Virus record (IMG/VR): IMGVR_UViG_3300026455_000021 | Location: 1 to 44,340 of that record | Origin: a virus | Direction: 5' to 3' (one strand) | DNA length: 44,340 nt | Shown here: positions 1-44,340 of the stretch, piece after piece | Layout: each line of letters opens with the position of its first letter | Numbering within the stretch: the stretch's first letter is position 1 | Translations under genes and position numbers: made by a program | Notes under the pieces: generated by a model | What the model was told of the DNA's origin: nothing | Databases searched by the model: none | The model's input: only the letters and a program-made list of their open reading frames with translations

Positions 1-1923
1 ATAATGCAAGTAGGAACTGGTATATTCAGAGCCGACAACACATATGTAAGAGCTCCTATATGGATCACTGAACCCGATCTAGGCACAAGACGAGCTAATA
101 ATTATGTTACTTTAAATCTAGAAGTGTTCCACCCAGATACATGGCCAGGTACAATCACTTTTAGATTAAATGATATCAATCCTCAGATAAGAGCAGAAAC
201 TCTATCTATAGTTAGAGATACCGACACATACTTAGATGTACAAATAAAACCAACCGTGGCTGGTGATTATCCTGTTCCTAATAAAAAACAACTGATATCG
301 GTCTATGATGTAGCCACATTTACTGATAGCACACTTGGATCATATTCTATCGACAATATCGTATATCAAGGCAATAACAAGTATAGAATTTACGTAGATC
401 CAAGAATAAATGGCAAGATACCCAAAGGATCTGAAATACTTTTCGGAACTCCAAGCGTGGTGCCTAAAGGCATGGTATTAGATACGATAGAAGGAAAATT
501 AACAGGCAAAGTACCGTATCAACCCAGAATAACAGAAACATTTGAATTCAGTGTGGTGGCTACTACTACCTATCCATCAGGAACACAGGCCAGTAGTATT
601 AGAACATTCACTATCAAGACTATCGGTGAGCTTGAGACGGGTATCAAATGGATATCACCTGCTGAACTTGGATCAATCAGTCCAAATAAAGATAGCCAAT
701 TAGTAATCGAAGCTGAATCATTACTAAGAAACGGTCTAGTAACTTATCAACTAGTACCCGGAAAAGGAGTTTTACCTCCAGGTCTTACTTTACTATCAAC
801 TGGCGAAATCATTGGAAAAGTTAGACAAATCGGAACATTCAATTCAACTGGTTTTATCTATGACTTAGATGGTGGCTCAGCATCCGGTAGTGGCAACATA
901 ACCGTAGATAATGGGGACTCCTTATCAACAAATTTTCTCACTCTTGATGGCAATACGACTACGAACATTACACGCGGTTTAACAAGATTTTATAATTATG
1001 ACGGTAGTAGTGAAAGAGATTTTAATGTTACATTTGATAATACATTAACATCATTTGATAAAGAATTTACATTTGTAGTTGCTGCTAGAGATATCTACAA
1101 TTATTCCAGTTCATCTAAAACTTTTAAGATAGTTGTATCAGGTATCAGTGATATAGTTTACAGCAATCTCAGTTTCAAGGTATTACAGAAAAAAAGCAAA
1201 AGAGATCGTTGGTACACATTTATATCTGACACCACTATTTTCAATCCCGAAAAAATTTATAGATATGGGGATCCGGCATTTGGTATACAGGACAGTTTGA
1301 CTATGTTAGTTTATGCCGGTATACAAAGTTCTAACATAGATATGTTTGTTGAAGCTGTCAGCAGGAATCACTATAACAAAAGATTGAAATTCGGTGACAT
1401 CAAAAAAGCTGTCGCTAAAGATCCTACGACACAAGAAATTATTTACGAAGTAGTCTATGTCGATGTAGTCGACGATCTAGTAAAAAATGGCAAGAGCATC
1501 AGTAGACAGATAAATCTTCCAGATAATATAAATCGACCTGTGAGAGTCGATGTTGATACTATCAGAGTAGACAGCAATAACTTTCTTGCTAGTGATAGAG
1601 ATGTACAGACAATATGGCCAAACAGTATCAAAAATATGAGAAAACGTATCAAAAGTACAGGCCTTAATGATCGAACCTATCTGCCGCTTTGGATGAGAAG
1701 CATACAGGAATCTAGTTTCGTAGAACCTGGATGGGTTAGTGCGATGCCTATCTGCTACTGTTTACCAGGAGCAGCAGATGACATCATAATAAACATAAAG
1801 AATCTAAGCGATTTCGATTTTAAAACCATAGACTTTGAAGTAGATCGATATCTGATTGATTCTACCGACGGAATACTACAGGATAAATATCTAGCATTTC
1901 CGCAACGTGGAGAAATAATATAA
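1..1923 (+). CDS. Large virion protein with Ig-like repeats (5'-truncated)
   Basis: The frame is open from base 1 and the first ATG (base 4) has no visible ribosome site, so this is probably the 3' part of a longer gene. The 640 visible codons are rich in Thr, Ser, Asn and Asp and look like a string of beta-sandwich modules. Two He_PIG-type signatures (P-x-G-[LM]-x-L-x..G-x-[IL]-x-G-K-V) are visible near residues 155-175 and 258-275. Such modules are common in phage tail fibres and baseplate-associated proteins; a surface or adhesion role is inference. The C-terminal ~250 residues lack an obvious repeat and may be a virion-attachment part. The next gene follows by one base and is also structural-looking. 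Confidence 0.7.
   Translation: MMQVGTGIFRADNTYVRAPIWITEPDLGTRRANNYVTLNLEVFHPDTWPGTITFRLNDINPQIRAETLSIVRDTDTYLDVQIKPTVAGDYPVPNKKQLISVYDVATFTDSTLGSYSIDNIVYQGNNKYRIYVDPRINGKIPKGSEILFGTPSVVPKGMVLDTIEGKLTGKVPYQPRITETFEFSVVATTTYPSGTQASSIRTFTIKTIGELETGIKWISPAELGSISPNKDSQLVIEAESLLRNGLVTYQLVPGKGVLPPGLTLLSTGEIIGKVRQIGTFNSTGFIYDLDGGSASGSGNITVDNGDSLSTNFLTLDGNTTTNITRGLTRFYNYDGSSERDFNVTFDNTLTSFDKEFTFVVAARDIYNYSSSSKTFKIVVSGISDIVYSNLSFKVLQKKSKRDRWYTFISDTTIFNPEKIYRYGDPAFGIQDSLTMLVYAGIQSSNIDMFVEAVSRNHYNKRLKFGDIKKAVAKDPTTQEIIYEVVYVDVVDDLVKNGKSISRQINLPDNINRPVRVDVDTIRVDSNNFLASDRDVQTIWPNSIKNMRKRIKSTGLNDRTYLPLWMRSIQESSFVEPGWVSAMPICYCLPGAADDIIINIKNLSDFDFKTIDFEVDRYLIDSTDGILQDKYLAFPQRGEII
1882..1889 (+). promoter_or_regulatory. 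Candidate T4-type late promoter (GATAAATA)
   Basis: GATAAATA differs from the T4 late consensus TATAAATA only at the first base. It lies near the end of the preceding gene, 35 bases before the ATG of the structural gene at 1925, a spacing that fits a late leader. The same octamer recurs before other virion-type genes in this window. Confidence 0.4.
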
Positions 1924-1924
1924 A

Positions 1925-2500
1925 ATGGCAAGCAACATAAATTCAGCACAGATTGATGAAACTTATCCAATCGCAGGAGTAGATAACGATACTCAAGGAT
2001 TTAGAGATAATTTCAATTATACCAAGATCGGACTAGCTACAGCAGCTACCGAAATTACAGACCTACAGGCTAATACAGCTAAAATCAATGTAGACAACGA
2101 TTTCAACAAAAAGGCGATCACCAATGCCGTGTTAAGAAATAATATTCACAGTTTTCTTAACCTAGGTACACGTAGCGGAGCGATCGTTATCAACTTCGGA
2201 AATGCTGATCATCAATATGTGTCATTAAGCGGCGATGCACAGTTTACTTTCGAAGGGTTTCCTGTAGACAATTCTGTGTCAGTTATATTAGAAATTAGAG
2301 GCGACGGTACTGCTAGAACTATCACTTTCCCTACAGATGGTGTTATACCAGTATTAAAAGCCAACTTTCCTGCTAATCCTATCACAGTGACTAGCGCAAC
2401 TTCGGCTATGTTGGTAAGAGTAACTACAAGAGCCAAAAGCATAGATCCCGGTTCATTGGCTAGATGCTATTTGGTAGAATGTATGGGCGTATTCAACTAA
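1925..2500 (+). CDS. Conserved T4-like virion structural protein
   Basis: 191 residues. The N-terminus (NINSAQIDETYPIAG.. then TQGFRDNF, residues about 5-30) is a signature I associate with structural proteins of marine T4-like phages. A helical segment follows (residues 35-60), then a beta-rich domain with an internal GDGTARTITFP stretch of the kind seen in tail-fibre and baseplate modules. It starts one base after the large Ig-repeat protein and is presumably co-expressed with it. The exact virion position cannot be assigned. Confidence 0.65.
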   Translation: MASNINSAQIDETYPIAGVDNDTQGFRDNFNYTKIGLATAATEITDLQANTAKINVDNDFNKKAITNAVLRNNIHSFLNLGTRSGAIVINFGNADHQYVSLSGDAQFTFEGFPVDNSVSVILEIRGDGTARTITFPTDGVIPVLKANFPANPITVTSATSAMLVRVTTRAKSIDPGSLARCYLVECMGVFN

Positions 2501-2501
2501 T

Positions 2502-2744
2502 ATGATACATCCGTTCCAAGCCGATCTTAGCACACTCAAAGATTCGGAAGTAGAGCTGAAGTTACAAGAACTGACTAAAAAATATTATCAAGCACAGAGA
2601 TTAGGAAACCGAGATCTCTTGACACAAGTCTTAACCTTTGTTACAATATACAGAGAAGAGCTAGCTAGACGTTTGAGAAACAATGGAACAAATGCGTCTA
2701 AAGGACTAGATAAAGACTTGGATCAATTGATTAATGTTGAATAA
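2502..2744 (+). CDS. Small conserved helical phage protein
   Basis: 80 residues, mostly alpha-helical by composition (FQADLSTLKDSEVELKLQEL then YYQAQRLGN and a second amphipathic helix). I recognise the type as a short conserved protein of marine T4-like phages but know no function. It overlaps the following DnaE-like gene by 11 bases, which implies translational coupling, and it contains a consensus sigma70-type promoter (2619-2647) for downstream genes. Confidence 0.6.
   Translation: MIHPFQADLSTLKDSEVELKLQELTKKYYQAQRLGNRDLLTQVLTFVTIYREELARRLRNNGTNASKGLDKDLDQLINVE
2619..2647 (+). promoter_or_regulatory. Intragenic sigma70-type promoter (TTGACA-N17-TACAAT)
   Basis: A perfect -35 box TTGACA (2619-2624) is followed after exactly 17 bases by TACAAT (2642-2647). 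It lies inside the preceding small gene and would start transcription near 2654, serving the DnaE-like, GroES-like and MazG-like genes up to the terminator at 4314-4339. Confidence 0.55.
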
Positions 2745-3216
2745 CGCAGACAAAGACATCATAGAAGGACTGTTAAAATACGGACCTTCTGCTCTAGAAG
2801 ATTCTTTCGTCACAGACCTATCTCCCAATTTAGAAAAATATATTGAACGCTGTTTAGAAGAAAAACTAAACTATCCTATGCCAATGTCCGAATTACCAAA
2901 AGGACGCTCTTGGTTTATTCCACACAATTACCAAACAATGGATATAGAAGGATTCCTAGTCAATCAATGTCCAAAAGAAAACTACGGACGTTTAGTCGAT
3001 GAACTAGATCTATATAAAAAACATAATCTATTAGATATTTTAAAAGTATCAAAATACTTGGTCGATACTCTTAGAGCAAATAATATAGTCTGGGGTGTGG
3101 GACGAGGTAGTGCCGTTTCTAGCTACTGTCTATATCTTATAGGACTACATAAGATAGACAGCGTTAAATACAAATTACCTATAACAGAGTTTTTCAAAGG
3201 AGAAACAGATGGCTAA
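2734..3216 (+). CDS. DnaE-like mini protein (family C polymerase fragment)
   Basis: 160 residues. Residues about 95-155 match the start of the palm region of bacterial Pol III alpha: a YGRLVDEL helix, a hydrophobic helix, then VWGVGRGSAVSSYCLYLIGL and KIDSVKYKLPITEFF. These correspond to the family's GPGRGSAAGS / LGIT.IDPL.Y.L.FERF segment. The protein stops before the region where the catalytic aspartates of family C polymerases lie, and there is no PHP domain, so polymerase activity is not expected. It could bind nucleotides or DNA, or modulate the host polymerase (inference). The family assignment rests on motif spacing alone. Confidence 0.6.
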   Translation: MLNNADKDIIEGLLKYGPSALEDSFVTDLSPNLEKYIERCLEEKLNYPMPMSELPKGRSWFIPHNYQTMDIEGFLVNQCPKENYGRLVDELDLYKKHNLLDILKVSKYLVDTLRANNIVWGVGRGSAVSSYCLYLIGLHKIDSVKYKLPITEFFKGETDG

Positions 3217-3316
3217 AAGAAATGGACAAAGAAAGGTTAAGGTAGTGGCAGCTAGAAACGCTAGACGTATCTTACAAGGACGTAAGCTACCAAAGACAAG
3301 AATTAAAAGGAGATAA
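3209..3316 (+). CDS. Very small, highly basic protein (35 aa)
   Basis: A 35-codon frame beginning MAKRNGQRKVK and ending KTRIKRR. Over a third of the residues are Arg or Lys, with no acidic residue, suggesting nucleic-acid binding. A strong ribosome site (AAGGAG, six bases before the ATG) supports it, as does its exact fit between the DnaE-like gene (overlap 8 bases) and the next gene (starts two bases after its stop). No family recognised; a ribosomal-protein-like or packaged basic peptide are possibilities. Confidence 0.6.
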   Translation: MAKRNGQRKVKVVAARNARRILQGRKLPKTRIKRR

Positions 3317-3318
3317 TA

Positions 3319-3552
3319 ATGGGTAAAACAGTTAGAACCATGCAGGGCAGAGAAATCGACATGGAAAAACTCACCCTAGTCAACGAACTCGTACAGGCTG
3401 TAGGCAACGCTAAAGTCAATGCCCGCGGTGACCAATTAGGTCCAGGTGGCAAGATCGTAAAGACTAGAGAAGAATTGATGGCAGAATATTACAATCGTAA
3501 TCCCAGGTCAGTAAAAGCAGAAAATCCTACACCTAAGAAAGCGGAGGAATAA
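3319..3552 (+). CDS. Conserved small phage protein
   Basis: 77 residues starting MGKTVRTMQGREIDMEKL, with a central NARGDQLGPGGKIV segment and a YYNRNP motif, then a Lys/Glu/Pro tail. I recognise it as a conserved short protein of marine T4-like phages, function unknown. The ribosome site AGGAG lies in the end of the preceding 35-residue gene. Its stop overlaps the ATG of the co-chaperonin gene, so the two are probably translationally coupled. Confidence 0.65.
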   Translation: MGKTVRTMQGREIDMEKLTLVNELVQAVGNAKVNARGDQLGPGGKIVKTREELMAEYYNRNPRSVKAENPTPKKAEE

Positions 3553-3944
3553 TGTCAGTAGTCAAAGGTAAATTGCGAATCCTCCGTGACAAAATCATGG
3601 TCAGTGATATGTATTTCGGTGAGCAGAAAACTGCCAGCGGCATTATTATCAAAAGTGATGACGGCAAGGTAGAAGGTATCTATCCTCGCTGGGGTAAGGT
3701 GTTTGCCGTTGGTCCTGAACATAAAGAAGATTTCGGAGTTGGTGATTGGATCCTAGTCGAACACGGTCGTTGGACAAGAGGTATCGAATATGATAATGGC
3801 GGTGACGAACCTGTTACTATTAGACTGGTAGAAAACAAAGCCATATTAATGTGGAGTTCTGAAAAACCAAACGACACAGTAAATATCAACCAAGGCATCG
3901 CAGTTCCGAATGCCGTAGACGCTTATAGATTGGAAAACAAATGA
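3552..3944 (+). CDS. GroES-like co-chaperonin (gp31-type)
   Basis: 130 residues with GroES-family layout: an N-terminal strand LRILRDKIMVSDM, an ASGIIIKSDDGK segment in the place of the mobile loop, then GKVFAVGPEHKEDFGVGDWILVEH, matching the GEVLAVG...VKVGDxV core of GroES. In T4, gp31 replaces GroES so that GroEL can fold the large capsid protein; the same role is inferred here. An extra stretch (residues 75-130) carries acidic loops absent from short bacterial GroES. It starts on the last base of the previous gene and overlaps the MazG-like gene by four bases. Confidence 0.7.
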   Translation: MSVVKGKLRILRDKIMVSDMYFGEQKTASGIIIKSDDGKVEGIYPRWGKVFAVGPEHKEDFGVGDWILVEHGRWTRGIEYDNGGDEPVTIRLVENKAILMWSSEKPNDTVNINQGIAVPNAVDAYRLENK

Positions 3945-4315
3945 CGAATCCGTTCCGTGATCAAGAACAGTTTATGACAGCCTGTGACCAAACAGTACAG
4001 GGGTTGAATCTAGCTCAATTTCAAATGTACTGTAATCTCATAGCAGAAGAAATGGGCGAACTCAGTCAAGCTATGACTTCTGACAACAGCGTAGAAACCT
4101 TAGACGCTTTGATCGATATCTTGGTAGTCACTATCGGTGCTATACATAGTATCGGAGCAGATGCTGAGGGTGCGTGGAAAGAAGTCATGCGCACAAACTT
4201 TGCTAAGATCGATCCAGAAACAGGCAAGGTTCGCAAGCGTGAAGACGGCAAGGTTTTAAAGCCAGAGGGATGGCAACCTCCCAACCTTAGACCTTTGTTA
4301 GTCAAACAAGCATAA
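3941..4315 (+). CDS. MazG-like NTP pyrophosphatase
   Basis: 124 residues of the all-alpha NTP-PPase superfamily, which hydrolyse (d)NTPs to monophosphates. The metal-binding signature EExxE is at residues 36-40 (AEEMGEL) and ExxD at 52-55 (ETLD). The C-terminal FAKIDPETGKVRKREDGKV and KPEGW parts are typical of phage MazG-like proteins. The gene is the last of its transcription unit: a strong terminator begins two bases before its last base. Pool sanitation or alarmone control are both suggested for phage relatives. Confidence 0.8.
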   Translation: MTNPFRDQEQFMTACDQTVQGLNLAQFQMYCNLIAEEMGELSQAMTSDNSVETLDALIDILVVTIGAIHSIGADAEGAWKEVMRTNFAKIDPETGKVRKREDGKVLKPEGWQPPNLRPLLVKQA

Positions 4316-4339
4316 GGGTCTTGACAGACCCTTTTTTTT
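4314..4339 (+). terminator. Rho-independent terminator sharing bases with a promoter
   Basis: AAGGGTCT (4314-4321), loop TGAC, AGACCCTT (4326-4333) form an 8-bp perfect stem that runs into a T tract to 4339. It ends the unit finishing with the MazG-like gene. The -35 box of the next promoter is built from the last stem base, the loop and the next stem base. Confidence 0.85.
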
Positions 4340-4349
4340 CCTCTATACT
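4321..4349 (+). promoter_or_regulatory. Sigma70-type promoter embedded in the terminator (TTGACA-N17-TATACT)
   Basis: TTGACA (4321-4326) lies across the terminator loop, and TATACT (4344-4349) follows after 17 bases. The expected start site, six to eight bases after the -10 box, coincides with the ATG at 4356, so the glycosylase transcript may be leaderless. An overlapping TATAAT (4349-4354) could serve as an alternative -10. Confidence 0.7.
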
Positions 4350-4355
4350 ATAATC

Positions 4356-4793
4356 ATGGCTATTCCCTTACGAGACGATTTGATGGTACAGCAGCAGTTG
4401 CCGGCTAAGGACGAAAAGATTCGTGCTTGGCAACACATGGTTGGTGTCATCATGCTTAACCAAACTGGACGCAAGCCAGTGAAATATGTGCTACCTCTAT
4501 TCTTAGAAAAATGGCCTACTCCCAAACAATTCTTGTGGGCTTCCATCGATGATGTAAAAGAAATCATCTGGCCATTAGGCATGTACAATGTACGATTTAA
4601 AAGACTCAAACTCATGACCGCAGATTTCATGTCTTGGGATGGGGTTGATGCAAAACAATTATACGGCATTGGCAAGTACGGCAGCGATAGTTATGAAATC
4701 TTCTTTAAGAACAATTATGATGTACAACCAACTGACAAAGAACTAAAAAGGTACCTAAATGACGAGATCAGAAATTTTGACACTGCTTGCTGA
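4356..4793 (+). CDS. HhH-GPD DNA glycosylase, MBD4-like
   Basis: 145 residues, close to a bare catalytic domain of MBD4/endonuclease-III-type glycosylases, which excise damaged or mismatched bases. The N-terminal helix region reads HMVGVIMLNQTGRKP, followed by the PTPKQFLWA and IWPLGMYNVRFKRL helices. The helix-hairpin-helix is LYGIGKYGSDSY (102-113), and QPTDKELKRYL (124-134) matches the MBD4 segment carrying the catalytic Asp, here D127. No iron-sulfur cluster Cys set is seen. There is no Shine-Dalgarno before the ATG. It may act on G:T or G:U mismatches or on a modified base; substrate is inference. Confidence 0.7.
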   Translation: MAIPLRDDLMVQQQLPAKDEKIRAWQHMVGVIMLNQTGRKPVKYVLPLFLEKWPTPKQFLWASIDDVKEIIWPLGMYNVRFKRLKLMTADFMSWDGVDAKQLYGIGKYGSDSYEIFFKNNYDVQPTDKELKRYLNDEIRNFDTAC

Positions 4794-5025
4794 AGGCGTA
4801 TATACTGTTACGTTCACTAAAGTTAGCGGAGAGTTACGTTCTATGCCTTGTACGCTAAAGGCAGATCTTGTTCCGCCGCCTAAGGCAGAACAACCAGAAA
4901 CACAAAAGAAAGTAAGAGAAATCAACGAAAATGTAGTAGTAGCTTTCTGTACTGATAAAAAAGAATGGCGCAGTTTTCGTGTAGCTAATGTAATAGAAAT
5001 CAAACCATTTGAAGAAACAGTATGA
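4759..5025 (+). CDS. DUF2693-type small protein
   Basis: 88 residues: helix MTRSEILTLLAEG, then a beta-rich SH3-like part (YTVTFTKVSGELRSMPCTL; WRSFRVANVIEIK). This matches the DUF2693-type proteins common in T4-like marine phages (function unknown). It overlaps the glycosylase gene by 35 bases and the next gene by four. A consensus promoter (4777-4806) lies inside its 5' end. An acidic, Pro-rich linker (residues 38-55) separates the two beta blocks. Confidence 0.65.
   Translation: MTRSEILTLLAEGVYTVTFTKVSGELRSMPCTLKADLVPPPKAEQPETQKKVREINENVVVAFCTDKKEWRSFRVANVIEIKPFEETV
4777..4806 (+). promoter_or_regulatory. Intragenic sigma70-type promoter (TTGACA-N18-TATACT)
   Basis: TTGACA (4777-4782) and TATACT (4801-4806) are separated by 18 bases, just inside the DUF2693-type gene. 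It would transcribe the following small gene and the gp44 clamp-loader gene. Being intragenic, it could be chance, but both boxes are near-perfect. Confidence 0.45.
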
Positions 5026-5222
5026 GCACAATACCATTATTAGAAAAACTTGCGGTACAAAGTCTCGTCGAATATAAAGGCGAATTAATCTTTAGTAAAG
5101 AAAAATTCGCCGAGTTAATCATAGAAGAATGCGCATCCTTATTTCCTATGACGTTTACTGACGAACAATATCAGCGTAGAATAGACAAAACTATTAGAAA
5201 ACATTTCGGAGTTCAAGAATGA
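5022..5222 (+). CDS. Small conserved phage protein
   Basis: 66 residues containing EKFAELIIEECASLFP and a terminal DEQYQRRIDKTIRKHFG. This FAELIIxEC-type module is frequent in short phage proteins, often beside replication genes; its function is not known to me. It overlaps both neighbours by four bases (ATGA), so it is probably translated together with gp44. Confidence 0.65.
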   Translation: MSTIPLLEKLAVQSLVEYKGELIFSKEKFAELIIEECASLFPMTFTDEQYQRRIDKTIRKHFGVQE

Positions 5223-6142
5223 AAGAACTGTGGGTAGAAAAATATCGTCCTAAAACACTAGACGGTTATGTGTGGCGAGACGAACATCAAAAGAAGCAGG
5301 TAGAATCTTGGGTCAAGAGCAAGTCTATTCCGCATCTGCTACTAAGCGGAAGTCCCGGCATAGGTAAAACTACTATGGCCAAGATGTTGATACACGAAAT
5401 CGGTATCGAAGAGTATGACGTGCTAGAACTAAATGCTAGTCGTCAGCGTGGTATTGACGAAGTACGTGACACTATTACTAACTTTGTTAGCATGATGCCT
5501 TTTGGTCCATTTAAAGTCGTTCTATTAGATGAGGCGGACTTTCTAACACCGCAGGCGCAGGCATCGTTGCGTGGAGTCATGGAAGAATTCCATAATACTG
5601 CGAGATTTATACTAACCTGTAATAAACCGCACATGATCATGGATGCTATCCACAGTCGCTGTCAGACTTTCCACTTTCATAAACTAGATCAGATGGATTT
5701 TATCACTCGCGTAGAAAACATATTGACCATGGAAAATATCAAATTTGATATTGAAGATCTAGCATCTTATGTGTCTGTAACCTATCCCGATCTTAGAAAA
5801 TGTATCAATATGTTACAGCAAAACTCTACAGAAGGAGTTTTGATTAAACCAGAAAAGGGAGACTCGGGAGAAAATGATTGGCGCTTTGACATGATTGAAT
5901 TATTCAAAGCAGGCAAGATAAATGATGCGAGAAAAATGCTCTGCGGCAAACTACGTGCCGAAGAAATGGAAGAAGTGTTTACTTGGTTGTATAACAACAC
6001 AGAAGTTTTCGGTGACGAAACCAAACAAGATAGCGCCATCCTTATCATTAAGCAAGGATTAGTGGATCACGGTCTGATCGTAGATCCCGAAATCAATCTG
6101 TCAGCGACACTGGTCAAACTGGCTAGGCTGACCAGTGCTTAA
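5219..6142 (+). CDS. 44: Clamp-loader ATPase subunit (T4 gp44)
   Basis: 307 residues, an AAA+ clamp loader of the T4 gp44/RFC-small-subunit type that opens and loads the gp45 ring on primer-template DNA. It has an N-terminal WVEKYRPKTLDGYVWRDEHQ box, Walker A GSPGIGKT (44-51), Walker B VVLLDEADFL (about 100-109) and the RFC-box SRC near residue 147. The C-terminal collar helices include residues about 220-300. The T4 partner gp62 was not recognised in this window. The gene's end carries a 9-bp inverted repeat and meets the convergent phoH 18 bases later. Confidence 0.9.
   Translation: MKELWVEKYRPKTLDGYVWRDEHQKKQVESWVKSKSIPHLLLSGSPGIGKTTMAKMLIHEIGIEEYDVLELNASRQRGIDEVRDTITNFVSMMPFGPFKVVLLDEADFLTPQAQASLRGVMEEFHNTARFILTCNKPHMIMDAIHSRCQTFHFHKLDQMDFITRVENILTMENIKFDIEDLASYVSVTYPDLRKCINMLQQNSTEGVLIKPEKGDSGENDWRFDMIELFKAGKINDARKMLCGKLRAEEMEEVFTWLYNNTEVFGDETKQDSAILIIKQGLVDHGLIVDPEINLSATLVKLARLTSA
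6108..6137. repeat. Inverted repeat at the gp44/phoH convergence
   Basis: CACTGGTCA (6108-6116) and TGACCAGTG (6129-6137) form a 9-bp perfect stem with a 12-base loop, ending two bases before the gp44 stop codon. No T tract follows in either direction, so it is not a classical terminator. It may slow polymerases or protect the 3' end at the convergent junction. Confidence 0.5.
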
Positions 6143-6160
6143 CTGCTAGGTAATTATAGT

Positions 6161-6898
6161 TTATCTTCCCTCTGAGTCTCCGTAAATTGCTAGCACTTCT
6201 TTCACAGCGATATGTCTTTCAACATCTTCTACTGTGAAGTGAGCCGTATCTACATACTTTTGATTTTTAAAATCATCATATAATTTTAAAAATTCTAACA
6301 GACCATTTGATGTAGGTCTGTCAGCTTGTTGTAGATCTCCTGTTACTACCATCTTGGAACCATCTCCAAGACGTGTAAGTAGCATTTTCATTTGGCTGGG
6401 CGTAGCATTTTGCATTTCATCAGCGATAATGAATGATTTCTTGAAGGTCCTTCCTCTCATATATGCCAAAGGACTGATTTCAATCACCCCCTCTTTGACA
6501 AAGTTTTCTATTTCTTTGGCATAATAGTATTCTTCAAAAACATCAAAAATAGGTCTAGTCCAGGGCTCCATCTTTTGCTGTAGGGTACCTGGCAAGAATC
6601 CATGCTGCTCGTCCACACTAACAGCTGGACGAGTTACCACGATCTTGTCTACTTCTCCTTCCTGGAACAGTTTGACTGCCATTTGACAGGCCAACATGGT
6701 TTTACCCGTACCCGCAGGTCCGATAGCAAATACTATGTGGTTTTGTGGATTTTGGAGTTTGAGTAGATAAGTCTCTTGATTGAGATTCTTGGGATATATT
6801 AGAACGCGATTTTTCTTTTTTGGAAGGAATTTATTTAGTTGGACTACATTATCTTGCTGGTGTAACGCTTGATTTCTAGCTTTTCTGTTTTTTCTCAA
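6161..6898 (-). CDS. phoH: PhoH-like ATPase
   Basis: A PhoH-family P-loop ATPase: Walker A GPAGTGKT, then TRPAVSVDEQHGFLPG, IISPLAYMRGRTF-type motif (here EISPLAYMRGRTF), Walker B FIIADEMQNA and MVVTGDLQQAD, all diagnostic of PhoH. PhoH is widespread in marine phages; its role (RNA metabolism or phosphate stress) is unsettled. I chose the TTG at 6898 because AGGAGG stands seven bases before it; the alternative GTG at 6928 adds ten residues with a weaker site. It is alone on the minus strand between plus-strand blocks. Confidence 0.9.
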   Translation of the reverse strand: MRKNRKARNQALHQQDNVVQLNKFLPKKKNRVLIYPKNLNQETYLLKLQNPQNHIVFAIGPAGTGKTMLACQMAVKLFQEGEVDKIVVTRPAVSVDEQHGFLPGTLQQKMEPWTRPIFDVFEEYYYAKEIENFVKEGVIEISPLAYMRGRTFKKSFIIADEMQNATPSQMKMLLTRLGDGSKMVVTGDLQQADRPTSNGLLEFLKLYDDFKNQKYVDTAHFTVEDVERHIAVKEVLAIYGDSEGR

Positions 6899-6925
6899 AG
6901 GATAGCCTCCTGTTATAGTGTTAGG

Positions 6926-6953
6926 CACGGACCTTTAGACCGTAGTGTCCGTG
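6926..6953. repeat. Inverted repeat upstream of phoH
   Basis: CACGGAC (6926-6932) and GTCCGTG (6947-6953) form a 7-bp stem with a 14-base loop in the divergent region between phoH (-) and the gene at 7046 (+). It sits where the phoH leader would be and overlaps the alternative GTG start, so an RNA or operator role in phoH control is possible. Confidence 0.4.
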
Positions 6954-7016
6954 TCCGAACACAAAATTATTTAAGTTCGTGCGCTCAAAATAAAGTATAA
7001 ACACATTGATTTTTGA

Positions 7017-7024
7017 AATAAATA
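7017..7024 (+). promoter_or_regulatory. Candidate late promoter (AATAAATA)
   Basis: AATAAATA differs from the T4 late octamer only at position one and lies 21 bases before the ATG at 7046 in the phoH-divergent region. This region, about 147 bases long, otherwise holds only the inverted repeat at 6926-6953. Confidence 0.35.
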
Positions 7025-7045
7025 ACTGTGAGGACTTAAAACACT

Positions 7046-7558
7046 ATGCGCGATACTAAAGATATCCTAAAAAACATACAAAACATATATGATTCTAACA
7101 ATTCATTAAACATTCTCAAGGATTTTGAGAGGGTGCTAGATGAACTAGATGTATATGTGTATGAAAACTGGTTAGACGGCGAGCTCGTCGAGGGACCTGT
7201 AGAATCCAGATATTTCGTCTCCTGTACATTTATGTGGCCAGAAAAAGAAATGCCCAATCCTAAAGGTGGACAAAGATTGTTAGAGTACGGTTGTAGAGTA
7301 TTCTTCCAAGAAGACGAAGTATCAACAGTAAGAAAGATTAAATCACCCGATGACATCAGACCGGGTACAAGGAAAGGCAAGATTGATACTAAAAAAGTTT
7401 GGTTAGTTGAAATCCGTATGCCTAAAAAATTAATGTTTGATATTGACAAAGGCTACAGCACTCTCAAGAAAAACAAAGTAAATGACCCTATGTCTAATAT
7501 TCCAGTTGCTCCGGTCAATACTAACCAACCAGTCGAAGACATTGGAGCTACACCATGA
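7046..7558 (+). CDS. Conserved phage protein, probable virion-related
   Basis: 170 residues. A helical N-terminus (residues 1-40) precedes a region with VENWLDGELVEGPVESRY-like acidic/aromatic sequence (YENWLDGELVEGP), then FMWPEKEMPNPKGGQRLLEYG and RKGKIDTKKVWLVEIRMPK, and a disordered Pro/Asn tail. I recognise it as conserved in marine T4-like phages without known function. The ATG lies 12 bases after an AGGA; the stop overlaps the next start by four bases, so the pair is probably translated together. Confidence 0.65.
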   Translation: MRDTKDILKNIQNIYDSNNSLNILKDFERVLDELDVYVYENWLDGELVEGPVESRYFVSCTFMWPEKEMPNPKGGQRLLEYGCRVFFQEDEVSTVRKIKSPDDIRPGTRKGKIDTKKVWLVEIRMPKKLMFDIDKGYSTLKKNKVNDPMSNIPVAPVNTNQPVEDIGATP

Positions 7559-8292
7559 GACAACTACGAGAAGGTCTTAGACCCAACGACCTAGAAGACA
7601 TGGTCGTTTCTCTTTTCGAGATAGATGCTTTCCAAAGCAAAATGGGCGATGACCGTGATGTCTGTGTATTAAGTTTCCGAGTGAGGGATCGAGCACCAGC
7701 TAAAGACATGATGGAATTCATCGAAAAAGGTTTTGATTTTGTTTTAGATTCAGATGTCAGTGCCGGCGAAGATCGTTACGGGCAATATCATGTATTTGTT
7801 GAATTAAAGAGAACACCTAACTTAGCAAAACAGATAACAGAACTTGCCGACGGTATGAGAAGATTGACCGGTGTTGATAACTGGCGATTCAAATATTATA
7901 AACAGTTCAAAGCACACGATCTCAATGAAGATAATGTAAACAAAGTCGTTCCTACTAGTGCCAACGACTACGACATGATGATGGAAAACATCCGTGTGGA
8001 AAGCATACAGAAGTTTTTTAACAAAACCTACAAAGACGAAATAGTAGTAGAAGGCAATAGAGTAACTATCACAAAACCCTTTGGTATCAAGATGAATTTT
8101 GATATTGTAGGTTTCGGAGATAAGGATTCTATCTCCAGAGATCTAAATGAAACATTAAAGATGGATACCAAGAGCACCGCAGAAGCCATGTGGTTAACTA
8201 AACTTCTTGGCGATTTTAACATCAACAAATATGGTGAATCATTTGTTTTAGAAAATGGTAACAAGGCCATGTCTATAAGGATCGTATTCTAA
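7555..8292 (+). CDS. Conserved phage protein, probable virion-related
   Basis: 245 residues with the opening MRQLREGLRPNDLEDMVVSL and a two-domain appearance: an alpha/beta part (residues 30-130, with VCVLSFRVRDRAPAKDMMEF and FVELKRTPNLAKQI) and a C-terminal part with MFDIVGFGDKDSI-like sequence (MNFDIVGFGDKDSISRDL). It is typical of a conserved marine T4-like phage gene that pairs with the preceding one. No enzymatic motif is seen. It directly precedes the lysis genes with a one-base overlap. Confidence 0.65.
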   Translation: MRQLREGLRPNDLEDMVVSLFEIDAFQSKMGDDRDVCVLSFRVRDRAPAKDMMEFIEKGFDFVLDSDVSAGEDRYGQYHVFVELKRTPNLAKQITELADGMRRLTGVDNWRFKYYKQFKAHDLNEDNVNKVVPTSANDYDMMMENIRVESIQKFFNKTYKDEIVVEGNRVTITKPFGIKMNFDIVGFGDKDSISRDLNETLKMDTKSTAEAMWLTKLLGDFNINKYGESFVLENGNKAMSIRIVF

Positions 8293-8744
8293 TGTGGTGG
8301 CTTGCCTTTATTCCCGATAGCTTGTTACAATTTTTTGTACATGCTATAACAATTCTAGGACTAGCAGGAATCATTTTAGGTTCTGTTGCTAGACATATAA
8401 TCTTTATCGAACACTATGGTTTAATGATAAGGATAGTAGGTGCTGTGATGTTTGTAGCTGGCGTATTTTTTGAAGGCGGCTATGCTACTGAAATGGCATG
8501 GAGAGCTAGAGTCGAGGAATTACAAGCCAAGTTAGCCATAGCAGAACAGCAATCGGCTGATGCTAATGCTGCTCTAGAAGTAGAAAGATTGAAAAAACAA
8601 AAGGTAATAACACAAACTGTTACCGAAATACAAGAAAGAATAGTAGAGAAAGAAAAGGTTATCAATGCCGAATGTAAAATTTCAGACGAAGCTGAACAAA
8701 TTTACAGACGAGCAGTAAAAGGACCAGCGGAGGAAAAGAAATGA
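8292..8744 (+). CDS. Inner-membrane spanin (i-spanin, Rz-like)
   Basis: 150 residues. Two hydrophobic segments (about 11-33 and 44-62) are followed by a long coiled coil (68-125) and a NAECKISDEAEQIYRRAV end, a pattern seen at the tail of Rz-like spanins. The next gene is a lipoprotein overlapping it by four bases, the usual Rz/Rz1 arrangement. Together the two would span the periplasm and fuse membranes in the last step of lysis. Two membrane segments instead of the usual one would place both ends in the periplasm. Confidence 0.7.
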   Translation: MWWLAFIPDSLLQFFVHAITILGLAGIILGSVARHIIFIEHYGLMIRIVGAVMFVAGVFFEGGYATEMAWRARVEELQAKLAIAEQQSADANAALEVERLKKQKVITQTVTEIQERIVEKEKVINAECKISDEAEQIYRRAVKGPAEEKK

Positions 8745-9019
8745 AACAGATTCTAATACTTCCTGCGATCGGCCTACTGCTAACAGGCTGTATGACTACA
8801 GCACCAGTAACTTATAAATTTCCAGATGTACCACCGGAATTGATGGTGCCAGCTGAACCTTTAAAAGATCTACCCAAAGGTAAAAAACCAGAACTAAGTG
8901 ATATCTTAAAAAATGTCAACGAAAATTATGGTCATTATTATGAACTTAGAAACAAGTACAATCTTTGGATAGACTGGTACAATCAACAGAAAAAGATACA
9001 CGAGGACGCTACAAAGTAA
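8741..9019 (+). CDS. Outer-membrane lipoprotein spanin (o-spanin, Rz1-like)
   Basis: 92 residues with a clear lipoprotein signal: MKQILILPAIGLLLTGC, lipobox LLTGC with the modified Cys at position 17. The mature part is Pro-rich (FPDVPPELMVPAEPLKDLP), as in Rz1-type proteins, then has a helical part (DILKNVNENYGHYYELRNKY). The four-base overlap with the coiled-coil membrane protein upstream supports a spanin pair. Its dependence on host lipoprotein sorting indicates a Gram-negative host. Confidence 0.8.
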   Translation: MKQILILPAIGLLLTGCMTTAPVTYKFPDVPPELMVPAEPLKDLPKGKKPELSDILKNVNENYGHYYELRNKYNLWIDWYNQQKKIHEDATK

Positions 9020-9038
9020 ATTTTTAGAGGAGCGAAAA

Positions 9039-9536
9039 ATGAGCGAAGAGTATTCAAAATTGAGCGCAAGCGAAAAGAAAAAAGAAGATTGGATGAATAG
9101 TAAATGGCGTCCTATGATGGGCTGGATGTACATGTCAGTATGTACTTTCGACTTCATGGTCGCTCCTATCCTTTGGAGTTTAGTACAGACTCTAGGACAT
9201 GGTAATGTATCAACACAGTGGCAACCACTTACACTCCAAGGCGCAGGATTATTCCATGTGGCTATGGGTGCTGTGCTAGGTATCGCTGCGTTTGGTCGTA
9301 CACAGGAAAAGCTAGCAGGAGCAAATAATGGCGGAGCACCTACAATGGGTACAACCTATACACCACCACCGAGCACTCCATCATCTAGCGGTTTCAACTC
9401 ACCTGCTCCGGCAGCACCTTCATTTGGTTCACCTAGCAGTTTTGGAGCAGCACCAGCTGATACTTCGGCTCCTGCTACAGCAGCACCAGCACCAACAACA
9501 GGTATGCCTGGTAGGAGTTCATTGAGCAAAAATTAA
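9039..9536 (+). CDS. Holin, three-TM GTA-holin-like, with Pro/Ala/Ser-rich tail
   Basis: 165 residues. The first 95 resemble the 3-TM holin family found in gene transfer agents: a charged N-terminus, KWRPMMGWMYMSVCTFDFMV, a further hydrophobic segment, and LFHVAMGAVLGIAAFGR. The remaining ~70 residues are low-complexity Pro/Ala/Ser/Thr/Gly repeats unusual for holins. GAGG six bases before the ATG is a good ribosome site. It follows the spanin genes; the endolysin lies 11 kb downstream. Membrane topology is inferred from hydrophobicity by eye. Confidence 0.7.
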   Translation: MSEEYSKLSASEKKKEDWMNSKWRPMMGWMYMSVCTFDFMVAPILWSLVQTLGHGNVSTQWQPLTLQGAGLFHVAMGAVLGIAAFGRTQEKLAGANNGGAPTMGTTYTPPPSTPSSSGFNSPAPAAPSFGSPSSFGAAPADTSAPATAAPAPTTGMPGRSSLSKN

Positions 9537-9580
9537 TCAAGATTGCTTGATCTTAATAAGGAGATCAGCTAAAATATAGT

Positions 9581-10414
9581 ATGAACTACTATAGTACATT
9601 AGGTGTTGCGCAAACCGCGTCACAAGATGAGATTAAAACTGCGTATCGTAAGCTAGCCATGAAACACCACCCAGATAGAGGTGGTGATCCTAAAAAGTTT
9701 CAGGCGATACAAGAAGCTTACGATACACTCAGTGACGACGAAAAACGCAGGCAGTATGATAATCCCAATCCGTTCAACAGCATGGGCGGTGGCGGAAATC
9801 CTTTTAATAATATGAATCCAGATGACATATTTGGATCATTCTTTGGCAGCGGACCTTTCAGTTTCCATTTTGGTAATAGCCCTCAGCCACAACGAAACAC
9901 CAACATAACAGCCGTCGTAGACATCACACTAGCAGATGTACTAACAGGCAAAAATATAGACGCACAGGTTAGTTTTAGAAATGGTGATACTAAATTAGTA
10001 TCTATCAATATACCAGCCGGTGTCGATGATGGTTCACAGATCAGATATCCAGGTATGGGTGATCATAGCATACCTCGATTTCCACCGGGTGATCTTATAG
10101 TATCTGTAAGGATAATACCACACCCTGTATGGCGAAGGGAAGGACTCGATCTAGTCTGCGATCATAGTGTAGATGTATGGGAAGCACTATTAGGATCTAG
10201 CCTCACAGTTACTACATTAGATAATAAGTCATTCACTATATCTGTTCCAGCAGGAACACAACCCGACACAGTATTAAGTTGTAGAGGCGAAGGTTTGCCT
10301 CATCCTAGGTCAGGGCATAGAGGTAACTTACTAGTTAGAATAAAAGTGATTATACCTAGGACACTTAGAGAAGATCAAAAACTACTAGTAGAGAAATTAA
10401 AAAATGGAATTTAA
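9581..10414 (+). CDS. DnaJ/CbpA-like co-chaperone
   Basis: 277 residues. An N-terminal J domain (1-65) carries the HPD motif in KHHPDRGGD and the helix EIKTAYRKLAM. A Gly/Asn/Phe-rich linker follows (residues 66-100), then a beta-rich C-terminal substrate-binding part. There is no Cys-rich zinc domain, so it is a class B (CbpA-like) J protein. It would stimulate host DnaK. It overlaps the deformylase gene by 11 bases and belongs to a block of folding and turnover genes. Confidence 0.88.
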   Translation: MNYYSTLGVAQTASQDEIKTAYRKLAMKHHPDRGGDPKKFQAIQEAYDTLSDDEKRRQYDNPNPFNSMGGGGNPFNNMNPDDIFGSFFGSGPFSFHFGNSPQPQRNTNITAVVDITLADVLTGKNIDAQVSFRNGDTKLVSINIPAGVDDGSQIRYPGMGDHSIPRFPPGDLIVSVRIIPHPVWRREGLDLVCDHSVDVWEALLGSSLTVTTLDNKSFTISVPAGTQPDTVLSCRGEGLPHPRSGHRGNLLVRIKVIIPRTLREDQKLLVEKLKNGI

Positions 10415-10898
10415 ATTAGGTGTACACGAAAGTCTAGTTACTCCTAGTACTAACTGGGCGTTCGGCATAGATGAAGATCCCGAATATCTAGAACAGGCCA
10501 TGATAGAATTCATGCTTAATAATAATGGTATCGGGCTTGCTGCTAATCAGGTTGGTATTACTAAAAGAGTATTTGTGATGGGTAGTAAAAACATAGAAGG
10601 ATTCCCAGAACCCTTTGCGTTATTCAACCCAAAGATATTAGAAACTAGCCAGGAAGAAAAACTAGATCAAGAAGGTTGTCTAAGTTATCCAGGACTATAT
10701 CTAATGGTCAAAAGACCTGAATGGGTCAGAGCTGAATACCAAGACAGCAAAGGTAACACACACGAAATTAAAGTAGACGGTTATCTGGCTAAATGTTTCC
10801 AACACGAATACGATCACCTAGATGGTATATGTTTTGTTGACAAAGTCAGTAAACTGAAGTTAGACTTAGCAATGAAGAAACTAAAAAAGAGAAGGTAA
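10404..10898 (+). CDS. def: Peptide deformylase
   Basis: 164 residues with all three family motifs: GIGLAANQ (42-49), EGCLS (90-94) and QHEYDHLDG (133-141). The metal ligands are C92, H134 and H138, with E135 catalytic. It removes the formyl group from nascent proteins. Marine phage deformylases are known to be active and are usually shorter than host ones, lacking the C-terminal extension; this copy keeps some 25 residues after the HEXXH motif. It lies between dnaJ and clpA. Confidence 0.93.
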   Translation: MEFKLGVHESLVTPSTNWAFGIDEDPEYLEQAMIEFMLNNNGIGLAANQVGITKRVFVMGSKNIEGFPEPFALFNPKILETSQEEKLDQEGCLSYPGLYLMVKRPEWVRAEYQDSKGNTHEIKVDGYLAKCFQHEYDHLDGICFVDKVSKLKLDLAMKKLKKRR

Positions 10899-10899
10899 T

Positions 10900-13245
10900 A
10901 TGTTAGAACCCAGTGAAAAGTTACAAGCGATTTTTGAACGTGCTATCGGATTAGCTCAACAACTGTCACACGAATATGTGACATTAGAACATCTTACCTT
11001 TGCCATAATGTGCGATGATGACATGATCAAAGCACTAAAGGAATATGGAGCCAATAGTGATTTTATAAAATCTAATCTAGAACAATTTCTTAAAAATCAA
11101 CTTAATGAAATACGCACAGACCTTAAAGGTCAAAAACCCCGAAGGACTGCTAGTGTAGAACGTGTGTTAAATCGCAGTTTCACACAAACACTGTTTAGCG
11201 GTAGACAAAAGATCGAAGTAGAAGATGTACTGATTGCGATCTTGAGTGAAAGAAAAAGTTTCGCTTTTTATTATCTAACCAAAGGCGGGATTGTCAAAGA
11301 AAAATTTATACAATATTGCCAAGGCAAATTTGAAGAAACTGACGAAGAAAACATGCCACGCAATATTCATCCATCACAGCTTGACAAGATACTTAACAAC
11401 TACTGTGTAAATCTTACTCAGATGGCCAAACAAAAGAAAATCGATCCTGTCATCGGTCGTGATGAAGAAATTGAAAATATACAATTGATTTTGGCTAGAC
11501 GAACCAAGTCTAATGTACTACTGATCGGTGAACCAGGTGTTGGTAAGACTGCTATCGCAGAAGGTCTTGCTCGCAAGATCTTTGAAAAGAAAGTACCTAA
11601 GTTCCTACACGATCACTTAGTTTATACACTAGACATTTCAGCACTACTAGCAGGCAGCAAATATCGTGGCGATTTTGAAGAACGTTGGAAAGCGGTGTTG
11701 GCAGCTTTAGAAAAGAAAGGCAAGGTGATTTTATTCATCGACGAAGCGCACATGATGAGTGGTGCCGGTGCTGCGAATGGTTCTGCTAACGATCTAGCCA
11801 ATATGCTTAAACCCATGTTGACTAAAGGCACTATGAAGGTTATTGCTTCTACGACATGGGAAGAATTCCGTAAGCACTTTGAAAAGGATCGCGCATTGAT
11901 GCGTAGATTCCAAAGAGTGAATGTCGACGAGCCTACACCGGAATTGACCGTCAAGATCATGAAGGGCGTTCGTAGATATTATGAACAGCATCACAAAGTA
12001 CGCATCACAGATGCTGCTATCGAAAATGCTGTTAAACTATCTATGAAATATATGCCAGAAAAGAAACTGCCAGATAAAGCTATCGACATCATCGACTGTG
12101 CTGCTGCTAGATTTAAAATTAGACCCGATGCAGAAACAGAAGGCGATGATATCAACATCGTTGATCTAGAACAGATCATGTTTGAAGTCAGCAAAATGAC
12201 CAAGATGCCGTTTGAAACTGTTTCTGAAAGAGAAAGCAACAGTCTTGTAAATCTCGAAAGCAACATGAAGAATACTGTGTTTGGTCAAGAAAAAGCTATC
12301 ACTAATCTAGTAGACAAGATATTTGTAGCACAGGCAGGTATGAAGTTGCCTAACAAGCCAGTGGGCTGTTTCTTGTTCGTTGGTCCTACAGGTACAGGTA
12401 AAACAGAAACTGCCAAGAAGCTGTCTGAATCACTAGGTATTCCATTAGTTAGATTTGACATGAGCGAATACCAAGAGAAACATGCTGTAGCAAAATTGAT
12501 TGGTGCTCCTCCAGGATATGTAGGCTATGAAGATAACACAGGTCTACTTATTACTAAACTACAGGAAACACCTAACTGTGTGTTGCTGTTAGATGAAATC
12601 GAAAAGGCACATCAAGACGTTACTAACATTCTGTTACAGTTGATGGATAACGGTTTTGTTACAGGTAGCAATGGTAAGATGGCCGACGGTCGAAATACTA
12701 TTTTGATCATGACATCAAACTTGGGTGCTGCTGACAACGAACAGAACACTATTGGTTTCGGAGATCTATCCAAGGACGGTGAGGACGACAAAGCAGTTAA
12801 GAAGTTCTTTGCCCCTGAATTCCGTAATAGACTCGACAGTGTTATTAAGTTTGACAAACTGTCTAAAGATACTGTACGTATTATCGTTGACAAGTTTATG
12901 AAAGATCTTAACACACAGATCAAAGACAAGTATGTTGAGATCATTATCGACGATGATGCTAGAGATTGGTTAGCAGACCGTGGTTACAATAGCAAGATGG
13001 GTGCCAGACCGTTAGCTAGAGTTATCGATAACGAAATCAAGAGCCCGCTGAGCCGTAAGATTTTGTTCGGTGAACTTAAAGATGGCGGAAGAGTATTTGT
13101 TAGAGTAGAAAATGACCAACTGGTATTCGAAGTAAAAAATCTAGGTGACGGTCTTACCAAGCTAGAAAAACGTGCGTTGAAGCAGCATAAGAAAGTATTA
13201 GATGGCAAACTATTCGATGACGAAGTACAAAACAACAACTCGTAG
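10900..13245 (+). CDS. clpA: ClpA-like AAA+ unfoldase
   Basis: 781 residues with the complete ClpA plan: an N-terminal Clp repeat domain (1-145), D1 with Walker A GEPGVGKT (from 210) and Walker B VILFIDEAH, then D2 with Walker A GPTGTGKT (from 495), VLLLDEIEKAH, and a C-terminal small domain GARPLARVID. A TIGF tripeptide-loop near residue 618 sits where ClpA carries its IGL/F ClpP-docking loop, so it could work with host ClpP. The ClpB-type coiled-coil middle domain is absent. No clpP gene is in the window. Confidence 0.9.
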   Translation: MLEPSEKLQAIFERAIGLAQQLSHEYVTLEHLTFAIMCDDDMIKALKEYGANSDFIKSNLEQFLKNQLNEIRTDLKGQKPRRTASVERVLNRSFTQTLFSGRQKIEVEDVLIAILSERKSFAFYYLTKGGIVKEKFIQYCQGKFEETDEENMPRNIHPSQLDKILNNYCVNLTQMAKQKKIDPVIGRDEEIENIQLILARRTKSNVLLIGEPGVGKTAIAEGLARKIFEKKVPKFLHDHLVYTLDISALLAGSKYRGDFEERWKAVLAALEKKGKVILFIDEAHMMSGAGAANGSANDLANMLKPMLTKGTMKVIASTTWEEFRKHFEKDRALMRRFQRVNVDEPTPELTVKIMKGVRRYYEQHHKVRITDAAIENAVKLSMKYMPEKKLPDKAIDIIDCAAARFKIRPDAETEGDDINIVDLEQIMFEVSKMTKMPFETVSERESNSLVNLESNMKNTVFGQEKAITNLVDKIFVAQAGMKLPNKPVGCFLFVGPTGTGKTETAKKLSESLGIPLVRFDMSEYQEKHAVAKLIGAPPGYVGYEDNTGLLITKLQETPNCVLLLDEIEKAHQDVTNILLQLMDNGFVTGSNGKMADGRNTILIMTSNLGAADNEQNTIGFGDLSKDGEDDKAVKKFFAPEFRNRLDSVIKFDKLSKDTVRIIVDKFMKDLNTQIKDKYVEIIIDDDARDWLADRGYNSKMGARPLARVIDNEIKSPLSRKILFGELKDGGRVFVRVENDQLVFEVKNLGDGLTKLEKRALKQHKKVLDGKLFDDEVQNNNS

Positions 13246-13882
13246 TTTTTACGGTAAGTGGCTGTATAAGTCTAGCCTAAACGTCCCCGGCGTCTCTATC
13301 ATACGGTCTAGATCTCTAGATGAAGTCATACGACTGATCGGCGGGAACGTTTTCACAAAAAATAAATTTTATGCTAAGGCCATTAATAATGCGGATGATA
13401 TTTTTAAGATCATCGATTTTATAGGAAAGTATAACATCAATGAAGATTTAGCTTTTAGGTTAGAATCAGATAATATTGATTTCTATACCAACGATCCTAG
13501 TATTTTTAAAAAGATCAATGAGAAATTTTCCAGTGTATTGAGACTGTGTGTTTCACCTAAAGAAGGAACAGAATCAGTATTATCCGATAAAAACAAAATA
13601 TTGGTAAAAAAATTTCCGGATAATACATATAAGCACAGGGTTTATCTACAACCACACAAAGTGTCTAGCATGGCAGAAAAAGCCAGAATGATTAAATGGC
13701 TTAAAGAACAAGATGGTAAAATCAGGATTACTGATACAGTATCTAGATGGTTTATCACTACTAACTGGAACTGGGATCGTAGATACGTGCTAGCCAAAGA
13801 CGAACATACCTTGTTAATGCTTAAATTGCGGTGTGGCGAAGCTGTAGGGCACGTTTACGATTACGTGCTAACCGATAAATAA
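13217..13882 (+). CDS. Conserved marine-phage protein of unknown function
   Basis: 221 residues. The opening TKYKTTTRSFYGKWLYKSSL and the later HRVYLQPHKVSSMAEKARM are patterns I associate with a family of marine phages with no assigned role. It also has RWFITTNWNWDRRYVLAKD near the C-terminus. It overlaps the end of clpA by 29 bases. The in-frame ATG at 13202 would add five residues; I prefer 13217 because the conserved-looking part begins there, but neither start has a clear ribosome site. Confidence 0.6.
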   Translation: MTKYKTTTRSFYGKWLYKSSLNVPGVSIIRSRSLDEVIRLIGGNVFTKNKFYAKAINNADDIFKIIDFIGKYNINEDLAFRLESDNIDFYTNDPSIFKKINEKFSSVLRLCVSPKEGTESVLSDKNKILVKKFPDNTYKHRVYLQPHKVSSMAEKARMIKWLKEQDGKIRITDTVSRWFITTNWNWDRRYVLAKDEHTLLMLKLRCGEAVGHVYDYVLTDK

Positions 13883-13886
13883 TATC

Positions 13887-14231
13887 ATGCCAGCACTAAG
13901 TACAGTTTTAATTTCACAGATCCATGCTAACGGAGATTTCGTTAGCGAACCCGCACAGGGCGACGGATTTTACAATTCCGGCGACGGTTTACACACCGTA
14001 CAATTTCTATTTGACAATTTCAAAGGTGCTGTATACATACAGGCTACATTAGCTGTATCACCGACAGAAAATGATTGGTTTGATGTACAGGGCTTTGAAG
14101 ACCTAGCAGCTATCGACAGTACAACACAAATAACTTCCAGATATGCTAATTTCTACGGAAATTTCGTATGGATCAGGGCAAAAGGCACACTGATCGAAGG
14201 CATGATACGCGAAATTAGATATAATCACTAA
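13887..14231 (+). CDS. Small probable virion protein
   Basis: 114 residues, almost all beta-strand by sequence (VLISQIHANGDFVSEPAQG; FDNFKGAVYIQATLAV), ending with MIREIRYNH. The pattern resembles small capsid-decoration or tail beta-sandwich proteins, but no family is certain. The octamer GATAAATA occurs six bases before its start, at 13874-13881, too near for a normal leader. Confidence 0.55.
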   Translation: MPALSTVLISQIHANGDFVSEPAQGDGFYNSGDGLHTVQFLFDNFKGAVYIQATLAVSPTENDWFDVQGFEDLAAIDSTTQITSRYANFYGNFVWIRAKGTLIEGMIREIRYNH

Positions 14232-14243
14232 CTATTCGTTTAC

Positions 14244-14251
14244 GATAAATA
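14244..14251 (+). promoter_or_regulatory. Candidate late promoter (GATAAATA)
   Basis: GATAAATA lies 29 bases before the ATG at 14281, in a short intergenic region. It would drive the cluster of proteins that carry capsid-targeting-like N-termini, consistent with late (virion) expression. Confidence 0.45.
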
Positions 14252-14280
14252 TAGTATGAATTCACGGCAAGGATCATACT

Positions 14281-15429
14281 ATGAAAACATCTGATATTCA
14301 AAATACAATAAAAAAACTGTCAGTAATACAGTTCGAAACAGCATTAAATCCCAACGACCCGCAAGGCGATTACGCAGCCAAAAAACAGGCACTAGACGAT
14401 CTAGCAGCAGATCCTGTTGCCAGCAGTGATCCCACAATAGCCAAAGCTATAGAACAGAGAAAAGCAGAACTAGATAAAGAAGCTGCTAGCAAAGGCGTGA
14501 CCAGTCAGGACGCAGACGAAGGGTTTTCTATAGGTGACGAGTTTGGTATCAGTTTTAGTGAAGATCTAGAAATTGGCACACATATCGTAGGATTTGCCGA
14601 AGATGGTATCGTAGTAGAATTAGATGATCAAGCCATACAGATGTTAGAAACACAGGGAGTGAGATTCCTTGAAGGCGAACTAGTTGAAGGTCTTAAAGAT
14701 CCTAAAGACAATCCGTGCTGGAAAGGCTACCACCCCGTAGGCACCAAAAAGAAGAACGGCAAGACTGTACCTAACTGTGTGCCTGAAGCTGCTAATCCAG
14801 CACAACAAGCTGCGATTGCTATAGCCAAGAAGAAAGCAGGCAAGACTGAAGATTACAATCCCGAGTATGATGATGAAGCCGGAATGGCCGACAACAATCT
14901 AGAAACACTAAGACGTGCTGTAGACGGTTTAGACGATCTTATACAGACAGGCGATAACTTGCCTGAATGGTGCCAGGAAAAGATCGCTGTAGCTAAAAAT
15001 ATGCTAGTAGCAGTGTGGGATTATATGGAATCAGAAGAAGCCACACATCAAGAAACAGAAGCCATGAACATGCCATTTGCTGGCGCTGCTGTTGGGCATA
15101 AAGAAGGTCCAGCCGGTCAACTGAAAGGCCGCATGAAGCGTCCGGCTAGCGCAGGAGATCTAGTAGGCGGTGAGAGCATCGAGAATGAAGCCAAGTATCA
15201 TGGCAAGGAAGTTCCGCTAGGTAAAAAACTTCCCGGTGATGTTAAAAAATCTAAAGTCTATGTACGCGATCCAAAGACCGGCAACATTAAAAAAGTAAAC
15301 TTTGGTGATAAGAAAATGCGTATTAAGAAATCAAATCCTGCTCGTCGTAAGTCATTTAGAGCAAGACATAATTGCGCTAATCCAGGACCACGCACTAAAG
15401 CTCGTTACTGGTCATGTAGGAGCTGGTAA
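14281..15429 (+). CDS. Probable capsid-internal/core protein with conserved basic C-terminus
   Basis: 382 residues, acidic overall in the first two thirds. It contains NPCWKGYHPVGTKKKNGKTV with PNCVPE, a signature frequent in marine T4-like phage proteins, and ends in a very basic part with RARHNCANPGPRTKARYWSC, resembling DUF5872-type tails. The N-terminus MKTSDIQNTI fits the D/E-L/I pattern at positions 5-6 shared by its neighbours. A prohead-core or packaged-protein role is inference. Its stop overlaps the next ATG by one base. Confidence 0.65.
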   Translation: MKTSDIQNTIKKLSVIQFETALNPNDPQGDYAAKKQALDDLAADPVASSDPTIAKAIEQRKAELDKEAASKGVTSQDADEGFSIGDEFGISFSEDLEIGTHIVGFAEDGIVVELDDQAIQMLETQGVRFLEGELVEGLKDPKDNPCWKGYHPVGTKKKNGKTVPNCVPEAANPAQQAAIAIAKKKAGKTEDYNPEYDDEAGMADNNLETLRRAVDGLDDLIQTGDNLPEWCQEKIAVAKNMLVAVWDYMESEEATHQETEAMNMPFAGAAVGHKEGPAGQLKGRMKRPASAGDLVGGESIENEAKYHGKEVPLGKKLPGDVKKSKVYVRDPKTGNIKKVNFGDKKMRIKKSNPARRKSFRARHNCANPGPRTKARYWSCRSW

Positions 15430-15770
15430 TGAGATTACAAGAGCTTTTTGCATCTCTTGAGAAAGAACAAGATCATAGACTAGATCCTGAAATAAACTAT
15501 CTAGCTGATCTTAAATTTTTCATCGACAACGATAATGATATCTTGTCTAAATTTTTCTTTCCTGCTATAAAACAACATAAAGACACTGCGTCACCAGACG
15601 ACTATCATCACTATGTTGAACCCATTAAAAAGACCATAGTGATTTATTGTAAGAAACATGATCTCGATGATGTCAAAGATGACATATTCGGTGAAGATGA
15701 TATTCTAGAACTAGCTAAGAGAATGGCTCAAGAACAACATAGATATATAGACCGAGGCGATTACGAATAA
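15429..15770 (+). CDS. Small protein with capsid-targeting-like N-terminus
   Basis: 113 residues beginning MRLQELFASLEKE. The rest is acidic and helical (YLADLKFFIDNDNDILSKFF; DDIFGEDDILELAKRMAQE). No family recognised. The N-terminal pattern M-[RK]-x-x-[EQD]-L-F is shared with the next genes, and one-base overlaps on both sides tie it into the same unit. Confidence 0.6.
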   Translation: MRLQELFASLEKEQDHRLDPEINYLADLKFFIDNDNDILSKFFFPAIKQHKDTASPDDYHHYVEPIKKTIVIYCKKHDLDDVKDDIFGEDDILELAKRMAQEQHRYIDRGDYE

Positions 15771-16861
15771 TGAGACTAAAGCAGTTATGGGAAGATTCGG
15801 GAGATTCTATAGCATTCTGTTTTGGTAGAATGAATCCTCCCACGCGAGGGCATAAAGCTGTGTTTGATACACTAGCAAAAACCAACAAGAACTATAGAAT
15901 ATTCATTAGCCCCGCACAAAAACCCTTAAAAAATAATCCATTAGACTTTGATACAAAAATCAAATTTATCAGAGTGATGTTTCCAGAACATGCCGCACAT
16001 GTTTCAGCAGATCCTGGCCTAAACACTATCATGGCTATCGCTGCTAAACTGTACGATGAAGGTTACAGGAAAATCACATTCGTAGGTGGCAGTGATAGAG
16101 TTGGCACATTCAAAGAGCTACTAGACAAATATAATGGGGTAGAAATGCCCAACGGCATGTACAACTTTGAAGAAATAAATGTTGTTACTAGCGGAGACAG
16201 AGATCCCGATGACGAGGGACTAGCAGGAATTAGTGCTAGTGGCGCACGTGATGCTGCTAGAGCAGGAGATGTAGAAGCATTCACTGAAATAACAGGTGCA
16301 GGCAAGTATGCCAAGCAATTATATGATGCTGTACGTTCGGGATTAAAAATCAAAGAAGAAGTTAATGAAGGTCCATTAGAACTTAACACTAAAGATCCTG
16401 TTGTAGTTATATCTGATCCTAAGACAGGAAAGATACTAGATAAAATGAATCTGTCTGCCGCTGCTATAAAATATAGATTAGGTCCGCCAGAGAATGTCAA
16501 GCAACAATTAGCACATCAAAACTACACTACCATAGGAAACTATGTAGTACAGGCACCAATGACAGGACAAGCCGCAGAGGCAATATTAGTAAATGATCCA
16601 GAGAAAGGTGCTCAGATCCGTCCAGACGGTGGTATGGGAACTTGGGATGAAAAATCTCTAGTATCTAACCTAAGCCGTAAATTTGAATCTATACAAGAGT
16701 TTCTCAAATACGGTAACTACGAAAATATCGAATACGTATTATACAAAGCAGGTGCTATGGAATCTATGATAACAGCGTTAGCACAATACAATAGATTCAA
16801 ACAGAAACAAGGCAAACGCCCCATAGGCAGAGGCCGAGAAATAGATATGGGGAAATACTGA
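15770..16861 (+). CDS. Cytidylyltransferase-like (NMNAT-fold) protein with C-terminal extension
   Basis: 363 residues. After MRLKQLWE comes a nucleotidylyltransferase domain (about 12-190): FCFGRMNPPTRGHKAVF contains the (H/T)xGH motif at TRGH (25-28), followed by TFVGGSDRVGTFKELLDKY and an ISASGARDAA segment in place of ISSTxxR. Such enzymes join NMN, pantetheine phosphate or similar to ATP; the substrate is unknown here. Residues 190-363 are a separate region of unknown function ending in a basic tail. LWE at 6-8 fits the T4 prohead-protease site ([LI]xE). Confidence 0.7.
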   Translation: MRLKQLWEDSGDSIAFCFGRMNPPTRGHKAVFDTLAKTNKNYRIFISPAQKPLKNNPLDFDTKIKFIRVMFPEHAAHVSADPGLNTIMAIAAKLYDEGYRKITFVGGSDRVGTFKELLDKYNGVEMPNGMYNFEEINVVTSGDRDPDDEGLAGISASGARDAARAGDVEAFTEITGAGKYAKQLYDAVRSGLKIKEEVNEGPLELNTKDPVVVISDPKTGKILDKMNLSAAAIKYRLGPPENVKQQLAHQNYTTIGNYVVQAPMTGQAAEAILVNDPEKGAQIRPDGGMGTWDEKSLVSNLSRKFESIQEFLKYGNYENIEYVLYKAGAMESMITALAQYNRFKQKQGKRPIGRGREIDMGKY

Positions 16862-17046
16862 TGCGTCTACGTGACTTATTTGAAAACGACTTACCTAAAA
16901 AGAGAGATCCTAATTGGAAAACTCTACAGGCCAAGCGTACTAGTGGTGCTGCTGGTGTTCATCGCGATAAGAAAAAAGAACAGAAGCAAGGCTACGAAAA
17001 ACATAAAAGTAAATCTACAGAAGAATCTCAAGATGGAACTCAGTGA
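16861..17046 (+). CDS. Small basic protein with capsid-targeting-like N-terminus
   Basis: 61 residues: MRLRDLFENDLPKKRDPNW followed by a Lys/Arg-rich, probably disordered part. LFE at residues 6-8 would be a prohead-protease site, leaving a small basic internal protein. The start overlaps the previous stop by one base, and its 3' end overlaps the next gene by 14 bases in another frame. No family recognised. Confidence 0.6.
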   Translation: MRLRDLFENDLPKKRDPNWKTLQAKRTSGAAGVHRDKKKEQKQGYEKHKSKSTEESQDGTQ

Positions 17047-17236
17047 ATTAAAACGCCTAGCAGGCATAACAGAATTTAAGGGCTATCAGCCATACGGCGG
17101 TAGCAATATAAGTATTACTGGCAATGAAAAAGGCGAACTGATGAAAAAACACAATATCAAACCAGGAACACCTGAATGGTTCCAGTTATGGTTTAGCAAG
17201 CCTTATCTAACCGGTGAAAAACCTGTAGGAAAATAA
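17033..17236 (+). CDS. Small protein (67 aa) with ELKRLAGI-type N-terminus
   Basis: 67 residues beginning MELSELKRLAGITEF. This ELSELKRLAGI start recurs in short marine T4-like phage proteins. ITE (12-14) fits an [LI]xE processing site. The remainder has GYQPYGGSNISITGNEKGEL and GTPEWFQLWFSKPYL. I place the start at the ATG inside the end of the previous gene because the frame upstream has no resemblance to a protein with this family's N-terminus. Confidence 0.6.
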   Translation: MELSELKRLAGITEFKGYQPYGGSNISITGNEKGELMKKHNIKPGTPEWFQLWFSKPYLTGEKPVGK

Positions 17237-17237
17237 A

Positions 17238-17582
17238 ATGCGTTGGAAAGAAATAACAGAAGGTTTGAAAAAAGAAAATACCACAGTACATGGCGCTAAA
17301 ACCTTTCCTGCGATCAAAGGATGGACTTATGATATGTATAGATGGGGTGTGGCTGCAGCTGGTAGCCCAGATCCACTACATGACATGGCTAAAGAAAGCG
17401 ATATCGCTAATAATCTAGTAGCTGTACAATTCAGTGATGGCGATAGAGAAATCATAGACCACAGCGCAAAAAGAATTGGTTTGAAAACACAAAAAATAGG
17501 TCCCGACAAAAGAAAAGAAAGCGAACACATCAACAATGCTAGTCCTGTAGCTAATGTAAAAAGAAATCGTTTCGGAGTTTAA
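17238..17582 (+). CDS. Conserved marine T4-like phage protein
   Basis: 114 residues beginning [13 protein letters not shown], with ITE at 6-8 as a possible [LI]xE cleavage site. The central part [19 protein letters not shown] and the end with [17 protein letters not shown] are family features I associate with proteins of unknown function found across marine T4-like phages. One base separates it from the previous stop, and the IscA-like gene follows one base after. Confidence 0.6.
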
Positions 17583-17583
17583 C

Positions 17584-17907
17584 ATGGTAGAAATCACTCC
17601 AGCAGCAAAAGTCAAAATACAAGATTTACTTTCAGAAGAAAATAATGAAAATCTAAAACTTCGTACCTTTGTACAAGGTGGAGGATGTAGTGGGTTTAGT
17701 TATGGGTTTACTTTTGATGATGTAAAAAACGATGATGATTTTTCTATAGATATCGGACGTTGGCAAGTGCTTATCGATTCTATGAGCATGATGTATCTAG
17801 AAGGTGCCAGCATAGATTACAAAGAAGATATCATGGGCAGTCAATTTGTTATCAGCAATCCTAATGCGCAAAGCACATGTGGTTGCGGGAGCAGTTTTTC
17901 AGTATGA
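17584..17907 (+). CDS. A-type iron-sulfur carrier (IscA/ErpA/HesB family)
   Basis: 107 residues of the A-type carrier family, which deliver Fe-S clusters to apo-proteins. It has [13 protein letters not shown] at the start, [13 protein letters not shown] with the first Cys, [17 protein letters not shown], and [11 protein letters not shown] with the paired CGC at the C-terminus; all three ligand Cys are present. HesB/IscA-like genes occur in several marine T4-like phages. It does not share the capsid-targeting-like start of its neighbours. It could serve the two radical SAM enzymes in this window. Confidence 0.88.
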
Positions 17908-17940
17908 ACGAGTATCCAGTATATCCAGAGGATGATGGTT

Positions 17941-18042
17941 ATGACCGTCCGAGAAACCCTTATAGCCCTGTTTAAAGACATACTAGAAGGAATTATTAGA
18001 TTTGGTTGTGGCCTAGCAGGAATAATTTATGAGAGCAAGTGA
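17941..18042 (+). CDS. Putative 33-residue amphipathic peptide
   Basis: A short frame MTVRETLIALFKDILEG then IIRFGCGLAGIIYESK fills the gap between the IscA-like gene and the nucleotidase gene and overlaps the latter by 14 bases. GATGG precedes the ATG, a weak ribosome site. A competing 23-residue frame starts at 17904. Either could be chance; the hydrophobic pattern suggests membrane association. Confidence 0.35.
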   Translation: MTVRETLIALFKDILEGIIRFGCGLAGIIYESK

Positions 18043-19123
18043 ATTAAAATTACCGCAGGGAATGGAAGTCTATGTTGACATGGACGGTGTCCTCGCAGAT
18101 TTTTTCTCAGAATATGCCAAACTAGCCGGTATCGAATCAGGCAACTACAGAGACATTCCTCCAGCTAAAGCAGATCCAACGTTAAACAAGATGATAGGCA
18201 CTGACTTCTTTTATAGATTGCCTAAGTTTCCTACCGCTGACAAACTACTAGATATCGTTGTCGATGCTGCTGGCAGCTATAATATCTGTTCAAGCCCTCT
18301 CAGAGGCGATCACGAAAATTCCGGTGTACAAAAAAGACGCTGGATAGAAAAACATCTAGCAGTAAAACCTAAAAATATTTTTATAGTAGCTAACAAAGCC
18401 AAGTACGCAGTCAATGCCAATGGCATGCCTAATGTCTTAATAGATGATAGAGGTAGCAACATTTCATCCTGGGAAGCAGCAGGCGGTATAGGTATCAAAT
18501 ATCAAGCTGACGAAGATACACTTAAAAAAGTATTAGATGGGTTGAAACGTGCCCGTCGTGTTGGTCAAGGAGAAGAGCCTCACGAACCACAACAGCTAAT
18601 CAGCAAAGATAGAGGCGGCAGCAATGCTATCGCTACTGCCAAAGACGAAAGTATCGAAGAATCAAGAAGATCTGGGTTTTATTCTGTACACAAGTTCTTA
18701 ACAAAATACAATAGATTCGACCCTATAGGCAGTCCTACTAAGTTTTCCGGAAGTGCTGTCGGCAAGACTTTGGACTATCTCAAACAGACTAACATGCCAG
18801 TAAAGGTAACTATCAATGATCATAAAGGTGAATTTGATAGTGTGATTATCGAACCGGGCGATCACGTAAAACGTGCTGTCGAAAGACTGGGTTTCATAGA
18901 TGACAGTCCGGATGTAGCATTAGACGTTAAAGAAGTTAGCAAGCAAGGTGTGGCGGAAAACTTTGCTGATGGCAAAGGACCAGGTCGCCCAGGTGATAGC
19001 CAACGCCATGGAATACCTAAAAAAGCCACTATGGCTGAATTAGAAAAAGCCTCACACGCTAAAGGACGTAAAGGACAGCTAGCCCGTTGGCAAATAAATA
19101 TGAGACGGGGTAGAAAGAAATGA
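18029..19123 (+). CDS. 5'(3')-deoxyribonucleotidase-like HAD protein with conserved basic C-terminus
   Basis: 364 residues. The HAD phosphatase domain (about 12-185) has VYVDMDGVLADFF with D17 and D19 as nucleophile and acid, SSPLRGDHENSGVQKRRWIE, and FIVANKAKYAV then NVLIDDRG, as in NT5C-type 5' nucleotidases that dephosphorylate dNMPs. Residues 210-300 form a separate domain. The last ~50 residues (GRPGDSQRHGIPKKATMAEL, then LARWQINMRRGRKK) are a basic module I know at the C-termini of other marine T4-like phage proteins. The start MRASEL fits the local N-terminal pattern. Confidence 0.75.
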   Translation: MRASELKLPQGMEVYVDMDGVLADFFSEYAKLAGIESGNYRDIPPAKADPTLNKMIGTDFFYRLPKFPTADKLLDIVVDAAGSYNICSSPLRGDHENSGVQKRRWIEKHLAVKPKNIFIVANKAKYAVNANGMPNVLIDDRGSNISSWEAAGGIGIKYQADEDTLKKVLDGLKRARRVGQGEEPHEPQQLISKDRGGSNAIATAKDESIEESRRSGFYSVHKFLTKYNRFDPIGSPTKFSGSAVGKTLDYLKQTNMPVKVTINDHKGEFDSVIIEPGDHVKRAVERLGFIDDSPDVALDVKEVSKQGVAENFADGKGPGRPGDSQRHGIPKKATMAELEKASHAKGRKGQLARWQINMRRGRKK

Positions 19124-19305
19124 GATTTGGCGAGCTAGTAAATGATTATAGATATTATGGAGCTAGGATCAAGGTAAAACTTAATGGATCTACTTCTTAC
19201 ATTGATACAGCAGTTAACGCTAAAAACAGAGAAATGGCTAGGAGATTGTTTAAAGTAATGTACGGGCCCAGCTCTATGGTAACTAATGTACGAGAAATCA
19301 AATGA
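19120..19305 (+). CDS. Small conserved phage protein
   Basis: 61 residues beginning MRFGELVND, again E5-L6. The remainder (IKVKLNGSTSYID; NREMARRLFKVMYGPSS) is a compact beta-alpha module that I associate with short conserved proteins of marine T4-like phages. Function unknown. Four-base overlaps on both sides. Confidence 0.6.
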   Translation: MRFGELVNDYRYYGARIKVKLNGSTSYIDTAVNAKNREMARRLFKVMYGPSSMVTNVREIK

Positions 19306-19493
19306 AATTAGCAGAACTACTAGCAAAACCATCAAAAATCAAGGAATCTGCTACAGCAGGTGCTACTAGCGCAGGAAATATAGCGTCTGTAGCCAACCCT
19401 AACATAGCTAGATCTAAGAAAAAAGTAAAAACAGCTAATGCCCTTGATACCAAGGACGTAAGCATATTCGGCGGTCCGGCTTTCAAAAGATAA
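19302..19493 (+). CDS. Small protein with ATSAGNIAS motif
   Basis: 63 residues: MKLAELLAKPSKIKES, then GATSAGNIASVANPN, a Lys-rich part and SIFGGPAFKR. The (A/T)SAGNIAS module is one I recognise from short proteins of marine T4-like phages. IKE at 13-15 matches the [LI]xE processing consensus. Function unknown; packaging in the capsid is inference from the N-terminus. Confidence 0.6.
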   Translation: MKLAELLAKPSKIKESATAGATSAGNIASVANPNIARSKKKVKTANALDTKDVSIFGGPAFKR

Positions 19494-19496
19494 ATA
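19489..19496 (+). promoter_or_regulatory. Candidate late promoter (GATAAATA)
   Basis: GATAAATA overlaps the stop codon of the preceding gene and lies 59 bases before the ATG of the 411-residue gene, which has its own ribosome site AAGGAAA. The 62-base gap holds nothing else. Confidence 0.4.
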
Positions 19497-19555
19497 TACG
19501 TATGAAAAGAAAGCTCATGGAGCCAACAAGTTAATGAAGACCCAAGGAAAATAAC

Positions 19556-20791
19556 ATGGATTTTAAAGCACTCATCCAAAAAATAGACAGTATTGATATT
19601 CCAGCGACGCCTGTAGCAGCACCAAAGCTAGCTGATCCCGTCGTACTAGAAGAAAGCATGGCTATCAAGGTTCTAGCAGGAGTTACTCCGCTAACAGAAT
19701 CAATTCTAGCTGAAAAGAAAGCCAAGCCCGATTTCCTAGATATGGATAAAGATGGCAACAAGAAAGAGCCAATGAAAAAGGCAGCTAAAGACGCTAAGGT
19801 CAAAGAAGCTTCCGAACACAAAGACAAGGATTCATTTGATAAGAGTGCTAAACCAGGTGATACTGTCAAAACTTCTAAGGGCACATTGACCAAGACCAAG
19901 ACTGGTGTCAAGCATGAGCGCAAATATACAGAAGGTATGGAAAGCACAGCAGAAATGGCTCATCACCATGCTTCAGAATATGCCAAGCATCACAAAGCAG
20001 GAAACCTAGAGATGTGTATGCATCACAAAGAATCCTGTGAAAAATGCGGTGGTAAGATTTCACACGGTGAAATGGGTGAATGCTACCATCAACACGCAGG
20101 CATGAACCAAGGTCAACCATACAATGTACAAGAAGGTGTTATCGGCGCAGGAGTAGGCGCTGGCCTAGGAGCTCTAGTCGGTGGACCAGTTGGTGCTGTC
20201 GTAGGTGGCGGTTTGGGTCAAGCTGTAACCAATTCTATGACCAACGAAACTAAAAAGTGTACCTGTGAAACTGTAGGCAAGACCAAATGCTCAGTACATG
20301 GTTCGATGAAAGAAGCTTCTACAGGAGATTATTCTGCCAAGAAAGCTCGCGCTGGTAAAGACATTGGTAAGCCAGGTAAGAACTTTTCTAAGATTGCTAA
20401 GTCAGCAGGTGGTGGAGAAAAAGGCAAGAAGATTGCCGGCGCTGTGTTAAAGAAACAACGTGCCAACGAAGCTGCCAAACCAGATTATATCGATCTAGAC
20501 AAAGATGGTAACAAGAAAGAGCCAATGAAGAAGGCAGCTAAGGATGCTAAAACCAAGAAGCCTATGAAAGAATCAGTAGAAACAAAACTGACCTTTGTCA
20601 ATGCTCTTGCTATCGTTAAAGAAAGCAATTACACAAAACAGATCGATCCTAAAGATGAAGCACTGTGGGATTGGGCTCAACGTGTAGCAAAAAACAAATT
20701 CACTGAATCAGCAAAAGCAGATGCGTTTGCCGCTATGACCTATGAAAGAATGGGCGGTGATTGGGACGTCTGCGATACTATTACAGAATAA
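19556..20791 (+). CDS. Probable internal virion protein with duplicated EF-hand-like loops
   Basis: 411 residues, Lys-rich. A 25-residue unit is duplicated at 57-81 and 308-332 with the core LDxDKDGNKKEPMKKAAKDA; its DxDxDG resembles an EF-hand or dockerin calcium loop. Residues 133-180 are His/Cys-rich (C154, C161, C164, C176 and many His), and a second Cys group is at 235-245. Residues 195-225 are a glycine zipper (GAGVGAGLGALVGGPVG), a possible membrane-inserting segment. LEE, LTE and LAE at 31-53 fit [LI]xE. A packaged protein acting during DNA entry is inference. Confidence 0.6.
   Translation: MDFKALIQKIDSIDIPATPVAAPKLADPVVLEESMAIKVLAGVTPLTESILAEKKAKPDFLDMDKDGNKKEPMKKAAKDAKVKEASEHKDKDSFDKSAKPGDTVKTSKGTLTKTKTGVKHERKYTEGMESTAEMAHHHASEYAKHHKAGNLEMCMHHKESCEKCGGKISHGEMGECYHQHAGMNQGQPYNVQEGVIGAGVGAGLGALVGGPVGAVVGGGLGQAVTNSMTNETKKCTCETVGKTKCSVHGSMKEASTGDYSAKKARAGKDIGKPGKNFSKIAKSAGGGEKGKKIAGAVLKKQRANEAAKPDYIDLDKDGNKKEPMKKAAKDAKTKKPMKESVETKLTFVNALAIVKESNYTKQIDPKDEALWDWAQRVAKNKFTESAKADAFAAMTYERMGGDWDVCDTITE
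19724..19798 (+). repeat. EF-hand-like protein repeat, copy 1
   Basis: Codes for residues 57-81 of the 411-residue protein, with D62, D64 and D66 before G67. Copy 2 is at 20477-20551 and differs at only a few residues, suggesting internal duplication. Confidence 0.65.
20477..20551 (+). repeat. EF-hand-like protein repeat, copy 2
   Basis: Codes for residues 308-332 of the same protein. The 17 residues following the first Asp pair (KDGNKKEPMKKAAKDAK) are identical to copy 1. Confidence 0.65.
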
Positions 20792-20802
20792 GGAAATAAA
20801 AG

Positions 20803-21417
20803 ATGGCTAGTCTAGAACAAATCCAAGCTGCTTTCCCACATGCTAATCCTAACAGAATAGCTGAACTATATGATGGATTCATGGAAGCATTTGAATTGTT
20901 TGAAATTAACACACCTTCAAGACAAGCTGCTTTCTTAGCGCAATGCGCACATGAAAGTGGCAACTTTAATGCTATGGTAGAAAATCTAAATTACTCAGCC
21001 GATGGTTTACAAAAGATTTTCCATAAGTATTTTCCAGATTCAGAAATAGCAAGTCAATACGCTCGCAAACCAGAAATGATTGCCAACAGAGTGTATGCTA
21101 ACAGAATGGGCAACGGTGACGAAGCCAGCGGAGATGGTTTCCGCTATCGTGGTCGTGGACTGATCCAAGTCACAGGCAAGAACAACTACAGAGCCTGTGG
21201 TGATGCTCTTGGTGCTGATTTATTATCAGAACCAGATCTATTAGAAACATCCCCAGGCGCAGTACTATCAGCTGGTTGGTTCTGGGCTGCTAATGGGTTG
21301 AATGCCTACGCAGATGCCGGCGACATCCTAACAATGACCAAACGTATCAATGGCGGCACTATTGGTCTAGAAGATCGCAAAAAGCATTACGAACACGCGA
21401 TGCACGTTTTGGCATAA
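20803..21417 (+). CDS. GH19 endolysin (chitinase-fold lysozyme)
   Basis: 204 residues, close to a single GH19 domain. It has FLAQCAHESGNFNAMVENLN with the catalytic Glu candidate in HES, then MIANRVYANRMGNGDEASGD and FRYRGRGLIQVTGKNNY, the standard GH19 phage-lysozyme core. No signal peptide is seen, so export would need the holin. It would cleave peptidoglycan during lysis. It is separated by 11 kb from the holin and spanins. Confidence 0.9.
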   Translation: MASLEQIQAAFPHANPNRIAELYDGFMEAFELFEINTPSRQAAFLAQCAHESGNFNAMVENLNYSADGLQKIFHKYFPDSEIASQYARKPEMIANRVYANRMGNGDEASGDGFRYRGRGLIQVTGKNNYRACGDALGADLLSEPDLLETSPGAVLSAGWFWAANGLNAYADAGDILTMTKRINGGTIGLEDRKKHYEHAMHVLA

Positions 21418-21423
21418 AAATTT

Positions 21424-21453
21424 TTGCTCTTCGGGGCTCAAGTCATATATAAT
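21424..21453 (+). promoter_or_regulatory. Promoter with consensus -10 (TATAAT)
   Basis: TATAAT (21448-21453) is preceded 18 bases earlier by TTGCTC (21424-21429), a moderate -35. The gene at 21477 follows with ribosome site TAGGAG. The 59-base gap after the endolysin has no clear terminator. Confidence 0.55.
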
Positions 21454-21476
21454 AGCTATATTAGGAGTTATTATAA

Positions 21477-21737
21477 ATGGCTAAAATTTACGGTCCCGAA
21501 GAAAAAGCAAAATTAGAACGTTTAATCGCAGAAGGTTCTAATGTTCTAAGAGAAGTAGAAGACCTACAAGAAGGTCTTAAAGAAACTGTCAAAGCTGTGG
21601 CAGAAGAACTCCAAGTAAAACCCAGCATCATCAACAAAGCTATACGTATCGCTCATAAGGGTAACTGGAAAGACCACGAATCTGAATGGGAAGAAATCGA
21701 AGGCATCCTCGGTGTTACTAAACATTTACCAGAATGA
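21477..21737 (+). CDS. DsbA-like dsDNA-binding protein (T4 dsbA type)
   Basis: 86 residues, all helical: YGPEEKAKLERLIAEGSNVL, then LKETVKAVAEELQVKPSIIN, and a final amphipathic helix. Length and pattern resemble T4 DsbA, a double-stranded-DNA-binding protein linked to late transcription, and its marine phage relatives. TAGGAG precedes the ATG by about ten bases. It lies directly upstream of the polymerase region and overlaps the membrane-protein gene by four bases. Confidence 0.6.
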   Translation: MAKIYGPEEKAKLERLIAEGSNVLREVEDLQEGLKETVKAVAEELQVKPSIINKAIRIAHKGNWKDHESEWEEIEGILGVTKHLPE

Positions 21738-22024
21738 TAGATCTATTAAAACCCACATTCGATTGGATTAGGGATGACTGGTCTAGTCATCCTGTCCGCT
21801 TTGTGGTGGAGTTGTTTGCTTGGGCTATCAGCATATTTTGTAGTATCACGATGGCAGTCACTGTACCAAACCCGCCTCTTTTGGCTCTCTACCCTGTTTG
21901 GATTACTGGCTGTGCTCTGTATGCTTGGGCTGCTTGGACTAGAAAAAGTTTCGGCATGTTGGCTAACTATATCTTGCTGACCAGTATCGATACTGTTGGC
22001 TTGATAAGAATGCTAACTAATTAA
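21734..22024 (+). CDS. Small membrane protein
   Basis: 96 residues with two or three hydrophobic segments (about 22-45, 48-70 and possibly 75-92), separated by short polar turns, and a WIRDDWSSHP N-terminal part. No family recognised. Its ATG overlaps the DsbA-like stop. Its role next to gp43 is not known. Confidence 0.6.
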   Translation: MIDLLKPTFDWIRDDWSSHPVRFVVELFAWAISIFCSITMAVTVPNPPLLALYPVWITGCALYAWAAWTRKSFGMLANYILLTSIDTVGLIRMLTN

Positions 22025-22037
22025 TATAGATTACGGT

Positions 22038-22057
22038 TGATCAGCCATAAATGATCA
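22038..22057 (+). promoter_or_regulatory. gp43 leader hairpin 1 (8-nt loop GCCATAAA)
   Basis: TGATCA, loop GCCATAAA, TGATCA form a 6-bp stem with an eight-base loop, extendable by G-U pairs. The loop matches that of hairpin 2 at seven of eight positions although the stems differ, which suggests that the loop is what a protein reads. Confidence 0.6.
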
Positions 22058-22067
22058 GTTTGGTATT

Positions 22068-22085
22068 TGCCAGCCCTAAATGGCA
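22068..22085 (+). promoter_or_regulatory. gp43 leader hairpin 2 (8-nt loop GCCCTAAA), at the ribosome site
   Basis: TGCCA, loop GCCCTAAA, TGGCA form a 5-bp stem with an eight-base loop, immediately followed by TAGGAG (22086-22091), the ribosome site of the polymerase gene. This is the geometry of the T4 gp43 autogenous translational operator. The loop sequence itself is not that of T4. Confidence 0.65.
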
Positions 22086-22096
22086 TAGGAGAATTG

Positions 22097-24769
22097 ATGA
22101 GTTACGTTGACGCTTTGTACAGCAGAGATTCTGATCTTGTAAGTATCGTAGAACGAGATAAAGAAGGTCGCAGACAATATAAAGAATTTCCTGCTAGATA
22201 TATTTTCTATTATCCAGATACTAGAGGCAAGTATACCAGTGTGTACGGTGACACACTAAACAGAGTTACTTGTAAGAACCTCAAAGAATTCCACAAAGAA
22301 ATAAAGATACACGGTAGCCAACGGCTATTTGAATCCGACATCAATCCTATATTCCGATGCCTAGAAGAAAATTATCTAGGACAAGATGCTCCAAAATTGA
22401 ATGTAGCATTTTTCGACATCGAAGTCGATTTCGATCCTGAACGCGGTTACGCATCGCCTGAAGATGCTTTCATGCCTATCACTTCTATCGCTATACATCT
22501 ACAATGGTTAGATACACTAGTCTGTTTGGCTGTGCCTCCAAAAACGATGTCTATGGCCGAAGCTACAGAAGCTGTTAAAGAATTCCCTAATACATATCTC
22601 TTCGAAACTGAAGCGGAGATGTTAGACAACTTTCTAACTCTTATTGAAGACGCAGACGTTATCAGTGGTTGGAACAGCGAAGGATATGATATTCCCTATA
22701 CTGTTAATCGTGTTACCAAAGCATTAAGCAAAGAAGATACTCGCAGATTCTGCCTTTGGGATCAGTTTCCCAAAAAGCGCGAATATGAAAAGTTTGGTAA
22801 GACCGCAGTTACATACGACTTCATCGGTCGTGTACATCTAGACAGTCTAGAACTTTATAGAAAATATACCTACGAAGAACGCCACACCTATAGATTAGAT
22901 GCTATCGGTGAGATGGAAATCGGAGAAAACAAAACTGTCTATGAAGGCACACTAGATCAATTGTATAACAACGACTTCCGTAAGTTTATCGAATACAATA
23001 GACAAGACTGTGCGTTGTTAGATAAACTTGATAAAAAACTAAAATTTATCGATCTAGCCAATCAGATCGCACATGAAAATACTGTGTTGCTACAGACCAC
23101 TATGGGTGCTGTAGCTGTTACTGAACAGGCTATTATTAACGAAGCACACCGCAGAGGCATGATCGTGCCCAACAGAGCCAATAGAGATTCACACGGCGAT
23201 ACACAGGCTGCTGGTGCGTATGTAGCATATCCAAAGAAGGGTATAGCAGAATGGATTGGATCAGTTGACATTAACTCACTGTATCCGTCTGCTATTCGTG
23301 CTCTAAACATGGGTCCAGAAACAGTGATAGGACAGTTGCGTCCAGATTATACCAAAGCCTATATTGACGAGCAGATGGTACGTCACGGTAAGTCATTTGC
23401 CGCAGCTTGGGAAGGACTTTTCGGAACATTAGAATACGAATTTGTAATGGATCGAAATGTCGCTAAAGAAATCACTATCGACTGGGAAAAGGGCGGCAGT
23501 GACACGCTCTCAGGAGCCCAAATTAATGATCTCATATTTGATAGCAACCAACCGTGGATGTTGTCAGCTAATGGTACTATCTTTACATATGAAAAAGAAG
23601 GTGTAATACCAGGTCTGCTAAAACGCTGGTATGCTGAACGTAAAGAACTACAGGCCAAATTAAAAGAAAGTATTGCCGCAGGTAATAAGATTGAAGAAGA
23701 ATACTGGGACAAACGACAGCTGGTCAAGAAGATTAACTTGAATAGTTTGTATGGTGCTATTCTTAACGTTGGCTGTAGATTCTTTGATCCGCGCATAGGA
23801 CAATCTACTACACTCAGTGGTCGTACTATCGTGAAACATATGGCTAGTAAGATCAACGAAATTATTACAGGTGAATATGACTACAAGGGCAAAGCTATCA
23901 TCTACGGCGACACCGACTCTTGTTATTTTTCCGCATACAATGTTCTCAAGAAAGAAATCGAATCTGGTCAGATTCCTTGGACTAAAGAAACTGTAATACA
24001 GCTATATGATCAGATAGCAGAAGAAACTAATCTTAGCTTTGCTAAGATGATGAACGAAAAATTCCATTGTCCAAAGACACGCGGCGAAGTCATACGTGCT
24101 GGTCGTGAAATCGTAGCATCAAAAGGATTGTTTATTACCAAGAAACGTTATGCTGTTCTTTATTACGACAAGGAAGGCAAACGATCTGATGTTGACGGCA
24201 AGCCTGGCAAGATCAAAGCTATGGGGCTGGATCTTAAGCGTTCAGATACTCCTGTAATCATTCAGAACTTTCTAAGCGAAGTATTAGAAAAAGTTCTTAA
24301 AGGTACTGACAGAGATGAAATCCTAAACTTTATCACGGAGTTTAGGACTGAGTTTAAATTAAGACCTGGTTGGGAGAAAGGATCGCCCAAGCGAGCCAAT
24401 AACATAACAGAATATCAAGCCAAAGAAAAGAAAGCAGGCAAAGCTAATATGCCAGGACATGTGCGAGCCAGTATCAATTGGAATACTCTCAAACGCATGT
24501 ATGGTGACAAGTATTCTATGAATATCACCGATGGTGCCAAAGTTATTGTGTGTAAGTTAAAAGAAAATCCCATGGGATATACTTCTGTAGCTTATCCGGT
24601 AGACGAACTTAGACTACCATCGTGGTTCAAAGAATTACCATTCAATGACGGTGAGATGGAAAATGCCGTCATAGATGAAAAACTAGAAAATTTGATCGGT
24701 GTGCTAGAGTGGGACATCAGTCAGACTAGAAGCGATAACACCTTTAACTCGCTTTTTGATTTTGAATAA
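22097..24769 (+). CDS. 43: DNA polymerase, family B (T4 gp43)
   Basis: 890 residues, about the size of T4 gp43 (898). Exonuclease motifs: FFDIEVDFD, ISGWNSEGYDIPY and YNRQDCALLDKL. Polymerase motifs: A SVDINSLYPSAIR, B KKINLNSLYGAILN and C IYGDTDSCYF. A KKRYAVLYYD segment follows in the palm/thumb. Both exonuclease and polymerase acidic residues are present, so a proofreading replicase is expected. I start at ATG 22097, which has AGGAG at the right distance; an upstream in-frame ATG at 22067 lies inside the leader hairpin and is unlikely. Confidence 0.95.
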   Translation: MSYVDALYSRDSDLVSIVERDKEGRRQYKEFPARYIFYYPDTRGKYTSVYGDTLNRVTCKNLKEFHKEIKIHGSQRLFESDINPIFRCLEENYLGQDAPKLNVAFFDIEVDFDPERGYASPEDAFMPITSIAIHLQWLDTLVCLAVPPKTMSMAEATEAVKEFPNTYLFETEAEMLDNFLTLIEDADVISGWNSEGYDIPYTVNRVTKALSKEDTRRFCLWDQFPKKREYEKFGKTAVTYDFIGRVHLDSLELYRKYTYEERHTYRLDAIGEMEIGENKTVYEGTLDQLYNNDFRKFIEYNRQDCALLDKLDKKLKFIDLANQIAHENTVLLQTTMGAVAVTEQAIINEAHRRGMIVPNRANRDSHGDTQAAGAYVAYPKKGIAEWIGSVDINSLYPSAIRALNMGPETVIGQLRPDYTKAYIDEQMVRHGKSFAAAWEGLFGTLEYEFVMDRNVAKEITIDWEKGGSDTLSGAQINDLIFDSNQPWMLSANGTIFTYEKEGVIPGLLKRWYAERKELQAKLKESIAAGNKIEEEYWDKRQLVKKINLNSLYGAILNVGCRFFDPRIGQSTTLSGRTIVKHMASKINEIITGEYDYKGKAIIYGDTDSCYFSAYNVLKKEIESGQIPWTKETVIQLYDQIAEETNLSFAKMMNEKFHCPKTRGEVIRAGREIVASKGLFITKKRYAVLYYDKEGKRSDVDGKPGKIKAMGLDLKRSDTPVIIQNFLSEVLEKVLKGTDRDEILNFITEFRTEFKLRPGWEKGSPKRANNITEYQAKEKKAGKANMPGHVRASINWNTLKRMYGDKYSMNITDGAKVIVCKLKENPMGYTSVAYPVDELRLPSWFKELPFNDGEMENAVIDEKLENLIGVLEWDISQTRSDNTFNSLFDFE

Positions 24770-24776
24770 ATTTCAC

Positions 24777-24805
24777 TTGACATTTACTCACGATCTAAAT
24801 AAAAT
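24777..24805 (+). promoter_or_regulatory. Sigma70-type promoter for the sliding clamp (TTGACA-N17-TAAAAT)
   Basis: A perfect TTGACA (24777-24782) and TAAAAT (24800-24805) with 17-base spacing lie in the 59-base gap between gp43 and gp45. The expected start is near 24812, and the gp45 ribosome site TGGAGAA follows. This suggests an early promoter read by host polymerase. Confidence 0.8.
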
Positions 24806-24828
24806 TAACTTATACATGGAGAACTCTA

Positions 24829-25566
24829 ATGAAGGACATTTTACAAGACATCGTAAGCCATACACAGAACCTAGGATTCCTAACTACTGTTAAGGTTACG
24901 GGCACAGAAGAAAGCACAACTTTCTTTTCTATGGCAGAAGATCGTTCAGTGATCATGGATGCCAATACACACAATCCATATCCTGATATGATTGGTACTT
25001 TTGGTATGCCTCAACTACAAAAGTTGAAGTATCTGCTAGATGGATCAGAATACAAAGAAGATGCTAAGATCAATATTTTCAAAGCAGAACGCAACGGCGA
25101 GACCCTGCCAGTAGGCATCCACTTTGAAAATAAAGATGGCGACTTCAAGAACGACTATCGTTTTATGAGCATGGAAGCTGTAAACGAAAAGCTAAAGAAT
25201 GTTAAGTTCCGTGGCGTTGCTTGGCACGTAGAATTAGAACCCAGTGTGGCAGCAGTGGCTCGTTTCAATTTCCAAGCAGGTGCTCATAGCGAACATCCAA
25301 CATTCTTGGCCAAGACAGAAAACAACAATCTAAAGTTTATCTTCGGTGATGCTAGCACACACGGTGGTGAATTTGTTTTTGCTACCGATGTCGTAGGTAC
25401 GTTGAACAAGGGTTGGACTTGGCCAGTGTTGCCAGTACTAAGCATCTTGAAGATTGCTGATGTTAATAATACCAAGATGAAACTTTCCAACGAAGGTGCT
25501 ATCGAAATCACACTAGACAGCGGGTTGACTACTTACAGGTATATCATTCCAGCACAGGCGTCTTGA
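24829..25566 (+). CDS. 45: Sliding clamp (T4 gp45)
   Basis: 245 residues, against 228 in T4, with PCNA-like two-domain layout. The N-terminus MKDILQDIVSHTQNLGF and the segments FGMPQLQKLKYLLDG and TFLAKTENNNLKFIFGDAS match gp45 of marine T4-like phages. It forms the trimeric ring that tethers gp43 and, in T4, also activates late transcription. A strong promoter directly precedes it. Confidence 0.9.
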   Translation: MKDILQDIVSHTQNLGFLTTVKVTGTEESTTFFSMAEDRSVIMDANTHNPYPDMIGTFGMPQLQKLKYLLDGSEYKEDAKINIFKAERNGETLPVGIHFENKDGDFKNDYRFMSMEAVNEKLKNVKFRGVAWHVELEPSVAAVARFNFQAGAHSEHPTFLAKTENNNLKFIFGDASTHGGEFVFATDVVGTLNKGWTWPVLPVLSILKIADVNNTKMKLSNEGAIEITLDSGLTTYRYIIPAQAS

Positions 25567-25570
25567 TATC

Positions 25571-25669
25571 ATGGATCTTGATTTAATTTTCAGTCTTGTA
25601 GCATTAGTGGTCGTGGTTGGCATGATCGCTTTTGCTATTAAGGCAACTAAAGGTGATTGCGATGATTAA
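25571..25669 (+). CDS. 32-residue single-span membrane peptide
   Basis: A frame MDLDLIFSLVALVVVVGMIA then FAIKATKGDCDD begins four bases after the gp45 stop and overlaps the next gene by eight bases. One clear hydrophobic helix (residues 5-23) with positive charges after it indicates N-out or simple anchored topology. No strong ribosome site, so translation by re-initiation after gp45 is likely. No family recognised. Confidence 0.5.
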   Translation: MDLDLIFSLVALVVVVGMIAFAIKATKGDCDD

Positions 25670-26057
25670 AAATATTACTACCAACAGCCGTTACTTAAAT
25701 GTACAAGGCGGTTCTCCTATGAGCACATATATCAGTCCAGGCAGTTTGTCTGCTGGTTCTCTAAGATACAATCCGAATAATTCGGCCGTAGAAGTCTATG
25801 ACGGAAATTCATGGAAAGAAATGGGTATGAGCTATGCCAGCGTGAATCTTTCTTCAGAAGCAGAAGCATTGCTGGATTGGGCACGTCAGAGACGCAACGA
25901 AGAACAAGAATATGAACGGTTGGCTTCTACTAATCAAGCTGTTAAAATAGCTATGGAGAATGTAGAAAAAGCCAAACAACAATTAACAATAACAGCAAAA
26001 CTAGCCAAAGATACATATCACGATCATGGCGAAGTTATGGAACAGGCAAGCCCTTAA
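25662..26057 (+). CDS. Probable virion-associated protein
   Basis: 131 residues: MIKNITTNSRYLNVQGG, then SAGSLRYNPNNSAVEVYDGN and SWKEM, a short beta motif common in marine phage virion proteins (structure of the form GxLRYN..xxxVEVYDGxxW). The C-terminal half is helical (ALLDWARQRRNEEQEYERL and ENVEKAKQQL). I start at 25662 with AAGGTG upstream; an earlier ATG (25632) would overlap the membrane peptide by 38 bases. Confidence 0.6.
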   Translation: MIKNITTNSRYLNVQGGSPMSTYISPGSLSAGSLRYNPNNSAVEVYDGNSWKEMGMSYASVNLSSEAEALLDWARQRRNEEQEYERLASTNQAVKIAMENVEKAKQQLTITAKLAKDTYHDHGEVMEQASP

Positions 26058-26058
26058 T

Positions 26059-27582
26059 ATGAACCCACCAGTCAACTTAACACCTTTACAAAAAGATTAC
26101 GCAGTATATCTGCCAGCTATCAGCTGTTTCTTTAGCACGTATATCAGTAAACAACGTTTCGAACAATTCGTTCCCGACGATCGTATTCCACAAGGTTTCG
26201 ATCGTGGTATCGAAGGTATGAACTTTCTTAATCCTGAACAAGGGTACTTTACTTACAAGTATGGTCTTTATTCCGCAGGACATGCTACACTAGATCTTAA
26301 CAAGACTATGACCATGGATGCGATGATCCAAGATCGCGATCGTGCTAACACTGTTATCGTTGGAGATTCCGGTGGATATCAGATTGGTAAAGGTGTTCTT
26401 AAGTTTGACTGGCAGAACTTTGAAGGCAAGGCTGCTAATGATGTTCGTGATAAGATCCTTAATTGGCTAGAGCTAACTGCTGATTGGTCTATGTTGCTAG
26501 ACGTTCCGACATGGGCTTGTGATCATATACACAGTCCAAAGACAGGTCTTAAGAGCTTCCAAGACTGTTTAGATAAAACTCTACATAATAACGATTACTT
26601 TATCCGTAATCGACTAGGACAAACTAAGTTTCTAAACGTGTTACAAGGCAGCGACTGGGAAACAGCCGATGCTTGGTATCAGGCTGTCAAACATCTTCCT
26701 ACCGAAGGTTGGGCGATGGGTGGTAAGAACATGTGCGACATGGAAATCGCACTTAAACGTCTTATCATATTGCGAGATGAAAAGCTGTTAGACGATCGTA
26801 ATTGGATGCACTTCTTGGGTACAGCCCAATTAGATTGGTCTTGCTATTTGACTTCTATTCAAAGACAGATTAGGAAGAACGTAAATGAAAACTTTACCAT
26901 ATCTTTTGATTGCGCATCACCGTTTATCGCAACAGCACACGGGCTCGTCTACACAAACGCACAGCACACAAACAAACGCTGGTCAGTTATCATGGACAAA
27001 GCCCCAGACAACAAAGCCCTTAGCCAGGCTTTTCATGTCCCGTTCCCCTTCGAATCAGAAATAGGACGCAGGCTGTCAATCGGAGACATCTGCTGGTACA
27101 AACCAGGTATGTTAAACAAAGTCGGCAAAGAAGGCAAGACAAGCTGGGACAGCTTTGGTTATGCGCTTATGATGGCACATAACACATATTGCCATATCGT
27201 TGCTGTACAACGTGCTAACAATCTCATGGATATCGAAACTAAGAAGATACAGCCTGATTGGAAACTATGGCGTAAGGTCAAAGAAAACGATATGAGCGAT
27301 GAATACTCTGATTGGGTTCCTCGCAATATCCTGTATTTTGATAGATTTGTCGAAGAGTTATTCAAATCAGAAACTCCGATGCAGATGATCGAACAGGCAA
27401 GACCTATGCTCAATGACATGATGGGTATGAGATTGAAAGGTGGTGTTGCTAAGAACACATACAATTCGCTGTTTGAAGAAGATCAAAAAACAGGAACAGT
27501 AGAAGACTTCATGGATCCAAATGATGAAGCACTTTTGGAATTAGAAGAACTCTATCACGAGCAGGAGGCTCAGCATGTATGA
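26059..27582 (+). CDS. dpdA: TGT-superfamily DNA transglycosylase, DpdA-like
   Basis: 507 residues. TGT-fold motifs in order: VGDSGGYQIGKG (D103), matching the DSGGFQ of tRNA-guanine transglycosylases; LLDVPTWACDH (D148); KFLNVLQGSDWETADAWYQA with EGWAMGGKNM, matching the QGG...AIGG part; and ISFDCASPF, matching the FDCVxPTR nucleophile segment (D284). DpdA enzymes exchange guanine in DNA for a 7-deazaguanine base. FolE, a QueD-like protein and QueE, which make such bases, lie within 10 kb. Assignment to DNA rather than tRNA is by context. I start at 26059; an ATG at 26026 overlaps the previous gene. Confidence 0.8.
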   Translation: MNPPVNLTPLQKDYAVYLPAISCFFSTYISKQRFEQFVPDDRIPQGFDRGIEGMNFLNPEQGYFTYKYGLYSAGHATLDLNKTMTMDAMIQDRDRANTVIVGDSGGYQIGKGVLKFDWQNFEGKAANDVRDKILNWLELTADWSMLLDVPTWACDHIHSPKTGLKSFQDCLDKTLHNNDYFIRNRLGQTKFLNVLQGSDWETADAWYQAVKHLPTEGWAMGGKNMCDMEIALKRLIILRDEKLLDDRNWMHFLGTAQLDWSCYLTSIQRQIRKNVNENFTISFDCASPFIATAHGLVYTNAQHTNKRWSVIMDKAPDNKALSQAFHVPFPFESEIGRRLSIGDICWYKPGMLNKVGKEGKTSWDSFGYALMMAHNTYCHIVAVQRANNLMDIETKKIQPDWKLWRKVKENDMSDEYSDWVPRNILYFDRFVEELFKSETPMQMIEQARPMLNDMMGMRLKGGVAKNTYNSLFEEDQKTGTVEDFMDPNDEALLELEELYHEQEAQHV

Positions 27583-27790
27583 GAATCGAATCAAGCACTT
27601 ACAAGAAGTACATCAACACCTAGATAACCAAATCGATAAAATGGAGCGAAATGGTAATTTCAAAGATGAAGAACTAGCTGCTTTGAAAAAGAAAAGGTTG
27701 TTTTTTAGAGACGAAATTGCTAAACTAGAACGTAAGCAATGGGAACACGATCACGATACATTGGAACACTGGGATGACGAAGAAAGATAA
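27575..27790 (+). CDS. Small coiled-coil protein
   Basis: 71 residues, strongly helical and charged (NRIKHLQEVHQHLDNQIDKM; EELAALKKKRLFFRDEIAKL), ending in an acidic DTLEHWDDEER. It resembles the short coiled-coil DUF465-like phage proteins but no family is certain. The GGAGG six to ten bases before its ATG is a good ribosome site, and it overlaps the DpdA-like gene by eight bases. Confidence 0.65.
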   Translation: MYENRIKHLQEVHQHLDNQIDKMERNGNFKDEELAALKKKRLFFRDEIAKLERKQWEHDHDTLEHWDDEER

Positions 27791-28004
27791 ACCAATTCCT
27801 CCGGCACAATTTGCTCTCAATAGGACTCAAGTCGAAAAACTATCTAAAATGGCCGCGCACTTCAAAGAAGTAGAATGGTTTACCTTAGAGGAAAGCCATA
27901 GTAGCGGTATCGGTCCTACTGTCGTAGTTAAATTCAATCTGTTCAACGATAACGACAAAGATAACGACACTACCGTCGATATCACTGACGTTTCAACTTG
28001 GTGA
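27774..28004 (+). CDS. Small conserved phage protein
   Basis: 76 residues: a helical part (LNRTQVEKLSKMAAHFKEVE) and an acidic beta part (VVVKFNLFNDNDKDNDTTVD then ITDVSTW). No family recognised. It overlaps the coiled-coil gene by 17 bases and lies three bases before the 181-residue gene. Confidence 0.6.
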   Translation: MTKKDKPIPPAQFALNRTQVEKLSKMAAHFKEVEWFTLEESHSSGIGPTVVVKFNLFNDNDKDNDTTVDITDVSTW

Positions 28005-28007
28005 AAT

Positions 28008-28553
28008 ATGAAAAGAGATTATTCATCTGGACAAGCAGACGACGCTGTATTTTTCACAGGTATTGAAGTAGAAAAAACTCCTGCCTTTGGATTAAAGACT
28101 TTATTCGTTGTAGGAGTACAGCCTACTAGCAAAATTCATGCGGCAGCAGTAGCATATGGCTGTGAACATATCTATTTTGGCGCTAATCAAAGTTTTCCTA
28201 AGCTACAAGTCAACGACGGTGACGGATGGCGTCCATGGGAAGATATGATCCAAACAATGTTACGAAGTGGTCTTAGAGACGGACATCAATACCTATGTAC
28301 TTTAGATCTTGATGTTAGTTGCGTAGAAGGTCTTCTTGAATCTGCGTGTTGCGAATATACAAATTTCATTCCGCAGATATCTGTAAAGATCCCCTATCTA
28401 CAACAATTAGGCTATAATGCCACAATTAAAATCGACGATAGAGATTTTAATGCTACTAATCACGGAGTGTGGTGCCATAACCTCCATGACCTACTGGGAA
28501 GAGATCGCTTCACTAGTTGGACCGAATATGGTAAAGATGAGATTATAAAGTAA
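28008..28553 (+). CDS. Conserved protein of the deazaguanine region, function unknown
   Basis: 181 residues opening MKRDYSSGQADDAVFFTGIE with KTPAFGLKTLFVVGVQ. Later come HIYFGANQSF, LCTLDLDVSCVEGLLES and FIPQISVKIPYLQQLGYNAT, and DRDFNATNHGVWCHNLHDL near the end. I recall close relatives in marine T4-like phages, usually near folE and queE, always without a function. Its alternating strands and helices suggest an alpha/beta barrel-like or Rossmann-like fold. Conserved acidic residues (LDLDV) could bind metal. It lies between the DpdA-like and QueD-like genes. Confidence 0.7.
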   Translation: MKRDYSSGQADDAVFFTGIEVEKTPAFGLKTLFVVGVQPTSKIHAAAVAYGCEHIYFGANQSFPKLQVNDGDGWRPWEDMIQTMLRSGLRDGHQYLCTLDLDVSCVEGLLESACCEYTNFIPQISVKIPYLQQLGYNATIKIDDRDFNATNHGVWCHNLHDLLGRDRFTSWTEYGKDEIIK

Positions 28554-28882
28554 TGGCAACTGGACAATATGCTGTCGAAACAACAGCAAAAACACAAAGG
28601 CAAGTAATGAAACGATCTTTTAAACAAAAATTTCGATCTTGGTTATTCGACGAAGAAAGTTCTCAACCAATAGCTTCTCTCGGAATGGTCGAAGAAGCTA
28701 AACTACAATCAGAAGGTATGCGACTACAAATCTACAAGGCATCTGGCGGTTATGTAGTTGAAACTAGAAGCTATGATCGTTTAAAGGATCGTAGCGGTTG
28801 TAAGATGTTCGTTATCAAAGAAGAAGACGACCTAGGCACAGAACTAGGAAAGATCGTCATGATGGAGGCATTAAGAGGATGA
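28553..28882 (+). CDS. Small conserved phage protein
   Basis: 109 residues with a basic helix (RQVMKRSFKQKFRSWLFD) and a C-terminal beta-alpha part (MRLQIYKASGGYVVETRSYD). No family recognised. One-base overlap with the previous stop and four-base overlap with the QueD-like gene tie it to this unit. An internal ATG (28607) could be the true start. Confidence 0.6.
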   Translation: MATGQYAVETTAKTQRQVMKRSFKQKFRSWLFDEESSQPIASLGMVEEAKLQSEGMRLQIYKASGGYVVETRSYDRLKDRSGCKMFVIKEEDDLGTELGKIVMMEALRG

Positions 28883-29274
28883 ATATTCGGCAGGACGTCC
28901 GCCCTAACAAAATGATTTGGGTCACTTTTCGCAAAGAAGGTATTCATAAATATCCAGCAGCCTTGGAAGATCCAAGTCTAGCTACTGGAGATGAATATGA
29001 CGTATCGTTTTTGGGTTACCCTCATCGCCACATCTTTCATTTCAGGGTGTGGATCAATGTGCTCCACAATGATAGGGACATCGAGTTCATCCAATTCAAA
29101 CGATGGCTCGAGTCGCTGTATAATGGTCAAGGTGCCGTTCTAAGCCTTGACTACAAGAGTTGTGAGATGATGAGCGATGATTTACACGCTCAGATTATCG
29201 CAAAGTACCCAGGCCGCGAGGTTTGGATTGAGATCTCCGAAGACGGAGAAAATGGTTCATTCATCAAATATTAA
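28879..29274 (+). CDS. QueD/PTPS-like T-fold protein
   Basis: 131 residues. The order of motifs follows 6-pyruvoyl-tetrahydropterin synthase/QueD: RKEGIH (H23) for the FxAAH ligand, YPHRHIFHFRVWI (H49, H51) for HGH, RDIEFIQFKRWLESLY for GMVxDFxxLK, SCEMMSDDLHAQI for the pTxExLA helix, and WIEISEDGENGSF for the substrate Glu. The three Zn-ligand His are present, but the Cys that precedes HGH in active QueD is absent. It probably acts in the same 7-deazaguanine route (dihydroneopterin triphosphate to carboxy-tetrahydropterin), or has diverged. Confidence 0.6.
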   Translation: MNIRQDVRPNKMIWVTFRKEGIHKYPAALEDPSLATGDEYDVSFLGYPHRHIFHFRVWINVLHNDRDIEFIQFKRWLESLYNGQGAVLSLDYKSCEMMSDDLHAQIIAKYPGREVWIEISEDGENGSFIKY

Positions 29275-29288
29275 AACAAGAGGCTATA

Positions 29289-29555
29289 ATGTCTAAGAAC
29301 TACAAGGAATATAAGTATTTCGCCAATCGCCCAGATGTCGTCAAGATTTTTGATGACTTAGATGCTTATCTCGACTTTTGTCGATTTGAGCTTCGTCCTT
29401 ATAATCCTGCTGATCTTTATAGAAAAGACAGCGAACACTATAGGGCATTTCTAAACTCTCAACGCCATAGCAATGGTGGTTATCATAATAACCACAATCA
29501 TCAACGTAGAGATTTTAGACACAACAATAAGCCAAGAAACTTCACAAGACAATGA
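29289..29555 (+). CDS. Conserved small protein with His/Asn/Arg-rich tail
   Basis: 88 residues. The first 55 (YKEYKYFANRPDVVKIFDDL; YLDFCRFELRPYNPADLYRK) form a compact conserved-looking domain. The last 30 are rich in His, Asn and Arg (HNNHNHQRRDFRHNN) and probably disordered, possibly binding nucleic acid or metal. I know similar genes in marine T4-like phages without function. GAGGC before the ATG is the ribosome site. Confidence 0.65.
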   Translation: MSKNYKEYKYFANRPDVVKIFDDLDAYLDFCRFELRPYNPADLYRKDSEHYRAFLNSQRHSNGGYHNNHNHQRRDFRHNNKPRNFTRQ

Positions 29556-30643
29556 CAGTATTTTTAGTTGATTTAGAAGCTGTCGAGACCAGGTACACGG
29601 GACAATGGAAGGCTCATGTACCTGAGCTCTTACGAAAAAGGGTACAAAATGTTCAAATTATCGATGGCCCTACGGATATTCCTGCTGCCACTACGCCTGG
29701 TGCTTTTCTCAATTTTGGTGGCACCAATGTATATAAGTCTAGTCAAGTTGAGAAGATTAGCAGACTATTTTGCGCCGGATCAGTGGGCCCTGGTGATCAT
29801 TTTATTTTTACAGATGCGTGGCATCCTGGGATCATTAACATCAAATACATGAGTGAGTTACTTGGCATTCCTGTCAAGATACACGCTCTATGGCATGCTG
29901 GTAGTTATGATCCTCAGGACTTCTTAGGGCGTCTTATTGGTAACGCAGGTTGGGTAAGACATGCCGAAAAGAGTTTTTTCCACGCGATTGATCACAATTA
30001 TTTTGCTACAGAATTTCATATCAAGATGTTCGATGACAATCTCTTGAATGATGAGATTTTTGAAAATCCATGGAGGCATGAGGATCTAAAAAATTATCGT
30101 GATGATGGTAAGATAATTCGATCTGGTTGGCCTATGGAGTATATGCCAGACACTTTGATCATGTACAAAAACATGCCAAAGAAAAATGTCATTCTTTTCC
30201 CACATCGACTTGCTCCAGAAAAGCAATTAGACATATTCATGGACTTGAAGAAGCATCTTCCTCAATACGAATTCCGTGTATGTCAAGAATATCCATTGAC
30301 CAAGAATGAATATCACAATATGCTGGGCGAAGCTAAACTAGTGTTTAGTGCTAATTTACAAGAAACCTTAGGCATAAGTTGGTACGAAGGCGCACTAGTA
30401 GATGCTATTCCAATGGTGCCTGATAGACTCAGCTATAGCGAAATGGCATTAGATACATTTAAGTATCCGAGCAAATGGACAGAGTCTTTCGAATCGTACG
30501 ACATCCATAGAAAAGAAGTCTGCCATAAGATTATCCAGTACATGGAAAATTACGAAAAATTCTTACCTAGCCTAAATAAACAAGTAGATATGTTAACTAA
30601 AGACTTCTTCAGTTGCGATAACTTGCTGAAGATGTTAAAATAA
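29552..30643 (+). CDS. GT-B glycosyltransferase (GT4-like)
   Basis: 363 residues with two Rossmann-like halves. The C-terminal half shows NVILFPHRLAPEKQLDIFMD (nucleotide-sugar site start) and FSANLQETLGISWYEGALVD, where the E-x7-E motif of retaining GT-B enzymes is visible. The N-terminal half has FIFTDAWHPG and KIHALWHAGSYDP. The sugar and acceptor are unknown: a base in the phage DNA, a virion protein or a host glycan are options. It overlaps its upstream neighbour by four bases. Confidence 0.8.
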   Translation: MTVFLVDLEAVETRYTGQWKAHVPELLRKRVQNVQIIDGPTDIPAATTPGAFLNFGGTNVYKSSQVEKISRLFCAGSVGPGDHFIFTDAWHPGIINIKYMSELLGIPVKIHALWHAGSYDPQDFLGRLIGNAGWVRHAEKSFFHAIDHNYFATEFHIKMFDDNLLNDEIFENPWRHEDLKNYRDDGKIIRSGWPMEYMPDTLIMYKNMPKKNVILFPHRLAPEKQLDIFMDLKKHLPQYEFRVCQEYPLTKNEYHNMLGEAKLVFSANLQETLGISWYEGALVDAIPMVPDRLSYSEMALDTFKYPSKWTESFESYDIHRKEVCHKIIQYMENYEKFLPSLNKQVDMLTKDFFSCDNLLKMLK

Positions 30644-30680
30644 TACATATGTCATCCACGACACAAACTCGGAGAAAAAA

Positions 30681-31079
30681 ATGTTAAAGTTTAAAACAAT
30701 AGAAGATATAACTTCTACTAAAGAAGAATATGATCGATTATACAATATGGATCATATTTTTGTAATTAGAAGCAAGAAACCCGATGACAACGATTTAACT
30801 AAAGCACTGTCGATATTCGAAAGAGACAACTTTGACTGGACTTCAACCCTCAGAGGTCCGTACAAAGGTCAACCAAAAATCACAAACGAATTAAATTATC
30901 AAGATTATGCTCACGGTTACGTGTTTGAAGTTAGTGATGATAAGTTAATTAATTTCGAAAGAAAAGCATTCATGCTTATTATGACAACAGATTTTATCGT
31001 TGAAAAATTAGATATAGTAAGATCTAAAAAAGAAGCATCAGACGAAATGTTTTACTCCCTATTTGAGGAACAAGAATAA
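30681..31079 (+). CDS. Conserved phage protein of unknown function
   Basis: 132 residues with charged, mixed alpha/beta sequence (FKTIEDITSTKEEYDRLYNM; KALSIFERDNFDWTSTLRGP; DKLINFERKAFMLIMTTDFI). No family recognised. A CGGAG ribosome site precedes the ATG, and its stop overlaps the folE ATG by one base, implying co-translation with folE. Confidence 0.6.
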   Translation: MLKFKTIEDITSTKEEYDRLYNMDHIFVIRSKKPDDNDLTKALSIFERDNFDWTSTLRGPYKGQPKITNELNYQDYAHGYVFEVSDDKLINFERKAFMLIMTTDFIVEKLDIVRSKKEASDEMFYSLFEEQE

Positions 31080-31915
31080 TGACAAAAGAATTTACACCAG
31101 ATCCTGTTATTAACGCAGAACTCAATAGAGAATTTATTAAGCAAGAATACGAACCTTTAGGTAAACCTGTGTTCATCAAGAAAGAAACAGGGTTAGATGC
31201 TATGAACGGCGACGGCGGATATGAACTAGCTAAACTAAGTGATCATTTACGTTTTAAAATGAAACGTGAAAACAAAAGATTCTGGGCCGGCGATAACATT
31301 AGCGATTTCCTAAGCGACGGTGATAAAGAAAAACTTATCGACGAAGCAACTCTAGCATTTGAAAAAGTCTTAGATGTCTTGTTGATCGATCGCGAAAACG
31401 ATCCCAATAGTAAAGGCACAGCTCGTCGCCTTGCTAAGATGTACTTTAACGAAATAATGGCAGGAAGATATGACCCAGCACCAGACGCAACAGCATTTCC
31501 CAATGATTCGCAGGACCGTTACGAAGGTATGCTTGTTGTTCGCAGTGAGCTTCGCAGTATGTGTAGCCATCATCATCAACCCGTTACTGGCGTTGCTTAT
31601 ATTGGCATTATTGCCGCCGAGAAACTTATCGGACTCAGCAAGTACACACGTATCGCACAATGGTGTGCCCGTCGAGGTACTCTCCAGGAGGAACTGGCTA
31701 ATGATATTGCTCGGGAGATCGAACGTGCCACAGGCGCCAAAGACCTAGGCGTTTATATTCAAGCCACTCATGGTTGCTGTGAGAATCGTGGCATCATGGC
31801 ACACTCTAGTCTAACACAGACTACTGTACTAAAGGGTGCGTTTAAAGATGATCCGGGTACAAAGAAAGAGTTTATGGACAATATTAAACTTCAACAAGAG
31901 TTCGCTCCACGATAA
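31079..31915 (+). CDS. folE: GTP cyclohydrolase I (FolE)
   Basis: 278 residues against about 220 in E. coli; the extra length is an N-terminal extension of 60-80 residues. The catalytic part has ARRLAKMYFNEIMAGRY, then VRSELRSMCSHHHQPVTGVA with Zn ligands C162 and H165, KLIGLSKYTRIAQWCARRGT, and HGCCENRGIM with C233 as third ligand. The usual CEHH reads CSHH here. It converts GTP to dihydroneopterin triphosphate, the first step to 7-deazaguanine (and folate). It follows the 132-residue gene with a one-base overlap. Confidence 0.9.
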   Translation: MTKEFTPDPVINAELNREFIKQEYEPLGKPVFIKKETGLDAMNGDGGYELAKLSDHLRFKMKRENKRFWAGDNISDFLSDGDKEKLIDEATLAFEKVLDVLLIDRENDPNSKGTARRLAKMYFNEIMAGRYDPAPDATAFPNDSQDRYEGMLVVRSELRSMCSHHHQPVTGVAYIGIIAAEKLIGLSKYTRIAQWCARRGTLQEELANDIAREIERATGAKDLGVYIQATHGCCENRGIMAHSSLTQTTVLKGAFKDDPGTKKEFMDNIKLQQEFAPR

Positions 31916-31926
31916 AGGATAAAACA

Positions 31927-32406
31927 ATGAAGTGGTTTTTAAACTTCCTAGAACGCATTGGTCGTAAACGTATCATCCTCGATAGAGAATCTAACGAACC
32001 ATATCTCGAAAGATATTATGTCTTTCTCAAAGATAGGTCTTGGTTTCCCTTCAATGTGTTCTTACACAAATTCTTAAAGTCAGATCCCGACGATGTACAC
32101 GATCATCCTTGGCCGTATGCCACTCTCATCCTTAAAGGCGGATACTACGAGTGGGTTCCTAAATTTAACGGCAACGGAGAAATGATCGGACAGGTCCGTC
32201 ATTGGCGTGGCCCTGGTCATTTTCGTGTATGTAATCCCACTTCTTATCATCGTATCGAACTTAAAGAAGGTGTTACAGCATGGACGTTGTTTATGCCTGG
32301 ACCACATCGTAGGGAGTGGGGATTCCTTGTTAAAGGTAAGGAATGGATACAACATGAACAATATATTGAACAAAGGAAAAAGTTAAATGTACAAACGAAC
32401 GGTTAG
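31927..32406 (+). CDS. Cupin-fold protein
   Basis: 159 residues with cupin motifs: DDVHDHPWPYATLILKGGYY, carrying the HxH metal pair and the following Glu, and YHRIELKEGVTAWTLFMPGP as motif 2. An N-terminal helix-strand segment (FLNFLERIGRKRIIL) precedes. Related cupins occur in marine T4-like phages near the queuosine-type genes. Activity (dioxygenase, isomerase or binding) is unknown. It follows folE by 11 bases and overlaps the next gene by 20. Confidence 0.75.
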   Translation: MKWFLNFLERIGRKRIILDRESNEPYLERYYVFLKDRSWFPFNVFLHKFLKSDPDDVHDHPWPYATLILKGGYYEWVPKFNGNGEMIGQVRHWRGPGHFRVCNPTSYHRIELKEGVTAWTLFMPGPHRREWGFLVKGKEWIQHEQYIEQRKKLNVQTNG

Positions 32407-32884
32407 TTGGTACGATTTACAAAAAACAGTTAATAAAATTTGTCGGGACGTCACATTAACAGGTTGGCGTCCTGATTATGTTGTAGGCATCACACGTGGT
32501 GGATTGCTACCAGCTGTAATGATCAGTCATTATTTCGATATACCCTGTAACACATTAAAAGTCTGTCTTAGAGACAACGAAGAAACAGAAAGCAATCTGT
32601 GGATGGCTGAAGATGCATTTGCTGGTAAGAAAATTCTTGTCGTCGATGACATCAATGATTCAGGTGCCACCATTAATTGGTTATTAAAAGATTGGCCTAG
32701 TGGATGTTTTCCAAATGATCCCAAATGGGAAAGTATATGGGGAGATAATGTTCGCTTTGCCGTCCTGTTCGATAACTTAGCTTCTAAAGCACAAGTATCC
32801 GCAGACTACGTCGGTGAAGAAATCAATAAAGCCGAAGACGATTGTTGGATAGACTTTCCTTATGAAGATTGGTGGACAAAATGA
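32387..32884 (+). CDS. Purine-type phosphoribosyltransferase
   Basis: 165 residues of the type I PRTase fold. VVGITRGGLLPAVMISHYF is the phosphate-binding region, and ILVVDDINDSGATINWLL (residues about 83-100) is the PRPP-binding loop. It resembles xanthine/guanine or hypoxanthine phosphoribosyltransferases. It could salvage guanine or process a deazapurine, which would fit the neighbouring genes, but the base is not known. It is not QueC: no SGGxDS motif is present. Confidence 0.8.
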   Translation: MYKRTVSWYDLQKTVNKICRDVTLTGWRPDYVVGITRGGLLPAVMISHYFDIPCNTLKVCLRDNEETESNLWMAEDAFAGKKILVVDDINDSGATINWLLKDWPSGCFPNDPKWESIWGDNVRFAVLFDNLASKAQVSADYVGEEINKAEDDCWIDFPYEDWWTK

Positions 32885-33111
32885 TAGACGAAAAAGTAAA
32901 ATTACATTGTACAGACAACGGCAAAGACCTCGATGGACATATTCTGTCTTACAAGCCTAAAGCATATCTAGAAGTAGCTGTACAAACATTAAAGATTCGT
33001 ATGGCGTATCAAGAACGCACTAAGGTATTTGTAGGCAGCGTAGGCGGAAAAGAATTCGTTCTAAAAGAATCCAATCTGCCTACCGAACGCAAGGAGTTTA
33101 GTAGAAAATGA
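32881..33111 (+). CDS. Small conserved phage protein
   Basis: 76 residues (KVKLHCTDNGKDLDGHILSY; AYQERTKVFVGSVGGKEFVL), mainly beta-strand by sequence. No family recognised. I start at 32881, which overlaps the PRTase stop in the common ATGA manner; an in-frame ATG at 32869 has no ribosome site. It overlaps the HIT gene by four bases. Confidence 0.6.
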   Translation: MIDEKVKLHCTDNGKDLDGHILSYKPKAYLEVAVQTLKIRMAYQERTKVFVGSVGGKEFVLKESNLPTERKEFSRK

Positions 33112-33497
33112 GCAACGAAGCACACACATTAAGCGATGCCAAAGCAGAAGGTGTAGCACCATGGGATGATCTTGTAGAAGAAGATTTCCATGTTGCTGTT
33201 TTTAAAGATAGATATCCTGTCACAGAAGGACATCTTTTGTTTGTACCGCAATATGATGCTGACGGCATCATAGCCGATGCGTTCCGAGATGCTTTACGCA
33301 AAGGTAGAGAAATGATGGCTAATAACGAATGCGATGGATTCAACATCGGAATCAATGTTGGTAAAGCAGCAGGCCAAACAGTAATGTATCCGCATGTACA
33401 TCTCATTCCTAGAAGAAATGGCGATATGGCCGATCCTAGAGGCGGTGTACGTCATGTTATTCCTGAAAAAGGTAATTACAAGAAGGAGACTGTATGA
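33108..33497 (+). CDS. HIT-family nucleotide hydrolase/transferase with altered triad
   Basis: 129 residues of the histidine triad family. VTEGHLLFVPQY and GFNIGINVGKAAGQTVMYPH lead to HVHLIPRR. In HIT proteins the last block reads H-x-H-x-H; here it is Y94-x-H96-x-H98, so the central nucleophilic His and the third His are kept and the first is Tyr. HIT enzymes act on AMP esters of nucleotides or amines. It sits in a run of four-base overlaps. Confidence 0.85.
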   Translation: MSNEAHTLSDAKAEGVAPWDDLVEEDFHVAVFKDRYPVTEGHLLFVPQYDADGIIADAFRDALRKGREMMANNECDGFNIGINVGKAAGQTVMYPHVHLIPRRNGDMADPRGGVRHVIPEKGNYKKETV

Positions 33498-33706
33498 CAA
33501 ATAAAATCAAAGAAGGTAGTAAATGGCGTGCCGGGGATAAAACATTCCATGTATTGAGTGTTGTCGAAATAAACAATAATATTTGGGTACACTATATCGA
33601 AGATACAAAACTGTCATTAAACGGCGACAAACTGCCAGGCGAAAAGGAGTACAGTTGTTTTGCTGAAAGCTTCGTCAGTAGGTTCACACCCTTTGAAAAC
33701 TATTAA
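33494..33706 (+). CDS. Small conserved phage protein
   Basis: 70 residues, beta-rich, SH3- or DUF-like (EGSKWRAGDKTFHVLSVVEI; NNIWVHYIEDTKL; YSCFAESFVSRFTPFE). The shape, WRxxDxxxF..V..V..., suggests a small barrel of the DUF7222/SH3 kind, but no family can be named with confidence. It overlaps the HIT gene by four bases. Confidence 0.6.
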   Translation: MTNKIKEGSKWRAGDKTFHVLSVVEINNNIWVHYIEDTKLSLNGDKLPGEKEYSCFAESFVSRFTPFENY

Positions 33707-33893
33707 GATTCCGTGGTCTTCTAAACTCGACAACATACCAAAATGGGATGAAGTGAGTATCAAGATCGTACAAACATTTGGTTTACCAGGACACAAGTAT
33801 CGTTGCGAAATGAGTACCGAGGCTATGATATATCATTTTGAAAACGAACAAGATTGCTTTTTATGTAAACTGATGGTGAGTGAATATCTATGA
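33693..33893 (+). CDS. Small conserved phage protein, TTG start likely
   Basis: 66 residues beginning at TTG: (M)KTIKIPWSSKLDNIPKWDE, later TFGLPGHKYRCEM and FENEQDCFLCKLMVSEYL. I prefer TTG 33693 because KTIKIPW looks like a natural N-terminus and the overlap with the previous gene falls to 14 bases; the ATG at 33660 would add 11 residues of unlike sequence. Function unknown. Its stop overlaps the next ATG by four bases. Confidence 0.55.
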   Translation: MKTIKIPWSSKLDNIPKWDEVSIKIVQTFGLPGHKYRCEMSTEAMIYHFENEQDCFLCKLMVSEYL

Positions 33894-34708
33894 GCATAGC
33901 ATTATTCTTAGGCGATAGTCATACCTGTGGGTATGTAACAGTGCCAGGACAACAAGGGCCTGGAACATATACCATGTGGAACAATAACAATTATGCCGAA
34001 TCATATGCTAGACAAAATAACAAAAAAACTGTTATCTATGCTGTGCCTGGAAGTTGTAATAGAGTCTACCCCGATTGGTTAAGATCTATGTTGGACAAAT
34101 ATCCAGATATAGATGAAGTATATGTATTGTTAGCTTATTGGAATAGATTTGTTTTAGGGTTCAATGAAACCCTATCTCCTTCTGTTTTGCCAGCTGATTA
34201 TTTTACTACACACGTAATGAACAAAGACAATTTAATAGATATCTATCAAGATGTACTGTTCAAAGAAGATCGATTCCAACTATACAATAAACCCACTTAT
34301 GAAGATTTTTCAAGCGGAGCATCTGTTAGTTTTAACTATCAAAATGCTTTAGTTGATCCGGATCTAAGAAAAGACAGCTTTATGAAAGTCAAATTATTCT
34401 TTGATCTAAATACACACCTAGAACAAAGAGATTTTTTTAAAGATGTATACACAATGGATAATATGTGCCATGATAGGAATTGTCGTTTATTTTTCTTTAA
34501 CATGACTGATCGCATGAAGTTTCCTGATTCATTTGATTTTTATGGAAAGCTAAAAGCTACAACAGTAGCACCAATGTCTGTAGAATCGTATTTTAAAAGC
34601 AAATTCATAGATCATAAAAAATATTACATAGAAGACGGTGAGCATTACAATCAAGAATATCACGACCTTATTGCGAGCAGATTTATTCCATGGCTAAAGA
34701 CTCAGTAA
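33890..34708 (+). CDS. SGNH/GDSL-type hydrolase 1
   Basis: 272 residues. Block I is FLGDSHTCGY with S10 as nucleophile, VIYAVPGSCNRVYPDWL gives the Gly/Asn blocks, and DGEHYNQEYHDLIA near the C-terminus supplies the D-x-x-H pair. The fold cleaves esters of lipids or sugars (for example O-acetyl groups). It overlaps a second SGNH-like gene by 19 bases. Substrate unknown. Confidence 0.75.
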   Translation: MSIALFLGDSHTCGYVTVPGQQGPGTYTMWNNNNYAESYARQNNKKTVIYAVPGSCNRVYPDWLRSMLDKYPDIDEVYVLLAYWNRFVLGFNETLSPSVLPADYFTTHVMNKDNLIDIYQDVLFKEDRFQLYNKPTYEDFSSGASVSFNYQNALVDPDLRKDSFMKVKLFFDLNTHLEQRDFFKDVYTMDNMCHDRNCRLFFFNMTDRMKFPDSFDFYGKLKATTVAPMSVESYFKSKFIDHKKYYIEDGEHYNQEYHDLIASRFIPWLKTQ

Positions 34709-35289
34709 AAATCCTAATCGCCGGAGATAGTTTTGCTGCTAAATGGCCTGGCAAAGGTTGGCCTGATCTGTTATCTGAATATATCAATGTGACTAATCTA
34801 GCACAAGCCGGTGTAGGCGAATACAAGATTCTAGAACAGATAAAATCAGCAAATCTACAAGATTATTCTGCTGTAATCGTTTGCCATACCAGTCCTAGTA
34901 GAGTACATACCAGATCACATCCTATTCATAAAACAGGGCTACATGAAAATTGTGATTTGATATGGACTGATATCGAATCTCATAAAGATTATTTCAATAG
35001 TAGTTTGAAAGCAGCTAAAGGATATTTCCAACATCATTACGATGATCAATATTACAAAGACATTTACAGCTTGATTAGGAAAGAAATATCTAATATAATA
35101 GATATACCATACATATCTGTAGATAATCTAAAAGCTAGCACAGAGTTTAAGTTTGAAACAAATTCAATAGACTTTAGCGACTACTGGTTAGAAAATAGAG
35201 GAAATACAAACCATTTTAACGAACAAGGAAACAGTTACGTATGTCAGACATTACTAACGAAACTAAAAAGCATTGGACTATCACTTTAG
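34690..35289 (+). CDS. SGNH/GDSL-type hydrolase 2
   Basis: 199 residues. ILIAGDSFAAKWPG (S14) is block I, NLAQAGVGEYKILEQI is the Gly-containing block II, and NTNHFNEQGNSYVCQTLL ends with the catalytic His; the Asp of the usual D-x-x-H appears as Asn (N-x-N-H). It may act alongside SGNH hydrolase 1 on the same substrate. The last 49 bases overlap the next gene in another frame. Confidence 0.65.
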   Translation: MAKDSVKILIAGDSFAAKWPGKGWPDLLSEYINVTNLAQAGVGEYKILEQIKSANLQDYSAVIVCHTSPSRVHTRSHPIHKTGLHENCDLIWTDIESHKDYFNSSLKAAKGYFQHHYDDQYYKDIYSLIRKEISNIIDIPYISVDNLKASTEFKFETNSIDFSDYWLENRGNTNHFNEQGNSYVCQTLLTKLKSIGLSL

Positions 35290-35453
35290 AAGAAGATCCC
35301 GAAACTGGCGAATTGGTAATGCCATTGCCTGACGATGCTCTACAGCAAGCAGGATTTAAAGAAGGCGATATTTTAGTTTGGAAAGATCTTGGTAACGGAT
35401 CATTTGAACTAAGAAAAAAGGTTGACAATCAAGATACAAAGGATGTAAAATAA
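35241..35453 (+). CDS. AbrB/SpoVT-like small protein
   Basis: 70 residues: KHWTITLEEDPETGELVMPL, PDDALQQAGFKEGDILVWKD and GSFELRKK. This resembles the swapped-hairpin AbrB/MazE fold, usually DNA-binding, and I know it as a conserved small gene of marine T4-like phages beside queE. GGAA precedes the ATG by 11 bases. A consensus promoter for queE lies in its 3' end. Confidence 0.65.
   Translation: MSDITNETKKHWTITLEEDPETGELVMPLPDDALQQAGFKEGDILVWKDLGNGSFELRKKVDNQDTKDVK
35422..35451 (+). promoter_or_regulatory. Sigma70-type promoter for queE (TTGACA-N18-TAAAAT)
   Basis: TTGACA (35422-35427) and TAAAAT (35446-35451), spaced 18 bases, lie in the end of the AbrB-like gene. The predicted start is at about 35458, exactly the queE ATG, which has no Shine-Dalgarno, so a leaderless queE transcript is possible. 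Confidence 0.5.
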
Positions 35454-35457
35454 AACA

Positions 35458-36306
35458 ATGAGCAAAATCAAGATAGCAGAACTATTTTATTCAATTCAAG
35501 GCGAAGGACGCTATATGGGTGTACCTTCGGTCTTCTTGCGTACTTTTGGTTGTAACTTTAAGTGCGCAGGCTTTGGTATGCCTAAAGGAGAACTCAGCAA
35601 TGAAGCAGATAATATTGACCCATCTCTTTACACCGAGTACAAATCGCTTCCTTTGGTGTCTACAGGTTGTGATAGTTACGCTAGTTGGGATCCTCGCTTT
35701 AAGCATCTTTCTCCCGTTTTGGATACTGATGCGATTGCCGATGCTATTGTGGATACGTTACCTTACAAAGAATGGCGCGACGAACATCTCGTGATTACAG
35801 GCGGTGAGCCGTTGCTAGGTTGGCAACGTGCTTACCCAGACTTGCTACGTCATCCTAAGATGGCAGGTCTCAAGGAAATCACTTTTGAAACAAATGGCAC
35901 TCAGCCGCTAACTGAAGAATTCGCAGAGTATTTGTTAGAATGGTTGATGCCTCATCCAGAATATCACAAAGAAATCACATTCAGTGTCAGTGCTAAACTA
36001 AGTTGCTCTGGTGAAGCAAGACATGAAGCTATTCGGCCAGATGTAGTTTGTAACTACGAAACTCTAGGATATACATATCTTAAATTTGTTGTGGCTACAG
36101 AAGAAGACGCAGAAGAAGCTATCGAAACAGTAGACCTTTACAGAGCAGAAGGATTTACAGGACCGGTGTATTTGATGCCTGTAGGCGGTGTAGAAAGTGT
36201 TTATACATTGAATAATCGCCGTGTAGCAGAGCTAGCAATGAAGAACGGTTTACGTTATAGCGACAGATTACAAGTGCCGTTATTTAAAAATGAATGGGGT
36301 ACATAA
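35458..36306 (+). CDS. queE: 7-carboxy-7-deazaguanine synthase (QueE), phage subtype
   Basis: 282 residues, radical SAM. IAELFYSIQGEGRYMGVPSV is the QueE N-terminal motif; FLRTFGCNFKC gives C32 and C36, and the third cluster ligand appears as C71 in STGCDSYASWD, after a 34-residue insertion. HLVITGGEPLLGWQ is the SAM-binding motif. It makes CDG, the precursor of preQ0, from carboxy-tetrahydropterin. A long Cys spacing of this type is seen in phage QueE. No QueC is visible in this window. Confidence 0.85.
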   Translation: MSKIKIAELFYSIQGEGRYMGVPSVFLRTFGCNFKCAGFGMPKGELSNEADNIDPSLYTEYKSLPLVSTGCDSYASWDPRFKHLSPVLDTDAIADAIVDTLPYKEWRDEHLVITGGEPLLGWQRAYPDLLRHPKMAGLKEITFETNGTQPLTEEFAEYLLEWLMPHPEYHKEITFSVSAKLSCSGEARHEAIRPDVVCNYETLGYTYLKFVVATEEDAEEAIETVDLYRAEGFTGPVYLMPVGGVESVYTLNNRRVAELAMKNGLRYSDRLQVPLFKNEWGT

Positions 36307-36734
36307 TGAAAGATTGGTTAAAGAAAATCACAGGTATTAAACAATTAGAAGAAGAAAAAGCTCGTGCCGAACAAGAACGCACCGAAGCACTTGCTCGTGC
36401 GGCTGAAGCGCAGGCTAAAGAGGAAGAAGCTAAACTAACTCCTAAAGAACGTGCTACCAAAAAAGGCGAGCCTTGGGTAGCTGTGCTGGATACTAAAGTA
36501 AACAAAGATAATATACGTAACGGTTTTTTTGAGCTTGACTGGAATGAACAATTCATAGTACAATTAAAGCAAGAAGGATACGGATTTGACGGCGACCTTG
36601 ATGAAGAAATCGTAGATCGTTGGTTCAAAGATATCGTTCGAAACATGCTAGCCGACGAAGGACAAGATACTACTCGTGGGGCTGGTTATATCAATGTTGT
36701 TCCTATTACTAAAGAAAAGTCTGCTATTTCATGA
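36306..36734 (+). CDS. Conserved phage protein with N-terminal coiled coil
   Basis: 142 residues. A charged coiled coil (QLEEEKARAEQERTEALARA) spans residues 13-45, then KGEPWVAVLDTKVNKDNIRN and GFFELDWNEQFIVQLKQEGY form a globular end. I recognise the second half as conserved among marine T4-like phages, function unknown. The start overlaps the queE stop by one base, and the end overlaps RNase H by four. Confidence 0.65.
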   Translation: MKDWLKKITGIKQLEEEKARAEQERTEALARAAEAQAKEEEAKLTPKERATKKGEPWVAVLDTKVNKDNIRNGFFELDWNEQFIVQLKQEGYGFDGDLDEEIVDRWFKDIVRNMLADEGQDTTRGAGYINVVPITKEKSAIS

Positions 36735-37717
36735 ACTATATCTTGGTAGATACAGCTAACACTTTTTTCCGTGCTAGACATGTTATCAGAGGTGATGCTG
36801 ATATTAAAATTGGCATGGCTTTTCATATCACTTTTAACAGTATCAAGAAAGCATGGAAAGACTTTAATGGTAGCCATGTTATTTTCTGTTTAGAAGGTCG
36901 TAGCTGGCGTAAGGACTATTACGAGCCATATAAGCGTAATAGAGCAGAAAGTCGTGCTGCGCTAACTGCGTCCGAACAAGAAGAAGATAAATTGTTTTGG
37001 GAAGCGTTTGACACGTTTAAAGAATTTATTTCAGATAAAACAAACTGTACAGTATTACATAATCCAAGGTTAGAAGCAGATGATCTCATCGCTGGTTTTA
37101 TTCAAAATCATCCTAACGATAACCATATTATTATTTCTACAGACAGTGATTTCGAACAGATGATCGCCTCGAATGTAAAACAATACAACGGTGTAAGCGA
37201 AGTTACTATTTCACATGACGGATACTTTGACAGCAAAGGTAATAGAGTTAAAGACAAAAAGACAGGTGAAGATAAGGCACCGCCTGATCCACAATGGTTG
37301 CTTTTCGAAAAGTGTATGCGAGGAGACACATCTGACAATGTCTTTAGTGCTTATCCGGGTGTGCGCACAAAAGGCACAAAAAGTAAAGTCGGTCTGCTAG
37401 AAGCATTCGAAGATCGTAACAGTAAAGGATTTTCGTGGAATAACCTCATGCTACAACGTTGGGTAGACCACGAAGGAAAAGAACACAGAGTTTTGGAAGA
37501 CTATGAGCGAAATCGTAGACTTATAGATCTTTCATATCAACCTGATGATATCAAAGCCATCATCAAAGAAACTATCGATCAAGCTATTGCTGCCGATAAA
37601 AATATCAGTCAGGTTGGAATTAGGTTGATGAAGTTTTGTAATCTGTATGATCTTAAAAAGATCGCAGATCAAGCCAACCTATATGCTGAACCACTCAATG
37701 CGAGGTACACACAATGA
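36731..37717 (+). CDS. rnh: RNase H / 5'-3' exonuclease (T4 Rnh, FEN-like)
   Basis: 328 residues, like T4 RNase H (305), which removes RNA primers from lagging-strand fragments. Acidic metal-site segments in order: ILVDTANTFFRARH, CLEGRSWRKDYYEPYKRNR, NPRLEADDLIAGF, IISTDSDFEQMI and CMRGDTSDNVFSAYPG (helix-hairpin-helix entry). A C-terminal helical part follows. It overlaps both neighbours by four bases. Confidence 0.88.
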   Translation: MNYILVDTANTFFRARHVIRGDADIKIGMAFHITFNSIKKAWKDFNGSHVIFCLEGRSWRKDYYEPYKRNRAESRAALTASEQEEDKLFWEAFDTFKEFISDKTNCTVLHNPRLEADDLIAGFIQNHPNDNHIIISTDSDFEQMIASNVKQYNGVSEVTISHDGYFDSKGNRVKDKKTGEDKAPPDPQWLLFEKCMRGDTSDNVFSAYPGVRTKGTKSKVGLLEAFEDRNSKGFSWNNLMLQRWVDHEGKEHRVLEDYERNRRLIDLSYQPDDIKAIIKETIDQAIAADKNISQVGIRLMKFCNLYDLKKIADQANLYAEPLNARYTQ

Positions 37718-38190
37718 CAGAATTACATGCTAAACCAATTATCGAAAATAAGTTTTGGATAGTCGAAAAAGATGGCAATAGATTTGCTACACTAAGAAAG
37801 AACGAAGATGATCGTTTTGTTCTTAGCAATGAGTCAGGTGTAAAAATCTATCCTAGTAAAGAAAGCCTAACTAAACAGTTTGGTAAAGATTTTTTTATCG
37901 CCAAGATTGTCAAGGAATCTAGAGATTCAGAAGAAAACGAAGTACATGGTTTTCCAACTAGCGTCAAGCCACATAACGCCATGTTTGACATACAACGTAA
38001 ACTACCACTGTTTACCAAAAGTGGCGACAGCAAGAGTTTATACTGTTCTGGCTACTATGTGATCCGATTCGATAAAGGTTGGGTCAAAAGTTTCTGTCCC
38101 AAGTTAATTACTTTACAAAGATACGAGTATAAAGGTCCATTCAAGACAGAACTGGAAATGAGACAGGTATTAGCAAATGTCTCAAAATAA
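37714..38190 (+). CDS. Conserved phage protein of unknown function
   Basis: 158 residues (ENKFWIVEKDGNRFATLRKN; FGKDFFIAKIVKESRDSEEN; VHGFPTSVKPHNAMFDIQRK; GYYVIRFDKGWVKSFCPKLI). I recognise it as conserved next to rnh in marine T4-like phages, without function. Mixed alpha/beta composition and HGFPTSxxPHNxMFDIQ-type centre are its marks. It overlaps rnh by four bases and the next gene by 14. Confidence 0.65.
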   Translation: MTELHAKPIIENKFWIVEKDGNRFATLRKNEDDRFVLSNESGVKIYPSKESLTKQFGKDFFIAKIVKESRDSEENEVHGFPTSVKPHNAMFDIQRKLPLFTKSGDSKSLYCSGYYVIRFDKGWVKSFCPKLITLQRYEYKGPFKTELEMRQVLANVSK

Positions 38191-38425
38191 ACTACCCGAT
38201 ACCTTTCCTTCTGTAGAAAGATTCATACAGCGTACCATACAAGCTGAAAAGACTAATCAGCGAGAGATTCGCATGACTCTAGAAGAAGCTAAGGATATAG
38301 TAACTGATCTTAGTATCTTGACTAGTAAATTGGGTAAACACATAAAAGAAATACACGAAAAGCTGGATAAAATAGCTGTACAAAGCAATCAAGTGTCTAT
38401 TAATATGGACGGGGGAACTTTTTAA
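38177..38425 (+). CDS. Small helical phage protein
   Basis: 82 residues, mostly helical (PSVERFIQRTIQAEKTNQRE; MTLEEAKDIVTDLSILTSKL; IKEIHEKLDKIAVQ) and ending SINMDGGTF. No function known; conserved type in marine T4-like phages by my recollection. The end is followed by a 39-base gap with a palindromic late-promoter-like site. Confidence 0.6.
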   Translation: MSQNKLPDTFPSVERFIQRTIQAEKTNQREIRMTLEEAKDIVTDLSILTSKLGKHIKEIHEKLDKIAVQSNQVSINMDGGTF

Positions 38426-38428
38426 CGG

Positions 38429-38436
38429 CATAAATA
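38429..38436 (+). promoter_or_regulatory. Candidate late promoter (CATAAATA) in a palindrome
   Basis: CATAAATA is one base from the T4 late octamer and is part of the palindrome GCATAAATATATGC (38428-38441). The next ATG is 28 bases after it. This is the only gap in the 36306-39144 unit. Confidence 0.4.
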
Positions 38437-38464
38437 TATGCGTGTATTATAAATCGAGAAACGC

Positions 38465-38755
38465 ATGAGTAGACCAAAACCCAAGATACTTTTAGAGTAT
38501 GCTAATAAAGAAAACTATAAGGTAGAACAGGTTCTTGAAGCTGAAGCTATCTGGGCGGTCTTTTATAAAGGAAACCCCTTCAATTTAAAGAGCGGTAGTT
38601 TGGTAGCCAGTTATCCAGGACCAAAATACAAGAAGGTAAGTTTTTCTAATCCAGGACACGCTCACAACCTTGCCAAGAAACTGAACAAGATGTTTAAGTC
38701 TACCGACTTCCAAGTTGTTAAACTAACATCCGGTGAAATTCTTGGCAAACAATGA
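38465..38755 (+). CDS. Conserved small phage protein
   Basis: 96 residues (KPKILLEYANKENYKVEQVL; IWAVFYKGNPFNLKSGSLVA; GHAHNLAKKLNKMFKSTDFQ). Basic, mixed alpha/beta; no function known. It overlaps the next gene by four bases. Confidence 0.6.
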   Translation: MSRPKPKILLEYANKENYKVEQVLEAEAIWAVFYKGNPFNLKSGSLVASYPGPKYKKVSFSNPGHAHNLAKKLNKMFKSTDFQVVKLTSGEILGKQ

Positions 38756-39144
38756 ACAAAGATAGATATACCAAAATATTTCTAACTGCGGCTGATTTAG
38801 TTTCAGACGATGAAGCCGTAAAGGCAAAAAGAACAGAATGGTGGTATAATAATCGAGATCAAGGTGGCCTAAGATTGACAGAAGCAGGGTTGGATTTTGT
38901 CATAGAAAAAGCTAAAATAAAAACATACAACATCAAGTTCCCAGGAACATTTTCAATCACTCCACAAATCTTAGTATGGTTAGATCGTTTCATAGACTGT
39001 CCATTTTATCTAACAAAAAAAGACATAACTGTGCTATCAGAAAAATCAGCATTTGAATTATATCTATTTTCAGGCGATGTTAAAAAAATGGGATATTCGA
39101 AAGCTCTAGCCAAAAGATTAAGCCAAGAATCCCTAGAACAATAA
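38752..39144 (+). CDS. Conserved phage protein of unknown function
   Basis: 130 residues (DRYTKIFLTAADLVSDDEAV; GGLRLTEAGLDFVIEKAKIK; ITPQILVWLDRFIDCPFYL). A winged-helix or HTH-like arrangement (RLTEAGLDFV) is conceivable, but no family is recognised. It overlaps its upstream neighbour by four bases. Confidence 0.55.
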   Translation: MNKDRYTKIFLTAADLVSDDEAVKAKRTEWWYNNRDQGGLRLTEAGLDFVIEKAKIKTYNIKFPGTFSITPQILVWLDRFIDCPFYLTKKDITVLSEKSAFELYLFSGDVKKMGYSKALAKRLSQESLEQ

Positions 39145-39164
39145 ACATAGGATTTAAATATATC

Positions 39165-39440
39165 ATGATGATAGAGCTCAACCCCCTGAATGTCATACAG
39201 GAAAGAAAACTTTCTTGGTGTCCTCCGCATTTTAAAACTGCGAAAATAAAAAGCCAAGACACTGGTTGGTGGGCTCTTGGCACGCCAGCCAACGATCTAG
39301 AAGACTGGATTACATTCAGATTACAGGGAAGATATTGTATCATAAACACACCGACAGAATCAGGGGAGCAATCCACTTTTGTTGGTTTTGAAGATGAAAA
39401 AGAACTAACATACTTTATGTTGGCTTGCCCACACATTTAA
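39165..39440 (+). CDS. Small conserved phage protein
   Basis: 91 residues with HFKTAKIKSQDTGWWALGTP and DLEDWITFRLQGRYCI in the middle. Beta-rich, no family recognised. An alternative start one codon later (39168) exists because the sequence reads ATGATG. There is no clear ribosome site; a TTTAAATA late-type octamer ends only five bases upstream. Confidence 0.55.
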   Translation: MMIELNPLNVIQERKLSWCPPHFKTAKIKSQDTGWWALGTPANDLEDWITFRLQGRYCIINTPTESGEQSTFVGFEDEKELTYFMLACPHI

Positions 39441-39450
39441 GGAGATAAAA

Positions 39451-39702
39451 ATGGCAGAAGAAAATAATACACAGACTAACGAAGCACAGGCCACTCAGCC
39501 TACCAATCAATCGGCTGCGCCTGACTTAACTATCAACGATCTCAATGCTGTACGCACCATCCTGGATGTTGCTACTTCGAGAGGTGCTTTTAAAGCGAAC
39601 GAATTAGAAGCCGTTGGTAAAGTTTATAACAAATTAAACAGCTTCTTGGAAAGTGTAACACCAGCTACACCTAATCAAGCAGCACCACAAACCCAAGGAT
39701 AA
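39451..39702 (+). CDS. Small conserved phage protein
   Basis: 83 residues. The disordered, Thr/Gln-rich first third is followed by a conserved-looking helix block (LTINDLNAVRTILDVATSRG; FKANELEAVGKVYNKLNSFL) and a Pro/Gln tail. I associate this SRGAFKxNELxxVGxxxN core with short proteins of marine T4-like phages, function unknown. AAGGAG six bases upstream is a strong ribosome site. Confidence 0.65.
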   Translation: MAEENNTQTNEAQATQPTNQSAAPDLTINDLNAVRTILDVATSRGAFKANELEAVGKVYNKLNSFLESVTPATPNQAAPQTQG

Positions 39703-39706
39703 TATC

Positions 39707-40294
39707 ATGACCACAGCACTAAAACACGTGGGGCGATTAAAAGATACAAAACAAAAGGTCCTAGTAGTGTTTAAGACCATTCCAGACGATTTCTATAATT
39801 GTTTGGTAGCTAGTACATCTAACTTTAATGACGAAGATCATAATTCTATCATGACCGTCGTAGAAAGCACACAAGGACAAGATGCTTTTGAATTAGGTGA
39901 AGTACTAGCCAATCGTTATTTTAGAGATGGCAGACCCATGCTGGCTTCTCTACATCAAGATGGCAAGTTAGTCAAGATTCCTACAAGTAGGATAGAAATG
40001 ACTCCGACTACTACCGATGTGATCAATTTAGATGAACTAAATGTTATGATCGCAGAACAAAGAGGAACACCAGTTCCTAATAAAGGAGTAGAAGTACAAG
40101 AATTAGCCAGAGTACAAGACATACCAAATACTGCCGATAGCGCACAACCGTTGTCTGATAAAGACCTAGCACGTTCTTATCGCAGTCAAGCTGATGCTAT
40201 GTATAAAGAAGCAGCCAGACTACGCAAACAAGCAGACGAATTAGATCCGCCTGCTAAGAAAACTGTCAAAGCTAAAGAAGAAGTAAGTGCCTAA
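39707..40294 (+). CDS. Conserved phage protein of unknown function
   Basis: 195 residues. The first ~115 (KQKVLVVFKTIPDDFYNCLV; NDEDHNSIMTVVESTQGQDA; GEVLANRYFRDGRPMLASLH) look globular; the C-terminal 60 are a charged helix (SQADAMYKEAARLRKQADEL) with a Lys/Glu tail. I recognise the N-terminal domain as conserved in marine T4-like phages, without function. It overlaps the GTG start of the next gene by eight bases. Confidence 0.6.
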   Translation: MTTALKHVGRLKDTKQKVLVVFKTIPDDFYNCLVASTSNFNDEDHNSIMTVVESTQGQDAFELGEVLANRYFRDGRPMLASLHQDGKLVKIPTSRIEMTPTTTDVINLDELNVMIAEQRGTPVPNKGVEVQELARVQDIPNTADSAQPLSDKDLARSYRSQADAMYKEAARLRKQADELDPPAKKTVKAKEEVSA

Positions 40295-40601
40295 AAAATT
40301 TTTTAAGCCGCCCGCAGATGTCGTCAAGGAGTGGCCCGAAATATTCGAAGATATGTATATGAGCAGCATGCCTGTAAAATACATACGGGGAGTCGAAATA
40401 ACATTCGACGACGGAAGAGTTTGGGCCATAGACATCTCAGAACAGTTAGATTTAAGAGATGAAAAAGAAATCTTAGATAAGCTATTTGCTGCTTTCAAAG
40501 ACTATCAAGAAGAAATACTAACTGTTAATTTCCAAGTCGATATTTCAAAATTGAAAACCGACGTAATAGATTCAACGAAAGGCCTATTGGACGACAAATG
40601 A
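40287..40601 (+). CDS. Conserved phage protein (GTG start)
   Basis: 104 residues: PKKFFKPPADVVKEWPEIFE, SMPVKYIRGVEITFDDGRVW and DLRDEKEILDKLFAAFKDY. The GTG at 40287 is chosen because PKKFFKPPADVVKEWPE begins directly there; AAGAAG lies upstream. Known to me only as a conserved small gene of marine T4-like phages. It overlaps thyX by four bases. Confidence 0.65.
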   Translation: MPKKFFKPPADVVKEWPEIFEDMYMSSMPVKYIRGVEITFDDGRVWAIDISEQLDLRDEKEILDKLFAAFKDYQEEILTVNFQVDISKLKTDVIDSTKGLLDDK

Positions 40602-41266
40602 ATGTTAAACTGGTTTCCTATTCTCAACCAACAGCAGAGTTTGCGAACATGGGCATCTCGGATGCGCAGGAACTCATTGCGTACTGCGCCCGTGTGTCCA
40701 ACCCAAGCAATCAATTTAACACCGAGACATCAGAAAAACTCATCAGATACTTGGTCAAACACGCACACTGGAGCCCACTCGAAATGGTCTCAGCCTGCGT
40801 TGAAATCACAACCACCCGGGACATTGCCAGACAGATCTTGCGACACAGAAGTTTCAGTTTCCAAGAATTCAGTCAACGCTATGCTGACCCAACTAAAGAT
40901 CTTAAATTCGTTACAAGAGAAGCTAGACTCCAAGACGACAAAAACAGACAGAATAGTATCGAAGCAGATGATCCAGAGTTACAAGCATGGTGGGATGCCA
41001 AACAAAAATGGGTCATTGAACAAGCTCGCATAGCCTACGAAGAAGCTATCAATAAGGGCATGGCAAAAGAACAGGCTAGAGCAGTATTGCCAGAAGGTCT
41101 GATTGAAAGTAGGCTATATATGAATGGAACCTTGCGCAGTTGGGTACATTTTATAGAATTGCGTTCAGGTAACGGAACTCAAAAAGAACATAGAGAAATA
41201 GCCAAAATGTGTGCTCAGGTTATTGCTCAAGTGTTTCCAATGAGTGTACAATATATACAAGATTAA
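40598..41266 (+). CDS. thyX: Flavin-dependent thymidylate synthase (ThyX)
   Basis: 222 residues, the usual ThyX length. The family signature RHRSFSFQEFSQRY is at 82-95, with KHAHWSPLEMVSACVEI upstream and GLIESRLYMNGTLRSWVHFI downstream (tetramer active-site parts). It makes dTMP from dUMP using FAD, NADPH and methylene-tetrahydrofolate, supplying thymidine for phage DNA. The ATG overlaps the preceding stop by four bases. Confidence 0.93.
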   Translation: MNVKLVSYSQPTAEFANMGISDAQELIAYCARVSNPSNQFNTETSEKLIRYLVKHAHWSPLEMVSACVEITTTRDIARQILRHRSFSFQEFSQRYADPTKDLKFVTREARLQDDKNRQNSIEADDPELQAWWDAKQKWVIEQARIAYEEAINKGMAKEQARAVLPEGLIESRLYMNGTLRSWVHFIELRSGNGTQKEHREIAKMCAQVIAQVFPMSVQYIQD

Positions 41267-41285
41267 CTTTAAGGAGAATATCTCT

Positions 41286-41963
41286 ATGTTAGCAACAGGT
41301 ACATATAGAAGTGCGGATGCCATTAACTCTGCTATGTTGAGAGTCTACAATCACATGCTCAGTGCTGTTGTGATTTCTGGACTGACTGCCGCAGGTGTTG
41401 CCAGTTCACCCGCATTATTGTCTTTCTTTTTTACAGGCCCAATGATGTGGGTTACACTATTCCTGCCGTTGGTTTGTATCTTAGGATTTGCCTTTGCTCA
41501 AGAAAATTTGAGCAAGACAGGACTACAACTATTCCTAATGGCATTTGCTGCTCTTATGGGGCTTAGCCTTAGTGCTATGTTTGCTGTGTTCACTTTAGGT
41601 TCAGTAGTCAGCGCATTTTTAGGATCGGCGGTTCTGTTTGGTACCATGAGCTTTTATGGTTACTTTACTAAACGCAGTTTAGAAAGTTTAGGCCAGTTTA
41701 TGTTTATTGGTTTGATCGCTATCGTTATCGCAAGCATTGTCAATATCTTTATCGGTTCATCAGTAATGACCATGGTGATTTCAGCATTGGCAATCATTAT
41801 ATTCTTAGGTTTAACAGCCTATGACACACAACAAATTCGTGAAATGGTAACTATTGATTCCGACACCGGACGAGAAGAAGTATTAGGTGCGTTGACACTA
41901 TACATGGACTTTATCAATCTGTTTATCAATCTATTACAGATTATTGGTGTTAAACGGGATTAA
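41286..41963 (+). CDS. Bax inhibitor-1/YccA-family membrane protein
   Basis: 225 residues with about seven hydrophobic helices from residue 18 onward. The end IIIFLGLTAYDTQQIREM is the BI-1 signature (AYDTQ), and GALTLYMDFINLFINLLQII is typical of the last helix. In E. coli the relative YccA inhibits the FtsH protease. AAGGAG eleven bases before ATG 41286 sets the start. The gene ends 14 bases inside the convergent radical SAM gene with no terminator between. Confidence 0.85.
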   Translation: MLATGTYRSADAINSAMLRVYNHMLSAVVISGLTAAGVASSPALLSFFFTGPMMWVTLFLPLVCILGFAFAQENLSKTGLQLFLMAFAALMGLSLSAMFAVFTLGSVVSAFLGSAVLFGTMSFYGYFTKRSLESLGQFMFIGLIAIVIASIVNIFIGSSVMTMVISALAIIIFLGLTAYDTQQIREMVTIDSDTGREEVLGALTLYMDFINLFINLLQIIGVKRD

Positions 41964-43377
41964 GTTTTTTACAGTAAAAATAAAATTCTGCCAATTCGGG
42001 GAACGTTTCTAAAAAATTCGTTCCCCGTCTCTTATCATGTTCATCGACAAAGGCTACAAAATCTTTTCTATTTCTATCCTGTAGTCCATCCATTCTGCTA
42101 CTGAATATAGAATATAGACGTTCTAGTTTCTGTATCTCGCTTTTATAAAATCCGACAGAATTGTCACCTTTAGAAACAGTATTAGCTTTCATAAAAGCAA
42201 TTTGTTCTTTGATCATAGACATGATATCTTTGGTCAAGATACCTACTGTTTGATGAGGAGGATTATTCAAATATGGTATGTCTAGATTAACAGGATGGGT
42301 GCCTATATCAATATTAAAGACTTTGTTTAGTACTCTTTCGTACCATTTTGGTTTTCCATATTTTTCATTAAGATAAAGGATATCTTTTAGAAACTCTGTA
42401 TAACTAGTAACAGACAGAGCATTATAAGTGCTCATTATTCCTATCTTGGCTCTGGGAACTTCTGTTAGATACTTTTCACAATTAGACAACCACTTGGCGT
42501 AATCTAATCCGAAACGAATATACTCTGCTTGTTTGCCATGTGCTTCACAGCTAGTATAAACAAGAATAGATTTTACAGATTTTGATATCTGTATCTTTTT
42601 AAGTTTTTCTATAAACTTATCAAACAGGTCATCAGGTACACAAAAATTCGAATTGATGTTTAATTCTAGATTCTTATTAGGATTTTCCAGTATATGATCT
42701 AACACTCTGAAAGTATGCTTGCTAAGGAGAGGTTCGCCTCCAGTGATACGGAATGTGTGTAGAGTTGGGTATAATTCAGGCCACCATTGCCAAAATGCTT
42801 CAACATATGGATTATATTCTCTTTCAGGATGTGGCATCTTGTTCTGTATCTGTACCCATTCTAGATTATTAAATCTCATAGAAGTAGGATACGGACCAAA
42901 CTCTTTTATCTCTTCCATCCACTTGCTGCTAACATCCGGAGAGCAATACGAACACTTAAAATTACAAACATTTGAAAAAGAAATTTCTAGATAACTAGGA
43001 TTTACGTTACCATCTGATCCGGCTGCTAGATATTCTTTCAATCTATCTTTAGACCAGGGTTCGTAACTTTTTAATATCCTATCGCTGAGTGTATGACCAC
43101 TGTCCTCAGCTTTCCAACAATAATCACATTCGCTAGGGCGAGATCCATCTAGCATCTGTTTACGCAACAGTTTTTTGTATCCTGTATTATGTAATGCGCT
43201 GGGGTTTTCTTTTATTTCTTCTATAGGGATGACATGAGTTCTAGGGTGATGGCAACTGTGCGTATGCCCTACACCAAGATGTATAGTTACCTGGCTCCAT
43301 TTGGCCGTACAGAAGCTAGGACTAATCTTGTCCATTTCTTTCTTATATTCTAGACGTTCTTTAGTCCAACTGTTCAT
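41950..43377 (-). CDS. Radical SAM protein with twitch-like C-terminus
   Basis: 475 residues. The radical SAM cluster motif is VCNFKCSYC (C138, C142, C145), followed by FRITGGEPLLSKHTF (SAM-binding GGEP). An N-terminal extra Cys/His set (C23, C42, H43, H44 and CDYCW at 84-88) may hold an auxiliary cluster, as in SPASM/twitch enzymes. Similar genes occur in marine viruses without known substrate. It forms a minus-strand unit with the GT-A-like gene, which overlaps its start by 17 bases. Confidence 0.8.
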   Translation of the reverse strand: MNSWTKERLEYKKEMDKISPSFCTAKWSQVTIHLGVGHTHSCHHPRTHVIPIEEIKENPSALHNTGYKKLLRKQMLDGSRPSECDYCWKAEDSGHTLSDRILKSYEPWSKDRLKEYLAAGSDGNVNPSYLEISFSNVCNFKCSYCSPDVSSKWMEEIKEFGPYPTSMRFNNLEWVQIQNKMPHPEREYNPYVEAFWQWWPELYPTLHTFRITGGEPLLSKHTFRVLDHILENPNKNLELNINSNFCVPDDLFDKFIEKLKKIQISKSVKSILVYTSCEAHGKQAEYIRFGLDYAKWLSNCEKYLTEVPRAKIGIMSTYNALSVTSYTEFLKDILYLNEKYGKPKWYERVLNKVFNIDIGTHPVNLDIPYLNNPPHQTVGILTKDIMSMIKEQIAFMKANTVSKGDNSVGFYKSEIQKLERLYSIFSSRMDGLQDRNRKDFVAFVDEHDKRRGTNFLETFPELAEFYFYCKKLNPV

Positions 43378-44035
43378 ATTGATTTTTTAACCACACAAAA
43401 TCATTTATTTTTTTAAGTGCTTCTTGATTGTCTTTGTTTTCTCGACCAAACTGTTCGCCTGCTCTAGCACCTTTAAGAGATTCATAAGCAAAAGGAGAAT
43501 CGTTAGATTCAGTACACCAAATTTTTAATCGTGCTTCGTCTGTTTTTATATTTCTATTCTTGATAGTGCCCGATGCTAATTTGACACACTCCCTAAATGC
43601 TGTTCTCCAAGCATGGAATGCTGTGCTGTTATAAGCATGATAATTCAACACATGTTCTACTATCTTTATTCGGCCATAAAAACTGGTACTGAAATCTATG
43701 CGTTCTTGATCATCGAACAGAGTTTTATCAAATATTTTTATTCCGCCGTGACCGTATTCCAACCCATTTATAGGATTTCTTGCTCTAAAAATATAGATGT
43801 ATCCTCTTTCTTGTGTTTTCTTGTAGACATCAAAAAGATTAAAATCATCCAAGAGAACAGCATCTCCATCTATAAGCATAAATTGATTAGTGTCAGAGAT
43901 ATTAGCACAGTGCTTATGAGACTGTGCTATAGACATTTTGGTGTCTATTTTTTTAAGATCTTTTATCTTTTCTTTTGCCAGCTGAAAGTTTTTTTCTGCG
44001 TTTGGCTCATCATATGCTAGGAAAAATTTTTCCAT
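43361..44035 (-). CDS. Putative GT-A-fold glycosyltransferase-like protein
   Basis: 224 residues. FMLIDGDAVLLDDFNLF contains D56-G57-D58, in the setting of the DxD metal motif of GT-A enzymes, and PINGLEYGHGGIKIFDK follows as the typical next segment. The rest is helical and basic. Sugar and acceptor are unknown. It is transcribed with the radical SAM gene, so both may modify one target. The truncated gene upstream overlaps it by 19 bases. Confidence 0.55.
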   Translation of the reverse strand: MEKFFLAYDEPNAEKNFQLAKEKIKDLKKIDTKMSIAQSHKHCANISDTNQFMLIDGDAVLLDDFNLFDVYKKTQERGYIYIFRARNPINGLEYGHGGIKIFDKTLFDDQERIDFSTSFYGRIKIVEHVLNYHAYNSTAFHAWRTAFRECVKLASGTIKNRNIKTDEARLKIWCTESNDSPFAYESLKGARAGEQFGRENKDNQEALKKINDFVWLKNQYEQLD

Positions 44036-44340
44036 ATTGGACTCTTATTGTAATAGGTCTGTCCTAACGAAATAGATTCAGAATAAAGATCTAGAATATA
44101 TTCGCTTTGATCTTTATCAAAATAGGCCCAGTTTAAACCTAGTTCTAATTTTATTTTTTCACCTAGTGATTTTATTTCTTCTACAAGACCCTTGTCGTTA
44201 TCATCAACATAGGGTTTCACATACTGACTATAGATTCCCTGTAATATGTCAAAGTCTCTAACTTCACGATAGTCCCAATCTGTACAATAGGCTAACCATG
44301 TACCTAATCTCGCACCATATATAGCATAAAGCCCATTATT
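44017..44340 (-). CDS. Conserved phage protein, 5'-truncated at the window edge
   Basis: The frame runs open from the window end (44340) to the stop at 44017, 107 codons, without an in-frame ATG. The part seen includes NGLYAIYGARLGTWLAYCTD, then ILQGIYSQYVKPYVDDNDKG and SEYILDLYSESISLGQTYYN. A GTG at 44220 could start it but lies in the middle of continuous protein-like sequence, so truncation is more likely. No family recognised; same unit as the GT-A-like and radical SAM genes. Confidence 0.6.
   Translation of the reverse strand, partial: NNGLYAIYGARLGTWLAYCTDWDYREVRDFDILQGIYSQYVKPYVDDNDKGLVEEIKSLGEKIKLELGLNWAYFDKDQSEYILDLYSESISLGQTYYNKSPIWKNFS

Follow-up and report, generated by a model that had tools for sequence, protein, structure and literature searches.

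The stretch of viral DNA analysed for this report (44,340 nucleotides, here called the window) comes from a giant (jumbo) T4-like myophage of bacteria, the same phage that is represented by the 238-kb contig G001 and by the records L001-L006. The genes of the window run in one direction with little space between them. Eleven genes, all on the plus strand, occupy positions 14281-20791, and ten of the eleven encode proteins that begin with the pattern M-[KRDE]-x-x-[EDQA]-[LI], which the original prediction had likened to the capsid-targeting sequence of T4 internal proteins. The set opens with a 382-aa protein (14281-15429; leader MKTSDI) that carries the motif CWKGYHPVGTKKKNGKTVPNCV, followed by a 113-aa protein (15429-15770; MRLQELFA), a cytidylyltransferase/NMN-adenylyltransferase-like nucleotidyltransferase (15770-16861; MRLKQLWE/D, the slash marking the candidate cut; phrog_3041, E 2e-46), a 61-aa basic protein (16861-17046; MRLRDLFE/N) whose match to DUF7230 lies below the cut-off, a 67-aa protein (17033-17236; MELSELKRLAGITE/F) and a 114-aa protein (17238-17582; MRWKEITE/G). 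An IscA-like protein (17584-17907) interrupts the cluster; it matches phrog_17776, of unknown function, and owes its name to the original prediction, which had rightly noted that it lacks the pattern. Beyond it lie a 5'(3')-deoxyribonucleotidase-like protein (18029-19123; phrog_2643, and PF06941 above its cut-off) with the leader-like start MRASEL and no nearby cleavage site, a second 61-aa basic protein (19120-19305; MRFGEL), a 63-aa basic protein (19302-19493; MKLAELLAKPSKIKE/SATAGATSAGNIASV) in which a copy of the N-terminal arm of the major capsid protein, gp23, follows an [LI]xE site, and a 411-aa protein (19556-20791; MDFKAL) with LEE, LTE and LAE within residues 31-53 and two DxDxDGNKKEP loops, for which a tblastn search found no match in phage records. 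The ATG start of the gene at 17033 is nested in a longer GTG frame (16871) and is kept in related phages, where the product begins M-E-L-S-E-L-K-R-L-A-G-I-T-E-F or in close forms.

All ten N-termini are present at the starts first given for them; LWE, LFE and ITE do fall at residues 6-8 in the proteins at 15770, 16861 and 17238, and [LI]xE triplets occur later in others as had been claimed (ITE at 12-14 in 17033, IKE at 13-15 in 19302 and LEE at 31-33 in 19556). The pattern is borne by 10 of the 11 cluster genes and by 2 of 233 others in G001 (p 4e-15), and the stricter M[KR]xx[ED][LI] by 7 of 11 and 2 of 233 (p 1e-9); both values are post hoc, since the patterns were taken from these same genes, and the comparison genes come from a greedy gene caller that called one ORF wrongly (G001 66253) and overlooked the gene at 19120. 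The cleavage motif taken alone is a weak signal, given that an [LI]xE that starts no earlier than residue 4 and is complete by residue 15 occurs in 5 of the 11 cluster genes and in 34 of the 233 others in G001 (p 0.018), and one complete by residue 10 in 3 of the 11 and 17 of the 233 (p 0.051). A likeness confined to N-termini might reflect a preference in translation initiation, or a DNA element shared by gene starts in an operon, rather than a protein signal, and the tight packing and common direction of the cluster genes would suit such an origin, as would the frequent occurrence of Lys or Arg as the second residue of phage proteins. Leader codons, however, vary from gene to gene (Arg as AGA or CGT; Leu as TTA, CTA, CTT or CTC), so that the resemblance sits at the protein level; the stricter pattern is rare elsewhere in the same phage, and in other phages the orthologues keep these residues though the linkers change. 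The codon and orthologue comparisons largely refute an initiation signal, which we regard as very improbable.

The leader is retained in 31 distinct nucleotidyltransferase orthologues from other phages, with Leu or Ile at residue 3 in all 31, Leu or Ile at residue 6 in 30 and Glu at residue 8 in 30, and the linker behind it varies among them in both length and sequence, as the original prediction would have it for orthologues that differ downstream. The relatives analysed were the best 80 of 89 (79 distinct loci), and in many of the weaker ones the match starts at residue 10-15. A profile was trained on the 31, with L001-L006 deliberately excluded as the same phage, the last Met ahead of the domain taken as the start, and segments of fewer than 10 residues discarded, for which reason the leaderless L051 stands outside the set; the nucleotidyltransferase of phage GAP32 also lacks the leader. 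This profile placed cluster genes at ranks 1-4, 8, 10 and 12 of 244, with the gene at 16861 first and that at 15429 second, and when the nucleotidyltransferase of the window itself was left out the ten remaining cluster genes still stood apart from the 233 others (p 8e-5). For G003, with a generously drawn region, the same test gave only p 0.036. Taken together, the profile and pattern tests identify a short N-terminal tag common to otherwise differing proteins. Among orthologues of the other members, LFE at residues 6-8 is seen in 1 of 9 distinct relatives of the 15429 protein, LAGI[TN]EF in 8 of 9 distinct relatives of the 17033 protein (the more distant L077 lacks it), and the 17238 orthologue in L007 begins MRWKEISE.

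A gp21-type (S77) prohead protease is encoded in the same phage (PF03420, E 5e-26 in G001; phrog_207, E 1.5e-57). Six of the ten leader proteins have an [LI]xE by residue 33, and the remaining four are without a cleavage site positioned for leader removal: the proteins at 14281, 18029 and 19120 have no [LI]xE within their first 100 residues, and the only one in the 15429 protein, LQE at residues 3-5, lies inside the leader. It might be, then, that the leader targets only some members, that these four keep it as a permanent helix for binding the scaffold or a partner, and that the cluster comprises both true cargo, which is cleaved, and core or assembly proteins, which are not injected. Such a mixture would also accord with the high profile rank of the 15429 protein despite its lack of a well-placed site, and with the start MKLYEFF of a small gene that adjoins the portal gene in G001. 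In T4, moreover, targeting depends chiefly on residues 4 and 7 and processing on residues 8 and 10, and an Asp at residue 10 blocks processing but not targeting (PMC9026906). Since the 18029 protein is an obvious enzyme, a pure assembly role is unlikely for that member, and a mixed cluster of this kind seems to us possible but doubtful.

A search of the window for the gp23 Pfam family returned nothing, gp23 being located elsewhere in the phage. Its predicted gp21 site is LSE/SATAGATSAGNVATL (it reads LSE/SATAGATSAGN), to be set beside IKE/SATAGATSAGNIASV in the 19302-19493 protein, and the proposed comparison of the N-termini with cleavage sites elsewhere in the genome thus finds the LxE of gp23 in a sequence context shared with the 19302 protein. 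Among 15 distinct relatives of that protein, an [LI]xE directly precedes the same block in 12 and a Glu stands there in all 15. When the capsid arm of each of eleven genomes was compared with the ORFs of that genome, the best match exceeded all 100 shuffles in seven; the result was marginal for PBECO4 (3 of 100 shuffles as good) and GAP32 (4 of 100) and negative for Melnitz-2 (41 of 100) and S-SRM01 (12 of 100). Arm-mimicking proteins were found in the cyanophages syn9 (gp190), P-SSM4 (PSSM4_163), S-CREM2 (gp160) and S-SM2, and in the last of these MKTLKQFLKE stands immediately ahead of the arm. Arm scores are 45-110 within a phage's own genome versus 17-26 when the jumbo group is compared with the cyanophages. 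We tentatively suggest that the two arms, of gp23 and of the mimic, change together and that an internal head protein of T4-like phages may be a mimic of the phage's own capsid. In this phage that role would fall to the 19302 protein, its cleaved end copying the N-arm of gp23*; once cut by gp21, this small basic protein might expose the copy, dock on the capsid lattice at the site that binds the arm and tether DNA or cargo by its basic tail.

In cyanophages, the orthologous nucleotidyltransferases begin with capsid-targeting leaders like those of T4, and mass spectrometry has detected a cytidylyltransferase in S-SM1 virions (PMC3037559) and the nucleotidyltransferase gp154, among other proteins, in those of S-CREM2 (PMC10665884). 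The leader of gp154 reads MKNFSSFLTE, with the predicted cut directly behind it. The 15770 protein is homologous to gp154 (E 1e-25), the 19556 protein matches the S-CREM2 virion protein gp111 (E 4e-10), and the 14281 protein has a weak match to the virion protein gp160 (E 0.003). A T4-spaced leader occurs in 5 of 28 detected non-structural proteins of S-CREM2, 0 of 24 structural ones and 1 of 167 undetected ones (p 2.4e-4, partly post hoc because the pattern was set after those N-termini had been seen), and 23 of the 28 do not match it. The S-CREM2 authors raise the possibility that such enzymes are contaminants (PMC10665884), and the proteins of the cluster might likewise be intracellular late enzymes whose leader, as a tag for sorting or for binding a partner, directs them to a different compartment or complex. 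It is in line with this that no late promoter was recognised in the window (the T4 form TATAAATA occurs 0 times there versus 4.0 expected, and 8 times in G001). The leaders nevertheless look like those of T4, T4-spaced leaders are over-represented among the detected S-CREM2 proteins, and the same enzyme was independently detected in S-SM1; contamination combined with an intracellular role is, in our judgement, unlikely. Simpler patterns proved too crude for S-CREM2, the jumbo-spacing pattern matching 2 proteins and two looser ones giving p 0.004 and 0.017. S-CREM2 gp12 (annotated as Cas9) contains, at residues 18-26, a tag-like RFASFMAEA that follows a CTG codon; we do not claim it as a start. 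For phage RaK2 its authors report that gp23 ran small and that several other virion proteins were uncleaved; no cluster homologues were found among those of the named uncleaved proteins that were tested.

The head of T4 can carry proteins into the host, its known cargo being limited to Alt and a few internal proteins. We favour, with a probability of about 0.75, the reading that this T4-like jumbo myophage has here a head-cargo island, in which at least half of the ten proteins are head cargo by virtue of the leader. The original interpretation is borne out in part: capsid targeting has good sequence support in a leader conserved apart from the domain behind it, the gp21 protease, the LxE site of gp23 and the T4-like leaders of cyanophages, to which the published virion detections are added; the shorter leader (E8 and not E10) and the four members without a well-placed site fit it less well. 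The shared tag suggests proteins that are loaded alongside the DNA and reach the next host with it, and for this phage we infer recruitment, cleavage and packaging, together with injection and a metabolic role. In its fullest form (M-x-h3-x-x-[LI]6-x-E8) the leader may act like the T4 capsid-targeting sequence and draw otherwise unrelated proteins to the prohead scaffold core, namely a nucleotidyltransferase and a deoxynucleotidase together with several small proteins, often basic; gp21 would cut it off after [LI]xE wherever that site is present, and the mature cargo would remain with the DNA and presumably enter the host on ejection. There the early targets of the enzymes could be nucleotide or NAD pools. 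Such a reading points to cargo islands that include enzymes in jumbo T4-like phages and cyanophages, would account for the cytidylyltransferases detected in virions of cyanophages, which had been suspected of being contaminants, and offers a rule by which packed proteins could be predicted from sequence, as well as a directly testable capsid-arm mimic.

Head-packed proteins cut by a prohead protease are numerous among the ejection proteins of SPN3US and phiKZ-type giant phages (PMC5694885, PMC10052503). Several of their propeptides exceed 100 residues, gp45 alone (20 residues) being T4-like in length, and no shared 8-residue tag is reported for them; the candidate tags of the window end at residues 8-33, and none is a long propeptide of that type. 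Like T4 IPI, IPII, IPIII and Alt, the cluster proteins combine a short N-terminal tag on unrelated proteins with hydrophobic residues three apart and, in some of them, an [LI]xE end, and, as with the T4 internal proteins, many are basic and a gp21-type protease is encoded in the genome. The tag differs from that of T4 in being two residues shorter (h3/h6/E8 here, h4/h7/E10 in T4), and the T4-spaced pattern (hydrophobic residues 4 and 7, processing residues 8 and 10) matches 0 of 244 G001 genes; unlike T4, too, about ten contiguous genes are involved, with recognisable enzymes and some members without a cleavage site. The cyanophage T4-GC190 cytidylyltransferase cluster (S-SM1, syn9, P-SSM4, S-CREM2) has T4-spaced leaders, and most of its neighbouring genes are without recognisable homology to those of the window, but it shares with the window an orthologous nucleotidyltransferase that bears a T4-like leader.

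The 44.3-kb window is a piece of a jumbo T4-like myophage whose DNA polymerase is nearest, within the phage collection, to those of Sinorhizobium phage Phosso (49.7% identity) and then Agrobacterium phage Atu_ph07 (46.1%). Two 60-base stretches with consistent offsets place it from position 47,119 in the 238-kb IMG/VR contig G001, which carries a T4-type head module listed as portal (phrog_213), three small genes, the gp21 head maturation protease, a scaffold-like gene that is probably gp22, judging from its position, and gp23. The C-terminus of the scaffold-like protein (148092-149183), IRKLAGLKV, resembles LKRLAGITE at the start of the window protein encoded at 17033-17236. The T4 late promoter core TATAAATA is absent from both strands of the window, where ~4 copies would be expected by chance, and occurs 8 times in G001. 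GTP cyclohydrolase and QueE-like genes (31079-31915 and 35458-36306 of the window) suggest a possible 7-deazaguanine pathway.

The 11-gene cluster at 14281-20791 is, at a probability of roughly three in four, an island of head cargo in which at least half of the ten leader-bearing proteins use a leader resembling the capsid-targeting sequence (CTS) of T4 internal proteins. The original prediction, which proposed such targeting, is the best explanation available; injection of the proteins into the host is rated as less probable than their packaging. All ten N-termini were found as described, and the pattern derived from these same genes fits 10 of the 11 cluster genes against 2 of the 233 other genes of G001 (p 4e-15); the stricter M[KR]xx[ED][LI] fits 7/11 against 2/233 (p 1e-9). 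Codon choice in the leaders differs from gene to gene, and the likeness is therefore at the protein level. An 8-position profile, built from 31 distinct nucleotidyltransferase N-termini of phages other than the window's own and applied to all 244 called genes of G001, placed cluster genes at ranks 1-4, 8, 10 and 12, the window's own nucleotidyltransferase (15770) being third; with that gene set aside, ten cluster genes, one of them the IscA-like gene and another a mis-called ORF, outscored the 233 others (p 8e-5). The homologous region of the related contig G003, generously bounded, gave p 0.036 (13 against 445 genes). Among the 31 N-termini, [LI]3 is present in all, and [LI]6 and E8 in 30 each, while the residues that follow vary in sequence and length, so that the N-terminus is conserved independently of the downstream domain, as had been anticipated. 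In the related loci L043, L044 and L048, a domain that by eye is like the middle of the 14281 protein stands behind MKTNEFIKE, MKPSEFIKE or MKPQEFIKE. A further tag-like start, MRAHEFITEA, occurs in G001 (236012-236392 and 236394 onward), adjoining a phrog_36119 gene near 236 kb that by eye is like the family of the S-CREM2 virion protein gp156.

T4 gp21 cleaves after L/I-x-E (PMC9026906). The predicted site in gp23 of the window's phage is RKYLSE|SATAGATSAGNVATLNRVILP, identical in G003, and LAE precedes the same block in the related contig G004. The small basic protein of the window (19302) reads MKLAELLAKPSKIKE|SATAGATSAGNIASV, and E immediately precedes this block in 15/15 of its distinct relatives, as part of [LI]xE in 12. 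Of nine distinct orthologues in the 17033 family, eight keep LAGI[TN]EF and one has LAGITNEF; the motif is missing from the more distant L077. Candidate [LI]xE sites occur by residue 33 in 6 of the 10 cluster proteins, the furthest being that of 19556; the sole such site of 15429 is LQE at residues 3-5, and 14281, 18029 and 19120 have none within their first 100 residues. Sites ending by residue 15 are found in 5/11 cluster genes against 34/233 others in G001 (p 0.018), and by residue 10 in 3/11 against 17/233 (p 0.051).

The N-terminal arm of predicted mature gp23 (first 22-31 residues) was aligned to all ORFs of at least 40 aa of the same genome in 11 phages, each represented by the whole or a large part of its genome (860-1,919 ORFs), with 100 shuffles. 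The top non-gp23 ORF bettered every shuffle in seven: G001, G003, G004, S-CREM2, syn9, P-SSM4 and S-SM2. PBECO4 and GAP32 were marginal (3/100 and 4/100 shuffles as good), and Melnitz-2 and S-SRM01 negative (41/100 and 12/100). The S-SM2 protein, MKTLKQFLKE|TPTNSVGNGGYTSAGGQTVAGYD against QPTNAVGNGGYTSSGGQTVAGFD in its own gp23, is a T4-type tag followed without a gap by a copy of the arm; in L044 and L048 the arm block comes after the 14281-like domain. Arm scores track lineage in a seven-by-seven comparison of the phages other than G003, G004, Melnitz-2 and S-SRM01: 44-62 in the jumbo block, 59-98 in the S-CREM2/syn9/P-SSM4 block, and 17-26 when a jumbo phage is compared with a cyanophage, with S-SM2 scoring 110 against itself and 32-45 against those three cyanophages. 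Phages of one lineage being related, the matches are not independent cases. By tblastn, the 19302 protein matched the major head protein in phages of the RaK2 and GAP32 types at residues 13-30 or 15-30 (E 1-2, in itself non-significant). A mimic-bearing protein, S-CREM2 gp160, is in the virion proteome as listed in PMC10665884. That such mimics dock into the shell is a tentative idea that we consider rather unlikely.

That study reports 52 virion proteins, including cytidylyltransferase gp154, SAM hydrolase gp6 and kinase gp14, with 22 of unknown function, and its authors caution about possible contamination. Five begin with tags: gp6 (MKDFDSFLEE), gp13 (MKDLHSFLTE), gp14 (VKRFDAFLTE), gp136 (MQTFSMFFSE) and gp154 (MKNFSSFLTE). 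A T4-spaced pattern, defined after these N-termini were known, fits 5/28 detected non-structural, 0/24 structural and 1/167 undetected proteins of S-CREM2 (p 2.4e-4; p 1.4e-3 without gp154; p 3.2e-3 for all virion proteins against undetected). Two earlier and cruder patterns gave 6/28 against 7/167 (p 0.004) and 7/28 against 14/167 (p 0.017) for the same non-structural comparison. Three cluster proteins resemble S-CREM2 proteins detected by mass spectrometry, namely 15770 (gp154, E 1e-25), 19556 (gp111, E 4e-10) and, weakly, 14281 (gp160, E 0.003); the rest had no match among S-CREM2 proteins at E 0.01. The 19556-20791 protein has two DxDxDGNKKEP stretches (FLDMDKDGNK, YIDLDKDGNK) that look like calcium-binding loops, and gp111 has a segment matching them. 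The 14281-15429 protein carries the motif CWKGYHPVGTKKKNGKTVPNCV and, in its C-terminal part, the motif RKSFRARHNC...KARYWSCRSW; Methylophilales phage Melnitz-2 has similar segments fused to the nucleotidyltransferase. S-CREM2 gp12 (OR473000, 7704-10313, minus strand), annotated as a CRISPR-associated endonuclease and included in the listed proteome (PMC10665884), contains the tag-like segment RFASFMAEA (residues 18-26).

Among the open-access papers surveyed by listing and excerpt, we found no account of the cluster or of the arm mimic. PMC9026906 states that the CTS may serve T4-like phages generally for taking in various proteins, and the principle is thus already known. On jumbo-phage capsid targeting this literature yielded work on SPN3US, and on capsid targeting in cyanophages a T4 review. 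A cytidylyltransferase, T4-GC190, was found in purified S-SM1 virions, according to Sullivan et al. 2010 (PMC3037559). Among eight nucleotidyltransferase records, that of GAP32 has no N-terminal extension. The cyanophage orthologues start with T4-like tags, MKKFSAFLKEA in P-SSM4, MKKFSAFLSEA in syn9, MKNFHQFITEA in S-SRM01, MKSFFQFLSEA in S-SM2 and, behind an extra MA, MRSFLTFLTEA in ACG-2014f, to be compared with MKTYQEFIAEA of the T4 internal proteins IPII and IPIII and MKTFKEFTSTTTPVSTITEA of IPI.
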